Part shown: one piece after another, positions 1 to 64,000 of the stretch | Layout of the letters: each line of letters starts with the position of its first letter | How positions within the stretch are numbered: position 1 is the stretch's first letter | Assembly: GCA_918797485.1 (NCBI GenBank) | Contig: CAKKNE010000005.1 | Coordinates: 3,286,001-3,350,000, forward strand | Direction: 5' to 3' | Origin: Pelagomonas calceolata | Taxonomy: Eukaryota; Sar; Pelagophyceae; Pelagomonadales; Pelagomonadaceae | Length of the DNA: 64,000 bases | Translations under genes and position numbers: made by a program | The notes under the pieces: generated by a model | Database searches by the model: none | Seen by the model: the letters and a program-made list of their open reading frames with translations, nothing else | What the model was told of the DNA's origin: nothing

Positions 1-257
1 AAGATCAAGACGCTCGTCGGCGACAGTGCATAAATCAAATTGTCGCGACGCGTCTCCGCCACAGCTCAATCATGGCCTCCACGCCATCGACGCGACGCCG
101 GCTCGATGGCGTGGTGTTGTGGCTCTCTACGGCCGCGTTCGAGAAACCGACTCACTGATTGATCTGCGCACAGGTCGGCGACCAGGACGCCGCGGACGCG
201 AAGCCCTCGGAGGAGGGGATCCGGAACCCGGCGAAGTGGGACAAGGCGAGTGAGTAA
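1..257 (+). CDS. C-terminal end of an unidentified protein (partial, spliced)
   Basis: This is the 3' end of a gene that begins before the window. Bases 1-15 and 174-257 join in frame across an introner intron (16-173). They encode about 32 residues, beginning KIKTLVGDQDAA and ending KWDKASE before a TAA stop at 255-257. The joined frame is open and both intron edges carry the same 8-bp duplication, which supports the splice. The tail is hydrophilic and too short to assign to a family. The stop codon lies 5 nt from the stop of the convergent gene on the other strand. Confidence 0.6.
16..173 (+). mobile_element. Introner element forming an intron (IE1)
   Basis: This 158-nt GT-AG intron is made of a target duplication (GTCGGCGA at 16-23, repeated at 174-181) followed by an element with inverted ends (CAGTGCATAAATCAA at the left, ATTGATCTGCGCACAG at the right). 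The donor GT comes from the duplicated host sequence and the acceptor AG from the element. The interior carries the family signature, an inverted repeat around CGCCATCGACGCGACG. Its orientation is the reverse of IE6 and IE7. Confidence 0.85.
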
Positions 258-262
258 AATTC

Positions 263-1276
263 TTAGGAGCCAGCGTTCTGCTGCCGCGACCGGCGCTCGG
301 CGGCGGCGAGGATCGCGTCCCGGTTTCCGCGGGCCGTGCGTTGTGGTGAAGGTGGCGTCGGCGTCGGCACGAGGGGCGCGGCCGCCGGCGCGGAGGCGCC
401 CAGCACGCGCCCCTGTCCACCAGGTGGCTCGGGCGGAAACGCGGCCTGCCGCGCCTCGGCGAGCATCGTCCCGAAGCCCCGCTGCACCGCCGACGGATTT
501 TCGGGGTCCGCCCAGTCGCCGCCCGAGACCGTAAAGGCCGACGCCCCCAGGCTCCGCTCGGCGCTCACGAAGGTCGAATCAGAAGTCACGCAGGCGAGAG
601 CCGAGGCCGCCTCGCAGCGGCTCACGAGCGCGGGCTTGGGTTTGAGCACCTCCAGGTAGCCCTTCGCGTAGCCGTAGCCGTAGGCGCAGCCCAATGATAA
701 TGAGAGCTTCGGCGCGCCCAAGATCAGCAACAATAACAAAAGGGCCGCGGGGTACCTATCTCTAGGCACCTGGATGGGAATGCAGGGCAGCGGGCGCGTG
801 CCGTCGGGCGAGGAGAGGCACTCTATGGTAATAAGGCAGAGTAATAAGGGCCAGCCGCCGCTCGTCGCGGCGAGCGCCGGCTCCGCGGAGCCGATCATCA
901 TCGTAAAGAGGTAGCACAGCGCGCAGAACGAGAGGTTGATGACAATGGAAGCTGTAAGGGTGGCTATCATCATTCGCATAGATCCCCAGCTCTGCTCGAG
1001 GCGCGGGCCGACGCCGTCGCCCAAAACAAAAAGGGCCACGACCGTCCCTAGCAACGAATTGCCGACGCAGGGCGACAGGATCAGGCGCCACAGTTCAAAC
1101 CGTCTTACAATGCGAAACGGCACGGTCTCGAGGCCGCGCTGGAGGTCCAAAATCCACGAGAAGCCGTAGCACGCGGCGAGGCCGACGCACAGTCCTCTAC
1201 AGACGACGGGCGTCCGCGCGGCCCAGGCCTCGTAGGCGCGGTTGAGGGGGTTGGCGTCCTCCGGGGGGGCCTGCAT
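263..1276 (-). CDS. Rhomboid-like ER membrane protein with a C-terminal p97-binding motif
   Basis: The protein has 337 residues. An ATG at 1274-1276 (MQAPPED) is preferred over the open frame that continues upstream, because everything conserved begins after it. A FELWRLILSP stretch follows the first hydrophobic segment, and several more membrane segments end near residue 215. This pattern fits the rhomboid/derlin/UBAC2 superfamily. I see no GxSG serine motif where a protease needs one (the region reads AATSGGW), so it is probably a pseudoprotease. The cytosolic tail is Pro/Ala-rich. It ends with RDAILAAAERR at residues 319-329 (bases 290-322), an exact match to the VCP/p97-interacting motif RX5AAX2R. 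I infer a role in ER-associated degradation. The family call is moderate; UBAC2-like and TMEM115-like are alternatives. Confidence 0.6.
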   Translation of the reverse strand: MQAPPEDANPLNRAYEAWAARTPVVCRGLCVGLAACYGFSWILDLQRGLETVPFRIVRRFELWRLILSPCVGNSLLGTVVALFVLGDGVGPRLEQSWGSMRMMIATLTASIVINLSFCALCYLFTMMIGSAEPALAATSGGWPLLLCLITIECLSSPDGTRPLPCIPIQVPRDRYPAALLLLLLILGAPKLSLSLGCAYGYGYAKGYLEVLKPKPALVSRCEAASALACVTSDSTFVSAERSLGASAFTVSGGDWADPENPSAVQRGFGTMLAEARQAAFPPEPPGGQGRVLGASAPAAAPLVPTPTPPSPQRTARGNRDAILAAAERRSRQQNAGS

Positions 1277-1453
1277 CGATGCGTCGCGTCGATGGCGTAC
1301 AGGCTGGCGCAGAGAGGGTGAGCACAGAAGGTATTTTAGTGCGGTTCGCGAAGCGCTTCGCCGAGATGGCAGCAGCACCGTTGTAATGTGTACCTAATTT
1401 AAGTTATTCGCCCTCCACAACACCAAAGCGCTTTGAAGCGCGCGTTTCCGGAG

Positions 1454-1475
1454 CTAGCGTCCTGTAACACACTAG
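1454..1475 (+). promoter_or_regulatory. Shared promoter element, copy a
   Basis: CTAGCG-TCC-TGTAACACACTAG lies between the divergent starts at 1276 and 1636. The rest of the 1277-1635 interval shows no gene. The element recurs in ten other promoter regions of this window. Confidence 0.6.
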
Positions 1476-1635
1476 GAAATCGTCCGCAGCCAGCCGTTTC
1501 AGTCCGCGCGCGCGCTAAAATTCTGTTAGCCGACCACAGGCTAGTCGCTGTAACCTAACTTCTCGCTGCGCCCGCGAAACCGCGAGTCGTGCGCCCCAGC
1601 AGCCACCAAAACCAAAATCACTGATCAGAGCCAAA

Positions 1636-2515
1636 ATGCACAAAACACTTCTCGCGACCCTCCTCATTGCCGCCAGCGCTTTCCGTCCGCCGCTGCGCCT
1701 CGCACCGCTACGAACCCTCTCAACACTGCGCGCCGCGCCCGACGCGGACAAGTCCGTCGACGCGGCCATCGACCAGCGCGCCGCCGAACTGGCCTCATCG
1801 AAACAGATCGCGCGCGCGACGCTGCCGGGGAATAGGAGGGCGTTGGCATTGTGGCGCGTCGGCTGGCTCAGCTGGTGGTGCCAGGTCATCCTCACGACGA
1901 TCAGCGCCGTCGTGCTCACGTTCGCCAAAGTCTCGGCACCATCGACAGCCACCCAACCGGAGGCGGCGTTGGCGTCGGGGTTCCTCTTCGCGAGCGCCGG
2001 CGCCATGTTTTCGTTGATGTCGAGTTTTTGGACGTGGAGATTAGTACGATTAGCGAGACTGGAGTCGAGCGAAGCTTCTGGAGTGCAGAAGATCGTCAGG
2101 CGGACGCAGAAGGCCTTGAGATTTGGCGCGAAACTCAACTTGGTGGGCATGGCGCTGACACTGTTAGCGGCGGAGCAGGTCGTCGGCACGCTGATCATGA
2201 AGGCGCTCGTCGCGCCGGGAAGCTTAGCAGGCGTCTGGTCCGGCACGGCGCCCCAGGCCATGCAGGTGCGCCGGACCGCGTCTCTCGTTCTTCGAAAACT
2301 CCGTGGCGCAATGGATAGCGTATCAGACTTCGAATCTGGGGGTTGCGGGTTCAAGTCCCGTCGGAGTTGGATGTGTCGTCACGCGCAATTTCCCCTCGCA
2401 GGCCTTCAACACGATTGATGTCTTTGTGATCCAGGCGACGACAAATACGCTCTGCGCGCACTTCATCTCGCTGCTCTCGACCTTATCGTTGCTCGCTAGA
2501 TCCGTGAAGTGGTAA
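1636..2515 (+). CDS. DUF3611 family plastid membrane protein, intron-containing
   Basis: The exons are 1636-2265 and 2402-2515, giving 247 residues. An N-terminal presequence (MHKTLLATLLIAASAF) resembles the stramenopile signal plus ASAF-type plastid transit junction. The mature part has four hydrophobic segments and matches DUF3611 of cyanobacteria and plastids: VGWLSWWCQVILTTISA, then a second pair of helices, LNLVGMALTLLAAEQVVG, and DVFVIQATTNTLCAHF near the end. That last block is reached only by removing the 136-nt intron after ...QAMQ, because reading through gives unrelated sequence. The biochemical role of DUF3611 is unknown. The gene ends 11 nt from the convergent stop. The tRNA inside its intron is described separately. 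Confidence 0.85.
2266..2401 (+). other. Spliceosomal intron that hosts a tRNA gene
   Basis: The intron is GTGCGC...CTCGCAG, 136 nt, phase 0. Splicing is supported because the joined protein restores the conserved DUF3611 C-terminus. The tRNA fills 73 nt, leaving 31 nt before it and 32 nt after it. No introner ends are visible. Confidence 0.85.
2297..2369 (+). tRNA. tRNA-Arg (anticodon TCG) inside an intron
   Basis: A complete cloverleaf can be folded. The acceptor arms AACTCCG and CGGAGTT pair at all seven positions, followed by discriminator G. The D stem is GCGC/GCGT. The anticodon stem TCAGA/TCTGG closes the loop CTTCGAA with TCG at positions 34-36. The T arm is GCGGG-TTCAAGT-CCCGT. The internal Pol III boxes are canonical: TGGCGCAATGG (A box) and GGTTCAAGTCC (B box). 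No intron is seen in the tRNA. There is no run of four T's on this strand until about 2613, so a normal Pol III terminator is missing nearby. It lies on the same strand as the host gene. Confidence 0.9.
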
Positions 2516-2526
2516 GCACACAAAAA

Positions 2527-3345
2527 TCACATATTATCTAGGTATGAAGGGTCGTCGGCCGCCTGCACGTAGTCCTGCAGCGCCCTCGCGTCGGGGTCGA
2601 GCGGCTCCGCCGTTTTCGAGAGCTCCTTGTAGCCGAAGTCCTCGTACTTGAACGGCAGTCTCGCTTCGTCGGACCGCCATCCTAACGTCCTTGCAATAGT
2701 ATCGAACTGGTCTCTCCTCAATCTAGTTTCAACACCGTGCGGCAATGCGAAATTATTATCGACACAAAGCGCGAAGACTTCTGCTAAATCAGCCTCCAAG
2801 CGCCGCGCACACCCGTCCAGCCCGAACGACACATACGCATCATCCACTTCACTCGCGTCGAGCGACGTGACCGCTTCGAGTAGAGCGAAGGCCTGGTCCG
2901 CATCTAACAAATCGCGTATGACCGCCGCGTCACTTATAGGAGGCTGCACGCCGAATCCTGTTATAACATCGGCCACATACGCGACCGGGAAGCGGTAGTC
3001 TACGGCGACCTGTTCGACGGTTAAGTCACCGAAGGCATCGCCCACGCCACTCAGCGTGGCCTTCTCCGTCGAGAAGGTTAATGCATTTTCATCATTGTCG
3101 TCGTCGGCCCAGTAATTGATATCATCATCGTCGTAGCCGTAGACCTCCTCGAGCTCCTCTTCGCGCATGTCGTCCTTTTCCGCTTGGGCCGCCGCGGCGG
3201 CCTGTTCTTGCCGTTCCCTCATTTTCCGCTCTCTGTCGTCATTGCTTGTCGCGCGCCGCGGTGCGAGGCGCCGTCGATGCGGTGCGTAGTGGTAGGCGCT
3301 GCAGGCAGCCAGTGCCCAGGCGGCTATGAGGCGTGGCCTGAGCAT
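2527..3345 (-). CDS. Putative plastid-targeted protein of unknown function
   Basis: This protein of 272 residues is read from MLRPRLIAAWALAACSAYHY; the frame stays open to 3420, but the hydrophobic signal begins at this Met. The presequence looks like a signal plus transit peptide. An acidic, Gln/Glu-rich linker with DDDD and DDDNDE runs follows (residues about 40-90). The conserved-looking part starts at LTVEQVAVDYRFPVAYVADVI and continues with helical segments, reminiscent of a helix-turn-helix fold. I do not recognise a named family. Its stop is 11 nt from the DUF3611 gene. Confidence 0.6.
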   Translation of the reverse strand: MLRPRLIAAWALAACSAYHYAPHRRRLAPRRATSNDDRERKMRERQEQAAAAAQAEKDDMREEELEEVYGYDDDDINYWADDDNDENALTFSTEKATLSGVGDAFGDLTVEQVAVDYRFPVAYVADVITGFGVQPPISDAAVIRDLLDADQAFALLEAVTSLDASEVDDAYVSFGLDGCARRLEADLAEVFALCVDNNFALPHGVETRLRRDQFDTIARTLGWRSDEARLPFKYEDFGYKELSKTAEPLDPDARALQDYVQAADDPSYLDNM

Positions 3346-3455
3346 CGTCAAACGCTGCGTTGGACACCTAGTCGATGAATGCCACTGTGCAGCTTGCGCG
3401 CGCACGAATGTGGCGGCCAAAAGGCAGTGCTTTGCCTAAGCCGGCGTAGCGGCAG

Positions 3456-3477
3456 CTAGCGGCATGTAAGACACTAG
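3456..3477 (+). promoter_or_regulatory. Shared promoter element, copy b
   Basis: CTAGCG-GCA-TGTAAGACACTAG lies in the divergent interval 3346-3784, upstream of both the plastid protein and the channel gene. I see no gene in the rest of that interval. Confidence 0.6.
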
Positions 3478-3784
3478 CCCATCGCTCCTTTTATGCTTCT
3501 GCCGGGCCACAGTGGTCGTAGGCGTATCGGAGTAGAAGCAGCGCCGTCGTGGATTGGTCCGACAGCCCAAAAAAAACTACTAGATCCTACTAGGAGGGCG
3601 GCGCTATTCAGGCCGAGGGGCTGTAATTCCTACGTCGGGACGCGGGCCGATGGCGACGGCCGAGCGCGGCACGTAGCCGCCTCCCACTGCAATAACCGCC
3701 TCTCACTGCGCAAAGAGCAGCGGCGCGCCGGGGCAGCCCCAGCGAGGGCAGCCCTGTAGGCGAAGGCCAGGGCCGCGGAAGACC

Positions 3785-6298
3785 ATGACGTCCGTCGCGG
3801 CCACGTCCGCCGCCGCCGAGGAGGCGTCGGAACAGCTCGCGCTGCGACGAAAAGAACGCGAGCAGGCCGCCGGCGGCTTGGAGGAGGGCGGCGCCTACAT
3901 CACCGACGCCGCCTCGATGGCCGTCTCGCCCTCCGCGCAATTAAGGAATGCGGGCCGCAATTTGTGGGGCGCGACGACGAAGAAGTTCTCTCGTAGAAGT
4001 CTGCGGTTAGATCCGGTTGCTGCCGCCCAGGTGGAAAGGTCACGACAAAGACTCAAGGAGATCCACGGGACCATCATAGAACCCACCGGATGGTTCATGG
4101 GCTACTGGGACGGCATAACATTCTCCTCATTGATCTTCACCGCAGTAGTCACCCCAGTAGAAGTCGCATTTTCCGGGACCCAGCCATTACGGTTCGGGAA
4201 AGACTACCACGAACTCCCGCTCTTCATCCTAAACCGGATTGTGGACGCGGTCTTCATCAGCGACTTCTGCATGCAGTTCTTCATGGGCTACCAGGACGAC
4301 AATAAAATTGTCAGGGACAAGTGGAAGATTGCCAAAAAATATCTGACGAGCTGGGCGCCCATCGACTTCGTGTCGAGTTGTCCTCTGGAGATGTTTTTAC
4401 TGTTATACCAGTGGCACGACTGCTCGAACCGAGATCCGCCCGTGAACGTCGCGTCGGAGAGCTGCTCCGCGGGGGCGCTGAAAAATTACGTCAAAATCTT
4501 TCGACTGCTGCGCCTGCTGAAGTTGTTCCGAGTCATCCGAGCCTCGCGCATTCTCAAAAGGTGGGAGGCGGCGGCGGTCTTCGTCTTCACGTACACGGAG
4601 ATCAGCATGATGCGGTTTTTTGTGATGCTGGTCATGTACGCGCACTGGAACGCGTGCCTGTGGGGCATGGTCGCCCACCCCGACATCCAGCCGGACTACA
4701 ACTGGATGTTTCGGTTGGAGGAGACGATGAACGCGAACAGCGTGATGCGGTGCCGCGTGTCGCAGGACCACGCGGCGTTAGTGGGGAAAGACATCGACGC
4801 GTCGGTCCAGTATTTGAATAGCAACTTTGATGACTCCGCATCATTGGCAGGAGTAGGAACGTACAAACCGAATTGGGCGCCCTACTGCGTCGGGAGCGAG
4901 TCCGAGACGTGTCGCGGCGGAGAAATCGAGTATCGGGCGGACTACGCGCCGTCGTGTGAGTTGGGTTATGAGGGGAATCGGTTTCAAAGGAACAACGTGC
5001 TGCACAAGTACTGCGCAAGTCTCTACTTCGCCGTATACACGATGACTGGAATAGGTTTGGGGGATATCAGCGCGACGGGCAACCTCGAGGTCATGGTCGC
5101 GACGGCGATTATGTTGTGTGGCGCGGTCTTCTGGGCCTACATGATCGGGCAATTTGTTACCTTAGTATCGCACATCGACGTGTACGGCAACGCGTTCCGG
5201 CAGCGCATGGACGAGATGAACTTCATGATGGCCGACAAGCGGTTCAGCAAAGATTTAAGGCGGAAGTGCCGCATGTTCCTCATGGCCTCGAAGGAGCACC
5301 AGCGCCAGGTGAACTACAAGCAGATCGAAAAGCTCATGTCAGTGTCGTTGAGGGACGAAGTGGCCGCCGCGAACAACACGTGGGTGGGCCAGGTCTGGTA
5401 TCTGCGGGAGGTGACGCCGCCGTTTGTGGTCGATCTGTCGCAGGCGATCCAGCGGTTGGTGTACGCGCCCACGGAAGTCGTGGACCTAGGGTTATCGTGC
5501 TTTGTGATTATGAACGGCCTCGGCGCTAGGAAAGGTCGAATTATATCCAGAGGTGGTGTCTGGGGCCAGGACTTTCTTTTAGATAATGTGAATTTGATCG
5601 ACATGGTCTGCACGGCGGCATTATCTTATCTGGAGGTCATCTGTTTGCCTCGAGACAAGATGATCAAATTGCTGTCCATCCCGAAGCACGAGGTCGAACG
5701 GCGCATCGTGCGGAAGGCTAATGTGTTTTATACGATTCGAGCGCGCATCATCGAGATCGGCGCCGACGCCTTGCAGAAACGTTTAAGGGAAGAACGGCGC
5801 GTCGCCGCGACGACGCCGGGTGGGCTAACAACACCAGGTTCGCGCTCGTCCATGTGGCACTCCTTCCTGAACAGCGACGCGGCCTTCGACGAGGAAGGTA
5901 GGGAGTCGCGCGCCGCGCGCGAGCTGCGCGAGTCCATGGCGAAAAGAAGGCGGTCCCTCGCGCGGACCATGACCTTCGTGTCCTACCCGTCGCCCAGTCA
6001 TCGACGACGCGCCCGCGTTGTCGATCCCACTCCTGAGTTCGGCATGGACGACTCGAGTGCCGGCCTCAAGGGTGGGGTTGGAAGGGGTTCCCCGACGCCG
6101 GACGAGCATCCGGCCGACCTGCGCCAGTCCGACGGGGACCTCCAGGACGAGCTCGCCGCCTCCGTGAGGGAGGTCTCGACCGCCGTCGCCGCCCTCGAGG
6201 GCCGCGCGCGGGACGAGAGCCGAAAGCGCGATGCTGAAACCGACGCGCTCCACGCGAAGCTCGACCGGCTGCTCGCGGCGCTCGACGCCAAGGGCTGA
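3785..6298 (+). CDS. Voltage/cyclic-nucleotide-type cation channel (EAG/HCN/CNG class)
   Basis: The protein has 837 residues. S1-S6 can be followed: S1 near residue 105, S4 as the Arg/Lys ladder LLRLLKLFRVIRASRILKRW (about residue 240), S5 with AHWNACLWGM, a long extracellular turret with several Cys, the pore helix near 410, and S6 ending in a C-linker. A cyclic-nucleotide-binding-like fold follows (about residues 540-640) but is divergent. The filter reads T421-GIGLGD where relatives have SVGFGN or TVGYGD, so the Tyr/Phe is Leu and the preceding Thr/Ser is Gly. The C-terminal 170 residues are charged and probably disordered, ending in a coiled coil. It probably conducts K+ or mixed cations; ligand and selectivity cannot be read from sequence. 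Confidence 0.85.
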   Translation: MTSVAATSAAAEEASEQLALRRKEREQAAGGLEEGGAYITDAASMAVSPSAQLRNAGRNLWGATTKKFSRRSLRLDPVAAAQVERSRQRLKEIHGTIIEPTGWFMGYWDGITFSSLIFTAVVTPVEVAFSGTQPLRFGKDYHELPLFILNRIVDAVFISDFCMQFFMGYQDDNKIVRDKWKIAKKYLTSWAPIDFVSSCPLEMFLLLYQWHDCSNRDPPVNVASESCSAGALKNYVKIFRLLRLLKLFRVIRASRILKRWEAAAVFVFTYTEISMMRFFVMLVMYAHWNACLWGMVAHPDIQPDYNWMFRLEETMNANSVMRCRVSQDHAALVGKDIDASVQYLNSNFDDSASLAGVGTYKPNWAPYCVGSESETCRGGEIEYRADYAPSCELGYEGNRFQRNNVLHKYCASLYFAVYTMTGIGLGDISATGNLEVMVATAIMLCGAVFWAYMIGQFVTLVSHIDVYGNAFRQRMDEMNFMMADKRFSKDLRRKCRMFLMASKEHQRQVNYKQIEKLMSVSLRDEVAAANNTWVGQVWYLREVTPPFVVDLSQAIQRLVYAPTEVVDLGLSCFVIMNGLGARKGRIISRGGVWGQDFLLDNVNLIDMVCTAALSYLEVICLPRDKMIKLLSIPKHEVERRIVRKANVFYTIRARIIEIGADALQKRLREERRVAATTPGGLTTPGSRSSMWHSFLNSDAAFDEEGRESRAARELRESMAKRRRSLARTMTFVSYPSPSHRRRARVVDPTPEFGMDDSSAGLKGGVGRGSPTPDEHPADLRQSDGDLQDELAASVREVSTAVAALEGRARDESRKRDAETDALHAKLDRLLAALDAKG

Positions 6299-6391
6299 GC
6301 TTTTAACAACGAATTAGGATGACTACCTTGTCCCCCCCCTGGCCCTGCTTGCGCGTGGGCGATTTCACAGGCGTGACCCCGGGGCTCAACG

Positions 6392-7138
6392 TCATGACTC
6401 CGCGAAGAGGATCGTTCGTGCGAAAAAGACCAGGGCGCTCAGGGCGACGAAGTCTATCACCGCCAGACCGACGAACCCGCCCAGAACGACTCCCTTCCCC
6501 AGGAGGATGTCTCGGTCCGCGGCTCCCAGGTCCCAGGAGCCGTCACTTCGACGCCAGCTCTCGAGGGACCCGAGGCACTGCGACCGCGCGGCGCAGCCGC
6601 TGCCCTTCGCCCAGGCGTCGAAGACCGCGTCGAGCGCCGCGTCGGGCGCCTGCCTCGCTTTCCGTCGAATCGTCGCCTTGAACGCGTCGCGCGCGACGTA
6701 TCGCTCCGCCCCCAGATAATCGCCCTCGCCGCCGCCGGGTGCGCCGATCGCCACGGCCAGCGGCACGAAGAGCGACTCGTCCGGCGTTGCGAAGGCGTCG
6801 AGAATCTGAGAGACGTCCTCCTCGAGTACCGCGTCCGGCGCGCCGAGCGACGCGAGCGCCAACTTCGCGCCTTGGCCGCTGGTCTCGACAAAGCCCTCGT
6901 ACCGTGCGGGCGAGCTGAGTTTTGTAAAAGCGAAGCTGTTCACCGCGATAAGCGCCGGCACCAAACCGCCGAAGAGCCAGGTCACGATGGCGGTGTTTTT
7001 TACTGTCTCGCCGAGCGGCGCCATGCTGCGCACCGTCTGCGTCCTCGGACGGGAGCTCGTCGACGCCACGCGTTGCAACCTTGGCGGCACCAGAGCCGCG
7101 GCGTGGATCGCAATCAAGAGGAGTGCTATGCGCCTCAT
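6392..7138 (-). CDS. Putative plastid-targeted membrane protein, unknown family
   Basis: This protein of 248 residues starts at MRRIALLLIAIHAAALVPP, a typical secretory signal; the frame is open further upstream but without such a feature. A hydrophobic segment, IVTWLFGGLVPALIAVNSFAF, follows the presequence. A soluble domain (about residues 70-200) contains a two-Cys segment, SGCAARSQCLG. A second membrane segment, GVVLGGFVGLAVIDFVALSALVFF, closes the protein. This gives two membrane anchors with a lumenal or stromal loop. I do not recognise the family; red-lineage plastids hold many such proteins. Confidence 0.55.
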   Translation of the reverse strand: MRRIALLLIAIHAAALVPPRLQRVASTSSRPRTQTVRSMAPLGETVKNTAIVTWLFGGLVPALIAVNSFAFTKLSSPARYEGFVETSGQGAKLALASLGAPDAVLEEDVSQILDAFATPDESLFVPLAVAIGAPGGGEGDYLGAERYVARDAFKATIRRKARQAPDAALDAVFDAWAKGSGCAARSQCLGSLESWRRSDGSWDLGAADRDILLGKGVVLGGFVGLAVIDFVALSALVFFARTILFAES

Positions 7139-7538
7139 TGTGCAGGACGTCGCGCAGTGACTGGCGCAAATGGCCGCCTGAGCTCTCCCAATGGATTGAG
7201 ATCCGGTAGCCACAAATCGAAGAGCGGCACGGCAGCCCGTATCGAGACTGACGGATCCTTTTGCAATACAGCTGCCGCCGCCGCTGCTTGCAACACTACA
7301 CTCGTCGGTCGGCCGCAAGGACAGCCTTGCTGCCGCTGGCCAAGCTGCTGCCTGCAGGGCCTGCTTGCACACAGACTGGTGCGATTGGCCAGCCAACAAG
7401 GAGTGCGACCCGGCACAACAGTGGTGTGCTGCCAACGAAGCTTAAGAGCTTGCAACACTGCGGCGACGACGTGCGCGCCTGCATTGCAGCCTCTCAGCAC
7501 TCAGTGAGCCCCTGCACCGGCGATAAACGGCCGCAGCG
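7139..7538. other. Divergent intergenic region with a 12-bp direct repeat
   Basis: This region separates two divergent starts and lacks the CTAG promoter element. GCTTGCAACACT occurs twice in the same orientation (7286-7297 and 7448-7459). A CCAAT sequence lies near 7187. No gene is seen. Confidence 0.45.
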
Positions 7539-9218
7539 ATGGAGGACGGCAACGGCAGCAGCCGTGCAGCCCTCAAGCGCAAGAAGCTCAAGAAAAAGAA
7601 GCGCAAGCAGCAACACCAGCCGCTCGTCGCGCCCGCGCCGTCGACGAAAAAGAAGAAGAAGCAGAAGCAGCAACCGGGCCCATCGCCGCCGCCGCCCGCC
7701 GTCGAAAGCTCGAACGACGCCCTCCAAATCGTGCAAGGAGAGGACGTCGCGCCGGACGCTATCAACAATGCAATGAAATCGAGGACGCAAGAGGACGGCG
7801 ATTCGAACGGCCGCCGCCTACTCCGAGCGCTGCTGGCGCCCGTCGGCGCCCGGTGTTTCTACGAGGAGACCTTCGAGCGGCGCGGGTTATTAGTAAGGGG
7901 CCGCGGTTCAAATTATTTGTCAGGGTGGTGCTCTACTGAAGACGTCTTCCGAGCCTTGGAACAACCAGCTACGAGTGGCGTGGACGTGGACGTGACTAGA
8001 TATGACCCTAGCAGCGAAAAACGGAAGACGCTCTCCGATGGCATCATATCTGCGACGTGGGCCCGCCAACAGCTCGACCAAGGTGCCACCATCAGGCTGA
8101 GACAGCCCCAGGACCGCCTCACCAAGGTCCAAGCTTTGTGTCGAGCGTTGGAAGGCGAGTTCGGAAGCACGATCGGCGCGAACGCTTATTTAACAGCGAA
8201 GGACGGGGCCCAGGGCTTCGCGGCCCATTGGGACGACGTCGACGTTTTCATCCTACAACTCGAGGGTCGGAAACGGTGGCGCGTCGGTGCTTGTGCGGAT
8301 GATGTTTATAAGTTGCCTCGTGTGTCCTCAGAGGACTTTGACGAAGAGGCTTTGAGGAGGCTGTGTCCGCATCTGTCGGAGATCGTACTCGAGCCGGGCG
8401 ACGTCCTTTATCTTCCTAGAGGTTTTATCCATAGCGCCGTCACGGAAGGTTTGGAGAATAGCCTCCATCTTACGTTATCGTGTCATCGCGCCAACTCCTG
8501 GGCCGATTTGTTGGAGGCGGCTCTACCTTCAGCATTATCGGAGGCTATTGCAAGTGACCCAAAAATGCGGGAGTCACTACCGCGCGACTGCCTCCACTAC
8601 ATGGGCGTCGCGCATGCTCTTGAGAGTTCCGACGACGAAGCCGCCGACGAGTCAGATGACGACGCGTCGCTGACCGAAGTGGCGTCCGTGCGCTACGACC
8701 CGGAAATCCCGAGAAGTAGGAGCCTCCAGAAGAAACGTAGACAACGTTTCGCGGAGCGCTGCGCGGGCCACTGTAAAGACATCTTGGCGCGGCTGCTTAC
8801 GAACCTCGACGCGACCTGCGACGACCGATCCGTAGCTTTCGTGGCCGAGCGCCTGCCGCCTTTGGCACCGGAAAAGGGCGACCCCGCCACAATAACGGCG
8901 ACGACGCGCGTCCACTGTGTTGAACGAAGGGACGCGCGCCTCGTTCCCGGAGAGGCGGGAGTGCTCCTCTACCACGCGCTCGACAACGCGACGAGCCATC
9001 GGGGGAGACCCGTCGCGTGTTTGGAATTCGAGGAGGAGGACGCGCCGGCGCTCGAAGCTTTACTAGCGTCGCACGCGGCGCGGCCCGTGCTCGTCCGCGA
9101 CCTGCCTCATTCCTCTGATGCCGACCGGATCGCTGTTGCTGCCTCGCTTGTTGCCGAGGGGCTACTGGTCGTGTCGGCGTCTGGGCATGAGGCCGAGTCG
9201 TCCGATTCAGATGGGTAA
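7539..9218 (+). CDS. JmjC ribosomal oxygenase, NO66/RIOX1-like
   Basis: The protein has 559 residues. The first 55 are Lys-rich (KKLKKKKRK, TKKKKKQKQ) and should direct it to the nucleus or nucleolus. The JmjC cupin follows: GANAYLTAKDGAQGFAAHWDD gives the HxD iron ligands (H-W-D), DVFILQLEGRKRWRV is the NO66/MINA signature, and LEPGDVLYLPRGFIHSA supplies the second His. A winged-helix-like C-terminal part with an acidic insert (DDEAADESDDD) completes the family layout. Relatives hydroxylate a His in a large-subunit ribosomal protein using 2-oxoglutarate and O2; histone demethylation has also been claimed for NO66. The gene ends 22 nt from NDUFA2. Confidence 0.85.
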   Translation: MEDGNGSSRAALKRKKLKKKKRKQQHQPLVAPAPSTKKKKKQKQQPGPSPPPPAVESSNDALQIVQGEDVAPDAINNAMKSRTQEDGDSNGRRLLRALLAPVGARCFYEETFERRGLLVRGRGSNYLSGWCSTEDVFRALEQPATSGVDVDVTRYDPSSEKRKTLSDGIISATWARQQLDQGATIRLRQPQDRLTKVQALCRALEGEFGSTIGANAYLTAKDGAQGFAAHWDDVDVFILQLEGRKRWRVGACADDVYKLPRVSSEDFDEEALRRLCPHLSEIVLEPGDVLYLPRGFIHSAVTEGLENSLHLTLSCHRANSWADLLEAALPSALSEAIASDPKMRESLPRDCLHYMGVAHALESSDDEAADESDDDASLTEVASVRYDPEIPRSRSLQKKRRQRFAERCAGHCKDILARLLTNLDATCDDRSVAFVAERLPPLAPEKGDPATITATTRVHCVERRDARLVPGEAGVLLYHALDNATSHRGRPVACLEFEEEDAPALEALLASHAARPVLVRDLPHSSDADRIAVAASLVAEGLLVVSASGHEAESSDSDG

Positions 9219-9240
9219 GATAGATATACAGTTACTTCTA

Positions 9241-9621
9241 CTAAGCAGCCTTCTCAGCTGGATCCGCCCCCCACTCGGCGCCCGGCGCGGCCACGATGTC
9301 CGGCGGCAGGTCGTCGGCGGCCGGCCAGGATCTAGGGTGTTTTTCTCCTAGTGCCACGAGCTCCTCGAAGGTCCTCTCGACCGCCGCCTCGTCGAGCCCA
9401 TCCAAATCTCTGGTCTCCGTGTGGCCCATGCCGTAGGTCGCCACTATATAAGGCTTGTCCTCGGCGGCCCGCACGAGAAAGGGGAACTTCGGGTTCAGCG
9501 TCTTGAGCGTCGCGTAGTTGTTGCGCAGGTAGCTGCGCACGGGCTCGCTCGACGGCGCCTCGGCGCAGCACACGATCCGCAGCTCGTGGAGGCGCTTCGA
9601 GACGAGGGCGCGCCAGGCCAT
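9241..9621 (-). CDS. NDUFA2: Mitochondrial complex I subunit NDUFA2 (B8)
   Basis: This protein of 126 residues covers the whole L51/S25/CI-B8 domain. MAWRALVSKRLHELRIVCC opens the thioredoxin-like fold, followed by SEPVRSYLRNNYATLKTLNP, PFLVRAAEDKPYIVATYGMG and a helix ending in FEELVALG. This order is diagnostic for the accessory subunit that sits in the matrix arm of NADH:ubiquinone oxidoreductase. The ATG at 9619-9621 gives the expected length. A short acidic tail follows the domain. Confidence 0.88.
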   Translation of the reverse strand: MAWRALVSKRLHELRIVCCAEAPSSEPVRSYLRNNYATLKTLNPKFPFLVRAAEDKPYIVATYGMGHTETRDLDGLDEAAVERTFEELVALGEKHPRSWPAADDLPPDIVAAPGAEWGADPAEKAA

Positions 9622-10150
9622 GACGAATGTCCGCGCCGCCCGCGGCGATCACTGGCAGAGGCTCAAGTGGCTGCTTCTCTGGAGGCGCGGTTTCAGGGTT
9701 GCGCGCAGTGAAGCACTGGGTCTCCGCAGCTCACAGGCTAACGTGGGCAGTCCAGAGTGCCCACGCGTTGCGCGACGGCGAGCCCGAAAGCCAAAAATGG
9801 CAATGGCTAAATCGAGGCAAAACCCGCGCGAAGCCGTTTCGCTGACACATGTCCTGCCCGCGGGTCCTACGAGTCGTGCTGGAGCCCTGCAAGCAGCACT
9901 CGGCCGGAACGGCAGGCTTTTCTGGATGGCTGACTGTCCATGCTCAATGCTTTGATCCGTAGCTTTTTTTGCGCGTATAAATACTAGTTGCCTCTGCCGA
10001 GCGCCGTCAGCAACTACTCCTGTACATAGCCTGACCGCTGCTGCCTTCCTTTTGCATCAGCACGCGCACCTATCCCTAGAGATATCCACTATTGGCCAGC
10101 ACGTTCCAAAGCGCTCGTAGAGCTCAAAGAACAACGCACAGCTCGCAACC
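9622..10150. other. Divergent intergenic region with TATA-like box and hairpin
   Basis: The 529 bp separate NDUFA2 from a carrier gene. TATAAATA lies at 9976-9983, about 170 bp before the carrier ATG. A perfect 8-bp inverted repeat (CGTGGGCA and TGCCCACG, 8-nt loop) lies at 9742-9765. Short frames here have no protein-like composition. The CTAG element is absent. Confidence 0.45.
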
Positions 10151-11068
10151 ATGTCCGACCCGCGCCTCCAGCGCCTCACGAGCGCGGAGAACACGGCCAT
10201 CGGCCTCGCCACGGGCGCCATCGACGTGTCGACGACGCAGTGGGTCTTATATTGCAAGAACGCGAGCCAGCAGGGCCTGCCGCTCACGATGAACCCTAGA
10301 ATACTCTACCGGGGCTACACCATGTCGCTGACGAACATGTGCGTGCTGAGTGGATTGCAGTTCCCTTTGACGGCCATCGCGACGGGCATTTTTACCGGAG
10401 GGAAACAAAGAAAGCTGAGCGACTCCGAGGAAATTGGAAGTGCGTTCATCGGCGGCGTGTTGTCGGGCTTCATCTGCGCGCCCATGGAGCTCGTGATGAT
10501 CCAGCAGCAGCGCTACGGGACGTCGTTGTTCTCGACGCCGGGCAAGATTATCGGCGACGCCGGCATCGGCGCCCTCTTCGGGCGCGGTTTGATGATGAGC
10601 TGTGGGCGCGAGGGCGTCTTCACGGCCGGCATGCTCGGTCTGGGACCGACGCTTCGGCGGCAGGCCGAGGAGGCGGGCTACAGTAAACCGCAGGCCGCCA
10701 TGGCCGGCGCTTTGGGCGGCGGCGTCATCGTCGCGTCCCTCTCGCACCCGATGGATACGATCAAGACGTGTCAACAGGGCGACGTGACCCAAAAGACGTA
10801 CCGCGGCGTCGTGCACGCCGGTGTGGAAATCAAATTTCGGGCGCCCCACGCCATCGATGCGACGTGCTTCCGTAGCTGTAACCCGACTCACTGGTTGATT
10901 TGCACACAGGTGCACGCGGCGCAGACGCTCCTAAAGGAGTCCGGCCCGAAAGCATTCTTCCGCGGCTGGGCATGGAGAACTGGCAGAATGGTCTTCCAGT
11001 GCTTCCTCTTCGACGCCTGCAAGAACCATCTCTCGCCCGTATTCTTCCCGCACCACTTCCGCGATTAG
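10151..11068 (+). CDS. Mitochondrial carrier (SLC25) family protein, spliced
   Basis: The exons are 10151-10810 and 10910-11068, giving 272 residues. Three repeat units are visible, but the PxD/E-x-x-K/R signature is clear only in the third (SLSHPMDTIKT). The first two are degenerate, like carriers whose substrate is unassigned. SFICAPMELVMIQQQRYG-like residues mark the second repeat (GFICAPMELVM). The 99-nt introner intron is a multiple of three without a stop. Unspliced RNA would therefore encode 33 extra residues between YRGVVHA and AQTLLKES. The spliced version matches the expected helix order. Location is the inner mitochondrial membrane by family. Confidence 0.75.
   Translation: MSDPRLQRLTSAENTAIGLATGAIDVSTTQWVLYCKNASQQGLPLTMNPRILYRGYTMSLTNMCVLSGLQFPLTAIATGIFTGGKQRKLSDSEEIGSAFIGGVLSGFICAPMELVMIQQQRYGTSLFSTPGKIIGDAGIGALFGRGLMMSCGREGVFTAGMLGLGPTLRRQAEEAGYSKPQAAMAGALGGGVIVASLSHPMDTIKTCQQGDVTQKTYRGVVHAGVEIKFRAPHAIDATCFRSCNPTHWLICTQVHAAQTLLKESGPKAFFRGWAWRTGRMVFQCFLFDACKNHLSPVFFPHHFRD
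10811..10909 (+). mobile_element. Introner element forming an intron (IE2)
   Basis: The intron begins with target duplication GTGCACGC (10811-10818, repeated exactly at 10910-10917), which supplies the donor GT. The element runs from GGTGTGGAAATCAAA to TTGATTTGCACACAG. It is 99 nt, in frame and stop-free. Its orientation is the same as IE1 and IE5. Confidence 0.92.
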
Positions 11069-11137
11069 AGTGCGAAACTGGTGGTGGCTAGTACTATCTA
11101 ACAACATCGTGTGCATATAGTAGTCTCAACAACACAA

Positions 11138-12760
11138 TTAGACGCGTCGATGCACGAAGCCCGTCGCGACGCCCCACGACGCCGGCGCGTCGAAGCGCTC
11201 GACCAGCTCGAGCTCCGGCGCGTCGAGGCGCGTGGTAAGCGTGACGACGACGGCGCCGCGCTTGAGGGCGGCGCACTTGCGCTCCACGTCTGCTATAAGC
11301 TCCGGCGAGAATGCTGTTGAATTGATAAAAAGGATATCACACGTCCAGCACTCGTCGTCATCCAGAAAATCCTGGCACCGGTGGCTGAGATTAGGCGCAT
11401 CGCATCGCGATGCGACGGCGTGGAGCTCGGGCGCGATCTCGACGCCCGCGACTCGCGCCTCGGGCATGAGTAACGCCGCCGCGAGCGTGAACCGCCCGAC
11501 GCCCGAGCCGAGGTCCGCGATCCTCGCCGTGCTCGGGGCGCGCGCCGCCCGCAGGATCAGCGCCGACGTCCAGAAGCCGACCTCGCCGTAGCGCCGGTCC
11601 CGTGCGTTGCTCTCTACCAAAGCGGCGGCGTGGTGGGCGCTCGGGCAGCCGGCGTCGACGAACGCTTTGGCCCAGCGGGCTCGCGCGGCGTCGTCATTCG
11701 CAGATGCGCCGTACTGCGCGCGAGCAAGCGCGTCTTCTGCGAGAGCGCCGAAGCCTGCGGTCGCCGCCGCCGTCGCCGGGGTCGAGCCGTCGTCCGCCGT
11801 CGCCGACGCGTCCGCCCCCTTACTAAGCAGTTTCTCGCAGGCCGCGCGCGCGCCGGCCGCCGCCGCGTGGTGCAGCGGCCGCCGGCCCGCGGCGTCTGCG
11901 GCGTCGATCGCCGCGCCGGCGTCCAGCAACGCATTTAAAGCCTCGGCGTCGTCGCGCCAGGCGGCCTTGTGGAGCGGCGTCAACCGCTGCGCCGTCGTTT
12001 TTACATAAACGTCGGCGCCCGCCTCGATGAGCTTCAGCGCGCAGCACCCGCGCGCGTCGTGCAGCGCCGAGCAGCCGTGTACATCAACAGCGTCGACGTC
12101 GCGATCGATGGTCAGAAGGAACGCCAGCGTTTCAGTATGGCCGCCGCGCGCCGCCCGATGCAAATTCGACGCCCCGTTCGTCGTCTTCTTCCGGAGGTCG
12201 CCGCCCCAGCCTTGTAACAACTTGAGGACCTCCGTTCTACCATTCGCCGCCGCAACGCTGGCCGGCGTCATTTTTGATTCGGCCTCCGCATTCAGATCTA
12301 TCATAGCTTCCCACAGCCGTTCTAATGTAGTCGTATGCCCATTCGCCGCGGCGCAGTGTGCCGCCGTGAATCCGCGCTCGTCCGCGTTCTCCATCTCCGC
12401 GCCGCAAATGTATAATTCCGAGACGCAGTCGGCGTGGCCGTGGGACGCGGCCAAATGTAAGGGCGTCCGGCCCTTGTCGTCCTCCGCGACAACCGCAGTA
12501 GGCGTCTCCATCAACAACCGCGCGCATTTGGTGAGCCCTTTGGCGCAGGCGGCCATGAGCGCCGTCTGGCCGTTGACGCGCTCCTCCAAGAGATACTTGA
12601 CGCGGTCACTGTACTTCCGCAGGAGTCTTTTGAGCTCTTTATCATCACCTTTACACGCCGCGTCGAAGATTTTCCGGCCTTCGGGCGTCTCGGGGTAGTC
12701 CTTTGCGGCCTCGTTTTGTTGCTTGTGCTGCGCGGCGAACCACTCGAGGTGCTCGGCCAT
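11138..12760 (-). CDS. Ankyrin-repeat protein fused to a DOT1-like methyltransferase
   Basis: The protein has 540 residues. A short helical start leads into ankyrin repeats from about residue 65 to 330, for example GRTPLHLAASHGHADCV and RLTPLHKAAWRDDAEAL. From about residue 385 there is a class I SAM-methyltransferase fold: ARIADLGSGVGRFTLAAAL is motif I with the SAM-binding glycines, AGVEIAPELHAVA holds the acidic residue, and CDILFINSTAFSPELIADV resembles the DOT1 block VFVNNFAFGPEVD. DOT1 enzymes methylate histone H3 K79. I infer a protein-lysine or similar methyltransferase recruited by ankyrin contacts. Histone specificity is not shown by the sequence. Confidence 0.75.
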   Translation of the reverse strand: MAEHLEWFAAQHKQQNEAAKDYPETPEGRKIFDAACKGDDKELKRLLRKYSDRVKYLLEERVNGQTALMAACAKGLTKCARLLMETPTAVVAEDDKGRTPLHLAASHGHADCVSELYICGAEMENADERGFTAAHCAAANGHTTTLERLWEAMIDLNAEAESKMTPASVAAANGRTEVLKLLQGWGGDLRKKTTNGASNLHRAARGGHTETLAFLLTIDRDVDAVDVHGCSALHDARGCCALKLIEAGADVYVKTTAQRLTPLHKAAWRDDAEALNALLDAGAAIDAADAAGRRPLHHAAAAGARAACEKLLSKGADASATADDGSTPATAAATAGFGALAEDALARAQYGASANDDAARARWAKAFVDAGCPSAHHAAALVESNARDRRYGEVGFWTSALILRAARAPSTARIADLGSGVGRFTLAAALLMPEARVAGVEIAPELHAVASRCDAPNLSHRCQDFLDDDECWTCDILFINSTAFSPELIADVERKCAALKRGAVVVTLTTRLDAPELELVERFDAPASWGVATGFVHRRV

Positions 12761-12948
12761 CGTTATGCGGCAGCGCGTCTCTGTGCCAGTGTTTTTTCAG
12801 TGAGGGGCTGCTGAGCGGTATGGAGGGCTGACGCGTGCTGGTCTTTTACTATCGATCGCAGCGGTGGTCCTGGCGTGCGTACGGTAGCTCTGCTTGCCCA
12901 GGCGTTCACTAAAACACCCCCAAAAGCCAAAGCGAAAGACGATCAGGG

Positions 12949-12970
12949 CTAGCGTGCTGTGAGACACTAG
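12949..12970 (+). promoter_or_regulatory. Shared promoter element, copy c
   Basis: CTAGCG-TGC-TGTGAGACACTAG lies in the divergent interval 12761-13170, 201 bp before the AlkB start and about 190 bp from the ankyrin-DOT1 start. The remainder of the interval shows no gene. Confidence 0.6.
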
Positions 12971-13170
12971 CAAGAGCAGCCAACCTTTGCGAGCTTTGCG
13001 AGCCTTTACACATTGATCTCGCACAAGCAGAGGGTCTGCAGCTTTCAGCTACTGTTTGCCCTTTGCCCTGCGACAGCAGCCTCCGGCTCAGGAGCTCTAA
13101 AAACAACACTTTTGGAGTCACTGCCAAAACACCACGGTCAGAGCGCGCGCACGCCACGCCGCAGACAATA

Positions 13171-14145
13171 ATGGCCCAGTTCGGCTGGGACAAGATCGAC
13201 GAGTACCACGACGGCTACGGCTTCGTCCCGAAGGAGAAGGCCCAGTGGTTCCGCGGGCCCGAGTGGCCCGACTGCCCGTCGACGTACGAGGTCGAGCGCC
13301 ACGAGGCGAAGTGTGACAAATGCAAGAAGGAGCTTTATTTGGACGCGGCCGCGGCCGTCTACAAGTGTCCTGCTTGTGAGACGAAGGACGCGGAAGATGG
13401 TGTGTACGGGAGGACCGACTTAGGACAAGGTGCGATCGTGGACTGGCACCGCGCGCCCTTTCTCAAGTCGGACCCGTCGTTGCTTTTCAGCGATTTGAAC
13501 ATCGACGTGCCGTGGAAGAATCTCGTGGACATAGTGAATTTCCCAACCGGCCCAAGGAAACTAGGCCAGCCGCGACTCGTGTGCTACATGGCCCAGCCGA
13601 GCGCCATGGACGTCAACTACTCCTATCCCGGCCTGGAAGCACCGATCAAGCCCGAGCCCATGTGCGCGTCCGTCAACGGGATTAGACGAAGGACCGAGGA
13701 GCGGCTCTTCGGGTCGCTGGATCTCAACTACTTCGATTCGGCGCATATCAACCAGTACCGGGACGGCGACGACCACGTGAGCTGGCATTCTGATGAAGAT
13801 GTGGAGTTGTACGGTGAAGAACCGATCATAGCGTCCGTTTCGTTACACGCGGACGGCTGGCGCAAGGGCACGCGGGACTTTATGTTACGGCAAGGATCGC
13901 GGCAGATCCGCTACAAGCTGGGCTCCGGCGACCTCTTCGTGACTTCTGGTACATTACAAAAGCACTGGGAGCACTGCCTCCTCAAAAGTCCGACGACGTG
14001 GAAGACCAAGAACGAGGACCCGCGCATCAACGTCACGTTCCGGCGCGTCTCGCGGGAGACGGCGCCGATCCCGCTGCGCGACTGGCCTTCGTTACGGCCG
14101 GCCGTCTTTGGTGAACCTGTTGCCGAGGACATGGAGATGGACTAA
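13171..14145 (+). CDS. AlkB-family 2-oxoglutarate dioxygenase with N-terminal zinc-ribbon-like motif
   Basis: This protein of 324 residues starts at ATG 13171 (MAQFGWDK); the frame is open upstream but less protein-like. Residues 45-70 hold two CxxC pairs (CDKC, CPAC) that probably bind zinc. The dioxygenase core (about 150-300) has NQYRDGDDHVSWHSDED with the HxD iron ligands, SGDLFVTSG, a second His in HWEHCLL, and RINVTFRR with the Arg that binds 2-oxoglutarate. The pattern fits ALKBH2/3-type repair enzymes, which remove alkyl lesions from DNA or RNA. The substrate is not determined here. The stop lies 10 nt from the next convergent frame. Confidence 0.85.
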   Translation: MAQFGWDKIDEYHDGYGFVPKEKAQWFRGPEWPDCPSTYEVERHEAKCDKCKKELYLDAAAAVYKCPACETKDAEDGVYGRTDLGQGAIVDWHRAPFLKSDPSLLFSDLNIDVPWKNLVDIVNFPTGPRKLGQPRLVCYMAQPSAMDVNYSYPGLEAPIKPEPMCASVNGIRRRTEERLFGSLDLNYFDSAHINQYRDGDDHVSWHSDEDVELYGEEPIIASVSLHADGWRKGTRDFMLRQGSRQIRYKLGSGDLFVTSGTLQKHWEHCLLKSPTTWKTKNEDPRINVTFRRVSRETAPIPLRDWPSLRPAVFGEPVAEDMEMD

Positions 14146-14155
14146 TGTTTTACTG

Positions 14156-14761
14156 TTAGAAGCAGTTCGTGTTTTGGGGCGTCGGCGAGAGCGGCGTCAC
14201 GGGCTCCTGCTTCAGGAACGACCCGCCCCGGCGCTTGGTCAGCGCGTCGTCCTCGTCCTCGGCCCCGAAGAGGGACTCGTAGAACTCCGCCGTCGACGCG
14301 TCCCGCGTGAGGCGCCGTTCGTCGAACAGCGTCTCCTGCCTGTCCTCGCCAATCACCTGGTCGAGTGCGTAGTTGACCAAGGGAAACATCATCGAATCCT
14401 CAGCGCCGACCAACTCGTCGACGAGCGGCGTGAGCCAGTCGTAGGTGCGCACGAAAGCGCGCTGCACCGACGGCGAGCCACTCTTGAAGGTCGCGTGCGC
14501 CTTCTGCAGGTCCTCGCGCGACCGGCAGACCTGCGAACTGTCCAGGGTAGAAACGAAGGCCGACTTCGACACGCTCTCGAAGTCGAGCCACTCCTCCTTA
14601 AGATGCAGTGGATTTACGCGGCGGCGCTCTACAACGCCAACGGTGCCGCGCTCGACGATTTCCGGGAGGCCGTGACCATACTTGACGATATCGAATCGAC
14701 CGCGCGGCGCGTGCTCGGCGGCGCGCACCCGCTCACAAAAGGGATTGAGAAGGAATTGCAA
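14156..14761 (-). CDS. Hypothetical protein, 5' end overlapping an antisense TPR fragment
   Basis: The frame of 201 residues ends 10 nt from the AlkB stop, the spacing seen for true convergent genes in this window. The credible part is the last 130 residues (from about KEEWLDFESVSKSAF on), which are helical and acidic with a Ser/Pro tail. I do not recognise a family. The first 55 residues are antisense to the TPR fragment at 14603-14803, and their composition suggests they are not original coding sequence. Either the gene lost its true 5' end when that fragment arrived, or it starts at an internal codon. Existence is likely; the start is unreliable. Confidence 0.4.
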   Translation of the reverse strand: MQFLLNPFCERVRAAEHAPRGRFDIVKYGHGLPEIVERGTVGVVERRRVNPLHLKEEWLDFESVSKSAFVSTLDSSQVCRSREDLQKAHATFKSGSPSVQRAFVRTYDWLTPLVDELVGAEDSMMFPLVNYALDQVIGEDRQETLFDERRLTRDASTAEFYESLFGAEDEDDALTKRRGGSFLKQEPVTPLSPTPQNTNCF

Positions 14762-14803
14762 GACGCGCGAGCCGCGCTCCGCGCCCGCGAGGCGAGTGCG
14801 TAA
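14603..14803 (+). pseudogene. C-terminal fragment of a kinesin-light-chain-like TPR protein
   Basis: This stretch encodes 66 residues, including ALYNANGAALDDFREAVTIL and VLGGAHPLTKGIEKELQDAR, with a normal stop. It resembles the terminal segment of the expanded kinesin-light-chain-like TPR families of pelagophytes, where a LDDLREAVTTLE...ARRVLGGAHPLT block follows the repeats. No TPR repeats lie upstream and the flanks are antisense to another frame, so it looks like a dispersed gene fragment. The family resemblance is from memory of such proteins, not a search. Confidence 0.5.
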
Positions 14804-14838
14804 AAATTAGTCAAACCCACCTTACGCCCGACGACGCT

Positions 14839-16938
14839 CTAGTTCACGACCTCCTCCTTCGTGCGCACGACGCTCTCGATCGTCCGCGTCGAGATGACAT
14901 ATAAATCATCGGCGTCCGCGTCGACGCCGTTGCGCATGCGCATGCGCGCCGCACTACCCGCAGCATAGTTCGCCGACCGCAGTTTAATAAGATCGCGAAT
15001 AGCCTTGCGCGTCGCCCGCTTCTCCGTCGTCGCCTCCCGAATCCGAGCTAAATCTTTTTGTTTGTCCTCGTGGGCGAACTTGCGCTCGTACTTCCGCAGG
15101 TTCTTGACGACGGCTTTTCTTTGAGCCGCATCGAGCAACGACGAAGGTCGCGGCCGCCACGCGAACTGGTAGAAATTTTCGTACGACGTCTCGTGGTACT
15201 GCTTGCCTTGGAACGTCCACAACTTAAACCCATTGTCCATCTGGTACTTGAAGAAGGCGCCCTCCAGCGGCTGCATTACTGCTGTTGCTACTATGCGGCC
15301 AGACGGGTCCCACTCGATCGAATTGCACCGATAATGTTCGACGATGCGGCCAGCCTTGGAATCGACGTCGTAGAACTCCAAGATACCATTAAATGCGTCG
15401 CCCGTACCGGCCAGGATGCAGTGCTGCCCTTGGGGAGACCAATGCAACGAGTTGCACTGCTTCTGCTCGAGCGTATGTAGCAAGGTAAGTTCGGCATCGC
15501 CCGCCTTGTTGAGCATGGAGTAGAAACTGACAGACGGTTTAATCCCGTCGCCATGGACCACCCCAAAGCGATGGCCGTTCGGCTCCCACGCAAAAGCATG
15601 AGCGGCATCTTTCATCTTCAGCGACTCGATGGGTACGAGGGCCTCGTCCACCCTAAGTAGCTCAAAGGAGTGGAACAACGTCTTTCGGGACTTGGTATGG
15701 GTGATGACCTTGATACACAAGTACTTGCCTTGCGGGTGCCAGAAGAGCTTGATGTCCGTGACAGACGTGATGTTCTTTTGCCGCAATTCTTTTCGCGACG
15801 GCATTTCTACAAGAGTGACGCGAGCCGGCGTGTTGTCCGCTTCCGGAGACCAGAACGCCAGTTTGTTCGCCGACGGCGACCAGTGGAACTCGCGGACGCC
15901 GTCGGCTCGTAGAGATCTTTTACCGAGCAGCGCCATCGACGGCAACTCATAGATGGACACGATATCGCTCCCGTTCTTGTCCTTGCCTCGTCTAGCGACG
16001 TAGGAATCGTCATGACTCCACTTGAAGTGCGCCGGCTCGTACCTGACCGGCCCCGGGTCCTCGCCCGCGGGGAGGATCGGGGGCGGGACTGGTAGAGAAG
16101 CCACTTCAAAAGTCCGCAACTCCCGTCGCGTCCGCAAGTCCCACACAACAACCCCGCGCTTGTCCCCGGAGTGATCATTGGCCGTGATCATGTAGTTCTC
16201 CCCAGGACTAAAGTCGAGTCGCTTCACCCCATTGTGCGCAAACCGACCCTGCTTGTTGAAGTCCGAGTCGCCCCACAAGGCAATACCCTTGTTGTGGAAC
16301 GTCGCCAACATACTACCTTGGGGCGACCACTTGACGTACTGCTCGCACCAGTAGAGACCGCCCTCCTTTTCTCTCTCGCCGCCGTACTCGAGCGTCGGCG
16401 GCCCGCTGCGCTCGCACCACTTGATCTCCGTTTCATTGTTGTAGCGGATGGCGAACTGGTCCCGGTGCATGGGGTCTCCCAACCAGCTCGATGGATTGAG
16501 TCGTGGCACAAATTCCGGCTTGGCCGGGGGCTCGTACCGCTCTTGTAAGGAGCCTAGCCTCTTCGCCTCCTCGAAGGAGTTGACCTTGAAAACATGCGAT
16601 TTATCTAACGCGTAGCCGTCGGTCAATCGAATTGCTTTCTGGGCCTCTTCGGCCGTCTCGAATTCGACGAACGCGACGCCGAGCGTCGTCTCGTTCTCGG
16701 CCGGCATTTCGATCGTGTTGATCGTGCCCGTCTGCGCGAAGATGCGCTTCAAGACGCCCAATAATTTGTCGTACTTGGCGAGCGGGATCTTCGGGAGGTT
16801 GTCGACCACAATCACATTGCCCCAGTCCTCCGTAAACTCGGGGAAGGAGAAGTCCTCGCCCTCGTCTTCACTCAAGTATTCTCGCGTGTCCTCGTCTAAA
16901 GCGGCGGCGGCCGCCTGGTACGTCTCGCCGCGGGCCAT
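14839..16938 (-). CDS. EIF3B: Translation initiation factor eIF3 subunit B
   Basis: This protein of 699 residues is the usual size of eIF3b. After an acidic start, an RRM occupies residues 40-125 (NVIVVDNLPKIPLAKYDKLL, then TTLGVAFVEFETAEEAQKAI). A WD40-type propeller follows with the eIF3b signatures WCEQYVKWSPQGSMLATFH and CNSLHWSPQGQHCILAGTGD. The Arg/Lys-rich C-terminal helix is present (FAHEDKQKDLARIREATTEK). eIF3b is a core scaffold of eIF3 and binds the 40S subunit, eIF3a and eIF3j. No intron is needed for a full-length reading. Confidence 0.95.
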   Translation of the reverse strand: MARGETYQAAAAALDEDTREYLSEDEGEDFSFPEFTEDWGNVIVVDNLPKIPLAKYDKLLGVLKRIFAQTGTINTIEMPAENETTLGVAFVEFETAEEAQKAIRLTDGYALDKSHVFKVNSFEEAKRLGSLQERYEPPAKPEFVPRLNPSSWLGDPMHRDQFAIRYNNETEIKWCERSGPPTLEYGGEREKEGGLYWCEQYVKWSPQGSMLATFHNKGIALWGDSDFNKQGRFAHNGVKRLDFSPGENYMITANDHSGDKRGVVVWDLRTRRELRTFEVASLPVPPPILPAGEDPGPVRYEPAHFKWSHDDSYVARRGKDKNGSDIVSIYELPSMALLGKRSLRADGVREFHWSPSANKLAFWSPEADNTPARVTLVEMPSRKELRQKNITSVTDIKLFWHPQGKYLCIKVITHTKSRKTLFHSFELLRVDEALVPIESLKMKDAAHAFAWEPNGHRFGVVHGDGIKPSVSFYSMLNKAGDAELTLLHTLEQKQCNSLHWSPQGQHCILAGTGDAFNGILEFYDVDSKAGRIVEHYRCNSIEWDPSGRIVATAVMQPLEGAFFKYQMDNGFKLWTFQGKQYHETSYENFYQFAWRPRPSSLLDAAQRKAVVKNLRKYERKFAHEDKQKDLARIREATTEKRATRKAIRDLIKLRSANYAAGSAARMRMRNGVDADADDLYVISTRTIESVVRTKEEVVN

Positions 16939-17104
16939 GTCGCTGGTCTCTGCTTTTGCTGTATCGCTGGCGGCTCCTCTTGCGCGGTTGGCCGCTTGAG
17001 GGCTGCGCTGGTTTATGAATGTGCGCCGGCACGGTTCCGTGCGATCACGGATGCACCAGCAGCCTCGTAATTTGGCCTCGCCTAAAGCTGGCTTGCTAAG
17101 TGCT

Positions 17105-17128
17105 CTAGTGCCTTACACGGCACGCTAG
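17105..17128 (-). promoter_or_regulatory. Shared promoter element, copy d
   Basis: On the minus strand this reads CTAGCG, then TGCCG, then TGTAAGGCACTAG, 24 nt because of two extra central bases. It lies in the divergent interval 16939-17277, 167 bp from the eIF3b start and 150 bp from the carrier start. No gene is seen in the interval. Confidence 0.55.
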
Positions 17129-17277
17129 GTGGAAAAAATATAAAGTGGGACACATCTCTCTGCCGCATTTGCGGCGTTTTGCAGAGTTTTTGCACCAGGC
17201 ATTGCTGAGGCATTGAGACTTGATCGTGCAGTGCAGTGCATCATCGCTGCATAGCTGTCCTAGCCTTACGAGACGCC

Positions 17278-18090
17278 ATGACCTCCACAGAGGCAAGAGG
17301 CGCCTCGGCCACGCGCGAGTTTGCATTAGCCTTGGCCAGCGGTGGCTTGTACGGTGCAACCAATACCGTAGTGGGCCACCCCTTCGACACCGTCAAGACG
17401 AAGATGCAGACGCAAAGCGGCTTCACCAGCAGCGGCGCCTTGGCCTCCGCGCGGCAGATCCTCTCGAGCGAGGGCGCCGTCGGTTTCTATAGAGGGTGCC
17501 TGCCGCCGATGTGGGGCAGCGCGGTCTACCGCTCAGCTCAATTTGCCGTCTACGACTTATTATATGCAGAGGCCGAGCGTCACCCCGCGTCGCTGGAGCA
17601 CGTGCCCGGAACTGATATGCAGTGGCGCGTGCTGGGGGCAGGAGCCGTCGGCGCGACGGCGCGGACCGTGCTCGAGAGTCCGATCGAGTACGCCAAAGTC
17701 AAAGGTCAGACTAATCAAAAGTGGCGATTTAACGAGGTCTACCGCGGCGCCGGGCTGCAGTGGGCTAGAACCGGTCCCATGATGACGCTGTATTTCTGCC
17801 TTTTTGACGCGTGCAAGCGCAACGGCTACGCGTCGACGCCCACCGGCCAATTTTTCTCGTCTGGCGGCTGCGCGTTGATCGGATTTTGGGTGGTCTGGCC
17901 GTTCGAGAACCTCAAGAACCAGGCGCAGGCGGGCAAGAACTGGCTCGCGCACGCGCGCACCACTGGATTGCTCGGACTCTACCGAGGCATCGTGCCGGGC
18001 TCCATGTCCGTATTTCTCCGGAACGGCGCCGCGATGATTGTCATGCAACGCGCGAACCGACTCATCACGGAGCTCGGGCTCCGGGACTAA
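17278..18090 (+). CDS. Mitochondrial carrier (SLC25) family protein
   Basis: The protein has 270 residues starting at ATG 17278. Three repeats are visible. The first has the full signature GHPFDTVKTKMQTQ, followed by GFYRGCLPPM. The second reads ESPIEYAKVKGQT and the third WPFENLKNQAQAG with LYRGIVPGSMS. It should exchange a small metabolite across the inner mitochondrial membrane. The second motif (PIEYAKV) and third (PFENLKN) hint at the carnitine/amino-acid branch, but the substrate cannot be read from this. Confidence 0.85.
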   Translation: MTSTEARGASATREFALALASGGLYGATNTVVGHPFDTVKTKMQTQSGFTSSGALASARQILSSEGAVGFYRGCLPPMWGSAVYRSAQFAVYDLLYAEAERHPASLEHVPGTDMQWRVLGAGAVGATARTVLESPIEYAKVKGQTNQKWRFNEVYRGAGLQWARTGPMMTLYFCLFDACKRNGYASTPTGQFFSSGGCALIGFWVVWPFENLKNQAQAGKNWLAHARTTGLLGLYRGIVPGSMSVFLRNGAAMIVMQRANRLITELGLRD

Positions 18091-18218
18091 TGTTGTATTG
18101 TTGTACTACTACAGTTAGGCCCGCGCGTCGATGGCGCAAAGGCGGTGTGAGAGTCACTGAGACCCCACCAGCACGCCATCGCCGCGATCAGCGCGGGTCG
18201 GTGCCGTGAAGCGTTGTA

Positions 18219-18890
18219 TTAGTCGGTCTTCGAATTGTGCTGGTCCAGCGGCCAATAGCTACGCTTCGCAGAAGGTGGCCGCGGCTTCTTCTCGGATTGA
18301 AAATGCGAGTACCAACGCCTTGGCTTGACCTCGACGGGCTGCGCGCGGGGCCGCCACAGGCCCGTCGCGGGCACCGCGATGCCGAGGTCCTTGACCCAAG
18401 TCGGCGACCGGTCAAGGAAGCAGAGCGCGGCCGTACTCAGCATGAACGGCGGCGCGACGGCGTGCGCGCAGGCCGCGAACGTCCCGAGCGGCGAGAGGAG
18501 CGACGACCGGAGCCGTGCGACGGCGTAAAGGTGGCACGCGCCGCCCGCAAAAGCGTAGCCGAGCCCGAGCGCCGTCATCACCAGTCCACCGAGCGGTGGG
18601 CGCTCCTCGATCTCCCGCCGGAAGTGGATCATCGTGAGGCCCACCGACGTCGCGAGCAACGAGTTGCGCATATAGTTCCTGCGTGGATGCGCGTGAGTGA
18701 TCCCCCCCACGCCGTCGAACAGACGAAGGCCCGACGGGACGCTGCCAACGCACAGGTGCAACGTGTCCGCGTTGGCCCAAGCAGCCCAGCAGCGCTCGCG
18801 CTCGCGCATCGCCGCGTCGTCGACGGTCTTCATCGACCGCGTCGGGACGCGCGACACGCCGCGCAGGGCGAGACGCTGTAACACCATCAT
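18219..18890 (-). CDS. Predicted small membrane protein, unknown family
   Basis: The protein has 223 residues. The N-terminus is Arg/Ser-rich and could be a mitochondrial presequence. The middle has three likely membrane helices: one around NSLLATSVGLTMI, one in GLVMTALGLGYAFAGGACH, and one in AVAPPFMLSTAALCFL. The C-terminal 45 residues are basic and hydrophilic. I do not recognise the family. The stop is 128 nt from the convergent carrier gene. Confidence 0.5.
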   Translation of the reverse strand: MMVLQRLALRGVSRVPTRSMKTVDDAAMRERERCWAAWANADTLHLCVGSVPSGLRLFDGVGGITHAHPRRNYMRNSLLATSVGLTMIHFRREIEERPPLGGLVMTALGLGYAFAGGACHLYAVARLRSSLLSPLGTFAACAHAVAPPFMLSTAALCFLDRSPTWVKDLGIAVPATGLWRPRAQPVEVKPRRWYSHFQSEKKPRPPSAKRSYWPLDQHNSKTD

Positions 18891-19284
18891 CTTGCGGCGC
18901 TGTGAATGCTTCCGGCCGCTGCGGCTTCAGCACCGCTACAAGCTCGTGTGCAGTGCCACACCGCTGTTGTGACACTCGCGCGCGAGCGGCGACGGCGTCA
19001 ATTGGTAGAGCGCGTTTTAATCGACTGATGCGTTCGTTGAACGCGTCTGTAGCCAATCCTAGGCGTTCACGACGCAGTTGAGGCCTGTGGCGCTGCGAGA
19101 GCTTGCGCCTCGGCTTGGAGAGCGAGGCTGAAACCGAAGGCGCGCTGGCGCGCACGAGACGCAGCGCTACTCAAACATTTCGCAGCACTACTCGAAGAGA
19201 TCAGTAGAGGCAATGAAACGCATAGCTGTGACGGCCGACGCGTAAAACAGCAGCAGCAGGCAGCACGAGTGAAGCACAGCACTG
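18891..19284. other. Divergent intergenic region
   Basis: About 390 bp separate two divergent starts. The CTAG element is absent. A CCAAT box lies near 19053, and the inverted repeat GCGTTC-GTT-GAACGC lies at about 19029-19043. A tRNA-A-box-like stretch near 19000 is discussed under rejected items. No gene is seen. Confidence 0.4.
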
Positions 19285-21870
19285 ATGGCCGACGACGCGC
19301 AAGTAGCCGTGCAGGTCAAGCAAGCGCTAGCCCTGCTCTACGCGACAGGAAACAAAGAAGCCGACACCTGGCTGCAGGGCTTCATCACGCAAGGCTACGG
19401 CCGCTGCCTCGGCCCGTGCGCGTTGATATTAGATGATGCGGCGTCGCAGCCGCACGAGGCGCTGTTCGCGGCGACGGCGACGCACCAGACGCTGCGCAAG
19501 ATGCAGCTGCGGGAGGTGGCGACGCAGCGCAGTCACGTGGTCATGTCGGCGGAGGGCGCCGTCGCGTTGCGACGACGCCTCGCGCTCCGCTGCAGCACGG
19601 CGCCGCCGGGGCCGCTGCAGACGCGCTACGCTCTGACACTCGCGGCGGCTCTACTGAAGAGCGACCAGCGCGACCTCGTGGCGATCGTCGCCGCGACGTT
19701 GGCGGGCGCGCCGCTCGCCGAGACCCTTCGAGCGTTACCAGAAGAGCTGGAGGGCCTCTCGATGCACCCTAATTTAAGGGAGCAGCGCCGGTCCGAATTG
19801 GATGCAGGGGCGCCGGTGGCGCTCGACGCGATCCTCGCGCAAGCTCAACCGTGCGGCGCGCAGCGCGCGTTCGCGGCCGCGTCAGTTTATGTAAAGCGGT
19901 TACGACGGTGGCGCGACGTCCCAAGTGCGGTTTCTTTGATAGCGAGCGCGCGCGAGGCCATGCTCCACGCCGACGGTGATGTGCTCGAGAGCGCCTCTTC
20001 ATTATTATCGGCGGCGATCGACGTTTGTGAGGCGGACCCGTTACTCGCAGACGAGCTCCTGCCCCTCACGACCTGCCTCCAGGGCCGGCGCGGCGACCTC
20101 TGCGCGACGGCCGTCGCCGAGGCCACGGAAAAAACGGATGTGAATGGCGCGTCCCGACTGGCCGCGGCTCTTTGTGCAGCGCTCCACGATACTTCCAGTA
20201 GAGACGTCGCGGCGGCGGCGTCCCTGGCGGCGTGTAGAGGAGGCGCGGCGGATTTTGTGACCTTCGCTTGCAGACGCGCGTCCTTCCAAACGGCTCGCGA
20301 CCCCTTCGAGGCGAATCCTGAAGAGGCAGAAGCCCAGGACGAGGACGACGTCGAACGAGATCTTCTGGCCGACGGTTGTAAAGCCTGCGCCGGCGCGGCG
20401 CCAATGGAGGTGCTCGAAGCGTGCCGTGGTAACGTAGCGGCGTTCCCCGCGGGCGTGCTGGCCGTGGCGCGGTCCGTCCTCCATCAAGGCACCTCTTCGA
20501 TCGGCGCGCCGCTCGCGGAGCTCGGCCTCCGGCCCGTTTCTAGTGTTGTGGCGTCGCCCGTCGACGCCCAGACGGGCGTCTGCTGCGGGCTGTTCCTCCA
20601 GGCCGTCGCGTCGTCGGGCCTCAAACCCCTATCGACGTTCGCCGAGGTCTCGGCTCGATTAGCATCAAGTCACGACGCGACGGCGCGGCGGCACGGCTTC
20701 GTTGCTCTATTGCGGATTCTGGACGCTGATACAAACGCGTCGTCCGAGGCGTGCTGGCGCGTCTGCGAGGCCATTGTCTCTTCCGACATCGACGAGCCTC
20801 CTTTAAGGCCGGGCCGCGAGCCCGTGCTCGCGCTGGCCTGTCGCTGTTTATCACGCATGGCGGTGGGCACGGACCGGCTCCAACCTTTGTTAGTCTCCTG
20901 TGTCCAGCGGGCCGAAAGTTGCTCCCCTGAAGCCCCGTGCACGTTCGCCGCCGCGTATTTAGGGCTGGCCTGCGTCGTATCAACCGCAAGGCCCCTCCTC
21001 CTCGCCGATGTGTCAGCCGCGACGCGCGTCGCCGGCGTTTCAGGAAATGGCGTCCTCAAGTGCGCCCGAGCCTATCCAGATGAAGCGGACGAGGACGTCG
21101 TGGACCCCGCCCGAGCCGCCGACGCGGCCTGCGCCGTCCTCGCGGCGCTGGTGGCCCCGAACTGGAAGGACGACGCCCCCAAAAAACGGGACGCGCAATG
21201 TAACAGCGCCGCGCGCGGCTCGGTCGACGAGCGGGTGCTCGACGCGGCCTTCCAACCGGCTCTCCAAAGTCTGCAGGCGTCGGCGGGCGCCTTCCGCTCC
21301 GTTGCAGCGCCCGCGTCGTTACGAATTCTGGAATTAGTCGTCTGCTCGTGCGCCCACCCGTCGCTCGCTTCCGCCGTTGTTAGTGTGTTGCAGGAAATGT
21401 GTAGCCGCGTGCGGGCGCCATCATTGCGATGCGCTCTGTCAAATGCGTTCAAGTGCTGCCTGCGGCTCCCCGGCGAGGCCGTCGACCGCTGCTTATTCTT
21501 ACTCTGTCAAGTGCAACTCACAAAGCCGACGGCGTCGGACGAGTCCGAGGACGACGCCGCCGCGCTCAAAGCCTGCGCGCGGCTCTTCTCCACAAATTTA
21601 CGGCGCGACGGCCTCGCTCTCGTCTTGCGGGCGCAGCGCGACGGCGTCCTGCCGTCGGCGCGCGTCGTCGACGTCGCGCGTTTAGTTAGGACGCGGTATC
21701 CCCCATCAGAGTTGGCGGCGGACGTGCGATTTGCATTAGGGTTGGTGGTTGCGGAGAAGGGGCCGGACGTCGCGGGCGACCTGGCTGCCGCTATTCGCGA
21801 CGAGAAGAAGTTCAAGAAGCTGCTGAAGGCGATGGTGGGCGGGAAGCGGAAGGGGAGTAGTGGGTCGTAA
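19285..21870 (+). CDS. Importin-beta-family nuclear transport receptor (transportin-3/importin-13-like)
   Basis: The protein has 861 residues and is almost entirely helical, with Ala/Leu-rich HEAT-type repeats. The start VKQALALLYATGNKEADTWL matches the first helix pair of TNPO3/IPO13-type receptors, and FAATATHQTLRKMQ fits the second. It ends with a basic tail (KKFKKLLKAMVGGKRKG). Such receptors bind Ran-GTP and carry SR proteins or other cargo into or out of the nucleus. Together with the SR-rich gene at 56 kb this is only thematically linked. The exact orthology (TNPO3, IPO13 or another) is uncertain. Confidence 0.65.
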   Translation: MADDAQVAVQVKQALALLYATGNKEADTWLQGFITQGYGRCLGPCALILDDAASQPHEALFAATATHQTLRKMQLREVATQRSHVVMSAEGAVALRRRLALRCSTAPPGPLQTRYALTLAAALLKSDQRDLVAIVAATLAGAPLAETLRALPEELEGLSMHPNLREQRRSELDAGAPVALDAILAQAQPCGAQRAFAAASVYVKRLRRWRDVPSAVSLIASAREAMLHADGDVLESASSLLSAAIDVCEADPLLADELLPLTTCLQGRRGDLCATAVAEATEKTDVNGASRLAAALCAALHDTSSRDVAAAASLAACRGGAADFVTFACRRASFQTARDPFEANPEEAEAQDEDDVERDLLADGCKACAGAAPMEVLEACRGNVAAFPAGVLAVARSVLHQGTSSIGAPLAELGLRPVSSVVASPVDAQTGVCCGLFLQAVASSGLKPLSTFAEVSARLASSHDATARRHGFVALLRILDADTNASSEACWRVCEAIVSSDIDEPPLRPGREPVLALACRCLSRMAVGTDRLQPLLVSCVQRAESCSPEAPCTFAAAYLGLACVVSTARPLLLADVSAATRVAGVSGNGVLKCARAYPDEADEDVVDPARAADAACAVLAALVAPNWKDDAPKKRDAQCNSAARGSVDERVLDAAFQPALQSLQASAGAFRSVAAPASLRILELVVCSCAHPSLASAVVSVLQEMCSRVRAPSLRCALSNAFKCCLRLPGEAVDRCLFLLCQVQLTKPTASDESEDDAAALKACARLFSTNLRRDGLALVLRAQRDGVLPSARVVDVARLVRTRYPPSELAADVRFALGLVVAEKGPDVAGDLAAAIRDEKKFKKLLKAMVGGKRKGSSGS

Positions 21871-22064
21871 GTCTAGTGTTTGTGGTGATTCCATGTGGTT
21901 CGGGTTTCGAAAACCGAAACTGCGTTAAATGTACCTTGGCTGCCTTCAGTAGATGCAAACGGCCTCGAATAGAGATGATAAGACTCCGTCGGGGCTGACA
22001 CGAGGAGCCTCGAAAATAGGCCGACGTCTGACAGCCTAAAAGGCGATACAAAAAGCTAGCCAAA

Positions 22065-23824
22065 ATGACTGCCAAGAAGCAACGTGTGGCGGCTGAGGAG
22101 TGCGTAAGCAGCGTAGCTATGCAAGCCGATGCAAAACGATGCATCGCCGACGTCGTTTACAAGAGAGATGCAGCCACCAATTTATCTTATGCCTATTGCA
22201 CGCGCGCGGGCGACGCCGACGCAATGCAATACGCGCGCGCGGCATCGCGCCGACGCGCCGCTGCCATACCAGCAGCTTCGGCACGCACAAGGGCACAACC
22301 GGTCGCGCGCGCATGCAACGGGACATGCCGCTGCCACGCCTGTTGCGAAACACGCGCGGTGCTCGTGTGCCCCGACGGCCAAGCCACACACAACAGCAGC
22401 AGAGAAAAACGCCGTCGCTCACGCTCCAAAAACACAGGCGCGTCTTCCTCTTCTCGTCCGAGTCCGTGAACGAGGGCCACCCCGACAAGCTCGCGGACCA
22501 GGTCTCGGATGCCGTCCTCGACGCGTGCCTCAAGCAGGACCCCTACTCGAAGGTCGCCTGCGAGACGGCGACCAAGGACAACATGGTCATGGTCTTCGGC
22601 GAGATCACGACGGAGGCCAAGCTCGACTACGACAAGATCGTCCGCGCGCAAGTCCGCGAGATCGGCTTCGACTCGTTCAAGGACGACCTGGCGAGCGTCG
22701 ACTCCAAGGGCCTGTCCTGCGACTCGTGCGAGGTGCTCGTGCGCATCAACAAGCAGTCGCCCGACATCGCGGGCGGCGTCCACGTCGGCAAGGACGAGAT
22801 GGACGTCGGCGCGGGCGACCAGGGCATCATGTTCGGCTACGCGTCCGACGAGACGTCGGACTGCATGCCCCTGACTCATTTAGTCTCTACTCGCCTCGGC
22901 AAGAAGCTGACCGACGTGCGCAAGGACGGGTCGCTCTGGTGGTTGAGACCGGACGGCAAGACCCAGGTGACTATTGAATATGTCCAGCACTCGGACGGCT
23001 CCGTCGAGCCGAAGAAGCTCCACACCGTCGTCATCTCGACGCAGCACGCCGAGCCCCTCAAGGCCAAGCGCACGGAGGAGCAGGACGGCAAGGACAACCG
23101 CCCGAAGTACACGGGCGCCGAGCAGATCGCCCCGTCGATGGCGGACATGAACGAGCTCATCCACGACCAGGTCATCGTCGCGACGCTCAACGAGATCACG
23201 CTCAAGAACGGCCAGCCGGCCACGTCCATCTACGACCGCAACACGTGCAACCTGCACATCAACCCCTCGGGCAAGTTCATCATTGGCGGCCCGCAGGGCG
23301 ACGCCGGCCTCACGGGCCGCAAGATCATCATCGACACGTACGGCGGCTGGGGCGCGCACGGCGGCGGCGCCTTCTCGGGCAAGGACCCGACGAAGGTCGA
23401 CCGCTCCGCGGCCTACGCGTGCCGGTGGATGGCCAAGTCCGTCGTCAAGGCCGGCTTGTGCAAGCGCGCCTTGGTGCAGCTGTCCTACGCCATCGGCGTC
23501 GCCAAGCCCCTGTCGTTGTTCGTGGAGACTTATGGTACCGAGAACGGCAACCTCACGGCCAAGGCCATTACCGATATTGTGAAGATCAACTTCGACGCGC
23601 GGCCCGGCGCCCTCGCGAGAGATCTCGCCCTGCGCGAGCCCAAGTACAACGTGACGGCGGCCTACTGCCACTTCGGCCGCGAGCCGTACACGAAGGACGG
23701 CATCCGCTACTTCTCCTGGGAGGACCCCATCGACCTGTCCAAGTACGCGGGCATGTCGACGGCGCAGATCGAGAAGGAGGTCGCCGCCAACAAGGCGACG
23801 ATCCTCAAGAAGTGGGTCGACTAA
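22065..23824 (+). CDS. S-adenosylmethionine synthetase (methionine adenosyltransferase)
   Basis: The enzyme makes S-adenosylmethionine from methionine and ATP. Its core, from [20 protein letters not shown] (base ~22444) to the stop, is complete. [16 protein letters not shown] is the ATP-binding signature; [20 protein letters not shown] is the P-loop-like motif. The 5' end needs splicing: the open frame upstream is Arg-rich with no family similarity. An ATG at 22065 ([13 protein letters not shown]) followed by a GTAAGC donor at 22104 could join in phase 0 to AG at 22401-22402, giving about 486 residues. Another acceptor, AAAACACAG at 22437, would need a different donor. Core confidence is very high; the first exon is tentative. 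Confidence 0.93.
22104..22402 (+). other. Probable intron at the 5' end of the SAM synthetase gene
   Basis: GTAAGC opens and AACAGCAGCAG closes a 299-nt stretch whose translation in all frames is low-complexity Arg/Ala. Removing it joins a good Met start to the frame of the enzyme. The exact acceptor is uncertain because several AGs follow within 40 nt. No introner ends are seen. Confidence 0.45.
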
Positions 23825-23991
23825 AGGGTGACGGGGTGGGCACCGTCGTGCTGTCGCCGCATTTCCCATACCCCCGCGCCGCCGCCGCCGCTGCCTCCCG
23901 CCTTCCCCCTAAGGACCAGTGACACTTTTACCACTCGTCGACTCTCGCGTGTTTGCGAGCCACGGCCCCGTGGTATCTTTTAAAACAACAC

Positions 23992-24977
23992 TTACAGCCA
24001 ATCGTCGTAGGCCCGCAGCGCGTCGGCGGCGACGCCGCGGCCCGTCTTTGCAAACACGACCTCAAGCGGATGGATATCGGAACCGCCGTACTCGCCCGGG
24101 TACTGGAGGTCGCCCGCGTGGGCGTTGGATTCTAATAACCTGTGTGGCAATCAAAATTTTACGGCGCGTTCGTGCGGAATCGTCGCGTCCTCCTCCACGC
24201 CATCGACGCGACGCCTGCTCGATGGCGTGGCGATGCCGCATCCTCACCGCTCGACCGAGCCAGGACGACCGCGTCATCGCGTGCACCCGACGCACTGGTT
24301 GATTTCCACACAGCCAACAACCTCCGGCAGATACCATATAAAACGCCGCCGTCCTCGTTCCGCGCCGCCGCGGGCGTCACGACGCCATCGATGGCGCGGA
24401 AGGCCATCAACTGCGTCTTCAGGGCGTAGCCCATTTCGAGGAACGCGCGCGAGAAGGGGATCTCGCCCCGGTAGACGGCGTCCGTGTGGTCTTGCTTCGA
24501 TGAAAGCAACTTCCTTGGCTCTACAACATCAGCCAATCGATCATACGCAAACATCAGGAACATGGACTGCAGGTGCGTCTCACTAAGCGACGCCCAGCAA
24601 TTTAATGAAGTGCCGACCAATCCCACATTACTCTCACCGCCGAGCTGGTCGCCGAAGACCCTCCACCACGGCCTCTCCTCATATGACGGTAGATAGGGCC
24701 CGCGCACGGACGCGTTCATCAGCACGACGTGCGTGTACGCTTCGTTTGGTGCTCTTTCTAAGCCTACCGCCCACGCGCCGAAATCGAAGCCCTCGTTTTC
24801 CCGTTCTATGATTGTGTCATCTTTGGCAAAGTCAGATGGCGTCAGGGAATGGGGGCCGTTGACCACGAAGACCTGCCGCCCCTGTGCTGTCGGGATGGGG
24901 CCGTGCTTCAGGTAGTGCCGGAGGTTGGAGTGGGCCTGCTCCGTCTCGTGGTAGGCGTAGAGCAGGAGCACGAACAT
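23992..24977 (-). CDS. Glycosyltransferase-like protein (RgpF-like type), spliced
   Basis: The exons are 24322-24977 and 23992-24139, giving 267 residues. MFVLLLYAYHETEQAHSNL is the first Met in frame; the open frame continues upstream without a Met, so a 5' exon may be missing. The body has VVNGPHSLTPSDF, ENEGFDFGAWAVGLE, VLMNASVRGPYLPSYEERPW and VGLVGTSLNC. This block order is seen in algal and bacterial polysaccharide glycosyltransferases related to the rhamnan-synthesis F family. Splicing across an introner restores a C-terminus ending LRAYDDWL. The donor sugar and acceptor are unknown. No signal anchor is visible in the present model. Confidence 0.55.
24140..24321 (-). mobile_element. 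Introner element forming an intron (IE3)
   Basis: Read on the minus strand, the 182-nt intron opens with GTTGTTGG (target copy) and CTGTGTGGAAATCAACC, and closes with TTTTGATTGCCACACAG. The second target copy is GTTATTAG, matching at six of eight positions, so this insertion has diverged somewhat. The last 60 nt are nearly identical to IE7, and the orientation is the same. It splits codon AG|G of CRRLLESN. Confidence 0.9.
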
Positions 24978-25311
24978 CCTATCGTTTTCGGGCAGCCATT
25001 TGCGATGCCTGCGCCCGCGAGAGTGCCACCATCTCCATGCCAAGGCTGGGCTGCCTCTCGCGCCGCTTGGCCCGCGCAAGCCAGCCAAACGTCCAAGATC
25101 CCGTCTTGTAGGTACTCAACGATGGCGGAGACGGCTGCGTGGCAATTTTGGAAACCCGAAGCCGCAGTCGTGGTTGCGCCACTACGCACGTCTGGCCGGC
25201 CGCGGTTCGTCGCGCACAGCTAAAGCTGTGCAACAAAAGCAACAGTCCGCAGCTGCTTCGACCCAAGTCACTCGCAATCTGCAAGAAACGCAGTTAAAAA
25301 ACAACGTCATC
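24978..25311. other. Divergent intergenic region between glycosyltransferase and LHC genes
   Basis: The interval holds open frames on the minus strand that could include a missing 5' exon of the glycosyltransferase, but none has a convincing Met and splice combination. No CTAG element is seen. Confidence 0.35.
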
Positions 25312-26394
25312 ATGCAGAGGATACTCATCGCCTTGGCCCTCTCCCCGGCCGCGGCGTACGTGACGCCGCTCGCCGCGCGCAAGCCGCTGACGGGCCTGCA
25401 GATGCAGTCCGGCGGGCCTGCAGAGTTGTACAACTCCAAGGGCGTGGCCGTCTCTTCGTCGACGACGGCGCTGCCGGAAGTCGTCGCCGAGGATGAAGTG
25501 ATTGATCTCAAGCCGGAGGCCGTCGAGGCCGTTGTGGTCGGCGAGGAGAAGGCCGAGGAGCCGGCGGCGCCGGAGCCCAAGGCCGAGGAACCCAAGGCTG
25601 AGGCGGCGCCGGAGTCGGCCAAGTACAAGGGCGTCGACGGCATCGAGAACACGCGCGCGACGCTCGTCGGCAACGCAAGCAGAGACCCGGGCGCATTGGT
25701 CTTCCACCGGAACAAGGACCAGAAGTACGCCACGATCTACACGGAGCTCGAGAAATTCTTCCCGGGCGTCTGCCCTGAATTACCTAGACCGGCCCTCTTG
25801 GACGGCACGCACCCGGGCGACTACGGTTTTGATCCCGCGGGCTTCTGCACGACGAACGCCGAGCTCTACAACCAGATGGAGGCGGAAGTGAGACACTGCC
25901 GGTTGGCGATGCTCTGCGCCGCGGGCTGGCCCATGGCCGAGCTGTGGGGCCAGGACTGGTTCGACGGCTACTTCCTGGCCGACGGCGGCCGCGCGCCGTC
26001 CATCCTCAACGGCGGTCTGATTTCTGATGTGCAGTTCCCGCCCCTGCCTACGTTATTCGTGCTCGGCTTCTTCGCGTTGTATGGCCAGCAGGAGCTCAAG
26101 ACGCTGGGCACGCTCAAGTGCCAGACGCTGTACGGGAATGTGCACAAGAAGGACCTCGAGGGCCTCGGCGAGGAGTGGCCCTGGGGCGTCGCGGGCGACG
26201 AGGACTTCGACCCGCTCGGCTTATATGGTCTGTTGGGCAACGACGCGGTCGGCCGGTTCACGATGAGAGAATTGGAGCTGAACCACGGCCGCGTGGCCAT
26301 GCTCGCGGTGCTGTCGTACGTCATGCTCGAGAGCGTGACGCACGTGCCGGTCGTGCAGCTGACGCCGTTCCTGTTCGGCAAGTGGTACTGGTAG
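25312..26394 (+). CDS. Light-harvesting chlorophyll-binding protein (fucoxanthin-chlorophyll type)
   Basis: The protein has 360 residues. MQRILIALALSPAAAYVTP is a signal peptide with a stramenopile transit junction. An unusually long linker of about 85 residues, rich in Glu, Ala and Pro (EEKAEEPAAPEPKAEEPKAE), precedes the LHC domain. Helix 1 has the chlorophyll-ligand motif EAEVRHCRLAM, helix 2 lies in LPTLFVLGFFALYGQQEL, and helix 3 has MRELELNHGRVAMLAVLSY. DYGFDPAGF and DFDPLGLYG are the usual pre-helix motifs. It acts in the thylakoid antenna. The long spacing and linker make a RedCAP-like or atypical member possible. Confidence 0.88.
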   Translation: MQRILIALALSPAAAYVTPLAARKPLTGLQMQSGGPAELYNSKGVAVSSSTTALPEVVAEDEVIDLKPEAVEAVVVGEEKAEEPAAPEPKAEEPKAEAAPESAKYKGVDGIENTRATLVGNASRDPGALVFHRNKDQKYATIYTELEKFFPGVCPELPRPALLDGTHPGDYGFDPAGFCTTNAELYNQMEAEVRHCRLAMLCAAGWPMAELWGQDWFDGYFLADGGRAPSILNGGLISDVQFPPLPTLFVLGFFALYGQQELKTLGTLKCQTLYGNVHKKDLEGLGEEWPWGVAGDEDFDPLGLYGLLGNDAVGRFTMRELELNHGRVAMLAVLSYVMLESVTHVPVVQLTPFLFGKWYW

Positions 26395-27379
26395 ATATGT
26401 ATCCTTGCTCGTTCTCGTCCCGTATATAAGTTACTCTTTTAGTTGATCTATTCGCCGAACGCGTCGACGCGCTGATCTCGACGGCCTTCGCGAGGCATTC
26501 TGTGGCGTCGAGGTCCTCGAAGGCGTCGAAGACGGACCCCTCCGCGCCGCCGCCCAGCGCCACTCGCGGGTCGTTGGCCCACGACCGGATTGTCGATAGC
26601 GGCACGCCCGCTTCGATGAGCGCGGCGCCGAAGGCGTCGCTCTTGGGCTCGGCCTCGAGCCAGTTCATGCGCTCCGCCAATCCTTCAAATGGGCTCGCCG
26701 ACGCGTGGACGGCGTTCTCGGTCGTGTCCGGCGCGAAGGGTAATCCTAAGTCTTCCCACCGCTCGAGCGCGAGCCGCCGCAATGAACCGGAGGGCGCCTT
26801 GACCGGATCCGTGGGCCCCAGGACCTCGCCGCGAAACGCCGCCCACGAGAGTTGATTAGAGTCGAACTCGACGTCGAAGTAAATCAGCTTCGCAGTTGCA
26901 GACGTATAAACGGCGCGCATGGCCATGAAGAACGGGTTGAAGATCTGCAGGCCCCTGATCTTGCCGCAGTAGAAGCCGCCGCCGAACTTGATCATGTCGC
27001 CTGTTTTACAGACGGCCCGCCATTCCGCCCGCAGCTCGTCCGGCGTGCAGTCGAGCTTCTTGCACGCGTCGAGGGCGTTGACGGCCGTGCCCTGAGCTAT
27101 GGCGTCCTTGAATTTAATACCGAAGAACGCCTCGAATTTGTCCTCCGGGACGGGTAATTCCGAAGGCTTCAAGAGCGTCGCCTTGCTCGCGATGGCGTAG
27201 TAGTGCTGGTCGATCAATCGTTTCGCGTCGATGGTCGGCCCGTCGATGACGCCCTTCTTCAGGATCTTGATGCCGCGTGCTGCCAGGGTTGTTTCCACAA
27301 GCTTCTCCATCGCCGGCGTCGCGGCATTTGGTTTGATGAAGAGGAAGGCGCGGTTCGTCGGCGCCTCGAACTTGCTCAT
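26321..27379 (-). CDS. Nucleoside-diphosphate-kinase-like protein; 3' end doubtful
   Basis: MSKFEAPTNRAFLFIKPNAA opens an NDK-like fold. Near the other end of the domain, GEVLGPTDPVKAPSGSLRR and TENAVHASASP mirror NDK's GATNP...PGTIR and the NxxHGS active-site His. A long insert separates the halves, as in divergent NDK-like proteins of algae and kinetoplastids. Phosphotransfer is possible but unproven. The frame runs to 26321, antisense into the LHC coding end. Its last 45 residues are Thr/Ser/Arg-rich and pass through AT-rich untranslated-like DNA. A one-base shift near 26466-26478 would instead end the protein as DAFGE at a TAG (26448-26450), 53 nt from the LHC stop. I suspect a small indel or unseen splice there. 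Confidence 0.7.
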   Translation of the reverse strand: MSKFEAPTNRAFLFIKPNAATPAMEKLVETTLAARGIKILKKGVIDGPTIDAKRLIDQHYYAIASKATLLKPSELPVPEDKFEAFFGIKFKDAIAQGTAVNALDACKKLDCTPDELRAEWRAVCKTGDMIKFGGGFYCGKIRGLQIFNPFFMAMRAVYTSATAKLIYFDVEFDSNQLSWAAFRGEVLGPTDPVKAPSGSLRRLALERWEDLGLPFAPDTTENAVHASASPFEGLAERMNWLEAEPKSDAFGAALIEAGVPLSTIRSWANDPRVALGGGAEGSVFDAFEDLDATECLAKAVEISASTRSANRSTKRVTYIRDENEQGYISTSTTCRTGTASAARPARASRSRA

Positions 27380-27606
27380 CTTTTGACGCGCTGTCTTGGC
27401 GATGCGGCTTTGAGGTTTACGCTGTTCGCGGCGTCAATTGAGCGCGTCGCAGCTTGTGAGAGCTTTTTAAAACCTGAGGCTCTTACGCTTGCGCAGCAAT
27501 GATGCCACGCGCTGGTTGTGATCTGATGTGGGTCAGAGACAGACTTGGCCCCCTTTTTGCACGCGTGACAGCTGTACGGCTGTCGGGCGCGTTTTTTGCT
27601 TCCAGG

Positions 27607-27628
27607 CTAGTGTGTTACTGGACGCTAG
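27607..27628 (-). promoter_or_regulatory. Shared promoter element, copy e
   Basis: On the minus strand this reads CTAGCG-TCC-AGTAACACACTAG, one base from copy a. It lies in the divergent interval 27380-27689, 61 bp before the FIST gene start. No gene is seen in the interval. Confidence 0.6.
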
Positions 27629-27689
27629 CTGTGGCCTCCGAGATTCTTGGGCGTTGCGGTGCCTCCGACAGCGTAAATAGGCATTGATC

Positions 27690-29076
27690 ATGCGGTCACA
27701 ATCGCTACGGTACGGTGCCACGCTGTGCTGTGGTTTGCGCCGGTCACCACTGCGCCAGAGCGCAGCACACACTAGATCCTCCAGTACCAGAGTCACAGTG
27801 ACGGCGCCGAACCGCAGCAAACCCCTGGCGCTGCGAGGCGAGCGACCAACGAAATACGCCGACGTCACCGTAAGGCGCAGCGTGCTCTCGGCGTCCGGCG
27901 GCACGGCACTGTCCGTGACGGGCCCCGCGGCCCGCGCCTGCGAGGCGCTGGACCGCGAATCCGCCGGCGAGCCGCTCGTGCTGGTGGTCGCGGCCAACCA
28001 GACGGCGCTGCGGCAGGCGCTGGGCTCCAAGGCGCTCACCTACTCGAATGTGATTGGCGCCGTAGACAGCCTGGCCTTCGCCGAGAGCGACCAGCTGCAC
28101 GTCGTCGCTTGCAAATTGCCGCCGCACGTCGAGGCCTGGACCTTCGACGCCAAACGCGGGGCCCTGCCGGACCTCGGCCGGCGGCGGCTCGAGGCCGCGC
28201 TCGCGAAGCACACGGCGCCGCACTTCCTCGTCTTCGGCGGCGACGCGGCTCATGAGGAAGACGACTTCGACGACGACGACGGCGACGACGACGCCGCCGC
28301 GCTCGAGCGCTTCGCGCGGCGCGTCGACGGCCTCTTCCCGCACGGGACTTGTGCTGGCGCGGCTGCTCGTGTGAATGGGGCGGTCTTGGCGCGTATTTCC
28401 GTGTCGTTACACGTCGCGGGTCGCGTCGATCACGCGTCGATGCACACAGGCGCGGCTGGTCCACGCGCGGCGGCGGCCCGGCCCGCGCAAGCGCGCCAAG
28501 CGCCTCAAGGTCTTCGCCGCCCACAAGTCGGACCGGCCTCTGGTGGGCGTCGCGTTGCTCCCGCGGGAGGCGGGCGCCGACGCGGCCGCCGCCGCGCAGA
28601 AGCTCGGCGAGCTGTGCTTCGGCGGGTCGCTGCGCTTCCACTGGGCCGCCGGCGACGGGACGTCCGGTCTACGGGCGCAGCGATTGAGAAGCGCGGCGAT
28701 GGCGCTCTACGACTCGTGGGACCGGCTCGACGCGTCGTCGCTGCGCTCGTTGCGGGCGTGCGTGCACCCCGGCGGCCGGCCCGTCGTCGGCGCCGACGCC
28801 GCCATGCGCTCGTGGGACGACCTCTTCGGCGGCGCGATTCGGAGGCGGGCGCCCATGAGTGCGGCGAGGGGCCCCGCGCGGCTCGGTCTCCGCGCAGAGG
28901 AACTGCACGTGGACGACTCGCTCGGGCTCGCGGTCGGGTCGCTGTCGGCGCCGCGGCTCTTAGGACCGGGCGGCGCGCTCTCATCGACAGCTGTATTCGT
29001 CGAGGGCGCGACGGGCGCGTTCGAGGTCGCGCACCACCACGCGTCGCTGGCAGATATTGATGACGCTAGCCTATAA
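27690..29076 (+). CDS. FIST-like domain protein with C-terminal NTF2/SnoaL-like domain, spliced
   Basis: The model is exon 27690-28370 plus exon 28450-29076, 435 residues. A basic Ser/Arg-rich N-terminus suggests organelle targeting. Residues 45-215 resemble a FIST N domain (NVIGAVDSLAFAESDQLHVV, FLVFGGDAA, then FARRVDGLFPHGT). The last 120 residues look like an NTF2/SnoaL fold (MALYDSWDRLDASSLRSL, VVGADAAMRSWDDLFGG). Two open frames meet at an introner element. With an exact target-duplication splice they would be out of frame. In-frame joining works with donor GT at 28371, inside the element end, or with a GC donor at 28353. The junction is therefore uncertain. Confidence 0.6.
28357..28449 (+). 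mobile_element. Introner element, degenerate (IE4)
   Basis: Target copies GCGCGGCT lie at 28357-28364 and 28450-28457. The element starts CTCGTGTGAATGG and ends GTCGATGCACACAG. The ends and centre have decayed compared with the other copies. The target begins with GC rather than GT. In-frame splicing favours a donor inside the element (28371), so the intron may be only 79 nt. Confidence 0.7.
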
Positions 29077-29097
29077 GTAGATTCGAACACACTAAAC

Positions 29098-31430
29098 TTA
29101 GGCCGCGGCCGGTCGCCGAGGGAATCCCGGCATGATCCGCTCCATGCCGCGCAGCAGCGCCACCCAGAGGAATTGTAACATCCCACCAACCATGATCCGC
29201 ACTCCCAAATAGGACAGCTTCGCGAGGGCGAACAACCCCCGCCGTCCTGATCTAATCTGCCGCGCGACGTGCGACCTGATGAGATGCGCGACGACGCGCC
29301 GCTGCCACCGCTTCTGCCGGTGGCGCAAGCGACGACTGGCGGGTGACGAGGCCCTTCTCAAGCCCTTGGCCGACTGCGCATTTAGTGAAACCACGGATTC
29401 CTCTTCGACATGAGACACTTTCCGTCTTCTAGGAAGTAAAGCCTTCTCCATGGCGCCGGCCACGGACAACGCTGCTCGTCGCCTAACATCTCTACCTGAA
29501 CGACTCACAAGTCGCGCCGCCAAATCCGCCGCGTCGACGTCGCGAATCGCCTTCCGCAACGCCGCGCCAGAAGAACTTCCAACAACGGCCGTCAAGGCCG
29601 CCGACATGTCCGCCTCGGCCTTGGGCTTCCCATCATCGATCACTTCCTCAGATGGCTCGTCTCCAATGAGAGCCAGCAGCGCGTCCCACTTAATTCGATC
29701 ATCATCTGTAAGTAACGACTTACGAAGGGTCTCGACGCCCTCTTTGGACGAAGGAGCTAGCGACCTTCGAAGAGCAAAGGGCAGCGCCATCTCATAAATA
29801 TTAAAATCGGGGTCGACTTGCGCGGCGATGCCTTCCAGCGTGAGGAACGTGCGGATGAGGAGGAGGCAGTAGGGCGGCGTGAACATCTTCCACCTCTTCG
29901 ACAGCTTACCGTTCAATACCTCAGCTAGAGCCCCGAACCGGGAAGTACCTCCTTCCGTAGTAGCCATCGCCTCCCGCAATTCATTCGCGAATTGATCCAA
30001 TCCTCCTGGAGTATCATATAATTCGTACGCTTGCTTCGGGTTCTCCCGGAACTGCAACGGCGTCGTCAGAAACCCAACATCTTGAAACGCTCTTGCCAGC
30101 GACTCGTAGTCCTCGGCCAAACACGCGCGGATCCCCTGCGCGAAGGACTCCATGATGTAGCCGTCGACGCCGGACATGAGTCCAAAATCCAGGAAGACGA
30201 CCTTGCCGTCTTCTCGCAGCATGAGGTTTCCTTCGTGAGGGTCCGCATGCACGTAACCTGTCAACACTAAAGACGCCGTGCACGCTTCTACTGCGAGTTG
30301 GGTCATGAGGGCGCCGTCCTTCACACTCAACGCCTCAAGATGCGCGCCTCGGATCCACTCCGTCGTCAGGACGCGGTTCGTACTGAGTTCAGGTAGGAAC
30401 GTAGGGACGTCGACAAAGCCCAGAAAGTCCAGCGATTCTCGGAATCGATCGGCGTTCAAGGCTTCCAGGTCGTAGTCCAACTCGTCAAAGAGCCCGTCGG
30501 CGACCGTGTCCACGACGTCCCCGATGTCCCCATTATCAAAAGGGCCCTCGCCCTTCAGCTTCCTCTGGAACGACCACCACCTTTCTATTAATTTCCATAC
30601 TACTGCGAAACACGTATAATCAATAGCTACGGTCCGCAGCGCGTCGGGCCGCTGGACCTTGACTGCGACTTCTCTGTTGTCATGGGTCCTCGCCTTATAC
30701 ACTTGGCCGAGGCTCGCGGCGGCCGCCGGCTCTTCGGAAAATGAGGCGAAGAGGCACTCTTTTGCGGGTAGTCCGCCGATGTTCGGGGCCACGTTCGCGG
30801 TGCTGTTGAGCTTGAACTCTACAGCTACGGACTGCAATGCTGCAGCGTTCGAGAATGGTCTATTTTTGGTTTGTAAGCTCTTGAGGGCTTCGCAGGCCTC
30901 CTCTCCGACGAGATCCGGTCGCTGCGAAAGCGTCTGGCCGACTTTGACCGAGACGGGTCCGAGGCCGGCCATGGCGGCGTTAAGCATGGCGCCTCGCGTC
31001 CTCTGGTCTTCCGGTAACGACTCTTGGCTTTCCCAGGCATTTTTCGTGTCCAGGAAGACTCTTGACACGTACGCTAACCGGCCCGCTACCTGTGTGGGAA
31101 TCAACCAGTGTGTCGTGTGCGAGTATCGCGTCGATGGCGTGGAGGTCATGATTGGGCCGTGGGACGAGATGCGCCGCGACATTTGATTTCCACACAGCCC
31201 GCTACCGTCCACGGCCGCTTGGCCAGGAAGCCGAGGATTTTGTCGCGGTCGAAGCGGCCCCTCAAGCCCTCGTACTCTTGGAGTTGTGCGACGTTGAATT
31301 CGCCGAGCTGTTGGACCGCTGTTGAGGCCGGCTTCGGCGCCGTAAGTGTCGTCGTCGACAGCGTTTCAGCGTGCTGCAACACGAGTGCTATGGCCAGCAC
31401 CCAGCACGGCGCTCGCCGGCGGCCAATCAT
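29098..31430 (-). CDS. ABC1/UbiB-family atypical kinase, plastid type, spliced
   Basis: The exons are 31206-31430 and 29098-31089, giving 738 residues. The ATG at 31428-31430 starts MIGRRRAPCWVLAIALVLQH, a signal-type presequence. ABC1 signatures follow in order: VSVKVGQTLSQRPDLVGEE (the KxGQ motif), AAASLGQVYKA (Ala-rich nucleotide loop), VAVKVQRPD with the catalytic Lys, and HADPHEGNLML...VVFLDFG for metal binding. A long C-terminal extension has one or two possible membrane segments near the end. Family members act in quinone or prenyl-lipid metabolism in mitochondria and plastids. Its stop is 21 nt from the FIST gene. Confidence 0.9.
31090..31205 (-). mobile_element. Introner element forming an intron (IE5)
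   Basis: On the minus strand the 116-nt intron opens with GTAGCGGG (target copy, 31198-31205) and CTGTGTGGAAATCAAATG, and closes with TTGATTCCCACACAG. The second GTAGCGGG lies at 31082-31089 and is identical. It falls between codons (phase 0), restoring WTVAGRLAYVS. Its orientation matches IE1 and IE2. Confidence 0.93.
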
Positions 31431-31843
31431 ATGTGCAACTCCCAACAGGGCTCCAATAATGCGTTCTCACCACGTCGCAATTATAAATGATGGCCAGCAA
31501 GTCTCGGCGGCGCGCTGCAATGCCGCCAGCCCAGCATCAGTGATTGCAGCCCGTACGAAAGCGACCGTCCGAGACTGCGTTCGTCGAAGCCTCGACCCCT
31601 GCATCGACGGCTCCAGGCGTGGAATTCGATTCAAGCCAAAGGCTCTCGATCAGCCCGGCAAGGCCCTGGGGAGATGCCAAGCCGCTCACGCTATAGTTCT
31701 CACGTTCCTCCACGCGGGGCAGCATCCATCGAGGAACGCACTCCCTCCCACTGATCCACGCGGCTCGCAAGGTCACGCTGCCGCTCGGTGCGCAGTGAGA
31801 GCTGGAGACTTTGGACGCCGGGGTTGGGCAGCATCCAGCATCC
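31431..31843. other. Divergent intergenic region
   Basis: About 410 bp separate the ABC1 kinase and F-box starts. Frames here have no protein-like content. The CTAG element is absent. Nothing else is recognised. Confidence 0.35.
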
Positions 31844-33364
31844 ATGGTGCCGCCTCTTGCCCTACAGCATGTCGAACAGCAGCTGCAAAGTATTGCTCTA
31901 TCCTCAGCGCGCGCGAGAGAGGATATCGATCGGTTGTTCGACGCTGCCACGGCGCCGGTCGCTCCCGCTGAGTCGGAGGACGCGAGCCTCCCGGACCTCG
32001 CCTCGCCACGCAAGTCGCCGCCGGAACCACTGGGCCTGCACCTGCTGCCCGAGGATCTCGGAGCCATCTGCGTGGGCTACCTGTGCGTCGCAGACGTCGT
32101 GACGTATTCTGCCTGCTCCGAGGCGACGCGGGAGTGGTACGAGTCCGAAGACCCCTGGGAGGGCTTCCTAGAGCCGCTGTGTCTGAAGGATAGCTGGTGG
32201 TTTGGCCTCGTGGGTGACGAGGATGAGCCGTCGGCGCGCGCGCGCGTGCTGCACCACGCATTTAGTCTACGGCTTGCGAAGCGCTTCCTGGCGTCCGCGC
32301 CACTGCTCGCCGGTAACGCCGGGACCGGCGAAGGCCGCGCGACCGCGAGGCCCTTGCTCGCAGCCTGCGCCGCATTGACGGCCACCGAGGCGCTTGCCTT
32401 GCAAAGTGGCCGCGAGCCGCCCACGCTCATCGCCCAGGCCCTGGCCCGCGGCGCGATTAAGCCTCTGCTTTCGCTCGCCACGAATGAGGCGAAGAACTTC
32501 AGCGCACTCGCATGTTGCGTCTTAGCCAATATCATCGCGGTGGCAGAGATACATCAACGCCTCCTTGGAGTTCGCCAGCCTGACATAGTGTACCCACAAG
32601 TTTCCACCTTCCTCGAGGTTCTCGGCGGCCGCGCGGCTCTCCGGAAAATCCTCACGAGCCCGTCCGCAAGCGTCGCACAGACGGCGACGATAACGGACGC
32701 CTTGCGGGTCGATTTGGTCCGCGAGGAAGTGAGCGGGGCCGCGCTCGAAGCGATCCAAGACGCGTCGAGACAGACCTGCCAAGGCAGCGCCTCGAAGCAC
32801 GCCGCGCGCGTCCTGTGCAACTGGGACTATTCAAGGCGGGCGATTGCTAGCCCAGGCGACGACGTGGCTGGCGTGTCGCTGTTCCCCCGCCTCGTCGCGG
32901 CGATCGCGTCGACGGACAAGTGGACAATCTTCAACTACGACGTGGAGAGACTCGTATCCGTGTGTCTGGTTTCCCTGGCGCTCGACGCTGTGGGCAAGAT
33001 AACGGGGGGCGGTACGGACGAACGCTACGTAGGGAGCCGCGAGCAGTTCACGGTCAAGGGAGGCGTAGAACCCAAGACGTCGATGATAGCAATGAGCGCG
33101 TTCTATTCATCGTTCGGACCTTCGAGCGTGGGTCATTATAGTTACTGCCTTTGGGCCGACGGCGTCGACGACAACATCGATGGCTTCTTTGGTATCTGGG
33201 AGCAGGCGTCGCACGACCCGCATTTCGAGCTGCGGCGTGGTGGACACTGTCGATGTGTCCCCGGCGATCTGACGCCTATGTTGGGGGGATCAGAGCACGA
33301 ACGCGAGCGCCGGATTGCGGAGAACGACGCGTTCCTCGCGTCGATACGTCCCGGGGTTGTATAA
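31844..33364 (+). CDS. F-box protein with armadillo-like repeats
   Basis: This protein of 506 residues starts at ATG 31844 (MVPPLALQHVEQ). A helical N-terminus is followed by an F-box-like segment at about residues 60-110 (LGLHLLPEDLGAICVGYLCV, then ADVVTYSACSEATREWYES). From about 150 to 370 the sequence is helical with ARM-like repeats (ALARGAIKPLLSLATNEAKN). The C-terminal 120 residues (KTSMIAMSAFYSSFGPSSVG, SYCLWADGVDDNIDGFFGIW) look like a separate folded domain that I cannot name. F-box proteins usually recruit substrates to SCF ubiquitin ligases. The stop is 11 nt from the LON-like gene. Confidence 0.6.
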   Translation: MVPPLALQHVEQQLQSIALSSARAREDIDRLFDAATAPVAPAESEDASLPDLASPRKSPPEPLGLHLLPEDLGAICVGYLCVADVVTYSACSEATREWYESEDPWEGFLEPLCLKDSWWFGLVGDEDEPSARARVLHHAFSLRLAKRFLASAPLLAGNAGTGEGRATARPLLAACAALTATEALALQSGREPPTLIAQALARGAIKPLLSLATNEAKNFSALACCVLANIIAVAEIHQRLLGVRQPDIVYPQVSTFLEVLGGRAALRKILTSPSASVAQTATITDALRVDLVREEVSGAALEAIQDASRQTCQGSASKHAARVLCNWDYSRRAIASPGDDVAGVSLFPRLVAAIASTDKWTIFNYDVERLVSVCLVSLALDAVGKITGGGTDERYVGSREQFTVKGGVEPKTSMIAMSAFYSSFGPSSVGHYSYCLWADGVDDNIDGFFGIWEQASHDPHFELRRGGHCRCVPGDLTPMLGGSEHERERRIAENDAFLASIRPGVV

Positions 33365-33375
33365 TAACTAGATAA

Positions 33376-34485
33376 TTACCCCCGCTTCCGCCGCTCCGAC
33401 TGCTCCGGCGGCCGCTGCCGCGGGACCAGGCGCCACCGGTTCGCGTTGTCGTCGTCGAGCTGGACGCGTGTTATGGAACCGTCGACGTCCCACTTCACCG
33501 AGTAGAAGCCGGGCGCCACGCGTTCCACAACTTCACAATCCCACCAGCCGTCCTCCTCGGTCCAGAAGAAACTGATTCTATCTCCAGATCGAGGCAAGGG
33601 CGCGCGCGGCGCACTATCCCCAAACACGCCGTCCAAGGCGACTTTGGCGCTTAATTCCGACTCCGTCTTCCCCAGGAAATTGTCTAGTATGGTAAACCGC
33701 TCGAAGGCGTCCGTTGCTGCTAAGCAGGCAGCCTCCTCGGCTCTCGGTAACGTAGTTAAGGCTAACAAAAGGAACCCGGCCCTTTCTCTCCGTTCTTCGT
33801 CGGACCACTCGTTGAAATTCTCCAAAGCTAGATCTTCAAAGGCCTTGATCCTAAACATAAACGACTCCAGGACCTCTTGCGCCTGGTCGGCAAACACGCC
33901 CTTGCCCTCGAGTTTTGCTGACAGTTCTGCGACGCGTCGGGCCTTGGCAAAACATTGATTTTCCAGCGTCTGGACCTCGATGTCATTCTTGGCGGACTTG
34001 TCATCCAGCAGAGGCTGCACTCGAGCCGTGCTGAACGGTATCGTCGAGACGGTATCCAAGACAATACCTCGTCCTTCACATTTCACGGTAACCCGGTACG
34101 GCGGAGATTCTAGAGAAGCAAACTGCGGGTCGTTCGGGTCGCCCTCCGTGACCTGTAAAATCAAGCAGACGACGCCGATCGACCCTTCGAGCGTCTCACC
34201 TTTCTTGACGACGTGGAAGAACTGGGGCACACCATCGAGCAACGCCGCGTCGACGAGTCGTCGATGGAGCGCACTCGTGAACTGGTACGTCACTCTGGCA
34301 TCGTCGAACGGGATCGGGAACAAAGCATCAGCACCCTCGAACACGGGAAATGTGGGCCACTCGTCGCTGGCGACGGGCGTGCTGTGCAGTTTTTGCGTTT
34401 TGGTGCATCGCTGCGATGGCGTGAAGGCCGTGGCGCAGCGCGCTGCACTGGCTGCAAGCACTGTAGAGAGAGTGTGGCGGCGCAT
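33376..34485 (-). CDS. Plastid-targeted LON-substrate-binding-like protein with Tudor-like end
   Basis: This protein of 369 residues starts at ATG 34483-34485 (MRRHTLSTVLAASAARCATAF). CATAFTPS matches the ASAFAP-type cleavage motif of stramenopile plastid proteins. Residues 45-190 resemble the LON N-terminal domain: FPVFEGADALFPIPF, IGVVCLILQVTEGDP, and YRVTVKCEGRGIVLD followed by PFSTARVQPLLDD. A helical part follows. The last 60 residues (SGDRISFFWTEEDGWWDCEV, then YSVKWDVDG) look like a Tudor/SH3-type barrel. It lacks the AAA and protease domains, so it is a LON-domain adaptor rather than a protease. The family call is moderate. Confidence 0.55.
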   Translation of the reverse strand: MRRHTLSTVLAASAARCATAFTPSQRCTKTQKLHSTPVASDEWPTFPVFEGADALFPIPFDDARVTYQFTSALHRRLVDAALLDGVPQFFHVVKKGETLEGSIGVVCLILQVTEGDPNDPQFASLESPPYRVTVKCEGRGIVLDTVSTIPFSTARVQPLLDDKSAKNDIEVQTLENQCFAKARRVAELSAKLEGKGVFADQAQEVLESFMFRIKAFEDLALENFNEWSDEERRERAGFLLLALTTLPRAEEAACLAATDAFERFTILDNFLGKTESELSAKVALDGVFGDSAPRAPLPRSGDRISFFWTEEDGWWDCEVVERVAPGFYSVKWDVDGSITRVQLDDDNANRWRLVPRQRPPEQSERRKRG

Positions 34486-34607
34486 TGCGCTGCAGTTGTG
34501 GGCCCAGCCGCACGGGGCGCTAGCAAAGGGGTGCTGGACGACCGCACGTCCACGGATTTTGCGCTGCAGCCGAGTAGGGCGCGACAAAGAGGTGTGCACC
34601 GAGCTGA

Positions 34608-34626
34608 CTAGTATGTTAGACGCTAG
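34608..34626 (-). promoter_or_regulatory. Shared promoter element, copy f (short variant)
   Basis: On the minus strand this reads CTAGCGTCTAACATACTAG, 19 nt, keeping both CTAG ends but shortened in the middle. It lies in the divergent interval 34486-34898, which shows no gene. Confidence 0.45.
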
Positions 34627-34898
34627 GCCTCTCGACCGGCGCTGGCGTTTTTAGGGCCTGTGCTCGGGCCGACGTGGCCGTGACGCTGCATTGACGTGAT
34701 CTAGGGAGCGTCAACAGCCCAGCAACGGCCGCGGACACTCAATTTCTACGCAGGAACCCTGGCAACGCCCTGAAAACGCGACAACGTATTTGAAACCAGT
34801 GCGGACGCCGGCGCCGTGAGCGCCGCAGCCAGGATTCAAAGAACGCCAGCGCACGACGCACGACAGTCCTCGTCGACGCCAGCGCGCACGACGCAGAA

Positions 34899-36626
34899 AT
34901 GGCCCAGTTCACCCTCGACCCCGAGGCGTTAGCGGGCAAGTACGAAGCGCTACGGGAGGATGTGCAGGGCGACCGCGACGTCATGCACAAGCGCATAGCC
35001 ACGCTCGAAGAGCTGAATAAGGAGGCCCACCGCAAGTACGCCGAGCTCCAGAAGAAGGCTCATGAATTACAACAGCAGGTCGTCTTCGCGAAGGCTGGTG
35101 TTCCTACATCCAGTAAAGGCATTCCGATGATGACCGCGACGAAAGCCCCCCTCCAGAACGTCGAGAACGTCCCGTCCGGCGAAAATATCCCATCGTTGAA
35201 GCGGGAGACCCTCGCGTCGCCGTCTTCGGAAGCGATGCAGCAGACGGTCCACGTCCTGGCGGAGACCGAGGTCGCGCTCCAGGAGGCGCGCCAGGAGCAC
35301 GAATTGTCCACCCAAGCTCATCAGTTGGAAGTCGATAATTTGCTCGATGCCCTGGAAAAGAAGGATAGGGAGCTGCGGGAACAGGATGTCAGGATTGAAA
35401 CGTTGCTGGCTTTCGTGCCGGACAAGGACGTGGCCATGGTCTTCGACGGCTCGGATAAGCCGCCCACCGTGCATGATCTCGATGCGGATCTCGATGCGAT
35501 TGCGGATGGTACCGTATCACCGAGACACGTGGGTAGACCAGTGATAGTAGCGCGGTTCCCGCAGAAGAGCGCGGAGCCGTCGTCGATGGATATTCGGGGC
35601 GGTCGCGGTGAAATGATAGAGGCGCCTGATGAAGCCATCGCGAACGCGCCGCATAAACCGCGGCCGCGGGCCGAAAAAGAGTGGCGCGCGGCAGCTGAAA
35701 GAAGGCGGAAGGAAGCCGCGGCGCAGGAGGCGCCGGAACGCGCCCAGGAGTCTGCCGTAGAGGAAACGAAGGAGGTCGTCAAGCAGGAAACTACAAGGGA
35801 GGTGGTCAAGGAGGACGCGACTGTGACTCGTGAGGAGGCGCCGACGCAACAAGCGCCTCCTACGAAGCAAGAACCGACGAAGAAGAAGACGGCGTCGCGG
35901 TGGGGCGGCGCGGTCAAACAGATCGCCGAGAACCGAAGAAAAGCTATCGAGGCCGCGCACGAAGATGCGCTGAGAAAGCGCGACAAGCAGCTCGAGGAGC
36001 TTCGTGGGGAAATTGAGAAACTGACGGAGGACAATAAAGCGAAGGACGAGCGGTTGTATGCTGCGGCTCGGGACGTGGTCGATGCCAAACGCGAGTCGGT
36101 CGACGCGCGCGCTCGGCTCGGACGGGCGGAACTAGATCTAGCGGTAGCTCATCGAGCAACTCGAAGCGAGTCGGTGAATCTGAGGCAGAGGTACGAAAGG
36201 GAAGCCCAGCAGGCTCGATTGGCTCTGCAGGCGGAGATTCGGGGAGCTACCGTGGAGATACGGGAAGATAGAGATGCTGCTTTGAAACGGTTAGAACATG
36301 TTGAGAGTTTACTAAAGGCGCAGGGCGGGTCCGAGAACAAACAGTTAGTAGCGACGAAGCGGGCCAACAAGGTGCTGATGAAGCGCGTCGAGAACGTCAA
36401 CATGTTGCGGAAGAAAGAAAAGGCGGGGTTTGCACAGGCTTCTGCGGAGCTCAAGAAGGAGATCGAGAAACTGCAGAAGGCCCTCAAGAAGGCTACCCAA
36501 CCGCAGAAGGAGAACAATCCTCAGGCGGTCCTGAAGGCGCGGAGGAAGAGCAAGGCGCTCGAGGAGGCGCGGAAGTACTCGTTCGCGGGGCGGCCCGAGC
36601 CGTCGCAGTGGTACCCGCGCGGTTGA
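34899..36626 (+). CDS. Coiled-coil protein of unknown function
   Basis: The protein has 575 residues. Two long coiled-coil blocks (about 20-70 and 325-530) flank a disordered, Glu/Pro/Thr-rich middle containing VEETKEVVKQETTREVVKED-type repeats. The C-terminus is basic (LKARRKSKALEEARKYSFAG). The layout suggests a cytoskeletal or centrosome-type structural protein, but there is no domain I recognise. The ATG at 34899 is the first in frame and gives MAQFTLDPEAL. Confidence 0.6.
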   Translation: MAQFTLDPEALAGKYEALREDVQGDRDVMHKRIATLEELNKEAHRKYAELQKKAHELQQQVVFAKAGVPTSSKGIPMMTATKAPLQNVENVPSGENIPSLKRETLASPSSEAMQQTVHVLAETEVALQEARQEHELSTQAHQLEVDNLLDALEKKDRELREQDVRIETLLAFVPDKDVAMVFDGSDKPPTVHDLDADLDAIADGTVSPRHVGRPVIVARFPQKSAEPSSMDIRGGRGEMIEAPDEAIANAPHKPRPRAEKEWRAAAERRRKEAAAQEAPERAQESAVEETKEVVKQETTREVVKEDATVTREEAPTQQAPPTKQEPTKKKTASRWGGAVKQIAENRRKAIEAAHEDALRKRDKQLEELRGEIEKLTEDNKAKDERLYAAARDVVDAKRESVDARARLGRAELDLAVAHRATRSESVNLRQRYEREAQQARLALQAEIRGATVEIREDRDAALKRLEHVESLLKAQGGSENKQLVATKRANKVLMKRVENVNMLRKKEKAGFAQASAELKKEIEKLQKALKKATQPQKENNPQAVLKARRKSKALEEARKYSFAGRPEPSQWYPRG

Positions 36627-36627
36627 G

Positions 36628-36671
36628 TCTAGTAGCGAGTAATTTCGGTGAGTTCTAGTAGCGAGTATTTT
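36628..36671 (+). repeat. Direct repeat in a 3' untranslated region
   Basis: TCTAGTAGCGAGTAATTT (36628-36645) and TCTAGTAGCGAGTATTTT (36654-36671) differ at one position and begin 2 nt after the coiled-coil gene's stop. They may hold 3'-end signals for this gene and the convergent TerC gene. Confidence 0.6.
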
Positions 36672-36771
36672 TACACGAGCGACGCGACGGGACGATGGGG
36701 GTTCGATGTAAACAACACACACACGATGGTAGACACGCTGTCGCCGCGACGGCGTGCCGGTGGGGTAGAGC

Positions 36772-37785
36772 CTACTTCTTTTGTGGCGGAGGACACCAGA
36801 GGCTCAGCGCGATGCCGCCGCCGAGCGTCGCGACGATGACCCCTAAACTCCACGACGTCGGTACGTGGATATGATAGTACTCCGCGAGCATTTTGAGGCC
36901 GACGAAGCCCAAGATCAACGCCACGGCCGGTCTCAAGTAAGGTAAGCCCGCGATAGCCGCTGATAAAACCTGGTACAAGGACCGTAGCGCCGCAATGGCG
37001 AAGATGTTTGAGCTATAAACGATGAAGGGGTCCTTCGTGATCGCGAGTACTGCTGGGATGGAGTCGACCGCAAACACAAAGTCGGATAGCTCGATGCACA
37101 CTACACACAGCAACAAGGGTGTAGCTGCACGACTACCATCCCTTAACTTCGTGAAGAACTTGTCCCCATCATAATACTCTACGGACTTCGTCACCGCTTT
37201 CGATAACCTTACGAGGGAGTTGTTGCCCATTTCCTCGTCGTCGTGATCGCCCTCTGTTAGTAATTTCGCGGCCGAGGCGAGCAACACCCCCGCAAACAAC
37301 AAAGTCACGACTCGGAACCGTTGCACTAACTCGACACCCACGAGAATCATGACGCCTCGCATCAACAGGGCACCGATGATGCCCCACCTTAGTGCTTTCT
37401 CCTGCATGGATGCCGGGACCCGAAAGTACTCAAACAGCAAAATGAACACGAACAAGTTGTCCACGCTCAGCGATTGTTCGACTAGGTACCCCGCGAAGAA
37501 CTCCATCGCGACCTCCTTGCCTCTGGTAACTGCGACGCCGACGCCAAACGCGCAGGCGCTTAATATAACACCGATGGTCGTGATCACGGCCTGGCGCATC
37601 TCGGCGTCGCTTGCCTTGGCGATGGTGCCGCCGCTGACACATAGTGCTGTGTTGTCTATTGGTTTTGCGGCGGCGCGGCCGGTGACCGGCTTTAACGCGA
37701 GCGGCTTGGCGCGCTGTTGCGGGCGGGCCGCGACGTGCGCCAGGAGCAGCGCGCAGGCGAGGCGCATCGTCCTGTGCCTGGGCAT
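36772..37785 (-). CDS. TerC-family integral membrane protein, probably plastid
   Basis: The protein has 337 residues; a second Met at residue 7 (MRLACALLLAHVAA) may be the real start of the signal. After a basic transit-like stretch there are about eight membrane helices. TerC signatures are clear: FFAGYLVEQSLSVDNLFVFI, and CIELSDFVFAVDSIPAVLAI, the paired acidic motifs (SVDN and DSIPA) in the membrane. In plants the TerC homologue is needed for thylakoid membrane assembly; bacterial members handle metal ions such as manganese. The targeting peptide supports a plastid role here. Confidence 0.9.
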   Translation of the reverse strand: MPRHRTMRLACALLLAHVAARPQQRAKPLALKPVTGRAAAKPIDNTALCVSGGTIAKASDAEMRQAVITTIGVILSACAFGVGVAVTRGKEVAMEFFAGYLVEQSLSVDNLFVFILLFEYFRVPASMQEKALRWGIIGALLMRGVMILVGVELVQRFRVVTLLFAGVLLASAAKLLTEGDHDDEEMGNNSLVRLSKAVTKSVEYYDGDKFFTKLRDGSRAATPLLLCVVCIELSDFVFAVDSIPAVLAITKDPFIVYSSNIFAIAALRSLYQVLSAAIAGLPYLRPAVALILGFVGLKMLAEYYHIHVPTSWSLGVIVATLGGGIALSLWCPPPQKK

Positions 37786-37971
37786 CTTGCTAGTTTGCTG
37801 CTATCTTGCTGTTGAGTGCAATGCTGCTATGTTCAAATTTGCTGGCAGCGCAGTTCTATGAGCTGTGGCGTCTCCGAGTCGACGAGAGCACGACAGCGTC
37901 AAGATATGGGCAGGGTGGCAGGTTAAGCGCTATAACTCCTCACCACTCGTCACTTTTTCATCAAAATATTC

Positions 37972-37992
37972 CTAGCGGCCTTATGCCGCTAG
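37972..37992 (-). promoter_or_regulatory. Shared promoter element, copy g (palindromic variant)
   Basis: CTAGCGGC-CTTAT-GCCGCTAG is a perfect 8-bp inverted repeat with a 5-nt spacer. It keeps the CTAG ends of the shared element but is more symmetrical. It lies 78 bp before the TrhO-fusion start in the divergent interval 37786-38070. Confidence 0.45.
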
Positions 37993-38070
37993 CTGATTAG
38001 TTTTGCCACTCCGCTCCGTCCTGCAACTGTGCCAGCGAGGCAAGGAGGGCCGTAGAAGTCATAAAAACAT

Positions 38071-40020
38071 ATGCGGCGGCGAGCACTGATGCTGCTCTTT
38101 GCGAGCAGCGCCAGGGCGCTGCTGCGCGCCGGCGCACCGGTAGGACGGCTGGCGCGCCGCGCTGCGAGCACCGCCGACGAGCAACTCGTAGCTGTCAAGG
38201 TCACCATCGACCAGAGGTTGAGAGACGCCCTGCGCCTGCCCGGCAAGCAGCGCCGACCGCGCTGTTTTGTCAGAGACAAAGACGAAGCGACGCTAAGAGA
38301 CGCTATTGAACAGAAGGTTCCTTCATTAAAACTGCAGGACTACGCCATCCGACACGAGGATGATACTGTGGTCGTCGAGCCAAGAGGCCCACTCCTCACA
38401 ACTACAGACAAAGAGCCGGAGGTGGTCACTTCCGATAAATACGCCATGGTGTCGTGGTACCACTTCTTCACCGGTAAACACGACGCAGAAGCATTAGTCA
38501 GGACGCTCCAGGCGACCTGGTCCCAAATGGGCGTCCTCGGCCGGGCTTATGTGGCAAATGAAGGCGTCAACGCGCAGCTCTGCGTGCCCGATACCCACGT
38601 GGACACGTACAAGGAGCACCACGCCCGGCTCTTCGACAAACTTGAAGAAGAAGCGCCTTCATTAAACTTCGACGGCACGGTAGAAAAGGAAGAAACGATG
38701 CCGTTCCGCGCGCTGAAGGTTCGGACCAGGGATTATGTGGTCGCGGACGACGGCGTCGGCGCCGATTTAGATTTGCAGGATCCCGGTGTTGATCTGGAGC
38801 CGTCGACGTGGCACGAACAGTTAGGAGGCGACTTCGGCGACAATAATACGTCTACAAACACCATCTTAGATGTGCGCAACCACTACGAGAGCGCCGTGGG
38901 TTCCTTCGCCGGCGCGACGCCGCTAAATACGGAGACCTTCAAGGACACCTACCAAGCGCTCGACGCGGCCCTGGCCGCGAAGCCGAAAAGCGAGCCCGTC
39001 TACATGTTCTGCACGGGCGGCATCCGGTGTGTGAAGGCCGGCGCCTACGTCAAACAAAAGCTCGGGTTTAGCGATGTCCGGCGACTGAAAGGGGGCGTCG
39101 TCAACTACACTCAACAACTCTCCGAGACGAACCTCGAGGAGACGTCGCGGTTCCGGGGCGTCAATTACGTGTTTAATGATCGCGTGGGAGAAAGGGTGAC
39201 GGCGCCTCCAGTACCAGATGGCGAGGTCCTCGATTCAAGAGCCGCGGAAGCGTTGGTGGCCGTGCATGATTCAACAGATGAGGATGCACAGATCGTGCAC
39301 CCCGCGGACGCGTACGCCGTCTCGTTATCCGGCCCGGAGCACCCTCTCATCGAGAGATGTAGGTTGGATGCTTCCGCAAGGTACCCGGCGGCGGCCCACA
39401 TGTGCTCGGGGCCGACGCAGGGCAAATTGCTCGCGACGCTCTGTAAACTAAGGGGCGCGGCCCGCGTTCTGGAGCTCGGCACGTTCTGCGGCTACGGGAC
39501 GCTCTGGCTCAGCAGCGCGTCGAAGGAAGTCATTACGGTGGACCGGGACGAGCGCGCCGCGAACGTTGCAAAGGAGCATTTTCGAGATGTACCTGCGGAC
39601 TGGGGTGCCGTGCGGCAGGTCGTCGCCGATCGCGGCCAGTACCTTGAGAACTGCAAAGACGGCCCCTTCGATTTGGTGTACGTCGACTGCGACAAGAAGG
39701 GCTACGCCGCGGTCTTCGACGCCTTGCTGGATACGCCGGGCCTCTTGTCCTCAAATGCGTGCCTCGTCTTTGACAACACGCTCTGGAAGGGCCGCGTGGC
39801 CGAGGGCACGACTGGTATGAGTCCAAGCGAAGAGGAGGCCATCCTTGCCGAAGCGGAGTTGAATGGAGACGACCCGAAGCGGGCGCTCAAGGCCGCGCGG
39901 CGCGACCGGGCCGTGGCGCAGGCGCTCCACGAGTTCAACGTCAAGCTCCGGAAGGATACGCGCGTGGACCCGCTCGTGCTGCCGCTGCGGGACGGGCTGA
40001 CCGTCGCGACCCTTACGTAA
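38071..40020 (+). CDS. Fusion of a TrhO-type tRNA uridine hydroxylase (rhodanese) and a TrmR-like O-methyltransferase
   Basis: The protein has 649 residues. The N-terminus (MRRRALMLLFASSARALLRA) looks like an organelle presequence. Residues 125-370 match TrhO: GRAYVANEGVNAQLCVP, MPFRALKVRTRDYVVAD, ILDVRNHYESAVGSFAGATP and the catalytic rhodanese loop C314-TGGIRC. From about 430 a CCoAOMT-type methyltransferase follows, with ARVLELGTFCGYGTLWL (SAM motif), DLVYVDCDKKGYAAVFDALL and LVFDNTLWKGRV. In bacteria TrhO converts wobble U34 of tRNA to 5-hydroxyuridine, and TrmR, a methyltransferase of this same class, turns it into 5-methoxyuridine. I infer one bifunctional enzyme doing both steps, perhaps in mitochondria or plastids. 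No introns are needed. Confidence 0.8.
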   Translation: MRRRALMLLFASSARALLRAGAPVGRLARRAASTADEQLVAVKVTIDQRLRDALRLPGKQRRPRCFVRDKDEATLRDAIEQKVPSLKLQDYAIRHEDDTVVVEPRGPLLTTTDKEPEVVTSDKYAMVSWYHFFTGKHDAEALVRTLQATWSQMGVLGRAYVANEGVNAQLCVPDTHVDTYKEHHARLFDKLEEEAPSLNFDGTVEKEETMPFRALKVRTRDYVVADDGVGADLDLQDPGVDLEPSTWHEQLGGDFGDNNTSTNTILDVRNHYESAVGSFAGATPLNTETFKDTYQALDAALAAKPKSEPVYMFCTGGIRCVKAGAYVKQKLGFSDVRRLKGGVVNYTQQLSETNLEETSRFRGVNYVFNDRVGERVTAPPVPDGEVLDSRAAEALVAVHDSTDEDAQIVHPADAYAVSLSGPEHPLIERCRLDASARYPAAAHMCSGPTQGKLLATLCKLRGAARVLELGTFCGYGTLWLSSASKEVITVDRDERAANVAKEHFRDVPADWGAVRQVVADRGQYLENCKDGPFDLVYVDCDKKGYAAVFDALLDTPGLLSSNACLVFDNTLWKGRVAEGTTGMSPSEEEAILAEAELNGDDPKRALKAARRDRAVAQALHEFNVKLRKDTRVDPLVLPLRDGLTVATLT

Positions 40021-40223
40021 TCGTCTATTTGTGTGCATCCGTCTCCGGGCGCGGGATGGGCGCGGGCCGCGTCTTTCGTAATCTGGGTAGACCGCCTCGG
40101 CAAATCCCCTGACCCGTGCGCATCATTCGCCCTGTCGACCAACGTGTCGCACGACTTGCGCGCGCCGCGCGGTCTGCGTGCGGGCAGCTCTCTCAGCCAG
40201 AGCACCCATGATTCCAGCGCTAA

Positions 40224-43200
40224 ATGCGTGAGGTAGACACGAAGGAAGATCGCCATCATCAAGGAATCGGCCCGGGGGCTATCACATTAGCGCAAGAGTG
40301 CGGCAGCATGAAGTTGGGCAGCGTATTGCCGGCGGGAAATGGAGTGTTTGCCTATGATTGCTTCGACTCCACGCGAGCGTGCACCTACGACCAGCTGCGG
40401 ACCCTCCTCAACGACGACCTGGGCGGCGCAGACGCGTCGACGCGGGTGGCGATCGCGATGCGGAACGGCGCCGACCTCGCGCTCGCGCTACTCCGAGTGA
40501 TGCATTGGGCGATCGCGGTGCCGCTCTGCCCGAACAGCTCGCCGGCGGAGCTGCGCGCGGCCATGGAGGGCTGCGCATACTGCATCGTCGACGCAACGGA
40601 CGGTCCCCCCACGGCGGCGGCGGCCGCCGCCGCCGCGGCCGGCGCTTCTGTCGTCGTCGCGGAGCCCAAATCCGGCGAGGCAGGCGCAGTTTTCCAAATC
40701 GCGGCGGAGGCGGTCCGGCGGCCTCCGATGCGGGCCTTCTCGCTCCGGCGCATGTTCTCGTCAAGTCGTATGCTCTCGGCGAAGTCCATGTCGGCGCTGC
40801 CGCCCTGTCTTGTTTTGCGGACGTCGGGCACGACGGGCCAGCCGAAGCTCGTTTATAAAACGCAGCAGCAATTGTCAAGAGGCGGCGCCATCATCGCGAA
40901 AACATTAATGCTGGAACCCTCGGACTGCTGCCTCAACTTCATGCCTTTGCACCACATCGGCGGCATCGTGGCGAACATCTACGCGCCGCTCGCGTCGGGC
41001 TCGGGCGCGGTCTACATCGCCAAGTTTTCGGCGGCGCTGGTCCTGAACCTTGATAACTTGGTACCGAAGGTCACCTGGATCTACTGCGTCCCCAGTCACC
41101 TCCAGGCCATACTGAGTGCGCGGACGCCCGATAGCAAACCCCCGAGTTGCGTCCGCCTCTACCGCAGCGGCGCGGCCGCGCTGCCCGTGGCCGTCGCCGA
41201 GGAGCTCAAGGCCTGGTCCGGGGCGACCGTGCTGCCCACGTATAGCATGTCCGAATGTATGCCAATTGCCTCACCGGACCGCTCGTACGATTTAGGAAGG
41301 CCCTACAGCGTCGGTCCCGCCGTGGGGCCGGACCTCATGATTTCGGAAAAGGGCGAGGTCCTCATCCGCGGGCCGATGGTGTCGACCGACAATCCTGAAG
41401 AGTGGTTCGCGACCGGCGATTTGGGTTCCATCGACGCGGACGGCTGGCTCACGCTCACGGGCCGGTCGAAGGAGATCATCAACCGGGGCGGCGAGGTGGT
41501 AGGTCCCTTAGAAGTCGAGGACGCGTGCCTGCGCCACCCCGCCGTCGCCGAGTGCGTGTGTTTTGCGGTGCCGCACGAAGCACTGGGCGAGGCGCTCGGG
41601 TTGTGCATCGTGCCACACTCCAACATTGTGGCGCCGTCGCTCGACGAGCTCCGCCAGTTCCTGGAGCCCTACCTCACGGCCGCCAAGCGGCCGCAGCACG
41701 TCTGGTACATGACGTCACTAATCAAGGGCCCCACGGGCAAGCCGCTCCGCGTCGGTTTAGCGGATAAGCTGGGCATCGCGAAGCAGGGCGGCGAAACGGG
41801 CGGCGGCATCGCGGCGTCGGCATCGTCAGTAGATGCCGTCATCGAGGCGGTGCGGCGCGTCACGGGCATCAAGGCGACCAGCGGCGCCGCGCGCGTCTCG
41901 GACCTCGGCATGGACTCGCTGAGCTTGATGCGCCTCTCGCACGCCCTGCGCGGGCTCGGCGGGTCGTCGGAGGTGGACAAATTACTATTAGCGGACGCGA
42001 CGATCGACACGCTCGCCCTGGCCGTCGCGCGCCCCGCGGCCGCGGCGGCGGAGAAGACGATCGACCTGGATCCGGTCTTCGGCCTCCGCTCCTTGTTTTG
42101 CCTCTTCGTGGTGCGAGCGCACTTCGCGCGCCACTTCGCGGCGCTCTGCGACACGTGGTGGTTCGACATCCACCACGCCTGGCACACGTCCGTCTTCTTC
42201 ATCATCAGCGGCGCGCAGATGTTCATGACCTACTCCGAGCGGCCGGTGCCGACGAAGACGCTCCTGAAGAACTTTTACGTCGCGACGCTGCCGCTCTACT
42301 ACTTCACGATGGCCGTGGGCGCGGCGGTGTCGTGCCCCCTGGTCGGGCCCGCCTCCTACCTCCTCGCGGCGCCGGTGGCTCTCAGCCCCTGGTGGTCCGG
42401 GAGCGCGCTGGCCCCCGCGTGGTACCACATGTGCCAATTCTGGAACGTCCTCTTCTTCAACCACATAAGGTGGCGTATCCGCTGGGAGCGGTTGTGTGCG
42501 TGCTGCGGCGGGGTGCCTGTCGGCTTCTCCGGCGGGTGGTGTTGCTGTTGTGTGGAACCGGAACCGGGATGCGCCATCGGCTGGTCCAGGCCGATCCCCG
42601 ACGAGCCCGACGTCGCATACCCAAAATGTTGCGCCTGCAAGACGGCCGTCAAGAAGCCCATACCCCCTCCCAAAAGCCTCGGCGAGTTCGGACGGAGGCT
42701 GGTGGCCCCGGGCCTCCTCGCGGCGTTCCTCAACTGGTTCTGGCACCCCATCCCGCCCTTTCGGATGGCGCAGTTCGCGCTCGGTATGGTCATCGGCCAG
42801 GGATGTCTGTCGGTCGAGTTGAACGCGGCCGAGCGCAAAAAGGTGGGCCGGGGCACGGACGCCATCTTTTTCATTTTCATGGTCCCTGAACTGTGTGAAA
42901 ATCAAACAGTGAGTTGGCTGCACGATTCTGCGCGAAGGCGCCATATGAAATTTTGATTTATGCACAGGTCCTGAAGTTCTCGCCCCACGAAATCGTTGCG
43001 TGGGTCCAGTACGGGATCCACTCCGTGCCCGAGGCGCTCCTCGTGTTCGGGCTCTGCCGCGCGCCGTCGGAATCGTGGACGGCGCGGCTGCTGACGCACC
43101 CGCTATTTTTAGGGTTCGTGCCGTACACGTTCGCGGCCTACATCATCCACTTCCCGGTTCTATTGTTCGCGCAGTTCGTGCGGATCGAGGGGATTACCTC

Positions 43201-43692
43201 GCTCAAAGAGCTGATGCGCCACGTGTATCGCCACGATAACTGCTACGAGAGCGACTGGATCAACCGGGCGCGCGGCGATCACGAAACCGAAGACGATGAG
43301 GCCGCGGCCTGTGTGGAAATCAACCAGTGCGTCGGGTGCAGCAGGAGTCGCGTCGATGGCGTGGAGGACGACGCGACGATTCAGCACGAACGCGCCGTAA
43401 GATTTTGATTTCCACACAGGCCGCGGCGATCTATGCTGCGCTCGACGACGACCCCGCCGCCGGGGAGCACTGCTTCCTGCCCTGGGAGAGCCACACGACG
43501 CTGACGTGCGTCGTCATCGTCGCGGCGATCCTCATGCAGCACTTGATTCACGAGCCGGGCGTGCGCCTCCTGCACCGCGCGTTCGACGCGTATGGTCGTT
43601 ACCGCGACCGGAAACAAGAAGATGGCAAATCTGAAGATGACGATGAAGACGAAAAACCGCCCCAAACGAAAGCAGAGATTGTTGAAGAATAA
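40224..43692 (+). CDS. Adenylation-ACP-acyltransferase 3 fusion, three exons
   Basis: The exons are 40224-42881, 42968-43300 and 43420-43692, giving 1087 residues. Residues 30-520 are an AMP-binding enzyme: LRTSGTTGQPKLVYK (ATP loop), LPTYSMSECMPIA, WFATGDLGSIDADGWLTLTG and RSKEIINRGGEVV, ending with KGPTGKPLR. A carrier domain follows with SDLGMDSLSLMRLS, the Ser that takes phosphopantetheine. From about 615 there is a membrane acyltransferase-3 domain (VFGLRSLFCLFVVRAHFARH, SVFFIISGAQMFM) of about ten helices, continuing over two introners. A Cys-rich loop (CACCGG, CCCC, CCACK) interrupts it near residue 755. I infer activation of an acid, loading on the carrier, and membrane transfer. The acceptor is unknown. 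Confidence 0.8.
42882..42967 (+). mobile_element. Introner element forming an intron (IE6)
   Basis: The 86-nt intron opens with GTCCCTGA (target copy) and CTGTGTGAAAATCAAACAGT, and closes with AAATTTTGATTTATGCACAG. The right target copy GTCCTGAA differs by a one-base indel. It lies between codons and joins IFFIFM to VLKFSPHE. The central part is shortened. Confidence 0.88.
43301..43419 (+). mobile_element. Introner element forming an intron (IE7), GC donor or internal GT donor
   Basis: Target copies GCCGCGGC at 43301-43308 and 43420-43427 are identical. The element runs CTGTGTGGAAATCAACC to TTTTGATTTCCACACAG. Because the target starts with GC, exact removal needs a GC-AG intron (119 nt), giving DDEAAAIYAALDD. 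A GT donor inside the left end (CTGT|GTGG) would also be in frame and adds four residues. Its right half is nearly identical to IE3, suggesting recent spread. Confidence 0.9.
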
Positions 43693-43744
43693 ATTATCTT
43701 GTCTTTTTAAGCCTAGTAGTAAATATGTAGTTTGTCACAGGTAC

Positions 43745-44956
43745 TTATGCCGGCGCGGGTCCGGGCACCGGCGCCTCGGCGGCGTACAGCGGGCTCGGCG
43801 GCGCCGGCGCGGACGCCACGCGCACGTCCACCCGCCACGGCGCCGGCGCGGGGGCCGGGGCGGGCGCGGGCGCCGGGGCATCCGGGGCCGGCGCTTCGAA
43901 AAATGCTCCCGCGTCGTCGTAGAGCCGGACGATGGTCCGTCCCACGTTTTTCCCGCGGAAAATACCAGCAAATGCCTCGCCGAGGTTATGGAACCCGTCG
44001 ACGATCGTGTCGAAGTTCTTGAGACGGCCGCGCTTGTACAGACGGATGATATGACTCGTGCATTCTACGAAGTCGCCCGAGAAGTGGCCCACGAAGAACT
44101 GCCCGTAGTCGTGCAGGCAGTTCTCGTAAATAATTTGTTTCTCCAGCGCCTCGTCGCCGCCCGCCGGGCCGCCGAACGCGTCGTAGCGCGCGATGCGTCC
44201 GGAAGTCAGGATCACGCCGCCGCCTCTCATAATCTTGATCGCAGCGGTCCTCACTCTCCCCGCCGTGTTGTCGAACAAAAAGTCGAGACCGGTTGGTGCC
44301 AGGCGCGCGAGGGCCTCGTCTGCATTTTCCGTCTTGTAGTTGAACGCCTTGACGCCCAATTTCTTCAACAACGTCACCTTGCGCTCCGAGCCGCAGCTCC
44401 CAAGCACCGTCACGCCCTCCATGCGCATCAGCTGGCACGCAGCTAACCCCACACACGACGCCGCCGCCGTCACCAGGGCGACGTGGCCCGCTTGGGGCTT
44501 CACGAGCTTCTCGAGCGCGAGTCGAGCCGTCCGTCCGCCCGACCCGGCCAAGCCCAGATAAAGTTCCGGAGGGACCGTGTTATCGAGCTCCTCCACCAGC
44601 ACTCGCGGCGTGACCTCGACCCAGGTGTAGGTCCGCCAGGGCGCCGTCACCTTTACTTTCATGCCTATTGAGATCCATGGGACATTTGACTGCAGCACCT
44701 CACCAATAACTTTGCCGCGCGGCACCCGCCCCACGTCCCACTCCGGCTCCTTGCCCGTCACGCAGAACACGCGCATGTACGGCTCCAGCCCGATGTACAA
44801 GACCTTCAACAGGATACAATTCGCGGCGAACCGGCACCGCGGCCCGGCGACGTCCGCGCCGCCGTATTCAAAACAATTGTTTTCTAGGATTTCGCTGTTC
44901 CTGACGTGCTTCGTGACGTAGCATTCTGTTGTGGATGTGGGGAAGAAGGAGGCCAT
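43745..44956 (-). CDS. NADP-dependent MDR oxidoreductase (alkenal/prostaglandin reductase-like)
   Basis: This protein of 403 residues starts at ATG 44954-44956 (MASFFPTSTTECYVTK). It has the zinc-free medium-chain reductase fold: LEPYMRVFCVTGKEP near the start matches the LTB4-dehydrogenase/2-alkenal-reductase signature, GHVALVTAAASCVGLAACQL is the nucleotide-binding motif (the usual AASGAVG is AASCVG), and DFLFDNTAGRVRTAAI follows. These enzymes reduce the double bond of reactive enals and related lipids. The last 45 residues are an Ala-Pro repeat (APAPAPAP), probably a flexible tail. The stop is 52 nt from the convergent gene. Confidence 0.82.
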   Translation of the reverse strand: MASFFPTSTTECYVTKHVRNSEILENNCFEYGGADVAGPRCRFAANCILLKVLYIGLEPYMRVFCVTGKEPEWDVGRVPRGKVIGEVLQSNVPWISIGMKVKVTAPWRTYTWVEVTPRVLVEELDNTVPPELYLGLAGSGGRTARLALEKLVKPQAGHVALVTAAASCVGLAACQLMRMEGVTVLGSCGSERKVTLLKKLGVKAFNYKTENADEALARLAPTGLDFLFDNTAGRVRTAAIKIMRGGGVILTSGRIARYDAFGGPAGGDEALEKQIIYENCLHDYGQFFVGHFSGDFVECTSHIIRLYKRGRLKNFDTIVDGFHNLGEAFAGIFRGKNVGRTIVRLYDDAGAFFEAPAPDAPAPAPAPAPAPAPWRVDVRVASAPAPPSPLYAAEAPVPGPAPA

Positions 44957-45494
44957 GGCTTTGGGCAGCCTCTGCCTGGTGTGCAGGAGGCAGGGTTTTG
45001 GCTCAAGGTAACGATGCTGCCGCCGGCAGTCGACGAGGCCGCAGCTTCGAGCGGCTTGAGGAGCTCTGTCTGAAGGCGGCTGGGACTCCACCAGCGACCT
45101 TTTTGGGGCGTGTTTTATGGCTTTGTTGGGCTGCCGGAGTCGAACCCGCGCGAAAAAACAGAGCTGGCCTTTTGGTTCGAGAGGCACCTGCGACTACTGG
45201 TCGGCGACAATGTGAGCCGTCCATTGAGGACAAGGAGGTTTCACCGGCAGGCCTTTTTTATGCAAATTGCACCCCCAGCAGTGGGCATTGCTAGCAAATA
45301 GCAGCGCGCGCTACGTCTCGGCATTTGCACGGACGCCGCATCGACGTCTAGACGGACTGCGAACAGTTCTTGAGCTCTCTGCCGTCGTAGCACGGGCAGC
45401 GAGGGCTTTACGTGGAGCAGCGCTCGCTCGCGGTTTCACCAGCGCTCGCGGCAGCCAGCGCTGACCAGCGCTCGCGGGCAGCTCTGCCGCAGCG
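44957..45494. other. Divergent intergenic region, longest in the window
   Basis: The 538 bp separate the MDR reductase and the lectin-like gene. There is no CTAG element. On the minus strand near 45130 a perfect B-box-like GGTTCGACTCC occurs without a foldable tRNA around it. The end nearest the lectin-like start carries a tandem repeat (separate entry). Confidence 0.4.
45438..45477 (+). repeat. Direct repeat just upstream of a start codon
   Basis: ACCAGCGCTCGCGG occurs at 45438-45451 and again at 45464-45477, with a partial CCAGCGCT between them. It ends 17 nt before the ATG at 45495. Confidence 0.6.
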
Positions 45495-46800
45495 ATGCCG
45501 CGCCGCGCCGCCGCGCGCGCGCTCGTGGCGCTGGCGCTCGCCGCGGCGCCCGCCGTGTCGGCCGACGGCATGATCAAGAACGCCGAGGCCTACTGGGTCA
45601 TCGATCCTACCGATCAGACGTGCTTGACGGAGCTCGGCACCTTCGGTGCGTGCGACGACGATGCCTTGTACATGTACCTGTCGCGGCCCGTGGGGTTCCT
45701 CGATCGATTACTAAGGGGCACAAAGTCCCGGCGAAGCCTGGCCATGGTCCTCGAGCCCGTGCCCCGTCGTGCTTGCTTGTCCACCAAAAAAGCGCACGGC
45801 CGGACCGTGCTGGGCGGCGGCGACTGCTCCTCTGTAAGCCGAGCCCAGCAGTGGGAGATGCTCCAGTCCAACGCGAAGCGGGCCCAGTCTAGAACTCAAA
45901 ACGAGGACATGGTCGCGGCAGTGGCGTTAACGACGAACAAGCAGCGCGACTGCGTCGTGAGAGACAGCTCGATCTGGTCGAAGGCCGCGCGGATGCAGCG
46001 CGCTCTCTCGGGCGGTTCGTCGCGCGAAACGGCCCCCAAAGGAGCCCTGGCGAACACCGTCTCCGTCCTCAAGTGCGCCCAGCGCGGCCACACGCCGCTC
46101 GAGCTCACGGCCTCGAACGTCGCCACTTCTGGCTTCTTATTTCAAGCAGCCGACGGCGCCGCCTGCTACGACGGGATTCGGTTCCGAGCCTGCTCCGACG
46201 AGGACCGGTCGTTGCGCTGGGGTATTGGTGTGAAATTCGAGCGCGGCCGGCCGAAGACCGCTCTGTACAAGTTCTACAACGCGTCGGACTCGTGCCTCGT
46301 CGAGAAGGGCGACGCTTTGGTGCTTGGCTCGTGCAGCCAGAAGAACGCGCTCGGGTGGGGCGTCACGCGCGGCCGCCTCTGCCGCAACGGCGACTGCGTC
46401 AAGAGCGGGAAATGTCTAGCTAGATCGGCCTTCGACGCCGCGGCGAAGCTCTTCCCCTGCAAGCAGAACGTCTACGAGCACCTGACGCTCACGTTGGATT
46501 CTGATGGTTCTGATGCGTACGTACTCCAGCGTCTCACCTATCAACAAAAGCGAAATGAGGATCCTTACTTGGTCCGTGTTCTTGAACCGAGGCGTAAGAC
46601 CCCTCACACACAAAGATGTAATGAATTTCCAAGTCGCCGATCGCCCTGCCTTGATCTTCTCTCGGAGCTGGTGCCTCGCCTTCGATACGTCACGCTTTGT
46701 TCCCCGCAGGCTCGCGCAGGCGCTCAAGGAGGCCGCGGCGCGCGAGCAGGAGCAGGCGGCCAAGGCCGCGGGCGGCGGCCGCTCGTCGTTCCAGGTGTGA
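45495..46800 (+). CDS. Secreted or ER-lumenal protein with ricin-type lectin-like repeats, probably spliced
   Basis: The suggested exons are 45495-46492 and 46710-46800, 362 residues. A signal peptide (ARALVALALAAAPAVSADG) starts the protein. The body is rich in paired Cys and has blocks resembling beta-trefoil/ricin-B repeats (SVSRAQQWEML, CYDGIRFRACSDEDRSLRWG, SCLVEKGDALVLGSCSQKNA). Near 46490 the coding character drops and the DNA becomes AT-richer. A pyrimidine-rich acceptor (TTTGTTCCCCGCAG at 46709) leads into a clean helical tail, AQALKEAAAREQEQAAKAAG, ending SSFQV. Joining at GT 46493 restores frame, but that donor (GTTGGA) is weak. The lectin call is by pattern only. Confidence 0.55.
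46493..46709 (+). other. Probable intron in the lectin-like gene
   Basis: The stretch is AT-richer than its surroundings and ends in a strong pyrimidine tract and CAG. Donor choice is uncertain; GT at 46493 is phase-compatible. The intervening open frames look non-coding, except one that reads into the acceptor exon in frame. Confidence 0.45.
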
Positions 46801-46911
46801 GGACGATGGAGGTGACAGCGTGTCCACGCAAGTGTTTTACGTCGACACGCGCTGGGGTGCTCCTAGATTAAGAAGCTATACGATCTCTCTTAGTCGCTGC
46901 CGTCGCGGCGG

Positions 46912-47418
46912 TCAGACGCGGAGGGCCGCCGGGTCCGGCCCCTGGCGCTCGGCGGGGTAGCCGTCCGCGTCGCTCCCCCACAAGCCGAGCTTCTGGCCGC
47001 GGCGCCACCACCCCGTCGAGCCCTCGTTGTTCGGCGGCCAGGCAGCGGGGACGCCATGTTCGCCCCAGTTCGAGTTCCCCCGCGCGGCGGGCGCGGCGGC
47101 CGGCGGCGCCGGCGTCGGGCCGCTCCGGAAGGGCGAGTGCGAGTGCGCGGCGGGCGACCGCGGCGGCGTGCGCGGCGCACTGGTGAAGCGCAGGCCGTCC
47201 CGCGCACACAACCGGTCGACGGCGCGCGTCCGCGGCGGTTTCGGGCTGCAGCGCGCGCGGCGGCGGGCTTCCATGCGCTCCGCCGCTTCCCGTCGTCGCG
47301 CGTCCTCGGCCTCCTGCAGCGCGTAGCGGTCGACGGCGGGCGGCCGGGCCTTCGGCTTGACGGGCGTCGTGTCGAGGCGCACGTGGACGCTGCCATCGGC
47401 GCGGGTGATGACTTCCAT
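46912..47418 (-). CDS. Hypothetical basic, Pro/Ala-rich protein
   Basis: The protein has 168 residues. It starts MEVITRADGSVHVRLDTTPV, followed by a charged helix (LQEAEDARRREAAERMEARR), a Pro/Ser-rich stretch, and a Trp/Gly-rich end (STGWWRRGQKLGLWGSDADG). No family is recognised. Its placement (111 nt from a convergent stop and facing a divergent promoter) fits a real gene in this genome's layout. Alternative frames on this strand cover the same DNA but are Arg-rich shadows. Confidence 0.5.
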   Translation of the reverse strand: MEVITRADGSVHVRLDTTPVKPKARPPAVDRYALQEAEDARRREAAERMEARRRARCSPKPPRTRAVDRLCARDGLRFTSAPRTPPRSPAAHSHSPFRSGPTPAPPAAAPAARGNSNWGEHGVPAAWPPNNEGSTGWWRRGQKLGLWGSDADGYPAERQGPDPAALRV

Positions 47419-47836
47419 GCTTGCGCAACGCTGCCCGGAGAGTGTAGTTGTTGCAGCGGTAGCTGCCCTTTGTTGGCGGTGTCACTGGCTGCTGGAGAGC
47501 TTGCAACGCCGCTGCCCAGAAGAAAAAAAAATGCGGCGACGGCTGCCCTTTTGGACGCACGGGCGCTTAGGGGAGCTACTGGCGCGTCTTGGGGCGAGTG
47601 ATGGTGGTTCTTGGTGCAAAAATGCGCTCGTTTAGCCGCCGTGAAGCAGACGCTCTCCGAAGCTGGCGCTGTGCGGGGTGCTGTCCATCGAGCCAGCTCG
47701 AGCTGGCACAGTTGCGGCGCCGCTGAGGCCCGGGCTGCCGTAACGCTCGTCGGGCAGCGTGCACAGGCACCGCGGACGGCGTAGGAAGGCGTTGCGACGA
47801 ACGCCGCGCGCGGCGCCGCCGCCCACAACCATAATA
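47419..47836. other. Divergent intergenic region
   Basis: About 420 bp separate two divergent starts. There is a run of nine A's at about 47522-47530 and an inverted CGAGCCAGCTCGAGCTGGC at 47687-47705. The CTAG element is absent and no gene is seen. Confidence 0.35.
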
Positions 47837-49618
47837 ATGGCTTCTCCCCCAAATGGCGCGCCGCGACGCCGCTTCTTCCAGCGCCCCGTGAATGCGAACG
47901 CGCCGCAAGACTACACGCCCTTCGCCGCGCCGCCGCCGCCGCCCGGGTCTGCCCGCCGCAGCTCGGGACGACGCGTCACCGACTTCCTCCCGAACGCCAC
48001 GCCGACGACCACGGACTCGGCCTTCTCGCCGCGCCGAGCGCTGGATTTCCTGCCGACGAGCGCGCCACCACCCCTACCGCCCCCGTCGCCTTTAGAAGCC
48101 GAGAACGCCGAGTTGAGAAGGAGGCTCGCCGAGGCCGAGCGCAGTGCTGTCCAGGATGAGCGTCTACTCAGGCAGCGGGCCTCGGAGGATGCGGAAGCTT
48201 TACAAAATGAGGTGAAGGAGCTTAGGAGGCGCTGCTCTCTAGAAAACGAGGAGCGGCAACGGGCGGCCGACGAGGCCGAAAGATTAAGTAAGGAGCTCAC
48301 CGAACGCGGCGAGGCGACGCTCCAGGAAGTATCAAAACTCAACACGAAGCTGGCGCAGGCCGAGCGGAAGGTGAAGGTGAGGACCGAGAACGAGGACGAC
48401 GACCCGCTCCGGCCCGGGTTCCACCGCCGCGCGTCGGAACGCATCAAGGAGGTGTATCTGAGTGCCATGAACGAGCACTTCGAGCGCGTGGCTTCTGGTG
48501 TTGTGGCTCTACGGAAGAGTTCCGAGCGCGAAGCCGCGGAAGAATCGGTGGAAGGCTACGCGTCGCTCGTGCGAAAGGCGCTCCGCGAACGATCGGCGGC
48601 CGACGCGAATCTCAAAGATGGGTTGGAAGCTTTAAGCCCCTCGCCCAGCTTATCGCCGCGCTTCGACGATTTTGCAAGCCCCTCTTCTGCTGCTAGAGTG
48701 TCCAAACCCACCCTCACGAACGTGTCCACCGACCCTCGAGAAGTGGAAGTGGAGATCACCGTGACCACACCAGATGCGACCGTGGAGTACTGCGTGTCGC
48801 ACGTGAACGCCGCCGGCAGTCCCCGGTCGATCACGATCCCGGCCGAGAACAAGTGGACCCGCGCGGACGAACCTGGGGCGGTGCGGCTGCCTAGATTAGC
48901 TGCTGGCGGAAGACACGTCGTGATCTGTCGAGCCACGGCGCCCGGCCGGCCGACGTCCAAGGTCGCGTCCGAGGCCTTTGACCTCCTACCTCCCAATCTC
49001 GTGCAGCACTCCAGACACCCCCACGAACTGCGCGTGTTGCGACAACCGGGCGGGCAGTGCGAGCTTTGTGGATTGAGCGACGATGCGAGGCCGGGCTACG
49101 GCTGCCCGGAATGTCCGGAGTTTGTTCTGTGCGCGAAATGTGCCCTGCCGCCCGGTTTTTCGCCAGACGTCGAGCAGGCCGAGAAGGACTGCGTCGCCGT
49201 GGATGTGGGGGCGAAGCGCGTGTGGCTGTCGCGGCGCATCGAGTTCAAGGGCAACTACACGCGGATCCTGGACGGCTCGTTCGGCGTCCTCGATCAGCTG
49301 GCCTTGACTTTGAAACAGCATTCCGGCATCCGATTGCGGCTCGAGGGCCACGTCAACTCGAAGTGCGGTCTGGGTTGTGATGGGTCCACCGAGTGCTCGA
49401 ACAACCGGTGTGCCGCACTGTTCAGAGGCAGAGGTGGTTCGGTGGGCTTCTCGCTGGGACGGGCCGACGCCGTCGCCGAGGCGTTACATGAGCGGGGCAT
49501 CGAGGCCTACCGGCTCGAATGTCGAGGATTGGGCGGGTCGAGAGTGGTGGAGGACACGGAAGGGGATTTGAAGCATCGGAACCGACGGGTCGAGGTGCAC
49601 ACGGTGGCGTGGTCCTAG
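47837..49618 (+). CDS. Coiled-coil protein with zinc-finger-like motif and C-terminal OmpA-like domain
   Basis: The protein has 593 residues. A Pro-rich, disordered start leads to a coiled coil (about 90-185). A beta-rich segment (EVEVEITVTTPDATVEYCVS) resembles a chitobiase/Fn3-like module. A cysteine cluster around residues 395-440 has pairs CELC, CPEC and CAKC, like a C1/ZZ finger (HELRVLRQPGGQCELCGL). The last 120 residues resemble OmpA/MotB: IRLRLEGHVNSK, then FSLGRADAVAEALHERGIEA and ECRGLGGSRV...HRNRRVEVHTV. An extra Cys-rich insert sits in the OmpA fold. OmpA domains bind peptidoglycan in bacteria; the role in a eukaryote with cytosolic domains is unknown. Confidence 0.7.
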   Translation: MASPPNGAPRRRFFQRPVNANAPQDYTPFAAPPPPPGSARRSSGRRVTDFLPNATPTTTDSAFSPRRALDFLPTSAPPPLPPPSPLEAENAELRRRLAEAERSAVQDERLLRQRASEDAEALQNEVKELRRRCSLENEERQRAADEAERLSKELTERGEATLQEVSKLNTKLAQAERKVKVRTENEDDDPLRPGFHRRASERIKEVYLSAMNEHFERVASGVVALRKSSEREAAEESVEGYASLVRKALRERSAADANLKDGLEALSPSPSLSPRFDDFASPSSAARVSKPTLTNVSTDPREVEVEITVTTPDATVEYCVSHVNAAGSPRSITIPAENKWTRADEPGAVRLPRLAAGGRHVVICRATAPGRPTSKVASEAFDLLPPNLVQHSRHPHELRVLRQPGGQCELCGLSDDARPGYGCPECPEFVLCAKCALPPGFSPDVEQAEKDCVAVDVGAKRVWLSRRIEFKGNYTRILDGSFGVLDQLALTLKQHSGIRLRLEGHVNSKCGLGCDGSTECSNNRCAALFRGRGGSVGFSLGRADAVAEALHERGIEAYRLECRGLGGSRVVEDTEGDLKHRNRRVEVHTVAWS

Positions 49619-49735
49619 GCTGAGGGGGGTAACTGTGGTTTGTTTCTTTTCTCGCTCTCTTTCTCTCTCTGCTTACCGGCGAGCGCTGTATATATTTTTC
49701 GGTGCTAGGACTAGTGAGCGTTGCAGCAAACCCGA

Positions 49736-49757
49736 CTAGTGCCTTACGGGTCGCTAG
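49736..49757 (-). promoter_or_regulatory. Shared promoter element, copy h
   Basis: On the minus strand this reads CTAGCG-ACC-CGTAAGGCACTAG. It lies in the 49619-49986 interval between two plus-strand genes, 229 bp before the p24 start, so the element is not restricted to divergent promoters. Confidence 0.6.
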
Positions 49758-49945
49758 GCGATTAACAAGCAACAAATAATTATTGCTGGCGTGCCCGCTA
49801 CCCACGGTTTCGCGTTTCTCAGAACGCATAGTTGCAAGCTCTAGCCCTTGGCCAGGCGGCCGCTTCTTTACGCTTCCGCTTGGAGCGCGTAAACAGGCTT
49901 TTCCAGCGCCTTGGGCGCCGCGCGGCTGATCACAGCGCGCCGGCC

Positions 49946-49983
49946 GCGCGCTACTAAAATAACAGCGCGCTACTTAAATAACA
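49946..49983 (+). repeat. 19-bp tandem repeat abutting a start codon
   Basis: GCGCGCTACTAAAATAACA (49946-49964) is repeated as GCGCGCTACTTAAATAACA (49965-49983) with one mismatch, ending 3 nt before the p24 ATG. Confidence 0.8.
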
Positions 49984-49986
49984 GCC

Positions 49987-50643
49987 ATGGTGAGACCACA
50001 CCTGCGACACGCCGTCGCCGCGCTCCTCGTCGCGTACACCAGCGGCGAGACCGACCGCGTGCTGGTAGACGTCGCCGCGAATAGTAGGAGATGCCTCGGC
50101 GAGGAGTTCCCCGAGGACGCGCTGGGCCGGTGGAAGTTTTCGGTGGCCGGCGTCGTCAAGCACGGCGACCTCAAGCGGAACAGCGAGGCCGCGCAGAAGG
50201 TCCGGGCGACCGTCAAGGACCCCTCCAAGAAGCTGCTCTGGAGCGCCGCGCTGAACGACGACGCGACGAACGCGCCGGCGTTCTCGTTCACGGCGACGAC
50301 GCCCGGCCTGTACCGGGCCTGCGTCGAGAACCGGCACACGAAGCCGCAGCGCGTAGCGATCACGGTCGAGCAGGGCTGGGGCGTGCGCGACTATGCTGCC
50401 GTCGGGGAGGGCGTCTTCGGGCCGGTGGAGAAGCAGCTGGACGACTCCGATCATATGTTAAGAGACATCGCGGCGGAGATGGACGCCGCGTTGAACCGGG
50501 AGGAGCGGCTGCGCGAGGGCGCCGAGAGCGGGCGGGACCGCGTGGAGCTGTTCGGGGTCGTGAGCATGGGCGTGCTCTTCGTGACGGCCCTCTGGCAGGT
50601 TGTGTACCTGAGAAGCTTCTTCCGGTCTAAGAAATTACTCTAA
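49987..50643 (+). CDS. p24/emp24-family cargo receptor (GOLD domain)
   Basis: The protein has 218 residues. A short signal peptide is followed by the GOLD domain with the usual disulfide pair (RRCLGEEF and YRACVEN). A membrane-proximal coiled coil (DHMLRDIAAEMDAALNREER) leads to a single membrane helix (LFGVVSMGVLFVTALWQVVY). The cytosolic tail RSFFRSKKLL ends in a KKxx COPI-retrieval signal with nearby Phe-Phe. These are the hallmarks of TMED/p24 proteins that cycle between ER and Golgi. The TAA stop at 50641-50643 directly abuts the stop of the convergent TPPP gene, with no base between. Confidence 0.9.
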   Translation: MVRPHLRHAVAALLVAYTSGETDRVLVDVAANSRRCLGEEFPEDALGRWKFSVAGVVKHGDLKRNSEAAQKVRATVKDPSKKLLWSAALNDDATNAPAFSFTATTPGLYRACVENRHTKPQRVAITVEQGWGVRDYAAVGEGVFGPVEKQLDDSDHMLRDIAAEMDAALNREERLREGAESGRDRVELFGVVSMGVLFVTALWQVVYLRSFFRSKKLL

Positions 50644-51711
50644 CTAATCGGGGGAGAACCATCGGACGCCGGACGACGGCGGCTCCGGGCCGTCGCGATG
50701 GATCGTCCGGTGCGACCCCGTATACTGCCTGGAGTCCGTGAGCTTGTCGAAGACGTTCTTTGCCGGCGTCCTCATGGAGTTATCGTCGGCGATGACCGGG
50801 GCACCGTACTTCGCCTCGATCTTCGCGAACAATGACGCTTCGTCGCCCGCGTACCTTGCTAGCAAGCCTCCGACGTTCGCAGCCTTGCTTGGGTTGTGGC
50901 GCAGGAAGTACCTGCGTGTCGTCGCGTCGACGGCGCGTTGGCGAGTTTAATCCCCCACACCATCCTATGTCGTCGTACGCGCAGAGTATTGATGACGACG
51001 CGGGACGCCGCACCTAGTTAACGCGTCAAAATAGTCGGGCGGCGGCGGCGGCACGGCATTCTCGACCGGCGGCGGTATTACTGGAGACCGTGGCGTTAAT
51101 TTAACAGGCGGCGTCCGCGCGGGCCGCGGCGGCGTCGGCATCGAGCGACTGGGGCTCAGCCCCACGTGGTGGCCCGACGACACGCCGGCCTCCGCATCAC
51201 TATAATGTTTGGAATGATCCACTCCTCTCACGTCCGCGTGCGGCGACCGGACCAATCTGTCTAAAGTCACCTTGTTGTCCACCGTCGACGGTCCGCCCAC
51301 GACATGCACGCCCGTATACAACGCCTTGTCGTCGTGGAGCCGCACGGGTTCGGATAGCGACGGTCGGTTCAGCGACGGGCCCGCACACGCCATGATTAAC
51401 TCCTGGACCTTCTCGACGCCGATCCGCCGCGTCGCAGCACACAACTCCAGGGCCTGCAGGAACTGCATCCACCGAAGCTTCTTGGCGCCGCGGTCGACGG
51501 ACCGCATGAAGATCAGGTCGAGCTGCGTCTTCGTCAGCTTGCGATCCACCAACCCGCTGTCCGCGCAGAGCTTCGCGAAGTTCTTGGCCGACAAACCGAC
51601 GCCGGCGTTCGTGCCGCCGAACACACTATATTCGTCGAAGCGCTCGCGCAGGGCGCGCGCCGCTCCAGTCGTCTTGTACGGGCTCGGCTTGCTCGCGCCG
51701 AAGGAGGCCAT
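50644..51711 (-). CDS. TPPP/p25-alpha-domain protein, spliced
   Basis: The exons are 51014-51711 and 50644-50911, giving 321 residues. It starts MASFGASKPSPYKTTG. The p25-alpha domain follows: ERFDEYSVFGG, LSAKNFAKLCADSGLVDRKL, and DRGAKKLRWMQFLQALELCA. A Pro-rich linker leads to DYFDALTR, then across the intron YFLRHNPSKAANVGGLLARY and AGDEASLFAKIEAKYG, a helical motif often found at the end of algal proteins. The join is in phase 2 and rebuilds this motif exactly, so the splice is well supported. TPPP proteins bind and bundle microtubules, often in cilia. Confidence 0.85.
50912..51013 (-). other. Intron in the TPPP gene
   Basis: On the minus strand the 102-nt intron runs GTGCGG...CACGCAG. 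No target duplication is seen. Its second half contains GGTGTGGGGGATTAAAC and CGCCGTCGACGCGACG, which vaguely recall introner parts, so it could be an old, decayed insertion. Confidence 0.85.
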
Positions 51712-51918
51712 CCCTGGCGTGCGGCAGCCCGGGCGTCGTCGTGGAGAGCCGAGCGGCCGCGCGGAGGCAGCCCGGTCGGCCGCACGGTTACGAGCTCGTA
51801 GCGTTCCGCCGTCCCAGTTTGCTTTTTGTGCATGCAAAAACTGAAAAAACTTGAATGAGCTCAACGTCTATGCAGTACGGCATGCATGCGTGGCCAAGCG
51901 TGTGTTTCTGCGCCAGAG

Positions 51919-51940
51919 CTAGCGGCCTGTAAGACACTAG
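51919..51940 (+). promoter_or_regulatory. Shared promoter element, copy i
   Basis: CTAGCG-GCC-TGTAAGACACTAG is the consensus copy. It lies in the divergent interval 51712-52124 between TPPP and DUF819; no gene is seen there. Confidence 0.65.
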
Positions 51941-52035
51941 GGATGCCTTAGGCTTTGCAAAGAGCGGCTCTCGCTCGAGTGTGCAACGGTCAACAAGCTC
52001 ATAGGATTGCGTATAAGGTATTTTGCCTGGTGCAC

Positions 52036-52067
52036 GCATCGATTCGCATCGATTCGCGCATCAATTC
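52036..52067 (+). repeat. 10-bp tandem repeat upstream of the DUF819 gene
   Basis: GCATCGATTC occurs twice in tandem (52036-52055) and once more as GCATCAATTC (52058-52067), about 57 bp before the ATG. Confidence 0.75.
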
Positions 52068-52124
52068 GCATTTATAGCGACTCCTGATTGGTGCTGCCCA
52101 CTACCAGCCAAGCGGTGCGCAACG

Positions 52125-53324
52125 ATGCGTGCGACGCTGCTCTACGCATGCGGTGCCTCGGCACTGCTGACGCCGTTGCGACGGGCGCCGCCGGCGCGCC
52201 TTGCACGACCGCCGACCGCGCTCCGCGCCGTACCGGTGCAGAGCGAGTGGACGACCTGGGCTCTACTCGGCACGACGGGCGCGCTCGGCTTGTATGCGGA
52301 GGAAAACTCGAAGCTCGGCGCGGCGCTCAGCTCGAACGTCGTGACGATGGTGGCCGCGCTAGTACTGGCGAACCTCGGCGCGCTGCCTACCTCGTCGCCC
52401 GTCTACGGCACCGTCGTCAAGAAGCTCGTGCCGCTGGCCGTCGCGGCCTTGCTCTTCGACGCGGATTTAGATAGAGTGCGGCGGGAAGGGCGACGACTCC
52501 TCGCGCCGTTCGTCGTCGCCGCGCTGGGAACCATCGCCGGCACCGTCGTCGCGTGGCGCCTCGTCCCGCTCCAGCGCGGCATCCCGGCGCTGGCGGCGCG
52601 TGCGACGATGGCGTCGGCCCTGACGGCGCGGCACATCGGCGGCGCCGTGAACTACGTCTCCGTGGCGGAGTACGGCGGCGCGGCGCCGGAGCTCGTCGCC
52701 GCTGGCATCGCCGCGGACAACGCCGTCGTGGCGCCCTATTTTGTTGGATTGTTCGCGGCGTCGGGACCGGCGAAGGGTGGTAACAAAGGCGGCGCGAAGC
52801 GCGCCGACCCCGCGATCTCGGCGACGGACGCCGCCGCGGCCGTCGCGGCAGCGTTGAGCATCGTCGCGCTGGCCGACGCCGCGGCGCCGGCGCACCTGCT
52901 GCTGCCGCTGACGACGGCGGTAGCGGTTGCGTTTGCCACGTTGGCGCCGTCTCTGGGCGCGCGGCTCGCGCCGGCGGGCCGCATCGTCGGCGTCGTCGCG
53001 ATGCAGCTCTTCGTGGCGGCCATTGGCGCGGCCGGGAGGGTGCGTGGCCTTGCCCGAAGCGGCGTGTGGCTCGCGGCGTTCTCGGCCGTCCAGCTTGCGG
53101 TCCACTTCTGCGTTCTGGGCGCCGCGAAGGCGTTCTTCGGGCTCCCGATCCGCGAACTGGCCGTCGCCTCGAACGCCGCGGTCGGCGGGCCCACGACCGC
53201 GGCCGCGATGGCTACGGCGAAGGGCTGGGACGACCTCGTCCTGCCGGCGCTCCTCGTCGGCATCCTAGGCTACGCGACGGGGACGTTTGTCTCGATCGGC
53301 CTCCTTTCGATGTGGGTAAGGTAG
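52125..53324 (+). CDS. DUF819-family membrane protein, plastid-targeted
   Basis: This protein of 399 residues starts at ATG 52125 (MRATLLYACGASALLTPLRR); an upstream in-frame ATG-free stretch was excluded. After the presequence there are ten or more hydrophobic helices. The DUF819 pattern is visible: WALLGTTGALGLYAEENSKL at the first helix, LVPLAVAALLFDADLDRVRR, SALTARHIGGAVNYVSVAE, AAGIAADNAVVAPYF and ELAVASNAAVGGPTTAAAMA near the end. This arrangement resembles transporters of the sodium/bile-acid class. The substrate is unknown. Plant homologues are annotated as plastid membrane proteins. Confidence 0.85.
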   Translation: MRATLLYACGASALLTPLRRAPPARLARPPTALRAVPVQSEWTTWALLGTTGALGLYAEENSKLGAALSSNVVTMVAALVLANLGALPTSSPVYGTVVKKLVPLAVAALLFDADLDRVRREGRRLLAPFVVAALGTIAGTVVAWRLVPLQRGIPALAARATMASALTARHIGGAVNYVSVAEYGGAAPELVAAGIAADNAVVAPYFVGLFAASGPAKGGNKGGAKRADPAISATDAAAAVAAALSIVALADAAAPAHLLLPLTTAVAVAFATLAPSLGARLAPAGRIVGVVAMQLFVAAIGAAGRVRGLARSGVWLAAFSAVQLAVHFCVLGAAKAFFGLPIRELAVASNAAVGGPTTAAAMATAKGWDDLVLPALLVGILGYATGTFVSIGLLSMWVR

Positions 53325-53377
53325 TTGTGTGACTCGACGCGTCGGTGGCGACGCCATCGGCGCATTAATACTTTAAC

Positions 53378-54277
53378 TTACTCGCCCGCCGACGACGGCA
53401 GCCGCGCCGAGATGACGTAGTCCGCGCCGTACGTCACGCCCGTGTCGCCGAGGAGCTTCTTCGCCGAGGCGTCCAACGCGTCGATCTGGCCCCGCATCGC
53501 CGCCGCCACGCTCTGATCCGCGAAGTGGGGCAGCTTCCGCCGCGCGACGTCCAGCTGCCTTTTTATGGTGGCGTGCTTCCAGATGACGCCGTAGGACTTC
53601 CAGGGCGTCAGCACCTCGAAGCCGCTCCTCTCGAGCTGGCGGATGATCCAGCTCGCCGGGAACTCGCGGTAGGGCCGGTGCGCCGCCAACAATATGCACG
53701 CGTCGCGGAGCCGCGCCGTGTCCACGACGACCTTCTCGGCCGCCGGCAGGCTCTTGTACTGCGCCGACCCGAGCTGGGCGTAGATCGGCGTGAGGCCCAC
53801 GACGTGGAGTAACGCCCCCGGCGCGCAGCGCGCCTTGAGCTCGCCGAGGATCGTGTCCTGCATGAAGGGCGTGAAGCCGTCCATGGACCCGATGAGGTAG
53901 TCGCACAAGATTGTGTCGAAGGCGGCGCCCTCCGGGGCGTTGCCCGAGCACCAGGAGCCCTCGACGAGCGCGTCGCCGCGGCTCGTGTCCAGGAGGGCCT
54001 GCTTGTCGGACGCGCCCTTGCCCTCGCCGCTCGTCGCGTCCGCGGTGACCGCCGTGATGCAGTCCACGGCGTCGTTCGGGAGCGTGACGAGCCATTTGAG
54101 CGAATGGCCGCCCGTGCCCGCGTCGAGGATGCGGCCGTACGGCTTGTTGAGCGAGTGGTGAACGTCCTCGATGCGCCGAAACAACGGGTCCTGCGTCTTC
54201 GGCGACGCCAGCATCGACGGGGCTTTATTCTCCATCGCTGACATGGTCGTGAGCAATCGACGCAGGCCGAGGCGCAT
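53378..54277 (-). CDS. SAM-dependent methyltransferase-like protein
   Basis: This protein of 299 residues starts at ATG 54275-54277 (MRLGLRRLLTTMSAMENK); a later Met (MSAMENK) is also possible. The Rossmann-type core has GRILDAGTGGHSLKWLVTLP as motif I with the glycines, ITAVTADATSG at the next strand, FDTILCDYLIGSMDGFTPF, and GALLHVVGLTPIYAQLG. The catalytic part after it (YREFPASWIIRQLERSGFEV) fits class I methyltransferases. The substrate is not predictable. The N-terminus is basic and may be a mitochondrial or plastid presequence. Confidence 0.7.
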   Translation of the reverse strand: MRLGLRRLLTTMSAMENKAPSMLASPKTQDPLFRRIEDVHHSLNKPYGRILDAGTGGHSLKWLVTLPNDAVDCITAVTADATSGEGKGASDKQALLDTSRGDALVEGSWCSGNAPEGAAFDTILCDYLIGSMDGFTPFMQDTILGELKARCAPGALLHVVGLTPIYAQLGSAQYKSLPAAEKVVVDTARLRDACILLAAHRPYREFPASWIIRQLERSGFEVLTPWKSYGVIWKHATIKRQLDVARRKLPHFADQSVAAAMRGQIDALDASAKKLLGDTGVTYGADYVISARLPSSAGE

Positions 54278-54509
54278 CGACGCACCGGCCACTCGACCTA
54301 GCAGCGTGCACACGAAATGTATCAATTGCTGCGGCTGGTTGTCGACAGCCTAGGCGAGTGGGTGCTGTGCAGCACTTGTGTGGCTCGCTCGCCGCAAATA
54401 AACTCGCTGCAAAACCACTCACGGCTCACTCAGCAACTCAAAGATAGCGGCAACTGCACGCGTGCTGCATGCGCTGAGCCTTTGCGATGAGCTCGAGACC
54501 TGGGCTTGC

Positions 54510-54529
54510 CTAGTGTCTTACACCGCTAG
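54510..54529 (-). promoter_or_regulatory. Shared promoter element, copy j (short)
   Basis: On the minus strand this reads CTAGCGG-TGTAAGACACTAG, lacking two central bases. It lies upstream of the methyltransferase start and 54 bp after the end of the next minus-strand gene; the 54278-54583 interval has no gene. Confidence 0.6.
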
Positions 54530-54583
54530 CAAACGCCCGGAAGACAACTCATCAGGAACAGTTACAACACCGAAAATTAGCAG

Positions 54584-55834
54584 TCACCGACTCGCGTTCC
54601 GCTCCTCCAGCGGCCCCCGCGTCACCGCCACGAGTTTCGCGGCGAGGCGGTGCACCTCGTCCGCGAGCGAGCCCTCCGGCACCTCCGGAGGCTTCGGCTC
54701 GACGACGACCGGCGGAGGCGGCGGCGGCGGCGCCGAGCGGACCAGGCTCTTCGTCTCGGCCGCGACGGCGGCCTCGAGGCGCGCGAGGGCCCGGCGCTGG
54801 TCGGCGACTGCGGCCTCGGCGCGCCTCCTGGCCTCGACGGCGGCATCCCGCAATGCGATTTCCCGCCTAGCGTCCTCGGCGGCGCGCGTCGCGGCCGAGA
54901 GGCCCGCGGCCGCCGCGTCGCGCGCCGCCGCGGCCTCGCGCTCCAGCCGACCCGCGAGCTCCTTCGCGGCGTCCGCCCGCGCCTCGTCGCGTTGCCGCGC
55001 GGCCGCCGCGTCGCGGGCCCGCGCTTCGCCGCTCGCGACCGCGTCCCGCAGGTCGCGGGCCTCCTTCCGGAGCCGCTGAATGTCCTCGGGAGAGACGTCC
55101 GCCGCGGCGCGCCGCCGCTCCGCGGCGGCTGCGGCGGCCTCGGCGGCGTCGCGGCGCTGCTCGGCGGCGGCGGCTTCGCTTCGCATCGCGGCCGCCTCGA
55201 GTTCCGTCGCGTCCCGGGCGGCGCGTGCCTTCGCCGCCTCCGCCCGCGCCTGCTCGGCGCCCGCCTCCGCCTCCCTCCGATCCTCGCGGGCGCTCGCGAC
55301 CTCGGCGCGGCAGGTCGCCTTCGCGGATTGAATCGCGGCGCTCGTCTGGCGCGCCCGGGCTTCCGTGTCGCGAGCGAGGTCCCGCGCCGCGGCGACGCGC
55401 CGCGCCGCGCCCTTGGACGACGGCGACCGCGTCCGCTCGAGCTCCGCGCGCAGCTCGGCCGCGTCGGCCCGGGCCCGTTCCAATGCGTTGGTCAGGACCG
55501 CGAGCTCCCGTAGCTCCTGCCGCGGTGCGGGCGCGCTCGCGGGCGCGCTCCACGACTCGTCGTCAAGAAGCGCGCGGGCGAGGCGCGCGACGGCCGGGTC
55601 CCCGATCAACTGATCGTTGTCGGCATTACGCCAGCCGCGCGTCGCGGCCTTCGCTACCGCTTGGGCGACGAGGCTGCGCGGCGCCTGCCACTCCACAAGT
55701 TCGGCCTGGAGCAGGTAGGCAAGCTTGGCTACTTGCTCGATTACATCGTCTGGCAAATGGGCGTCGAGCTCGTCGAGCTGGGAGTAGGGCGGTGACGCCG
55801 CGCGTGGTGAGCTGTGAGCGGTTCGTGGCGTCAT
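54584..55834 (-). CDS. Long Ala/Arg/Glu-rich coiled-coil protein
   Basis: The protein has 416 residues. The first 100 residues look folded and helical (DAHLPDDVIEQVAKLAYLLQ, ELVEWQAPRSLVAQAVAKAA). A nearly continuous coiled coil then runs to about 370, of low complexity (Ala, Arg, Glu). A Pro-rich patch (PPPPPPVVVEPKPPEVPEG) and a short helical end follow. No family is recognised; ciliary or cytoskeletal scaffolds often look like this. Codon composition is very GC-rich, so many shadow frames overlap it. Confidence 0.6.
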   Translation of the reverse strand: MTPRTAHSSPRAASPPYSQLDELDAHLPDDVIEQVAKLAYLLQAELVEWQAPRSLVAQAVAKAATRGWRNADNDQLIGDPAVARLARALLDDESWSAPASAPAPRQELRELAVLTNALERARADAAELRAELERTRSPSSKGAARRVAAARDLARDTEARARQTSAAIQSAKATCRAEVASAREDRREAEAGAEQARAEAAKARAARDATELEAAAMRSEAAAAEQRRDAAEAAAAAAERRRAAADVSPEDIQRLRKEARDLRDAVASGEARARDAAAARQRDEARADAAKELAGRLEREAAAARDAAAAGLSAATRAAEDARREIALRDAAVEARRRAEAAVADQRRALARLEAAVAAETKSLVRSAPPPPPPPVVVEPKPPEVPEGSLADEVHRLAAKLVAVTRGPLEERNASR

Positions 55835-55922
55835 CGGGTCGTCATTTTAGGATGTTTGCTGGCTGCCCTGCGTTTCCGGGCTGCGTATAATTTGAAAGCA
55901 GAGCCCGAGCCGAGCAGCTGGC

Positions 55923-55943
55923 TAGTACCTTAAAGCCGCTAGC
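55923..55943 (-). promoter_or_regulatory. Shared promoter element, copy k
   Basis: On the minus strand this reads CTAGCG-GCT-TTAAGGTACTAG, 21 nt. It lies in the divergent interval 55835-56150 between the coiled-coil and SR genes. Confidence 0.5.
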
Positions 55944-56106
55944 TGGAGCCGATTTCGCCGCCGGCCACAAAGCGCTGGATAGGGCGCTTGTCCCGCTAGA
56001 TTAGCTCACCGAGGGATCGCGAGCCACCCAAGCTTCTCAGACAGGCAGCTGTTCTGCGTCTCCGCGCTGCCTTCACCCACACAACCTCGATATCCGACTG
56101 TGCGAC

Positions 56107-56136
56107 CGATTGACGCCGATTGACGCCGATCGACAT
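56107..56136 (+). repeat. 10-bp tandem repeat upstream of the SR-protein gene
   Basis: CGATTGACGC occurs twice in tandem (56107-56126), followed by the variant CGATCGACAT, ending 14 nt before the ATG at 56151. Confidence 0.75.
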
Positions 56137-56150
56137 CGACGCGCGCGAGA

Positions 56151-57379
56151 ATGGAGGAAGAAGGCGAGATCGACGACCCCGCCGAGCCCGTCTGCAAATT
56201 CATCAATCGCGGCCCGCCCTTCGCGAAGGCCTTGGACGGCGAGGACCACTGGGACGGCGGCGAGGCCAAGCCGGTCGAGGGCCCCGAGCCGCCGCCGCGG
56301 GCGCGCTCGCCCGGCGACGACGACCGCCGGGACGACCGCCGGCCGCCGCCGCGGCGCCGGTCGCCGAGCTACGACCGCCGCCGGCGCTACAGCCGGTCGC
56401 CGTCGTACGAGCGCCGCCGCCGCTACAGCCGGTCGCCGAGCTACGAGCGGCGCCCGTACCGCTCGCCGTCCGAGGATTCCTATGGACGACGCCGCGGCTA
56501 TAGTAGGAGATCGCCGCCGCCGCCGCGGCGCCGCTACTACGCCGACGACCGGAGGCGGCGCTACGACCGGTCGCCGCCGCGGCGCCGCGACGACCGGTCG
56601 CGCTCGCCTAGGAGGGACTGGGAGGACCCGCGGCGCCACTACGACGAGCGGCGGAGCCCGTCGCCGCGCCGTGGGCGGTCGCCGCCGCGGCGGCGCGCGC
56701 CGTCCGACGACTTCGGGCGCGAGCCGCCGTCGCGCTTCTCGGACGACCCGAGCCGCGTGCCGCCGCCCGAGGCGCCGCCGGAGAAGAAGCCGGCGTCGCG
56801 CTTCGCCGGCGCCGAGGCCGCGCTCGCGCGCGAGAAGCGCAAGGCCGTCGCCGAGGCGCTGGCGGGCGCCGAGAAGCCGCCGGCGCCGGCGCCCAAGGAG
56901 CTTAAGTCTGCGGTGGCCGCGGCGGCCGAGGCCGCGAAGCAGCTCGCGTCGGAGAAGCTGCCCGAGGACGACTACATGAACGAGAGCTTCGTCGCGCCCG
57001 AGCCCGAGAAGAAGCCGCGCCGCAAGAAGAACAAGGCCCTGCCCGCCGAGGCCGTCGAGGCGCGCGCCAAGGCCGCCGCCGCTTCCACCAATACGCCCGC
57101 CGCGCCGCCGTCGGCCAACAGCACCGCGGCGCAGATGTACGCGGCCCAGCAGTACTACGCGGCCCAGCAGATGCTCCAGGCGCAACAATACTACGCGGCG
57201 CATTACGCCGCGGCCGCGGCGTTGTACTCGGACCCGACGTACGCGGCGCACTACGCGGCGAACGCCGTGCGATCCGCGGGCGAGCCGCCGGCGCCGGGGA
57301 CGATCGTCGCCGGGGCCGCCGTGGCCGGCCAGCCGCCGGATCCCGCCGTCGCCGCGGCGCTCGCGTCGGCGGCGGCGAT

Positions 57380-57415
<36 letters not shown>

Positions 57416-57461
57416 CGACGAGCCGCCGGCCACTGATGCGGCCAAGACGGCTTCAAGTTAG
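56151..57461 (+). CDS. Arg/Ser-rich (SR-type) nuclear protein
   Basis: The protein has 436 residues. An acidic start (MEEEGEIDDPAEPVCKFINR) is followed by an RS region at residues 60-200 with repeated RSPSYERRRRYS units. A helical Ala/Lys/Glu-rich part (about 220-315) contains a bipartite-type basic cluster (KKPRRKKNKA). A Gln/Tyr/Ala-rich segment (MYAAQQYYAAQQMLQAQQYY) precedes a 12-proline run near the end. RS domains serve splicing factors and are cargo of transportin-3-like importins. No RRM is visible, so it is an SR-related protein rather than a classical SR factor. Confidence 0.7.
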
Positions 57462-57501
57462 TAACCACTGGGTTTCAGTATACTATCTGTCAGACTCTCA
57501 G

Positions 57502-60500
57502 TTACCCCCCGAGCCGCCGCAACAACCCCGACGCCTGGACGCCGCGCGGCGTCGGCTCCGACGCGACGATCGTCAGCGCCCGCATCAGATCCGCCATGTG
57601 GCGCCCGCCGACGCTCCGCTGCGTCTTGATCGGGTCCGCCGCGAGCCACGCGAGCAGCGGCCGCGGCCACGCGTCCGACCGCGCGAAGGCTCTCGCCGCA
57701 AAATTCAAAACAAGAGCCTCGACGTCGCTCGCTAGCGCCGTCGGGGGCACCTTGGCCAGCAACCCGAGGAAGGCGCGCGGGTCGGCCGCTGCTCGCCGGA
57801 AGGAGCCGTCTAAATCGCCGCGCTGCATCAGGGCGGACGCCTCGCCCCAGACCTTCTTCGTCTGCTTGGACGCTCTGGCTTTGACGGGCGGCGACTCGAT
57901 CTGGACGCGCGGGCGCGAGGGCGCCGGTGCCGGCGCCCGCACGACGGACGCCCGGTCCCGCAACGCTTCTTCGACCTTCGCGCAGCGCATCGCGAGCGCG
58001 TCGACGCTCTCGCGCAGCGGCTCCAGCGGCGCGAGCGACGGGCCGACCGACGACGCCTGGACGAGGTCGTCGCCGCCGCCGCCCACGAAGGGCTTGAAGA
58101 AGGGCTGGTGCTTGCGCATCCGCCGCCGCCGCGGTCGGCGCCACGGCGGGGGCTCGTCGTCGAGAATGTCCGACGCGAAGAGGGCCGGCGTCGGCGCCGG
58201 CGCCGGCAGCGGCGCCATGACCGGCAGCGCCAGGCCGGGCACCTTGGGCGGCGCCGCGACGGGCGCCTCGGCCACGACAAAGGGCGACGGCTCGTCCCCG
58301 AAGTGCACCGGCGACATGTGCGTCTCCGGCGACGGCGGCGGCGCGTAGAAGCCGGCCACCGACATGCGCGACGCCAACGACGCGCAGACGTCCCGGTCCG
58401 ACCGCTGCTGCCTCTTGGGAAGAGCCGTCAGCTTGAGCTGTCTCAGAGCTTCCAAGGCTCGTCCCGCGGCGTCGCGCACGAGCTTGACGGCGTGGTGCGT
58501 GGCCACGTCGCAGGCCGCCTCGAGGGGCCTCCGGAGGGGCGCCACGGCGTCCCGCGCGCAGTCCGACGCGGCCAGTGCCGCCACCAGATCGAGAGCCGCG
58601 GCCCGGTCCTTCCACGCGAGCTGGCCGACGATCTCGCGCGACGCGTTGCCCGCGCCCTCGACGCAGCGCGCGGCGTGCCGCGCCAGGGCCGGCGCCGCGG
58701 CCTTGAGCCCTTCCGCCAACGCGGCGTCCGCGTGCGCGACGACGCGCGGGTCGAACTGCGACGTCGACATCTTCGCCAGCCGCCGAGAGTCGTCCCGCAA
58801 CCGCAGCAGCGCGGCCGCCGCATCACAAAACGGCTCCAGGGCGTCGGCGTGGCTCCGACACGCCTCGACGACCCACGAGCACACCGGCGCGCTCCCCGGC
58901 GCGACGGCCAGCGCGAAGGCCGCGCGCTGCGTCGTCGTATCGGCGACCGCGACGTCGTCGGGGCCGTCCGACACGCGCCAGCCCGGCGGGAGGACGTCGG
59001 GCCGCTGCAGATTGACCCTCAGGTCCCGCGCCTGGCCGTCGTCCTCGCAGTGGACGACGACGCCGCAGTTCTGGGGCAGCGCGGTCACGGCGCCCGGTAA
59101 CGCCACGCCGCGCATGGCGCACCGCCGCTTGAGGTCCTCCAATAGACCATGTGGGGTCGCGAGGCGCAATCTCGAGTCGGCGTCCAACCAAACATTCCTA
59201 GGCCCCGGCTCCGCCCGCAGCACCGCCGCCAGGCAGTGGGCAACCGCGCGCCGCCCCCTCGCTTGCGGCCGCGCCAGCACCAGCGTAAAGGGCGCTATTA
59301 GAACATCGACGGGAAACGTCATCGCCTCGTCTGGTCCCACGTTCTGCCGCGACGCCGCCGCGCGCGGGAAGACGTCGCGGGCGATGCCGCCCGCGACCAC
59401 CGCCGCACATTGCGACAGGGCGCTGCCGGAACCTTCCGAACCTTGCGCGACGTCCGCGCAGGCCCGCAAAGCATGCGCGAGACGCGACGCACAGGCGTCC
59501 GGTCGCGCCTTCGCCAACGCGCCTATCAACAGTAAGCACTGCTTTCGCGCCGCCAACGGTGCGGAATCATCTAATAAAACGGCCGACGCCCGCCCTTCCG
59601 CGCGGCTCGTCGCGCGCACGCCCAGGACCTCCTCGAAGAGCGCCAAGGAGTCGGACGGATTCTCGCAGGCCACGCACCGCTGCAGCTCGTCCCAGAGCAG
59701 ACCGCACGCCGCCGGCCGGCCGTCGCGGTCCCGCAAGCGCGCCAAATAACCACGAACGCGGTCCCTTACTTTGGACGCGTTCCCGTGCTGCAGCAGCGAG
59801 TCCTCGGCCTTCTTCGCCGCCTTCCGCAGCCGCGACATGGCCACGACGCGCGCCGACGCGCCCGAAAAGTCGGCCGAGGACCGCGCGCGCGACCGCGCGG
59901 ACTCCATGCCGCGCTGCCACGTCCTTGATGTGGACGGCGGCGGGCTTCGCGCCGACTGGGGCCCGCGCGGGCCTCTTGCGGAGGCCACCCGGTACTCGAG
60001 GGCCTCGTCGTGCGACGCCTCGCGGATCGGACTCAGTGAGCTACTGACGGGGCGGTTCTTCGACCAGGCCGGTGGTGAAGGAGGCGCCCGCATGTCCGCC
60101 TGGACGCCGAGGACGGCCCGCACCGCTTCTTCAAAGTCGTCGACTTCGCCGAACGAGAAGGAGAAGGACGCCAGTACATCGCCAGCAGCGCCTCGCGACC
60201 CCGGCGCGTCCCTTAACGGAAACCACGTCGCTGATAAATGGACGGCCTGCTTCGCGGCGTCGCTCCGCCCGCGCGCGAAGACGTCGCGCAGCGGCACCAC
60301 CGCCTCACCAAGTGACGCGCCGTGCTTGTCCCCCGTGGCTCGCGCCTGGCGGTCATCGTGGAGCGACACGACGCAGCACCCGCCAGCCAGGTCCTCGGGC
60401 GCGTCCAACCGTAATGCGAAGCAGAACTCGTTGCCCGCGTCCCACGTTGGTTCCGACGTCGCGCGCCTCGCTGTCGTCTCTTGCGCCTGGTCTTCCGCGC

Positions 60501-60762
60501 CGTGCGTCGCGTCGATGCGCCCGCACCAGACCCGCGCGACGGGGTCCGGCGTGCCCGCGAGGTACCGCGCCCCCAGCACGCGCGCAACTAATCTCGGGCC
60601 CTTCTGTTTCGAGGTCCTCAGCACGTTCGGCGACGCGGGCTGCTGCTGGCGCAGCACGGTCGGCGACGCCGTGTGCTGGCGCGGCGGCACGGCCTCCTCG
60701 ACGAAGGGCGCGAAGGGCGCGGGCATGGGCGGGCTGGCCAGGGCTTCCGACGAGAGGTCCAT
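57502..60762 (-). CDS. C2-domain plus HEAT-repeat protein, TORTIFOLIA1/SPIRAL2-like
   Basis: The protein has 1086 residues. Residues 50-215 resemble a C2 domain (GPRLVARVLGARYLAGTPDP, CCVVSLHDDRQA). After a Ser/Pro-rich linker, helical HEAT-type repeats run from about 310 to 780 (LLQHGNASKVRDRVRGYLAR, KQCLLLIGALAKARPDACAS, DAAGRALEALRQLKLTALPK). A disordered Pro-rich stretch follows. The end (LMQRGDLDGSFRRAAADPRA, FLGLLAKVPPTALASDVEAL) resembles the conserved C-terminus of TORTIFOLIA1-type plant microtubule-associated proteins. I infer microtubule binding. An N-terminal C2 domain is unusual for that family. Confidence 0.6.
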   Translation of the reverse strand: MDLSSEALASPPMPAPFAPFVEEAVPPRQHTASPTVLRQQQPASPNVLRTSKQKGPRLVARVLGARYLAGTPDPVARVWCGRIDATHGAEDQAQETTARRATSEPTWDAGNEFCFALRLDAPEDLAGGCCVVSLHDDRQARATGDKHGASLGEAVVPLRDVFARGRSDAAKQAVHLSATWFPLRDAPGSRGAAGDVLASFSFSFGEVDDFEEAVRAVLGVQADMRAPPSPPAWSKNRPVSSSLSPIREASHDEALEYRVASARGPRGPQSARSPPPSTSRTWQRGMESARSRARSSADFSGASARVVAMSRLRKAAKKAEDSLLQHGNASKVRDRVRGYLARLRDRDGRPAACGLLWDELQRCVACENPSDSLALFEEVLGVRATSRAEGRASAVLLDDSAPLAARKQCLLLIGALAKARPDACASRLAHALRACADVAQGSEGSGSALSQCAAVVAGGIARDVFPRAAASRQNVGPDEAMTFPVDVLIAPFTLVLARPQARGRRAVAHCLAAVLRAEPGPRNVWLDADSRLRLATPHGLLEDLKRRCAMRGVALPGAVTALPQNCGVVVHCEDDGQARDLRVNLQRPDVLPPGWRVSDGPDDVAVADTTTQRAAFALAVAPGSAPVCSWVVEACRSHADALEPFCDAAAALLRLRDDSRRLAKMSTSQFDPRVVAHADAALAEGLKAAAPALARHAARCVEGAGNASREIVGQLAWKDRAAALDLVAALAASDCARDAVAPLRRPLEAACDVATHHAVKLVRDAAGRALEALRQLKLTALPKRQQRSDRDVCASLASRMSVAGFYAPPPSPETHMSPVHFGDEPSPFVVAEAPVAAPPKVPGLALPVMAPLPAPAPTPALFASDILDDEPPPWRRPRRRRMRKHQPFFKPFVGGGGDDLVQASSVGPSLAPLEPLRESVDALAMRCAKVEEALRDRASVVRAPAPAPSRPRVQIESPPVKARASKQTKKVWGEASALMQRGDLDGSFRRAAADPRAFLGLLAKVPPTALASDVEALVLNFAARAFARSDAWPRPLLAWLAADPIKTQRSVGGRHMADLMRALTIVASEPTPRGVQASGLLRRLGG

Positions 60763-61168
60763 CGTGCTGCCCGAGCGTTGCTACCCGGTGCGTGTTGGCG
60801 GAACTGCTTCTTCCGGCAGCCCCGCGTGGACGATCGTCCGCGGGCAGCCGCGTGCAGGAGCCAAATAGCACTGCTGCCCACCGTTTGCGTGCCGACCGAG
60901 GCTAGTAGCTCTAGGATCTAACACGCCGACCCATACGCTGTCCGGGATCGAGCGAGCCTTCTCCGCGTGCAGCGATAGCTCGGAGCGCTAAAATAGTCGG
61001 GGTGCCGAGATGGTGCCGCTCTGCATAAGGCCACTGCCATTTGCTCTCGTGCCCCGTGCACGGCGCCCAGCGGCCGGCCTGCCAGTGAGGACGTCGCATC
61101 GGTGCCACCGCTCCACCGCGACGTCGCATCGGCGCCAGCACGACGACGCGGGCAGCGAAACCGACGGC
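60763..61168. other. Divergent intergenic region with an 18-bp direct repeat
   Basis: GACGTCGCATCGGTGCCA (61090-61107) recurs with one change at 61120-61137, 32 nt before the ATG at 61169. An earlier ATG at 61010 is in frame and would include the repeat as coding. The CTAG element is absent, although CTAGTAGCTCTAG occurs at 60902-60914. Confidence 0.5.
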
Positions 61169-63805
61169 ATGGCCGGGCAGCCAGCACAAACGCGCCGCTT
61201 CCGCGTGAAGCCGCGCGGCGCCGTCGTGCGCGCGGGTTCCACGCTGACGAGCGCCGTCGTCGGCGAGCTCGACGGCGGCGCGATTGTCGTAGCAGCCGCG
61301 GCGCCGGACAAAACAGGCCGCGTCGCGGTACAAACGCCGCTCCGGGGCTTCGTCTCCCGCAAAGTTTTGATACCGTACGGCACGGGCCACGCCGTCCCGC
61401 AACAGCTAAAACCGAAGCCTATCGTTGAACGGACGAAGACCGTCACCATAAAGTCGCGCGCCGATTTGAGGGCCTTCGTCCGCCACAAGGAACAGGAGGC
61501 GCGCCGCGACGCTGGGCTGCGAGATGAAGGATTTGTCTACAACACAAACGACCCCTACGAGCGCTGGGTTTCAAAACACAAGCACGGCGCCGACCCGTGT
61601 GCGCCGAAGACGCGTGTCGCGTACGCGTCGTATTTACATCAGCAAGGGTCGCTGGACGACGCCCTTCAACACTTAACGACGGCGCTGGTCGACGAGCCGC
61701 GGTCCACGAAAGCGCGGCGGCTGTTTGACGAAGTTTCTCAAGAGATTAAATTGAGGGACGCCGCGCGCGACGCGACTCTAAGTAATGACGAGCGAGCTTT
61801 GAGGCTCTGGAAGCGTAGTGATGAGTGCTATGAAAGGGGCGACGCGCGCACGGCGCTGGCGTTGTATGGGTGCCTGCTGGATAGCATGTTGGGTGAGACG
61901 TCTTCATCAATACGGCTCGTCGACGGGGAGTCCATTGAAGCTCCAGGGAGACCCTTCGACGCGGGCGAGGCGTCCAAGCTGCACCACGCGCGGGCGGGCT
62001 GCTTCGCCAAGCTGAAGAATTGGGAGGACGCCGAGGAGGAGTCGCGACGCGCGTTGGAGCTCGAACCCGCATCCATCATATACCGGAGGCGCCTCGCCAC
62101 GACGTTGGATAAGGCCGGCAAGTGGGGCGCCGCCGTCTGCGAGGCGCCGCGCGGCGATCGCGTTTTCGAGGCGCGCGCGCGCGTTTTTGAACAGCGCGCG
62201 ATGCTTAGGAATGATCGAGAGACGCGGGCCTACGCGAACGACGTCGCCGCGTCGGAGTGGTTGGAACTGGTCAAGGCCGACGAGGGCAACCCGCTGGTGA
62301 CCGGCGCGAACCCTTTCCAGGGTCTGTCGCGCGACGAGCTGCGCCGCGAATTGGAGACAAGAAGGGAGCGTAGAAAGGCGCAGGAGGCCATCAACGCCGC
62401 TTTAGATGTTGAGGACGACCGGCGCGTCGCGGCCTGTGCTGTCAGATTGTGTGCGTCGACGTTCAGGACGCGCCTGCGCAAGCGCTTCACGTCGCCGCTG
62501 TTGGTTGTGGCGGACAAAGGTATGAAATTGGAGCAGACGGCGAGTGATGTGGGAGGGTGCTCCCTGTCGCGGGACCCCCTCCCGTCGAGTGGCGTCCACG
62601 CGTTTTGCGTCTACCTCGACGGTGCGGTGGGCGATTTGAGAATCGGCCTCGCGGCGGAGGGCTGCGACTTCACGCGACCGCTCGGTGATGACGGCAAGGG
62701 CTGGTGCGTGGGCTTTTCTCCGCACGGCCTTGTCGTGGGCCACCGGAAGCGGCAGCGCGACCTCTTGCATAGGGGCAAGGCCGTGCCTCAGCTCCAGGCC
62801 CACGACTGCCTGGGCGTGGTCTGGGATGCGGACGCCAAGATTCTGGATTGCTACGTGAACGGCGTTTACAGGGGCGCCGCGTTTACGGCCATGGACTTTC
62901 CCGCCGTTTGTATTGATGGCGACGGCGAGGAGATGCCCATGCCTTCACTCTATGCGGCGGTGTCCTACGGCACGGAGTGCAAGGACGCGGGCGCTTGTAA
63001 ATTTGTGTGCGGGCGCGTCGACGCGATGGAGCGCATTGAGCGACTGGCGGCCATCGACCGCTTGACCAAGGGCCGCGGCTACGGCGAAGGAGGCAAGCGC
63101 TTCGCGCTCGTGACGGAAAGTGGGGAGAGGCACCGGAAGATGGACGCCCAGAAGATGAAATTTGGTTTAACAAGGATCCACACCAAGGGCGTCGAGGACG
63201 CCGTCTGGGTGCAGACGGACCAGTGCCGCTGGACTCAAAGTGTTCAAACCGTGACGCTGATTGTGTCGCACTTTCCTGGACATAGTGTGGAGGCTCAGGA
63301 CGTCGATGTGGTGTTCAAGCAGCAGTACCTGAAAATAAGCCACCGCGTCACGGCACAAGTCTACCTCGAGGGCGCCCTGCACCGGCCCATTTTGCCTGCC
63401 GAAAGTTTGTGGTACATTGATGAAGGTGTTCTGGAGGTTGTGCTGGCGAAGGACTTGGCCCTCTACCATTCGCAGTCGGTCGTCGAGCTCAGCGCGTGGC
63501 CGCGGCTCTTCGAGTTCGACGACGACTTGTCGGATGGGGACATGGAGCACGACCAGACGGACTTGGATCCGGAGCGGAAGCGCCGCGACGATTTAGCACA
63601 ATTACGGTCGTCGCAGCAGGCGAAGTACGAGCTCGCGAAACGCGCGGCCGTCGAGGCGTCTGGCAAAGAATGGCACTGGGTCCACCGGGACGGTGAGATC
63701 GAGCCGTCCTACGCCGTCGCGGGCGAAATTGGGTATGACGTGCCGTGCGATCGCGACGCTGCGCTGCTCGCGTCGGGCGAGCCGCGGATGATGCTGGGGG
63801 CGTGA
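61169..63805 (+). CDS. SH3b-TPR-SPRY-CS multidomain protein
   Basis: This protein of 878 residues starts at ATG 61169 (MAGQPAQTRRFRVKPRGAVV). An SH3b-like barrel comes first (about 8-70). TPR-like helices follow at about 150-320 (RVAYASYLHQQGSLDDALQH, LHHARAGCFAKLKNWEDAEE). A SPRY/B30.2-like domain lies at about 465-630 (GVHAFCVYLDGAVGDLRIGL, KGWCVGFSPHG, GVVWDADAKILDCYVNGVYR). A CS/p23-like domain at about 685-780 (VQTVTLIVSHFPGHSVEAQD, LYLEGAL-type strand, SLWYIDEGVLEVVLAKD) is NudC-like. CS and TPR domains point to HSP90-type co-chaperone work; the SPRY domain would add a client. The last 60 residues are helical. Confidence 0.7.
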   Translation: MAGQPAQTRRFRVKPRGAVVRAGSTLTSAVVGELDGGAIVVAAAAPDKTGRVAVQTPLRGFVSRKVLIPYGTGHAVPQQLKPKPIVERTKTVTIKSRADLRAFVRHKEQEARRDAGLRDEGFVYNTNDPYERWVSKHKHGADPCAPKTRVAYASYLHQQGSLDDALQHLTTALVDEPRSTKARRLFDEVSQEIKLRDAARDATLSNDERALRLWKRSDECYERGDARTALALYGCLLDSMLGETSSSIRLVDGESIEAPGRPFDAGEASKLHHARAGCFAKLKNWEDAEEESRRALELEPASIIYRRRLATTLDKAGKWGAAVCEAPRGDRVFEARARVFEQRAMLRNDRETRAYANDVAASEWLELVKADEGNPLVTGANPFQGLSRDELRRELETRRERRKAQEAINAALDVEDDRRVAACAVRLCASTFRTRLRKRFTSPLLVVADKGMKLEQTASDVGGCSLSRDPLPSSGVHAFCVYLDGAVGDLRIGLAAEGCDFTRPLGDDGKGWCVGFSPHGLVVGHRKRQRDLLHRGKAVPQLQAHDCLGVVWDADAKILDCYVNGVYRGAAFTAMDFPAVCIDGDGEEMPMPSLYAAVSYGTECKDAGACKFVCGRVDAMERIERLAAIDRLTKGRGYGEGGKRFALVTESGERHRKMDAQKMKFGLTRIHTKGVEDAVWVQTDQCRWTQSVQTVTLIVSHFPGHSVEAQDVDVVFKQQYLKISHRVTAQVYLEGALHRPILPAESLWYIDEGVLEVVLAKDLALYHSQSVVELSAWPRLFEFDDDLSDGDMEHDQTDLDPERKRRDDLAQLRSSQQAKYELAKRAAVEASGKEWHWVHRDGEIEPSYAVAGEIGYDVPCDRDAALLASGEPRMMLGA

Positions 63806-64000
63806 GTGTAGTTTTCTGGTGCTGTATATGTCTATTCCCCGTGTTTTTCGTCTTTTGTCTAGTATGTATGATTGCTAGGGCAAGTTTTTAGTCGAGAGGA
63901 TCGGCATTGCTTATACGCTTGGGTACGAGCCTGTGCGCTGCCAGGGCGCGGCAGGCGTATCTTCTGGTCCTGATTTCCTTTCCTTTGGCATTGCAGCGTC
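63806..64000. other. 3' flank of the last gene
   Basis: AT-richer DNA follows the stop at 63805. CTAGTATGTATGATTGCTAG at 63859-63878 keeps the CTAG ends of the shared promoter element but not its core; it may be a decayed copy belonging to the next promoter outside the window. Confidence 0.3.

What the first reader, a model, noticed from the sequence alone, without database searches (positions are those of the whole stretch)
38071..40020. One protein joins tRNA U34 hydroxylase (TrhO) and a TrmR-like methyltransferase
The sequence shows TrhO signatures with the catalytic C314-TGGIRC loop, followed in the same exon by a CCoAOMT-type methyltransferase. Bacterial TrhO makes 5-hydroxyuridine at tRNA position 34, and TrmR, of this same methyltransferase class, methylates it to 5-methoxyuridine. 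A covalent fusion would make one enzyme for both consecutive steps. The presequence suggests an organelle, where this modification would be unexpected.
Basis: partly seen in the sequence, partly recalled or inferred. Interest (0 to 1): 0.85.

Follow-up and report, generated by a model that had tools for sequence, protein, structure and literature searches.

The report
tRNA hydroxylase fused to O-methyltransferase
A marine alga encodes one protein that joins the enzyme that hydroxylates the wobble uridine of tRNA to a methyltransferase of the kind that would methylate that hydroxyl; it is a real and probably two-step enzyme, but the same fusion was already reported in other stramenopiles in 2019.

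Summary
Window 38071-40020 (+) is one uninterrupted 649-codon frame. It carries a TrhO half (residues 124-374; NCBIfam TrhO model E 9e-49) and a Methyltransf_3 O-methyltransferase half (420-646; Pfam E 1.5e-25). No methionine lies between M312 and M444, so a complete methyltransferase cannot start from its own ATG. The TrhO half falls in the E. coli TrhO clade (100/100) and keeps all four residues shown essential there. The methyltransferase half keeps the metal site, but its tree position is unresolved: grouping with TrmR is neither supported nor rejected (AU p 0.21). A TrmR-like basic patch in the substrate loop and bacterial linkage speak for a tRNA substrate: in 28 of 58 Pelagibacterales genomes a methyltransferase of this family sits directly upstream of trhO. 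Best reading: a bifunctional U34 to ho5U34 to mo5U34 enzyme with a mitochondrion-like presequence. It is not new in kind: Sakai et al. 2019 (PMC6599085) report the trhO-trmR fusion in two Phytophthora species and Phaeodactylum, stramenopiles like this organism (assembly matches Pelagomonas calceolata). New, if shown, would be mo5U in a eukaryote or organelle.

The parts
38071..40020 (+). single-frame gene for the TrhO-methyltransferase fusion, 649 aa
38071..38172 (+). Arg-rich presequence, residues 1-34: 8 Arg, first acidic residue at 36, very amphipathic (hydrophobic moment 0.78); mitochondrion-like
   Evidence: targeting itself is inferred
38173..38439 (+). N-terminal extension, residues 35-123, no family match; low-confidence model
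38440..39192 (+). TrhO module, residues 124-374 (UPF0176_N plus rhodanese); lacks the Rhodanese_C tail
38722..38730 (+). R218 and R220, aligned with E. coli TrhO K112 and R114 of the tRNA-binding surface
   Evidence: for the E. coli mutants
39010..39027 (+). catalytic loop C314-T-G-G-I-R319, aligned with E. coli C200-R205
39193..39327 (+). linker, residues 375-419, in frame, no methionine
39328..40008 (+). class I O-methyltransferase (PF01596), residues 420-646; model pLDDT 90.9
39685..39696 (+). D539-C-D-K542: first metal ligand and conserved Lys
   Evidence: for Rv0187 D139 and K142
39772..39777 (+). D568-N569: second and third metal ligands
39778..39936 (+). 53-residue substrate (insertion) loop, residues 570-622, ending in the basic stretch DDPKRALKAARRDRAVAQALHEF

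Best explanation
This is a bifunctional tRNA wobble-uridine enzyme. The N-terminal TrhO module hydroxylates C5 of U34 with O2, through the CTGGIR loop, giving ho5U34. The C-terminal metal-dependent O-methyltransferase then moves a methyl group from SAM to that hydroxyl, giving mo5U34. Its basic substrate loop would hold the anticodon arm. The most likely site is the mitochondrion, on the single U34 tRNAs that must read whole NYN codon boxes (Val, Ala, Pro, Ser-UGA, Leu-UAG). Shown here: one frame, both domains, catalytic and metal residues, TrhO clade. Inferred: the methyltransferase's substrate, the order of steps, the compartment and the decoding role.
For: One frame and no separate start for the methyltransferase. 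TrhO half in the E. coli TrhO clade at 100/100, with C200, T201, G203 and R205 all kept and K112/R114 as R/R; those residues are essential or nearly so in E. coli. Metal ligands D539, D568, N569 present. The last 22 residues of the substrate loop hold 6 Lys/Arg, as in TrmR (7 in 5zw3, 7 in 8k1f) and against a median of 3 in 110 sequences. Pelagibacterales: 28 of 28 genomes with a canonical PF01596 gene have it immediately upstream of trhO on the same strand, behind gatA-gatB in the two loci read in full. The same fusion occurs in Phytophthora and Phaeodactylum and helped Sakai et al. find TrhO. Enzymes of this MTase family known to act on ho5U are TrmR (on tRNA) and Rv0187 (on the free nucleoside). 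No CmoB above cut-off in this genome, so no competing cmo5U route was seen. Both organelle genomes read NYN boxes with single U34 tRNAs.
Against: The methyltransferase half scores better against BcOMT2 (1.9e-19) and SafC (1.3e-18) than against TrmR 5zw3 (5.1e-9), sits on a long branch and groups with no characterised enzyme. Its predicted fold does not separate TrmR (Z 24.1) from small-molecule enzymes (Z up to 26). The basic-patch measure was chosen after seeing the sequences. The TrhO score is 4 bits under the equivalog cut-off, E207 is V, and Rhodanese_C is missing. I found no report of mo5U from a eukaryotic organelle.
Confidence: 0.72

Rival explanations
1. The TrhO half works on tRNA, but the methyltransferase half acts on small catechol-like molecules or another substrate; the fusion reflects shared location or regulation.
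For: Best PDB matches are BcOMT2, SafC, SynOMT and PaMTH1, not TrmR; the tree leaves it near bacterial O-methyltransferases of unknown substrate and fungal PaMTH1.
Against: Linkage of this methyltransferase family to trhO in 28 Pelagibacterales genomes; the fusion in oomycetes and a diatom; TrmR-like basic loop. Grouping with plant CCoAOMT fares worse in the AU test (p 0.084) than grouping with TrmR (p 0.21).
Confidence: 0.15
2. The enzyme makes mo5U34 but works in the plastid or cytosol, not the mitochondrion.
For: The plastid genome also has single U34 tRNAs for Val, Pro, Thr, Ser-UGA and Leu-UAG; short hydrophobic stretch at residues 7-18.
Against: Strong amphipathic Arg-rich start and no Phe of a typical ochrophyte plastid signal (and own knowledge); oomycetes carry the fusion and have no plastid (own knowledge).
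Confidence: 0.3
3. The hydroxylase half makes no ho5U; as a rhodanese-like protein it transfers sulfur or is a remnant.
For: Rhodanese_C absent and E207 changed to V, also in the standalone paralogue.
Against: All four essential active-site residues and both basic surface positions kept, inside the clade of the proven enzyme.
Confidence: 0.08
4. Two genes run together by assembly or annotation.
For: No RNA-seq was available here.
Against: Single open frame, no composition break, no ATG for a complete second protein; the same fusion in three other genomes.
Confidence: 0.02

Closest known systems
yceA/trhO-trmR fusion of Phytophthora sojae, P. ramorum and Phaeodactylum tricornutum (Sakai et al. 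2019, PMC6599085)
   Same: TrhO and an O-methyltransferase called TrmR in one gene, in stramenopiles
   Different: Their sequences are not in the collections searched, so order, linker and orthology could not be compared; no activity of any fusion was found reported
E. coli TrhO (YceA)
   Same: Same clade at 100/100, 33% identity (94 of 283), all essential residues
   Different: No Rhodanese_C tail here, where an O-methyltransferase follows; presequence and 89-residue N-terminal extension added
B. subtilis TrmR (YrrM, 5zw3/5zw4)
   Same: Same Pfam family and fold, metal site, basic PKR stretch in the substrate loop
   Different: Weak sequence match (5.1e-9); loop 53 against 29 residues; not placed with TrmR by the tree
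Pelagibacterales gatA-gatB-MTase-trhO operon
   Same: Same two families encoded side by side in 28 of 58 genomes
   Different: Separate genes in the opposite order; a different TrhO clade
SafC and BcOMT2 type O-methyltransferases
   Same: Best PDB sequence matches of the C-terminal half
   Different: Act on small molecules; no basic patch in the substrate loop

Membership tests
TrhO (tRNA U34 hydroxylase) | match to the curated TrhO model NF001133 | tested here: inconclusive
   E 9.1e-49 over the whole model, 166.1 bits against a cut-off of 170
TrhO (tRNA U34 hydroxylase) | UPF0176_N plus rhodanese domain | tested here: met
   both over cut-off
TrhO (tRNA U34 hydroxylase) | essential residues C200, T201, G203, R205 | tested here: met
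   C314, T315, G317, R319 (essentiality)
TrhO (tRNA U34 hydroxylase) | basic surface K112, R114 | tested here: met
   R218, R220
TrhO (tRNA U34 hydroxylase) | clade of a proven TrhO | tested here: met
   inside the E. coli TrhO and Bacteroidota clade, 100/100
TrhO (tRNA U34 hydroxylase) | C-terminal Rhodanese_C (present in E. coli TrhO, but not known here to be needed for activity, so an accessory rather than a defining feature) | tested here: not met
   absent in the fusion and in paralogue L002, present in E. coli TrhO and in L003
TrhO (tRNA U34 hydroxylase) | forms ho5U34 | not testable with these tools
   needs biochemistry
TrmR (ho5U34 methyltransferase) | PF01596 fold with Asp-Asp-Asn metal site | tested here: met
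   D539, D568, N569
TrmR (ho5U34 methyltransferase) | groups with TrmR in a tree | tested here: inconclusive
   not in the best tree; AU test does not reject it, p 0.213
TrmR (ho5U34 methyltransferase) | basic substrate loop | tested here: met
   6 Lys/Arg in the last 22 residues, second highest net charge of 110; measure chosen after the fact
TrmR (ho5U34 methyltransferase) | methylates ho5U34 in tRNA | not testable with these tools
   needs biochemistry
stramenopile trhO-trmR fusion of Sakai et al. 2019 | both domains in one gene, in a stramenopile | tested here: met
   assembly matches Pelagomonas calceolata
stramenopile trhO-trmR fusion of Sakai et al. 2019 | orthology with the published fusions | not tested
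   no eukaryotic genome collection held

The most novel reading that the evidence does not exclude
A single mitochondrial enzyme carries out both steps of 5-methoxyuridine formation at the wobble position, so that a bacterial-type mo5U34 decoding system works in an organelle of stramenopiles, with the intermediate ho5U34 handed from one active site to the other.
Probability: 0.45. Interest if true: 0.6.

Novelty: new member of a known kind. Interest (0 to 1): 0.4.

Why it matters
Sakai et al. noted that TrhO homologues in eukaryotes suggest an xo5U-type modification there. A gene with both steps in one polypeptide is a good handle to test this: one knockout and one purified protein would show whether ho5U and mo5U exist in a eukaryote or its organelles, and how such organelles read four-codon boxes with one tRNA each.

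Tried and rejected
Placing the methyltransferase by tree: unresolved, long branch. Fold comparison: does not separate TrmR from small-molecule enzymes. Full-length structure with one mixed alignment: abandoned because the TrhO rows were drawn into the methyltransferase half. N-terminal half model: pLDDT 61, so the 35-123 extension stays unassigned and no arrangement of the two active sites can be claimed. A bacterial fusion: none seen among the 80 genome loci around related methyltransferases; a 567-residue frame with TrhO in Rhodococcus looks like a long frame in GC-rich DNA overlapping another gene, not a fusion. Viral contigs: nine TrhO loci, no methyltransferase nearby, and no match to the fusion itself. 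CmoB: only weak matches below cut-off.

Full report
Where it lies. The window is G000:C5:3286001-3350000 of a 32.4 Mb assembly in eight contigs, two of them 90,574 and 39,373 bases. This matches the published Pelagomonas calceolata genome: six nuclear contigs totalling 32.4 Mb, a 90 kb plastid and a 39 kb mitochondrion. P. calceolata is a stramenopile. The name is an inference from these numbers.

The observation. Positions 38071-40020 (+) hold one open frame of 649 residues. Residues 124-374 match TrhO: NF001133 E 9.1e-49, with UPF0176_N and Rhodanese in Pfam. Residues 420-646 match Methyltransf_3, E 1.5e-25. The frame has no methionine between 312 and 444, so a complete methyltransferase has no ATG of its own, and no strong splice donor. 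Composition shows no break at the junction. Two genes run together by mistake is therefore unlikely, though no RNA-seq was available.

The TrhO half. In a tree of 30 sequences it pairs with a standalone paralogue of the same genome (L002, 43% identity) and both lie in the clade of E. coli TrhO and Bacteroidota sequences, support 100/100. Sakai et al. found C200, T201, G203 and R205 of E. coli TrhO essential and K112 and R114 needed for activity. The fusion has C314, T315, G317, R319 and Arg at both basic positions. It differs in having Val for E207 and in lacking the Rhodanese_C tail that E. coli TrhO and paralogue L003 have. The genome holds seven TrhO-like genes in all; five of them fall elsewhere in the tree, and the four of those compared by residue have lost one or both basic positions.

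The methyltransferase half. The three metal ligands of the family are present (D539, D568, N569; family definition). The predicted structure is confident (pLDDT 90.9) and is the family fold. Its subfamily is open. By sequence it matches BcOMT2 and SafC better than TrmR. In trees it sits on a long branch without firm neighbours; holding it with TrmR costs 11.8 log-likelihood units, AU p 0.213; with the Pelagibacterales proteins p 0.203; with plant CCoAOMT p 0.084; with PaMTH1 p 0.458. The B. subtilis TrmR sequence used in the tree is the one printed from PDB 5zw3.

Evidence for a tRNA substrate. First, the substrate loop is 53 residues against a median of 24 and ends in DDPKRALKAARRDRAVAQALHEF. 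Its last 22 residues hold six Lys/Arg; among 110 sequences the net charge is the second highest, and among the rows printed only the two named TrmR proteins, 8k1f and 5zw3, have more basic residues there. This measure was picked after looking. Second, in Pelagibacterales a methyltransferase of this family lies directly upstream of trhO, on the same strand, in 28 of 58 genomes, which are all the genomes with a strong PF01596 match. In the two loci read in full the order is gatA-gatB-methyltransferase-trhO. Their TrhO is of another clade, so the pairing probably arose apart from the fusion. Third, the fusion itself recurs (next paragraph).

What was known. Sakai et al. [quoted passage not shown] They call these bacterial species, but P. 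sojae and Phaeodactylum are stramenopiles, and P. ramorum belongs to the same genus as P. sojae. The architecture is thus published in the same group. No assay of any such fusion turned up in the papers searched.

Where it may act. The first 34 residues hold eight Arg and no acid, with hydrophobic moment 0.78, which looks mitochondrial. Oomycetes have no plastid (own knowledge), which also favours the mitochondrion for an ancestral fusion. The mitochondrial genome has single U34 tRNAs for Val, Ala, Pro, Ser-UGA and Leu-UAG, and the plastid for Val, Pro, Thr, Ser-UGA and Leu-UAG; 5,000 bases of the first plastid piece are withheld, so missing plastid tRNAs mean nothing. These are NYN boxes, the ones in which bacteria use xo5U34. 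No CmoB was found above cut-off.

Verdict. A real fusion, most likely a bifunctional mo5U34 enzyme, with the second activity inferred. It is a new member of a published kind. The open and interesting part is whether mo5U exists in a eukaryote.

Noticed in passing
L100:2935-4490 and L111:2938-4507; 28 Pelagibacterales genomes: A PF01596 methyltransferase gene lies directly upstream of trhO (behind gatA-gatB where read); a likely unfused bacterial ho5U34 methylation operon outside Bacillota.
   Followed up: yes
G000:C3:3442250, C2:4202640, C1:4529015, C2:1477916, C2:4932689, C5:1257119: Six further TrhO-like genes in this genome; five fall with B. subtilis-type TrhO, and the four of those compared by residue lack one or both basic tRNA-surface positions, so they may have other roles.
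   Followed up: partly
L004 (G000:C2:1477916): A TrhO-like module at the C-terminal end of a 512-residue frame with about 200 unassigned residues before it.
   Followed up: no
window 36772-37791 (-): TerC family membrane protein gene next to the fusion, on the opposite strand (PF03741, E 4e-48).
   Followed up: no
window 40308-42953 (+): Downstream AMP-binding enzyme with a carrier domain (PF00501, PF13193, PF00550), possibly followed by further domains.
   Followed up: no
window 38173-38439 (+): N-terminal extension of the fusion, residues 35-123, without a family match and with a low-confidence model.
   Followed up: partly
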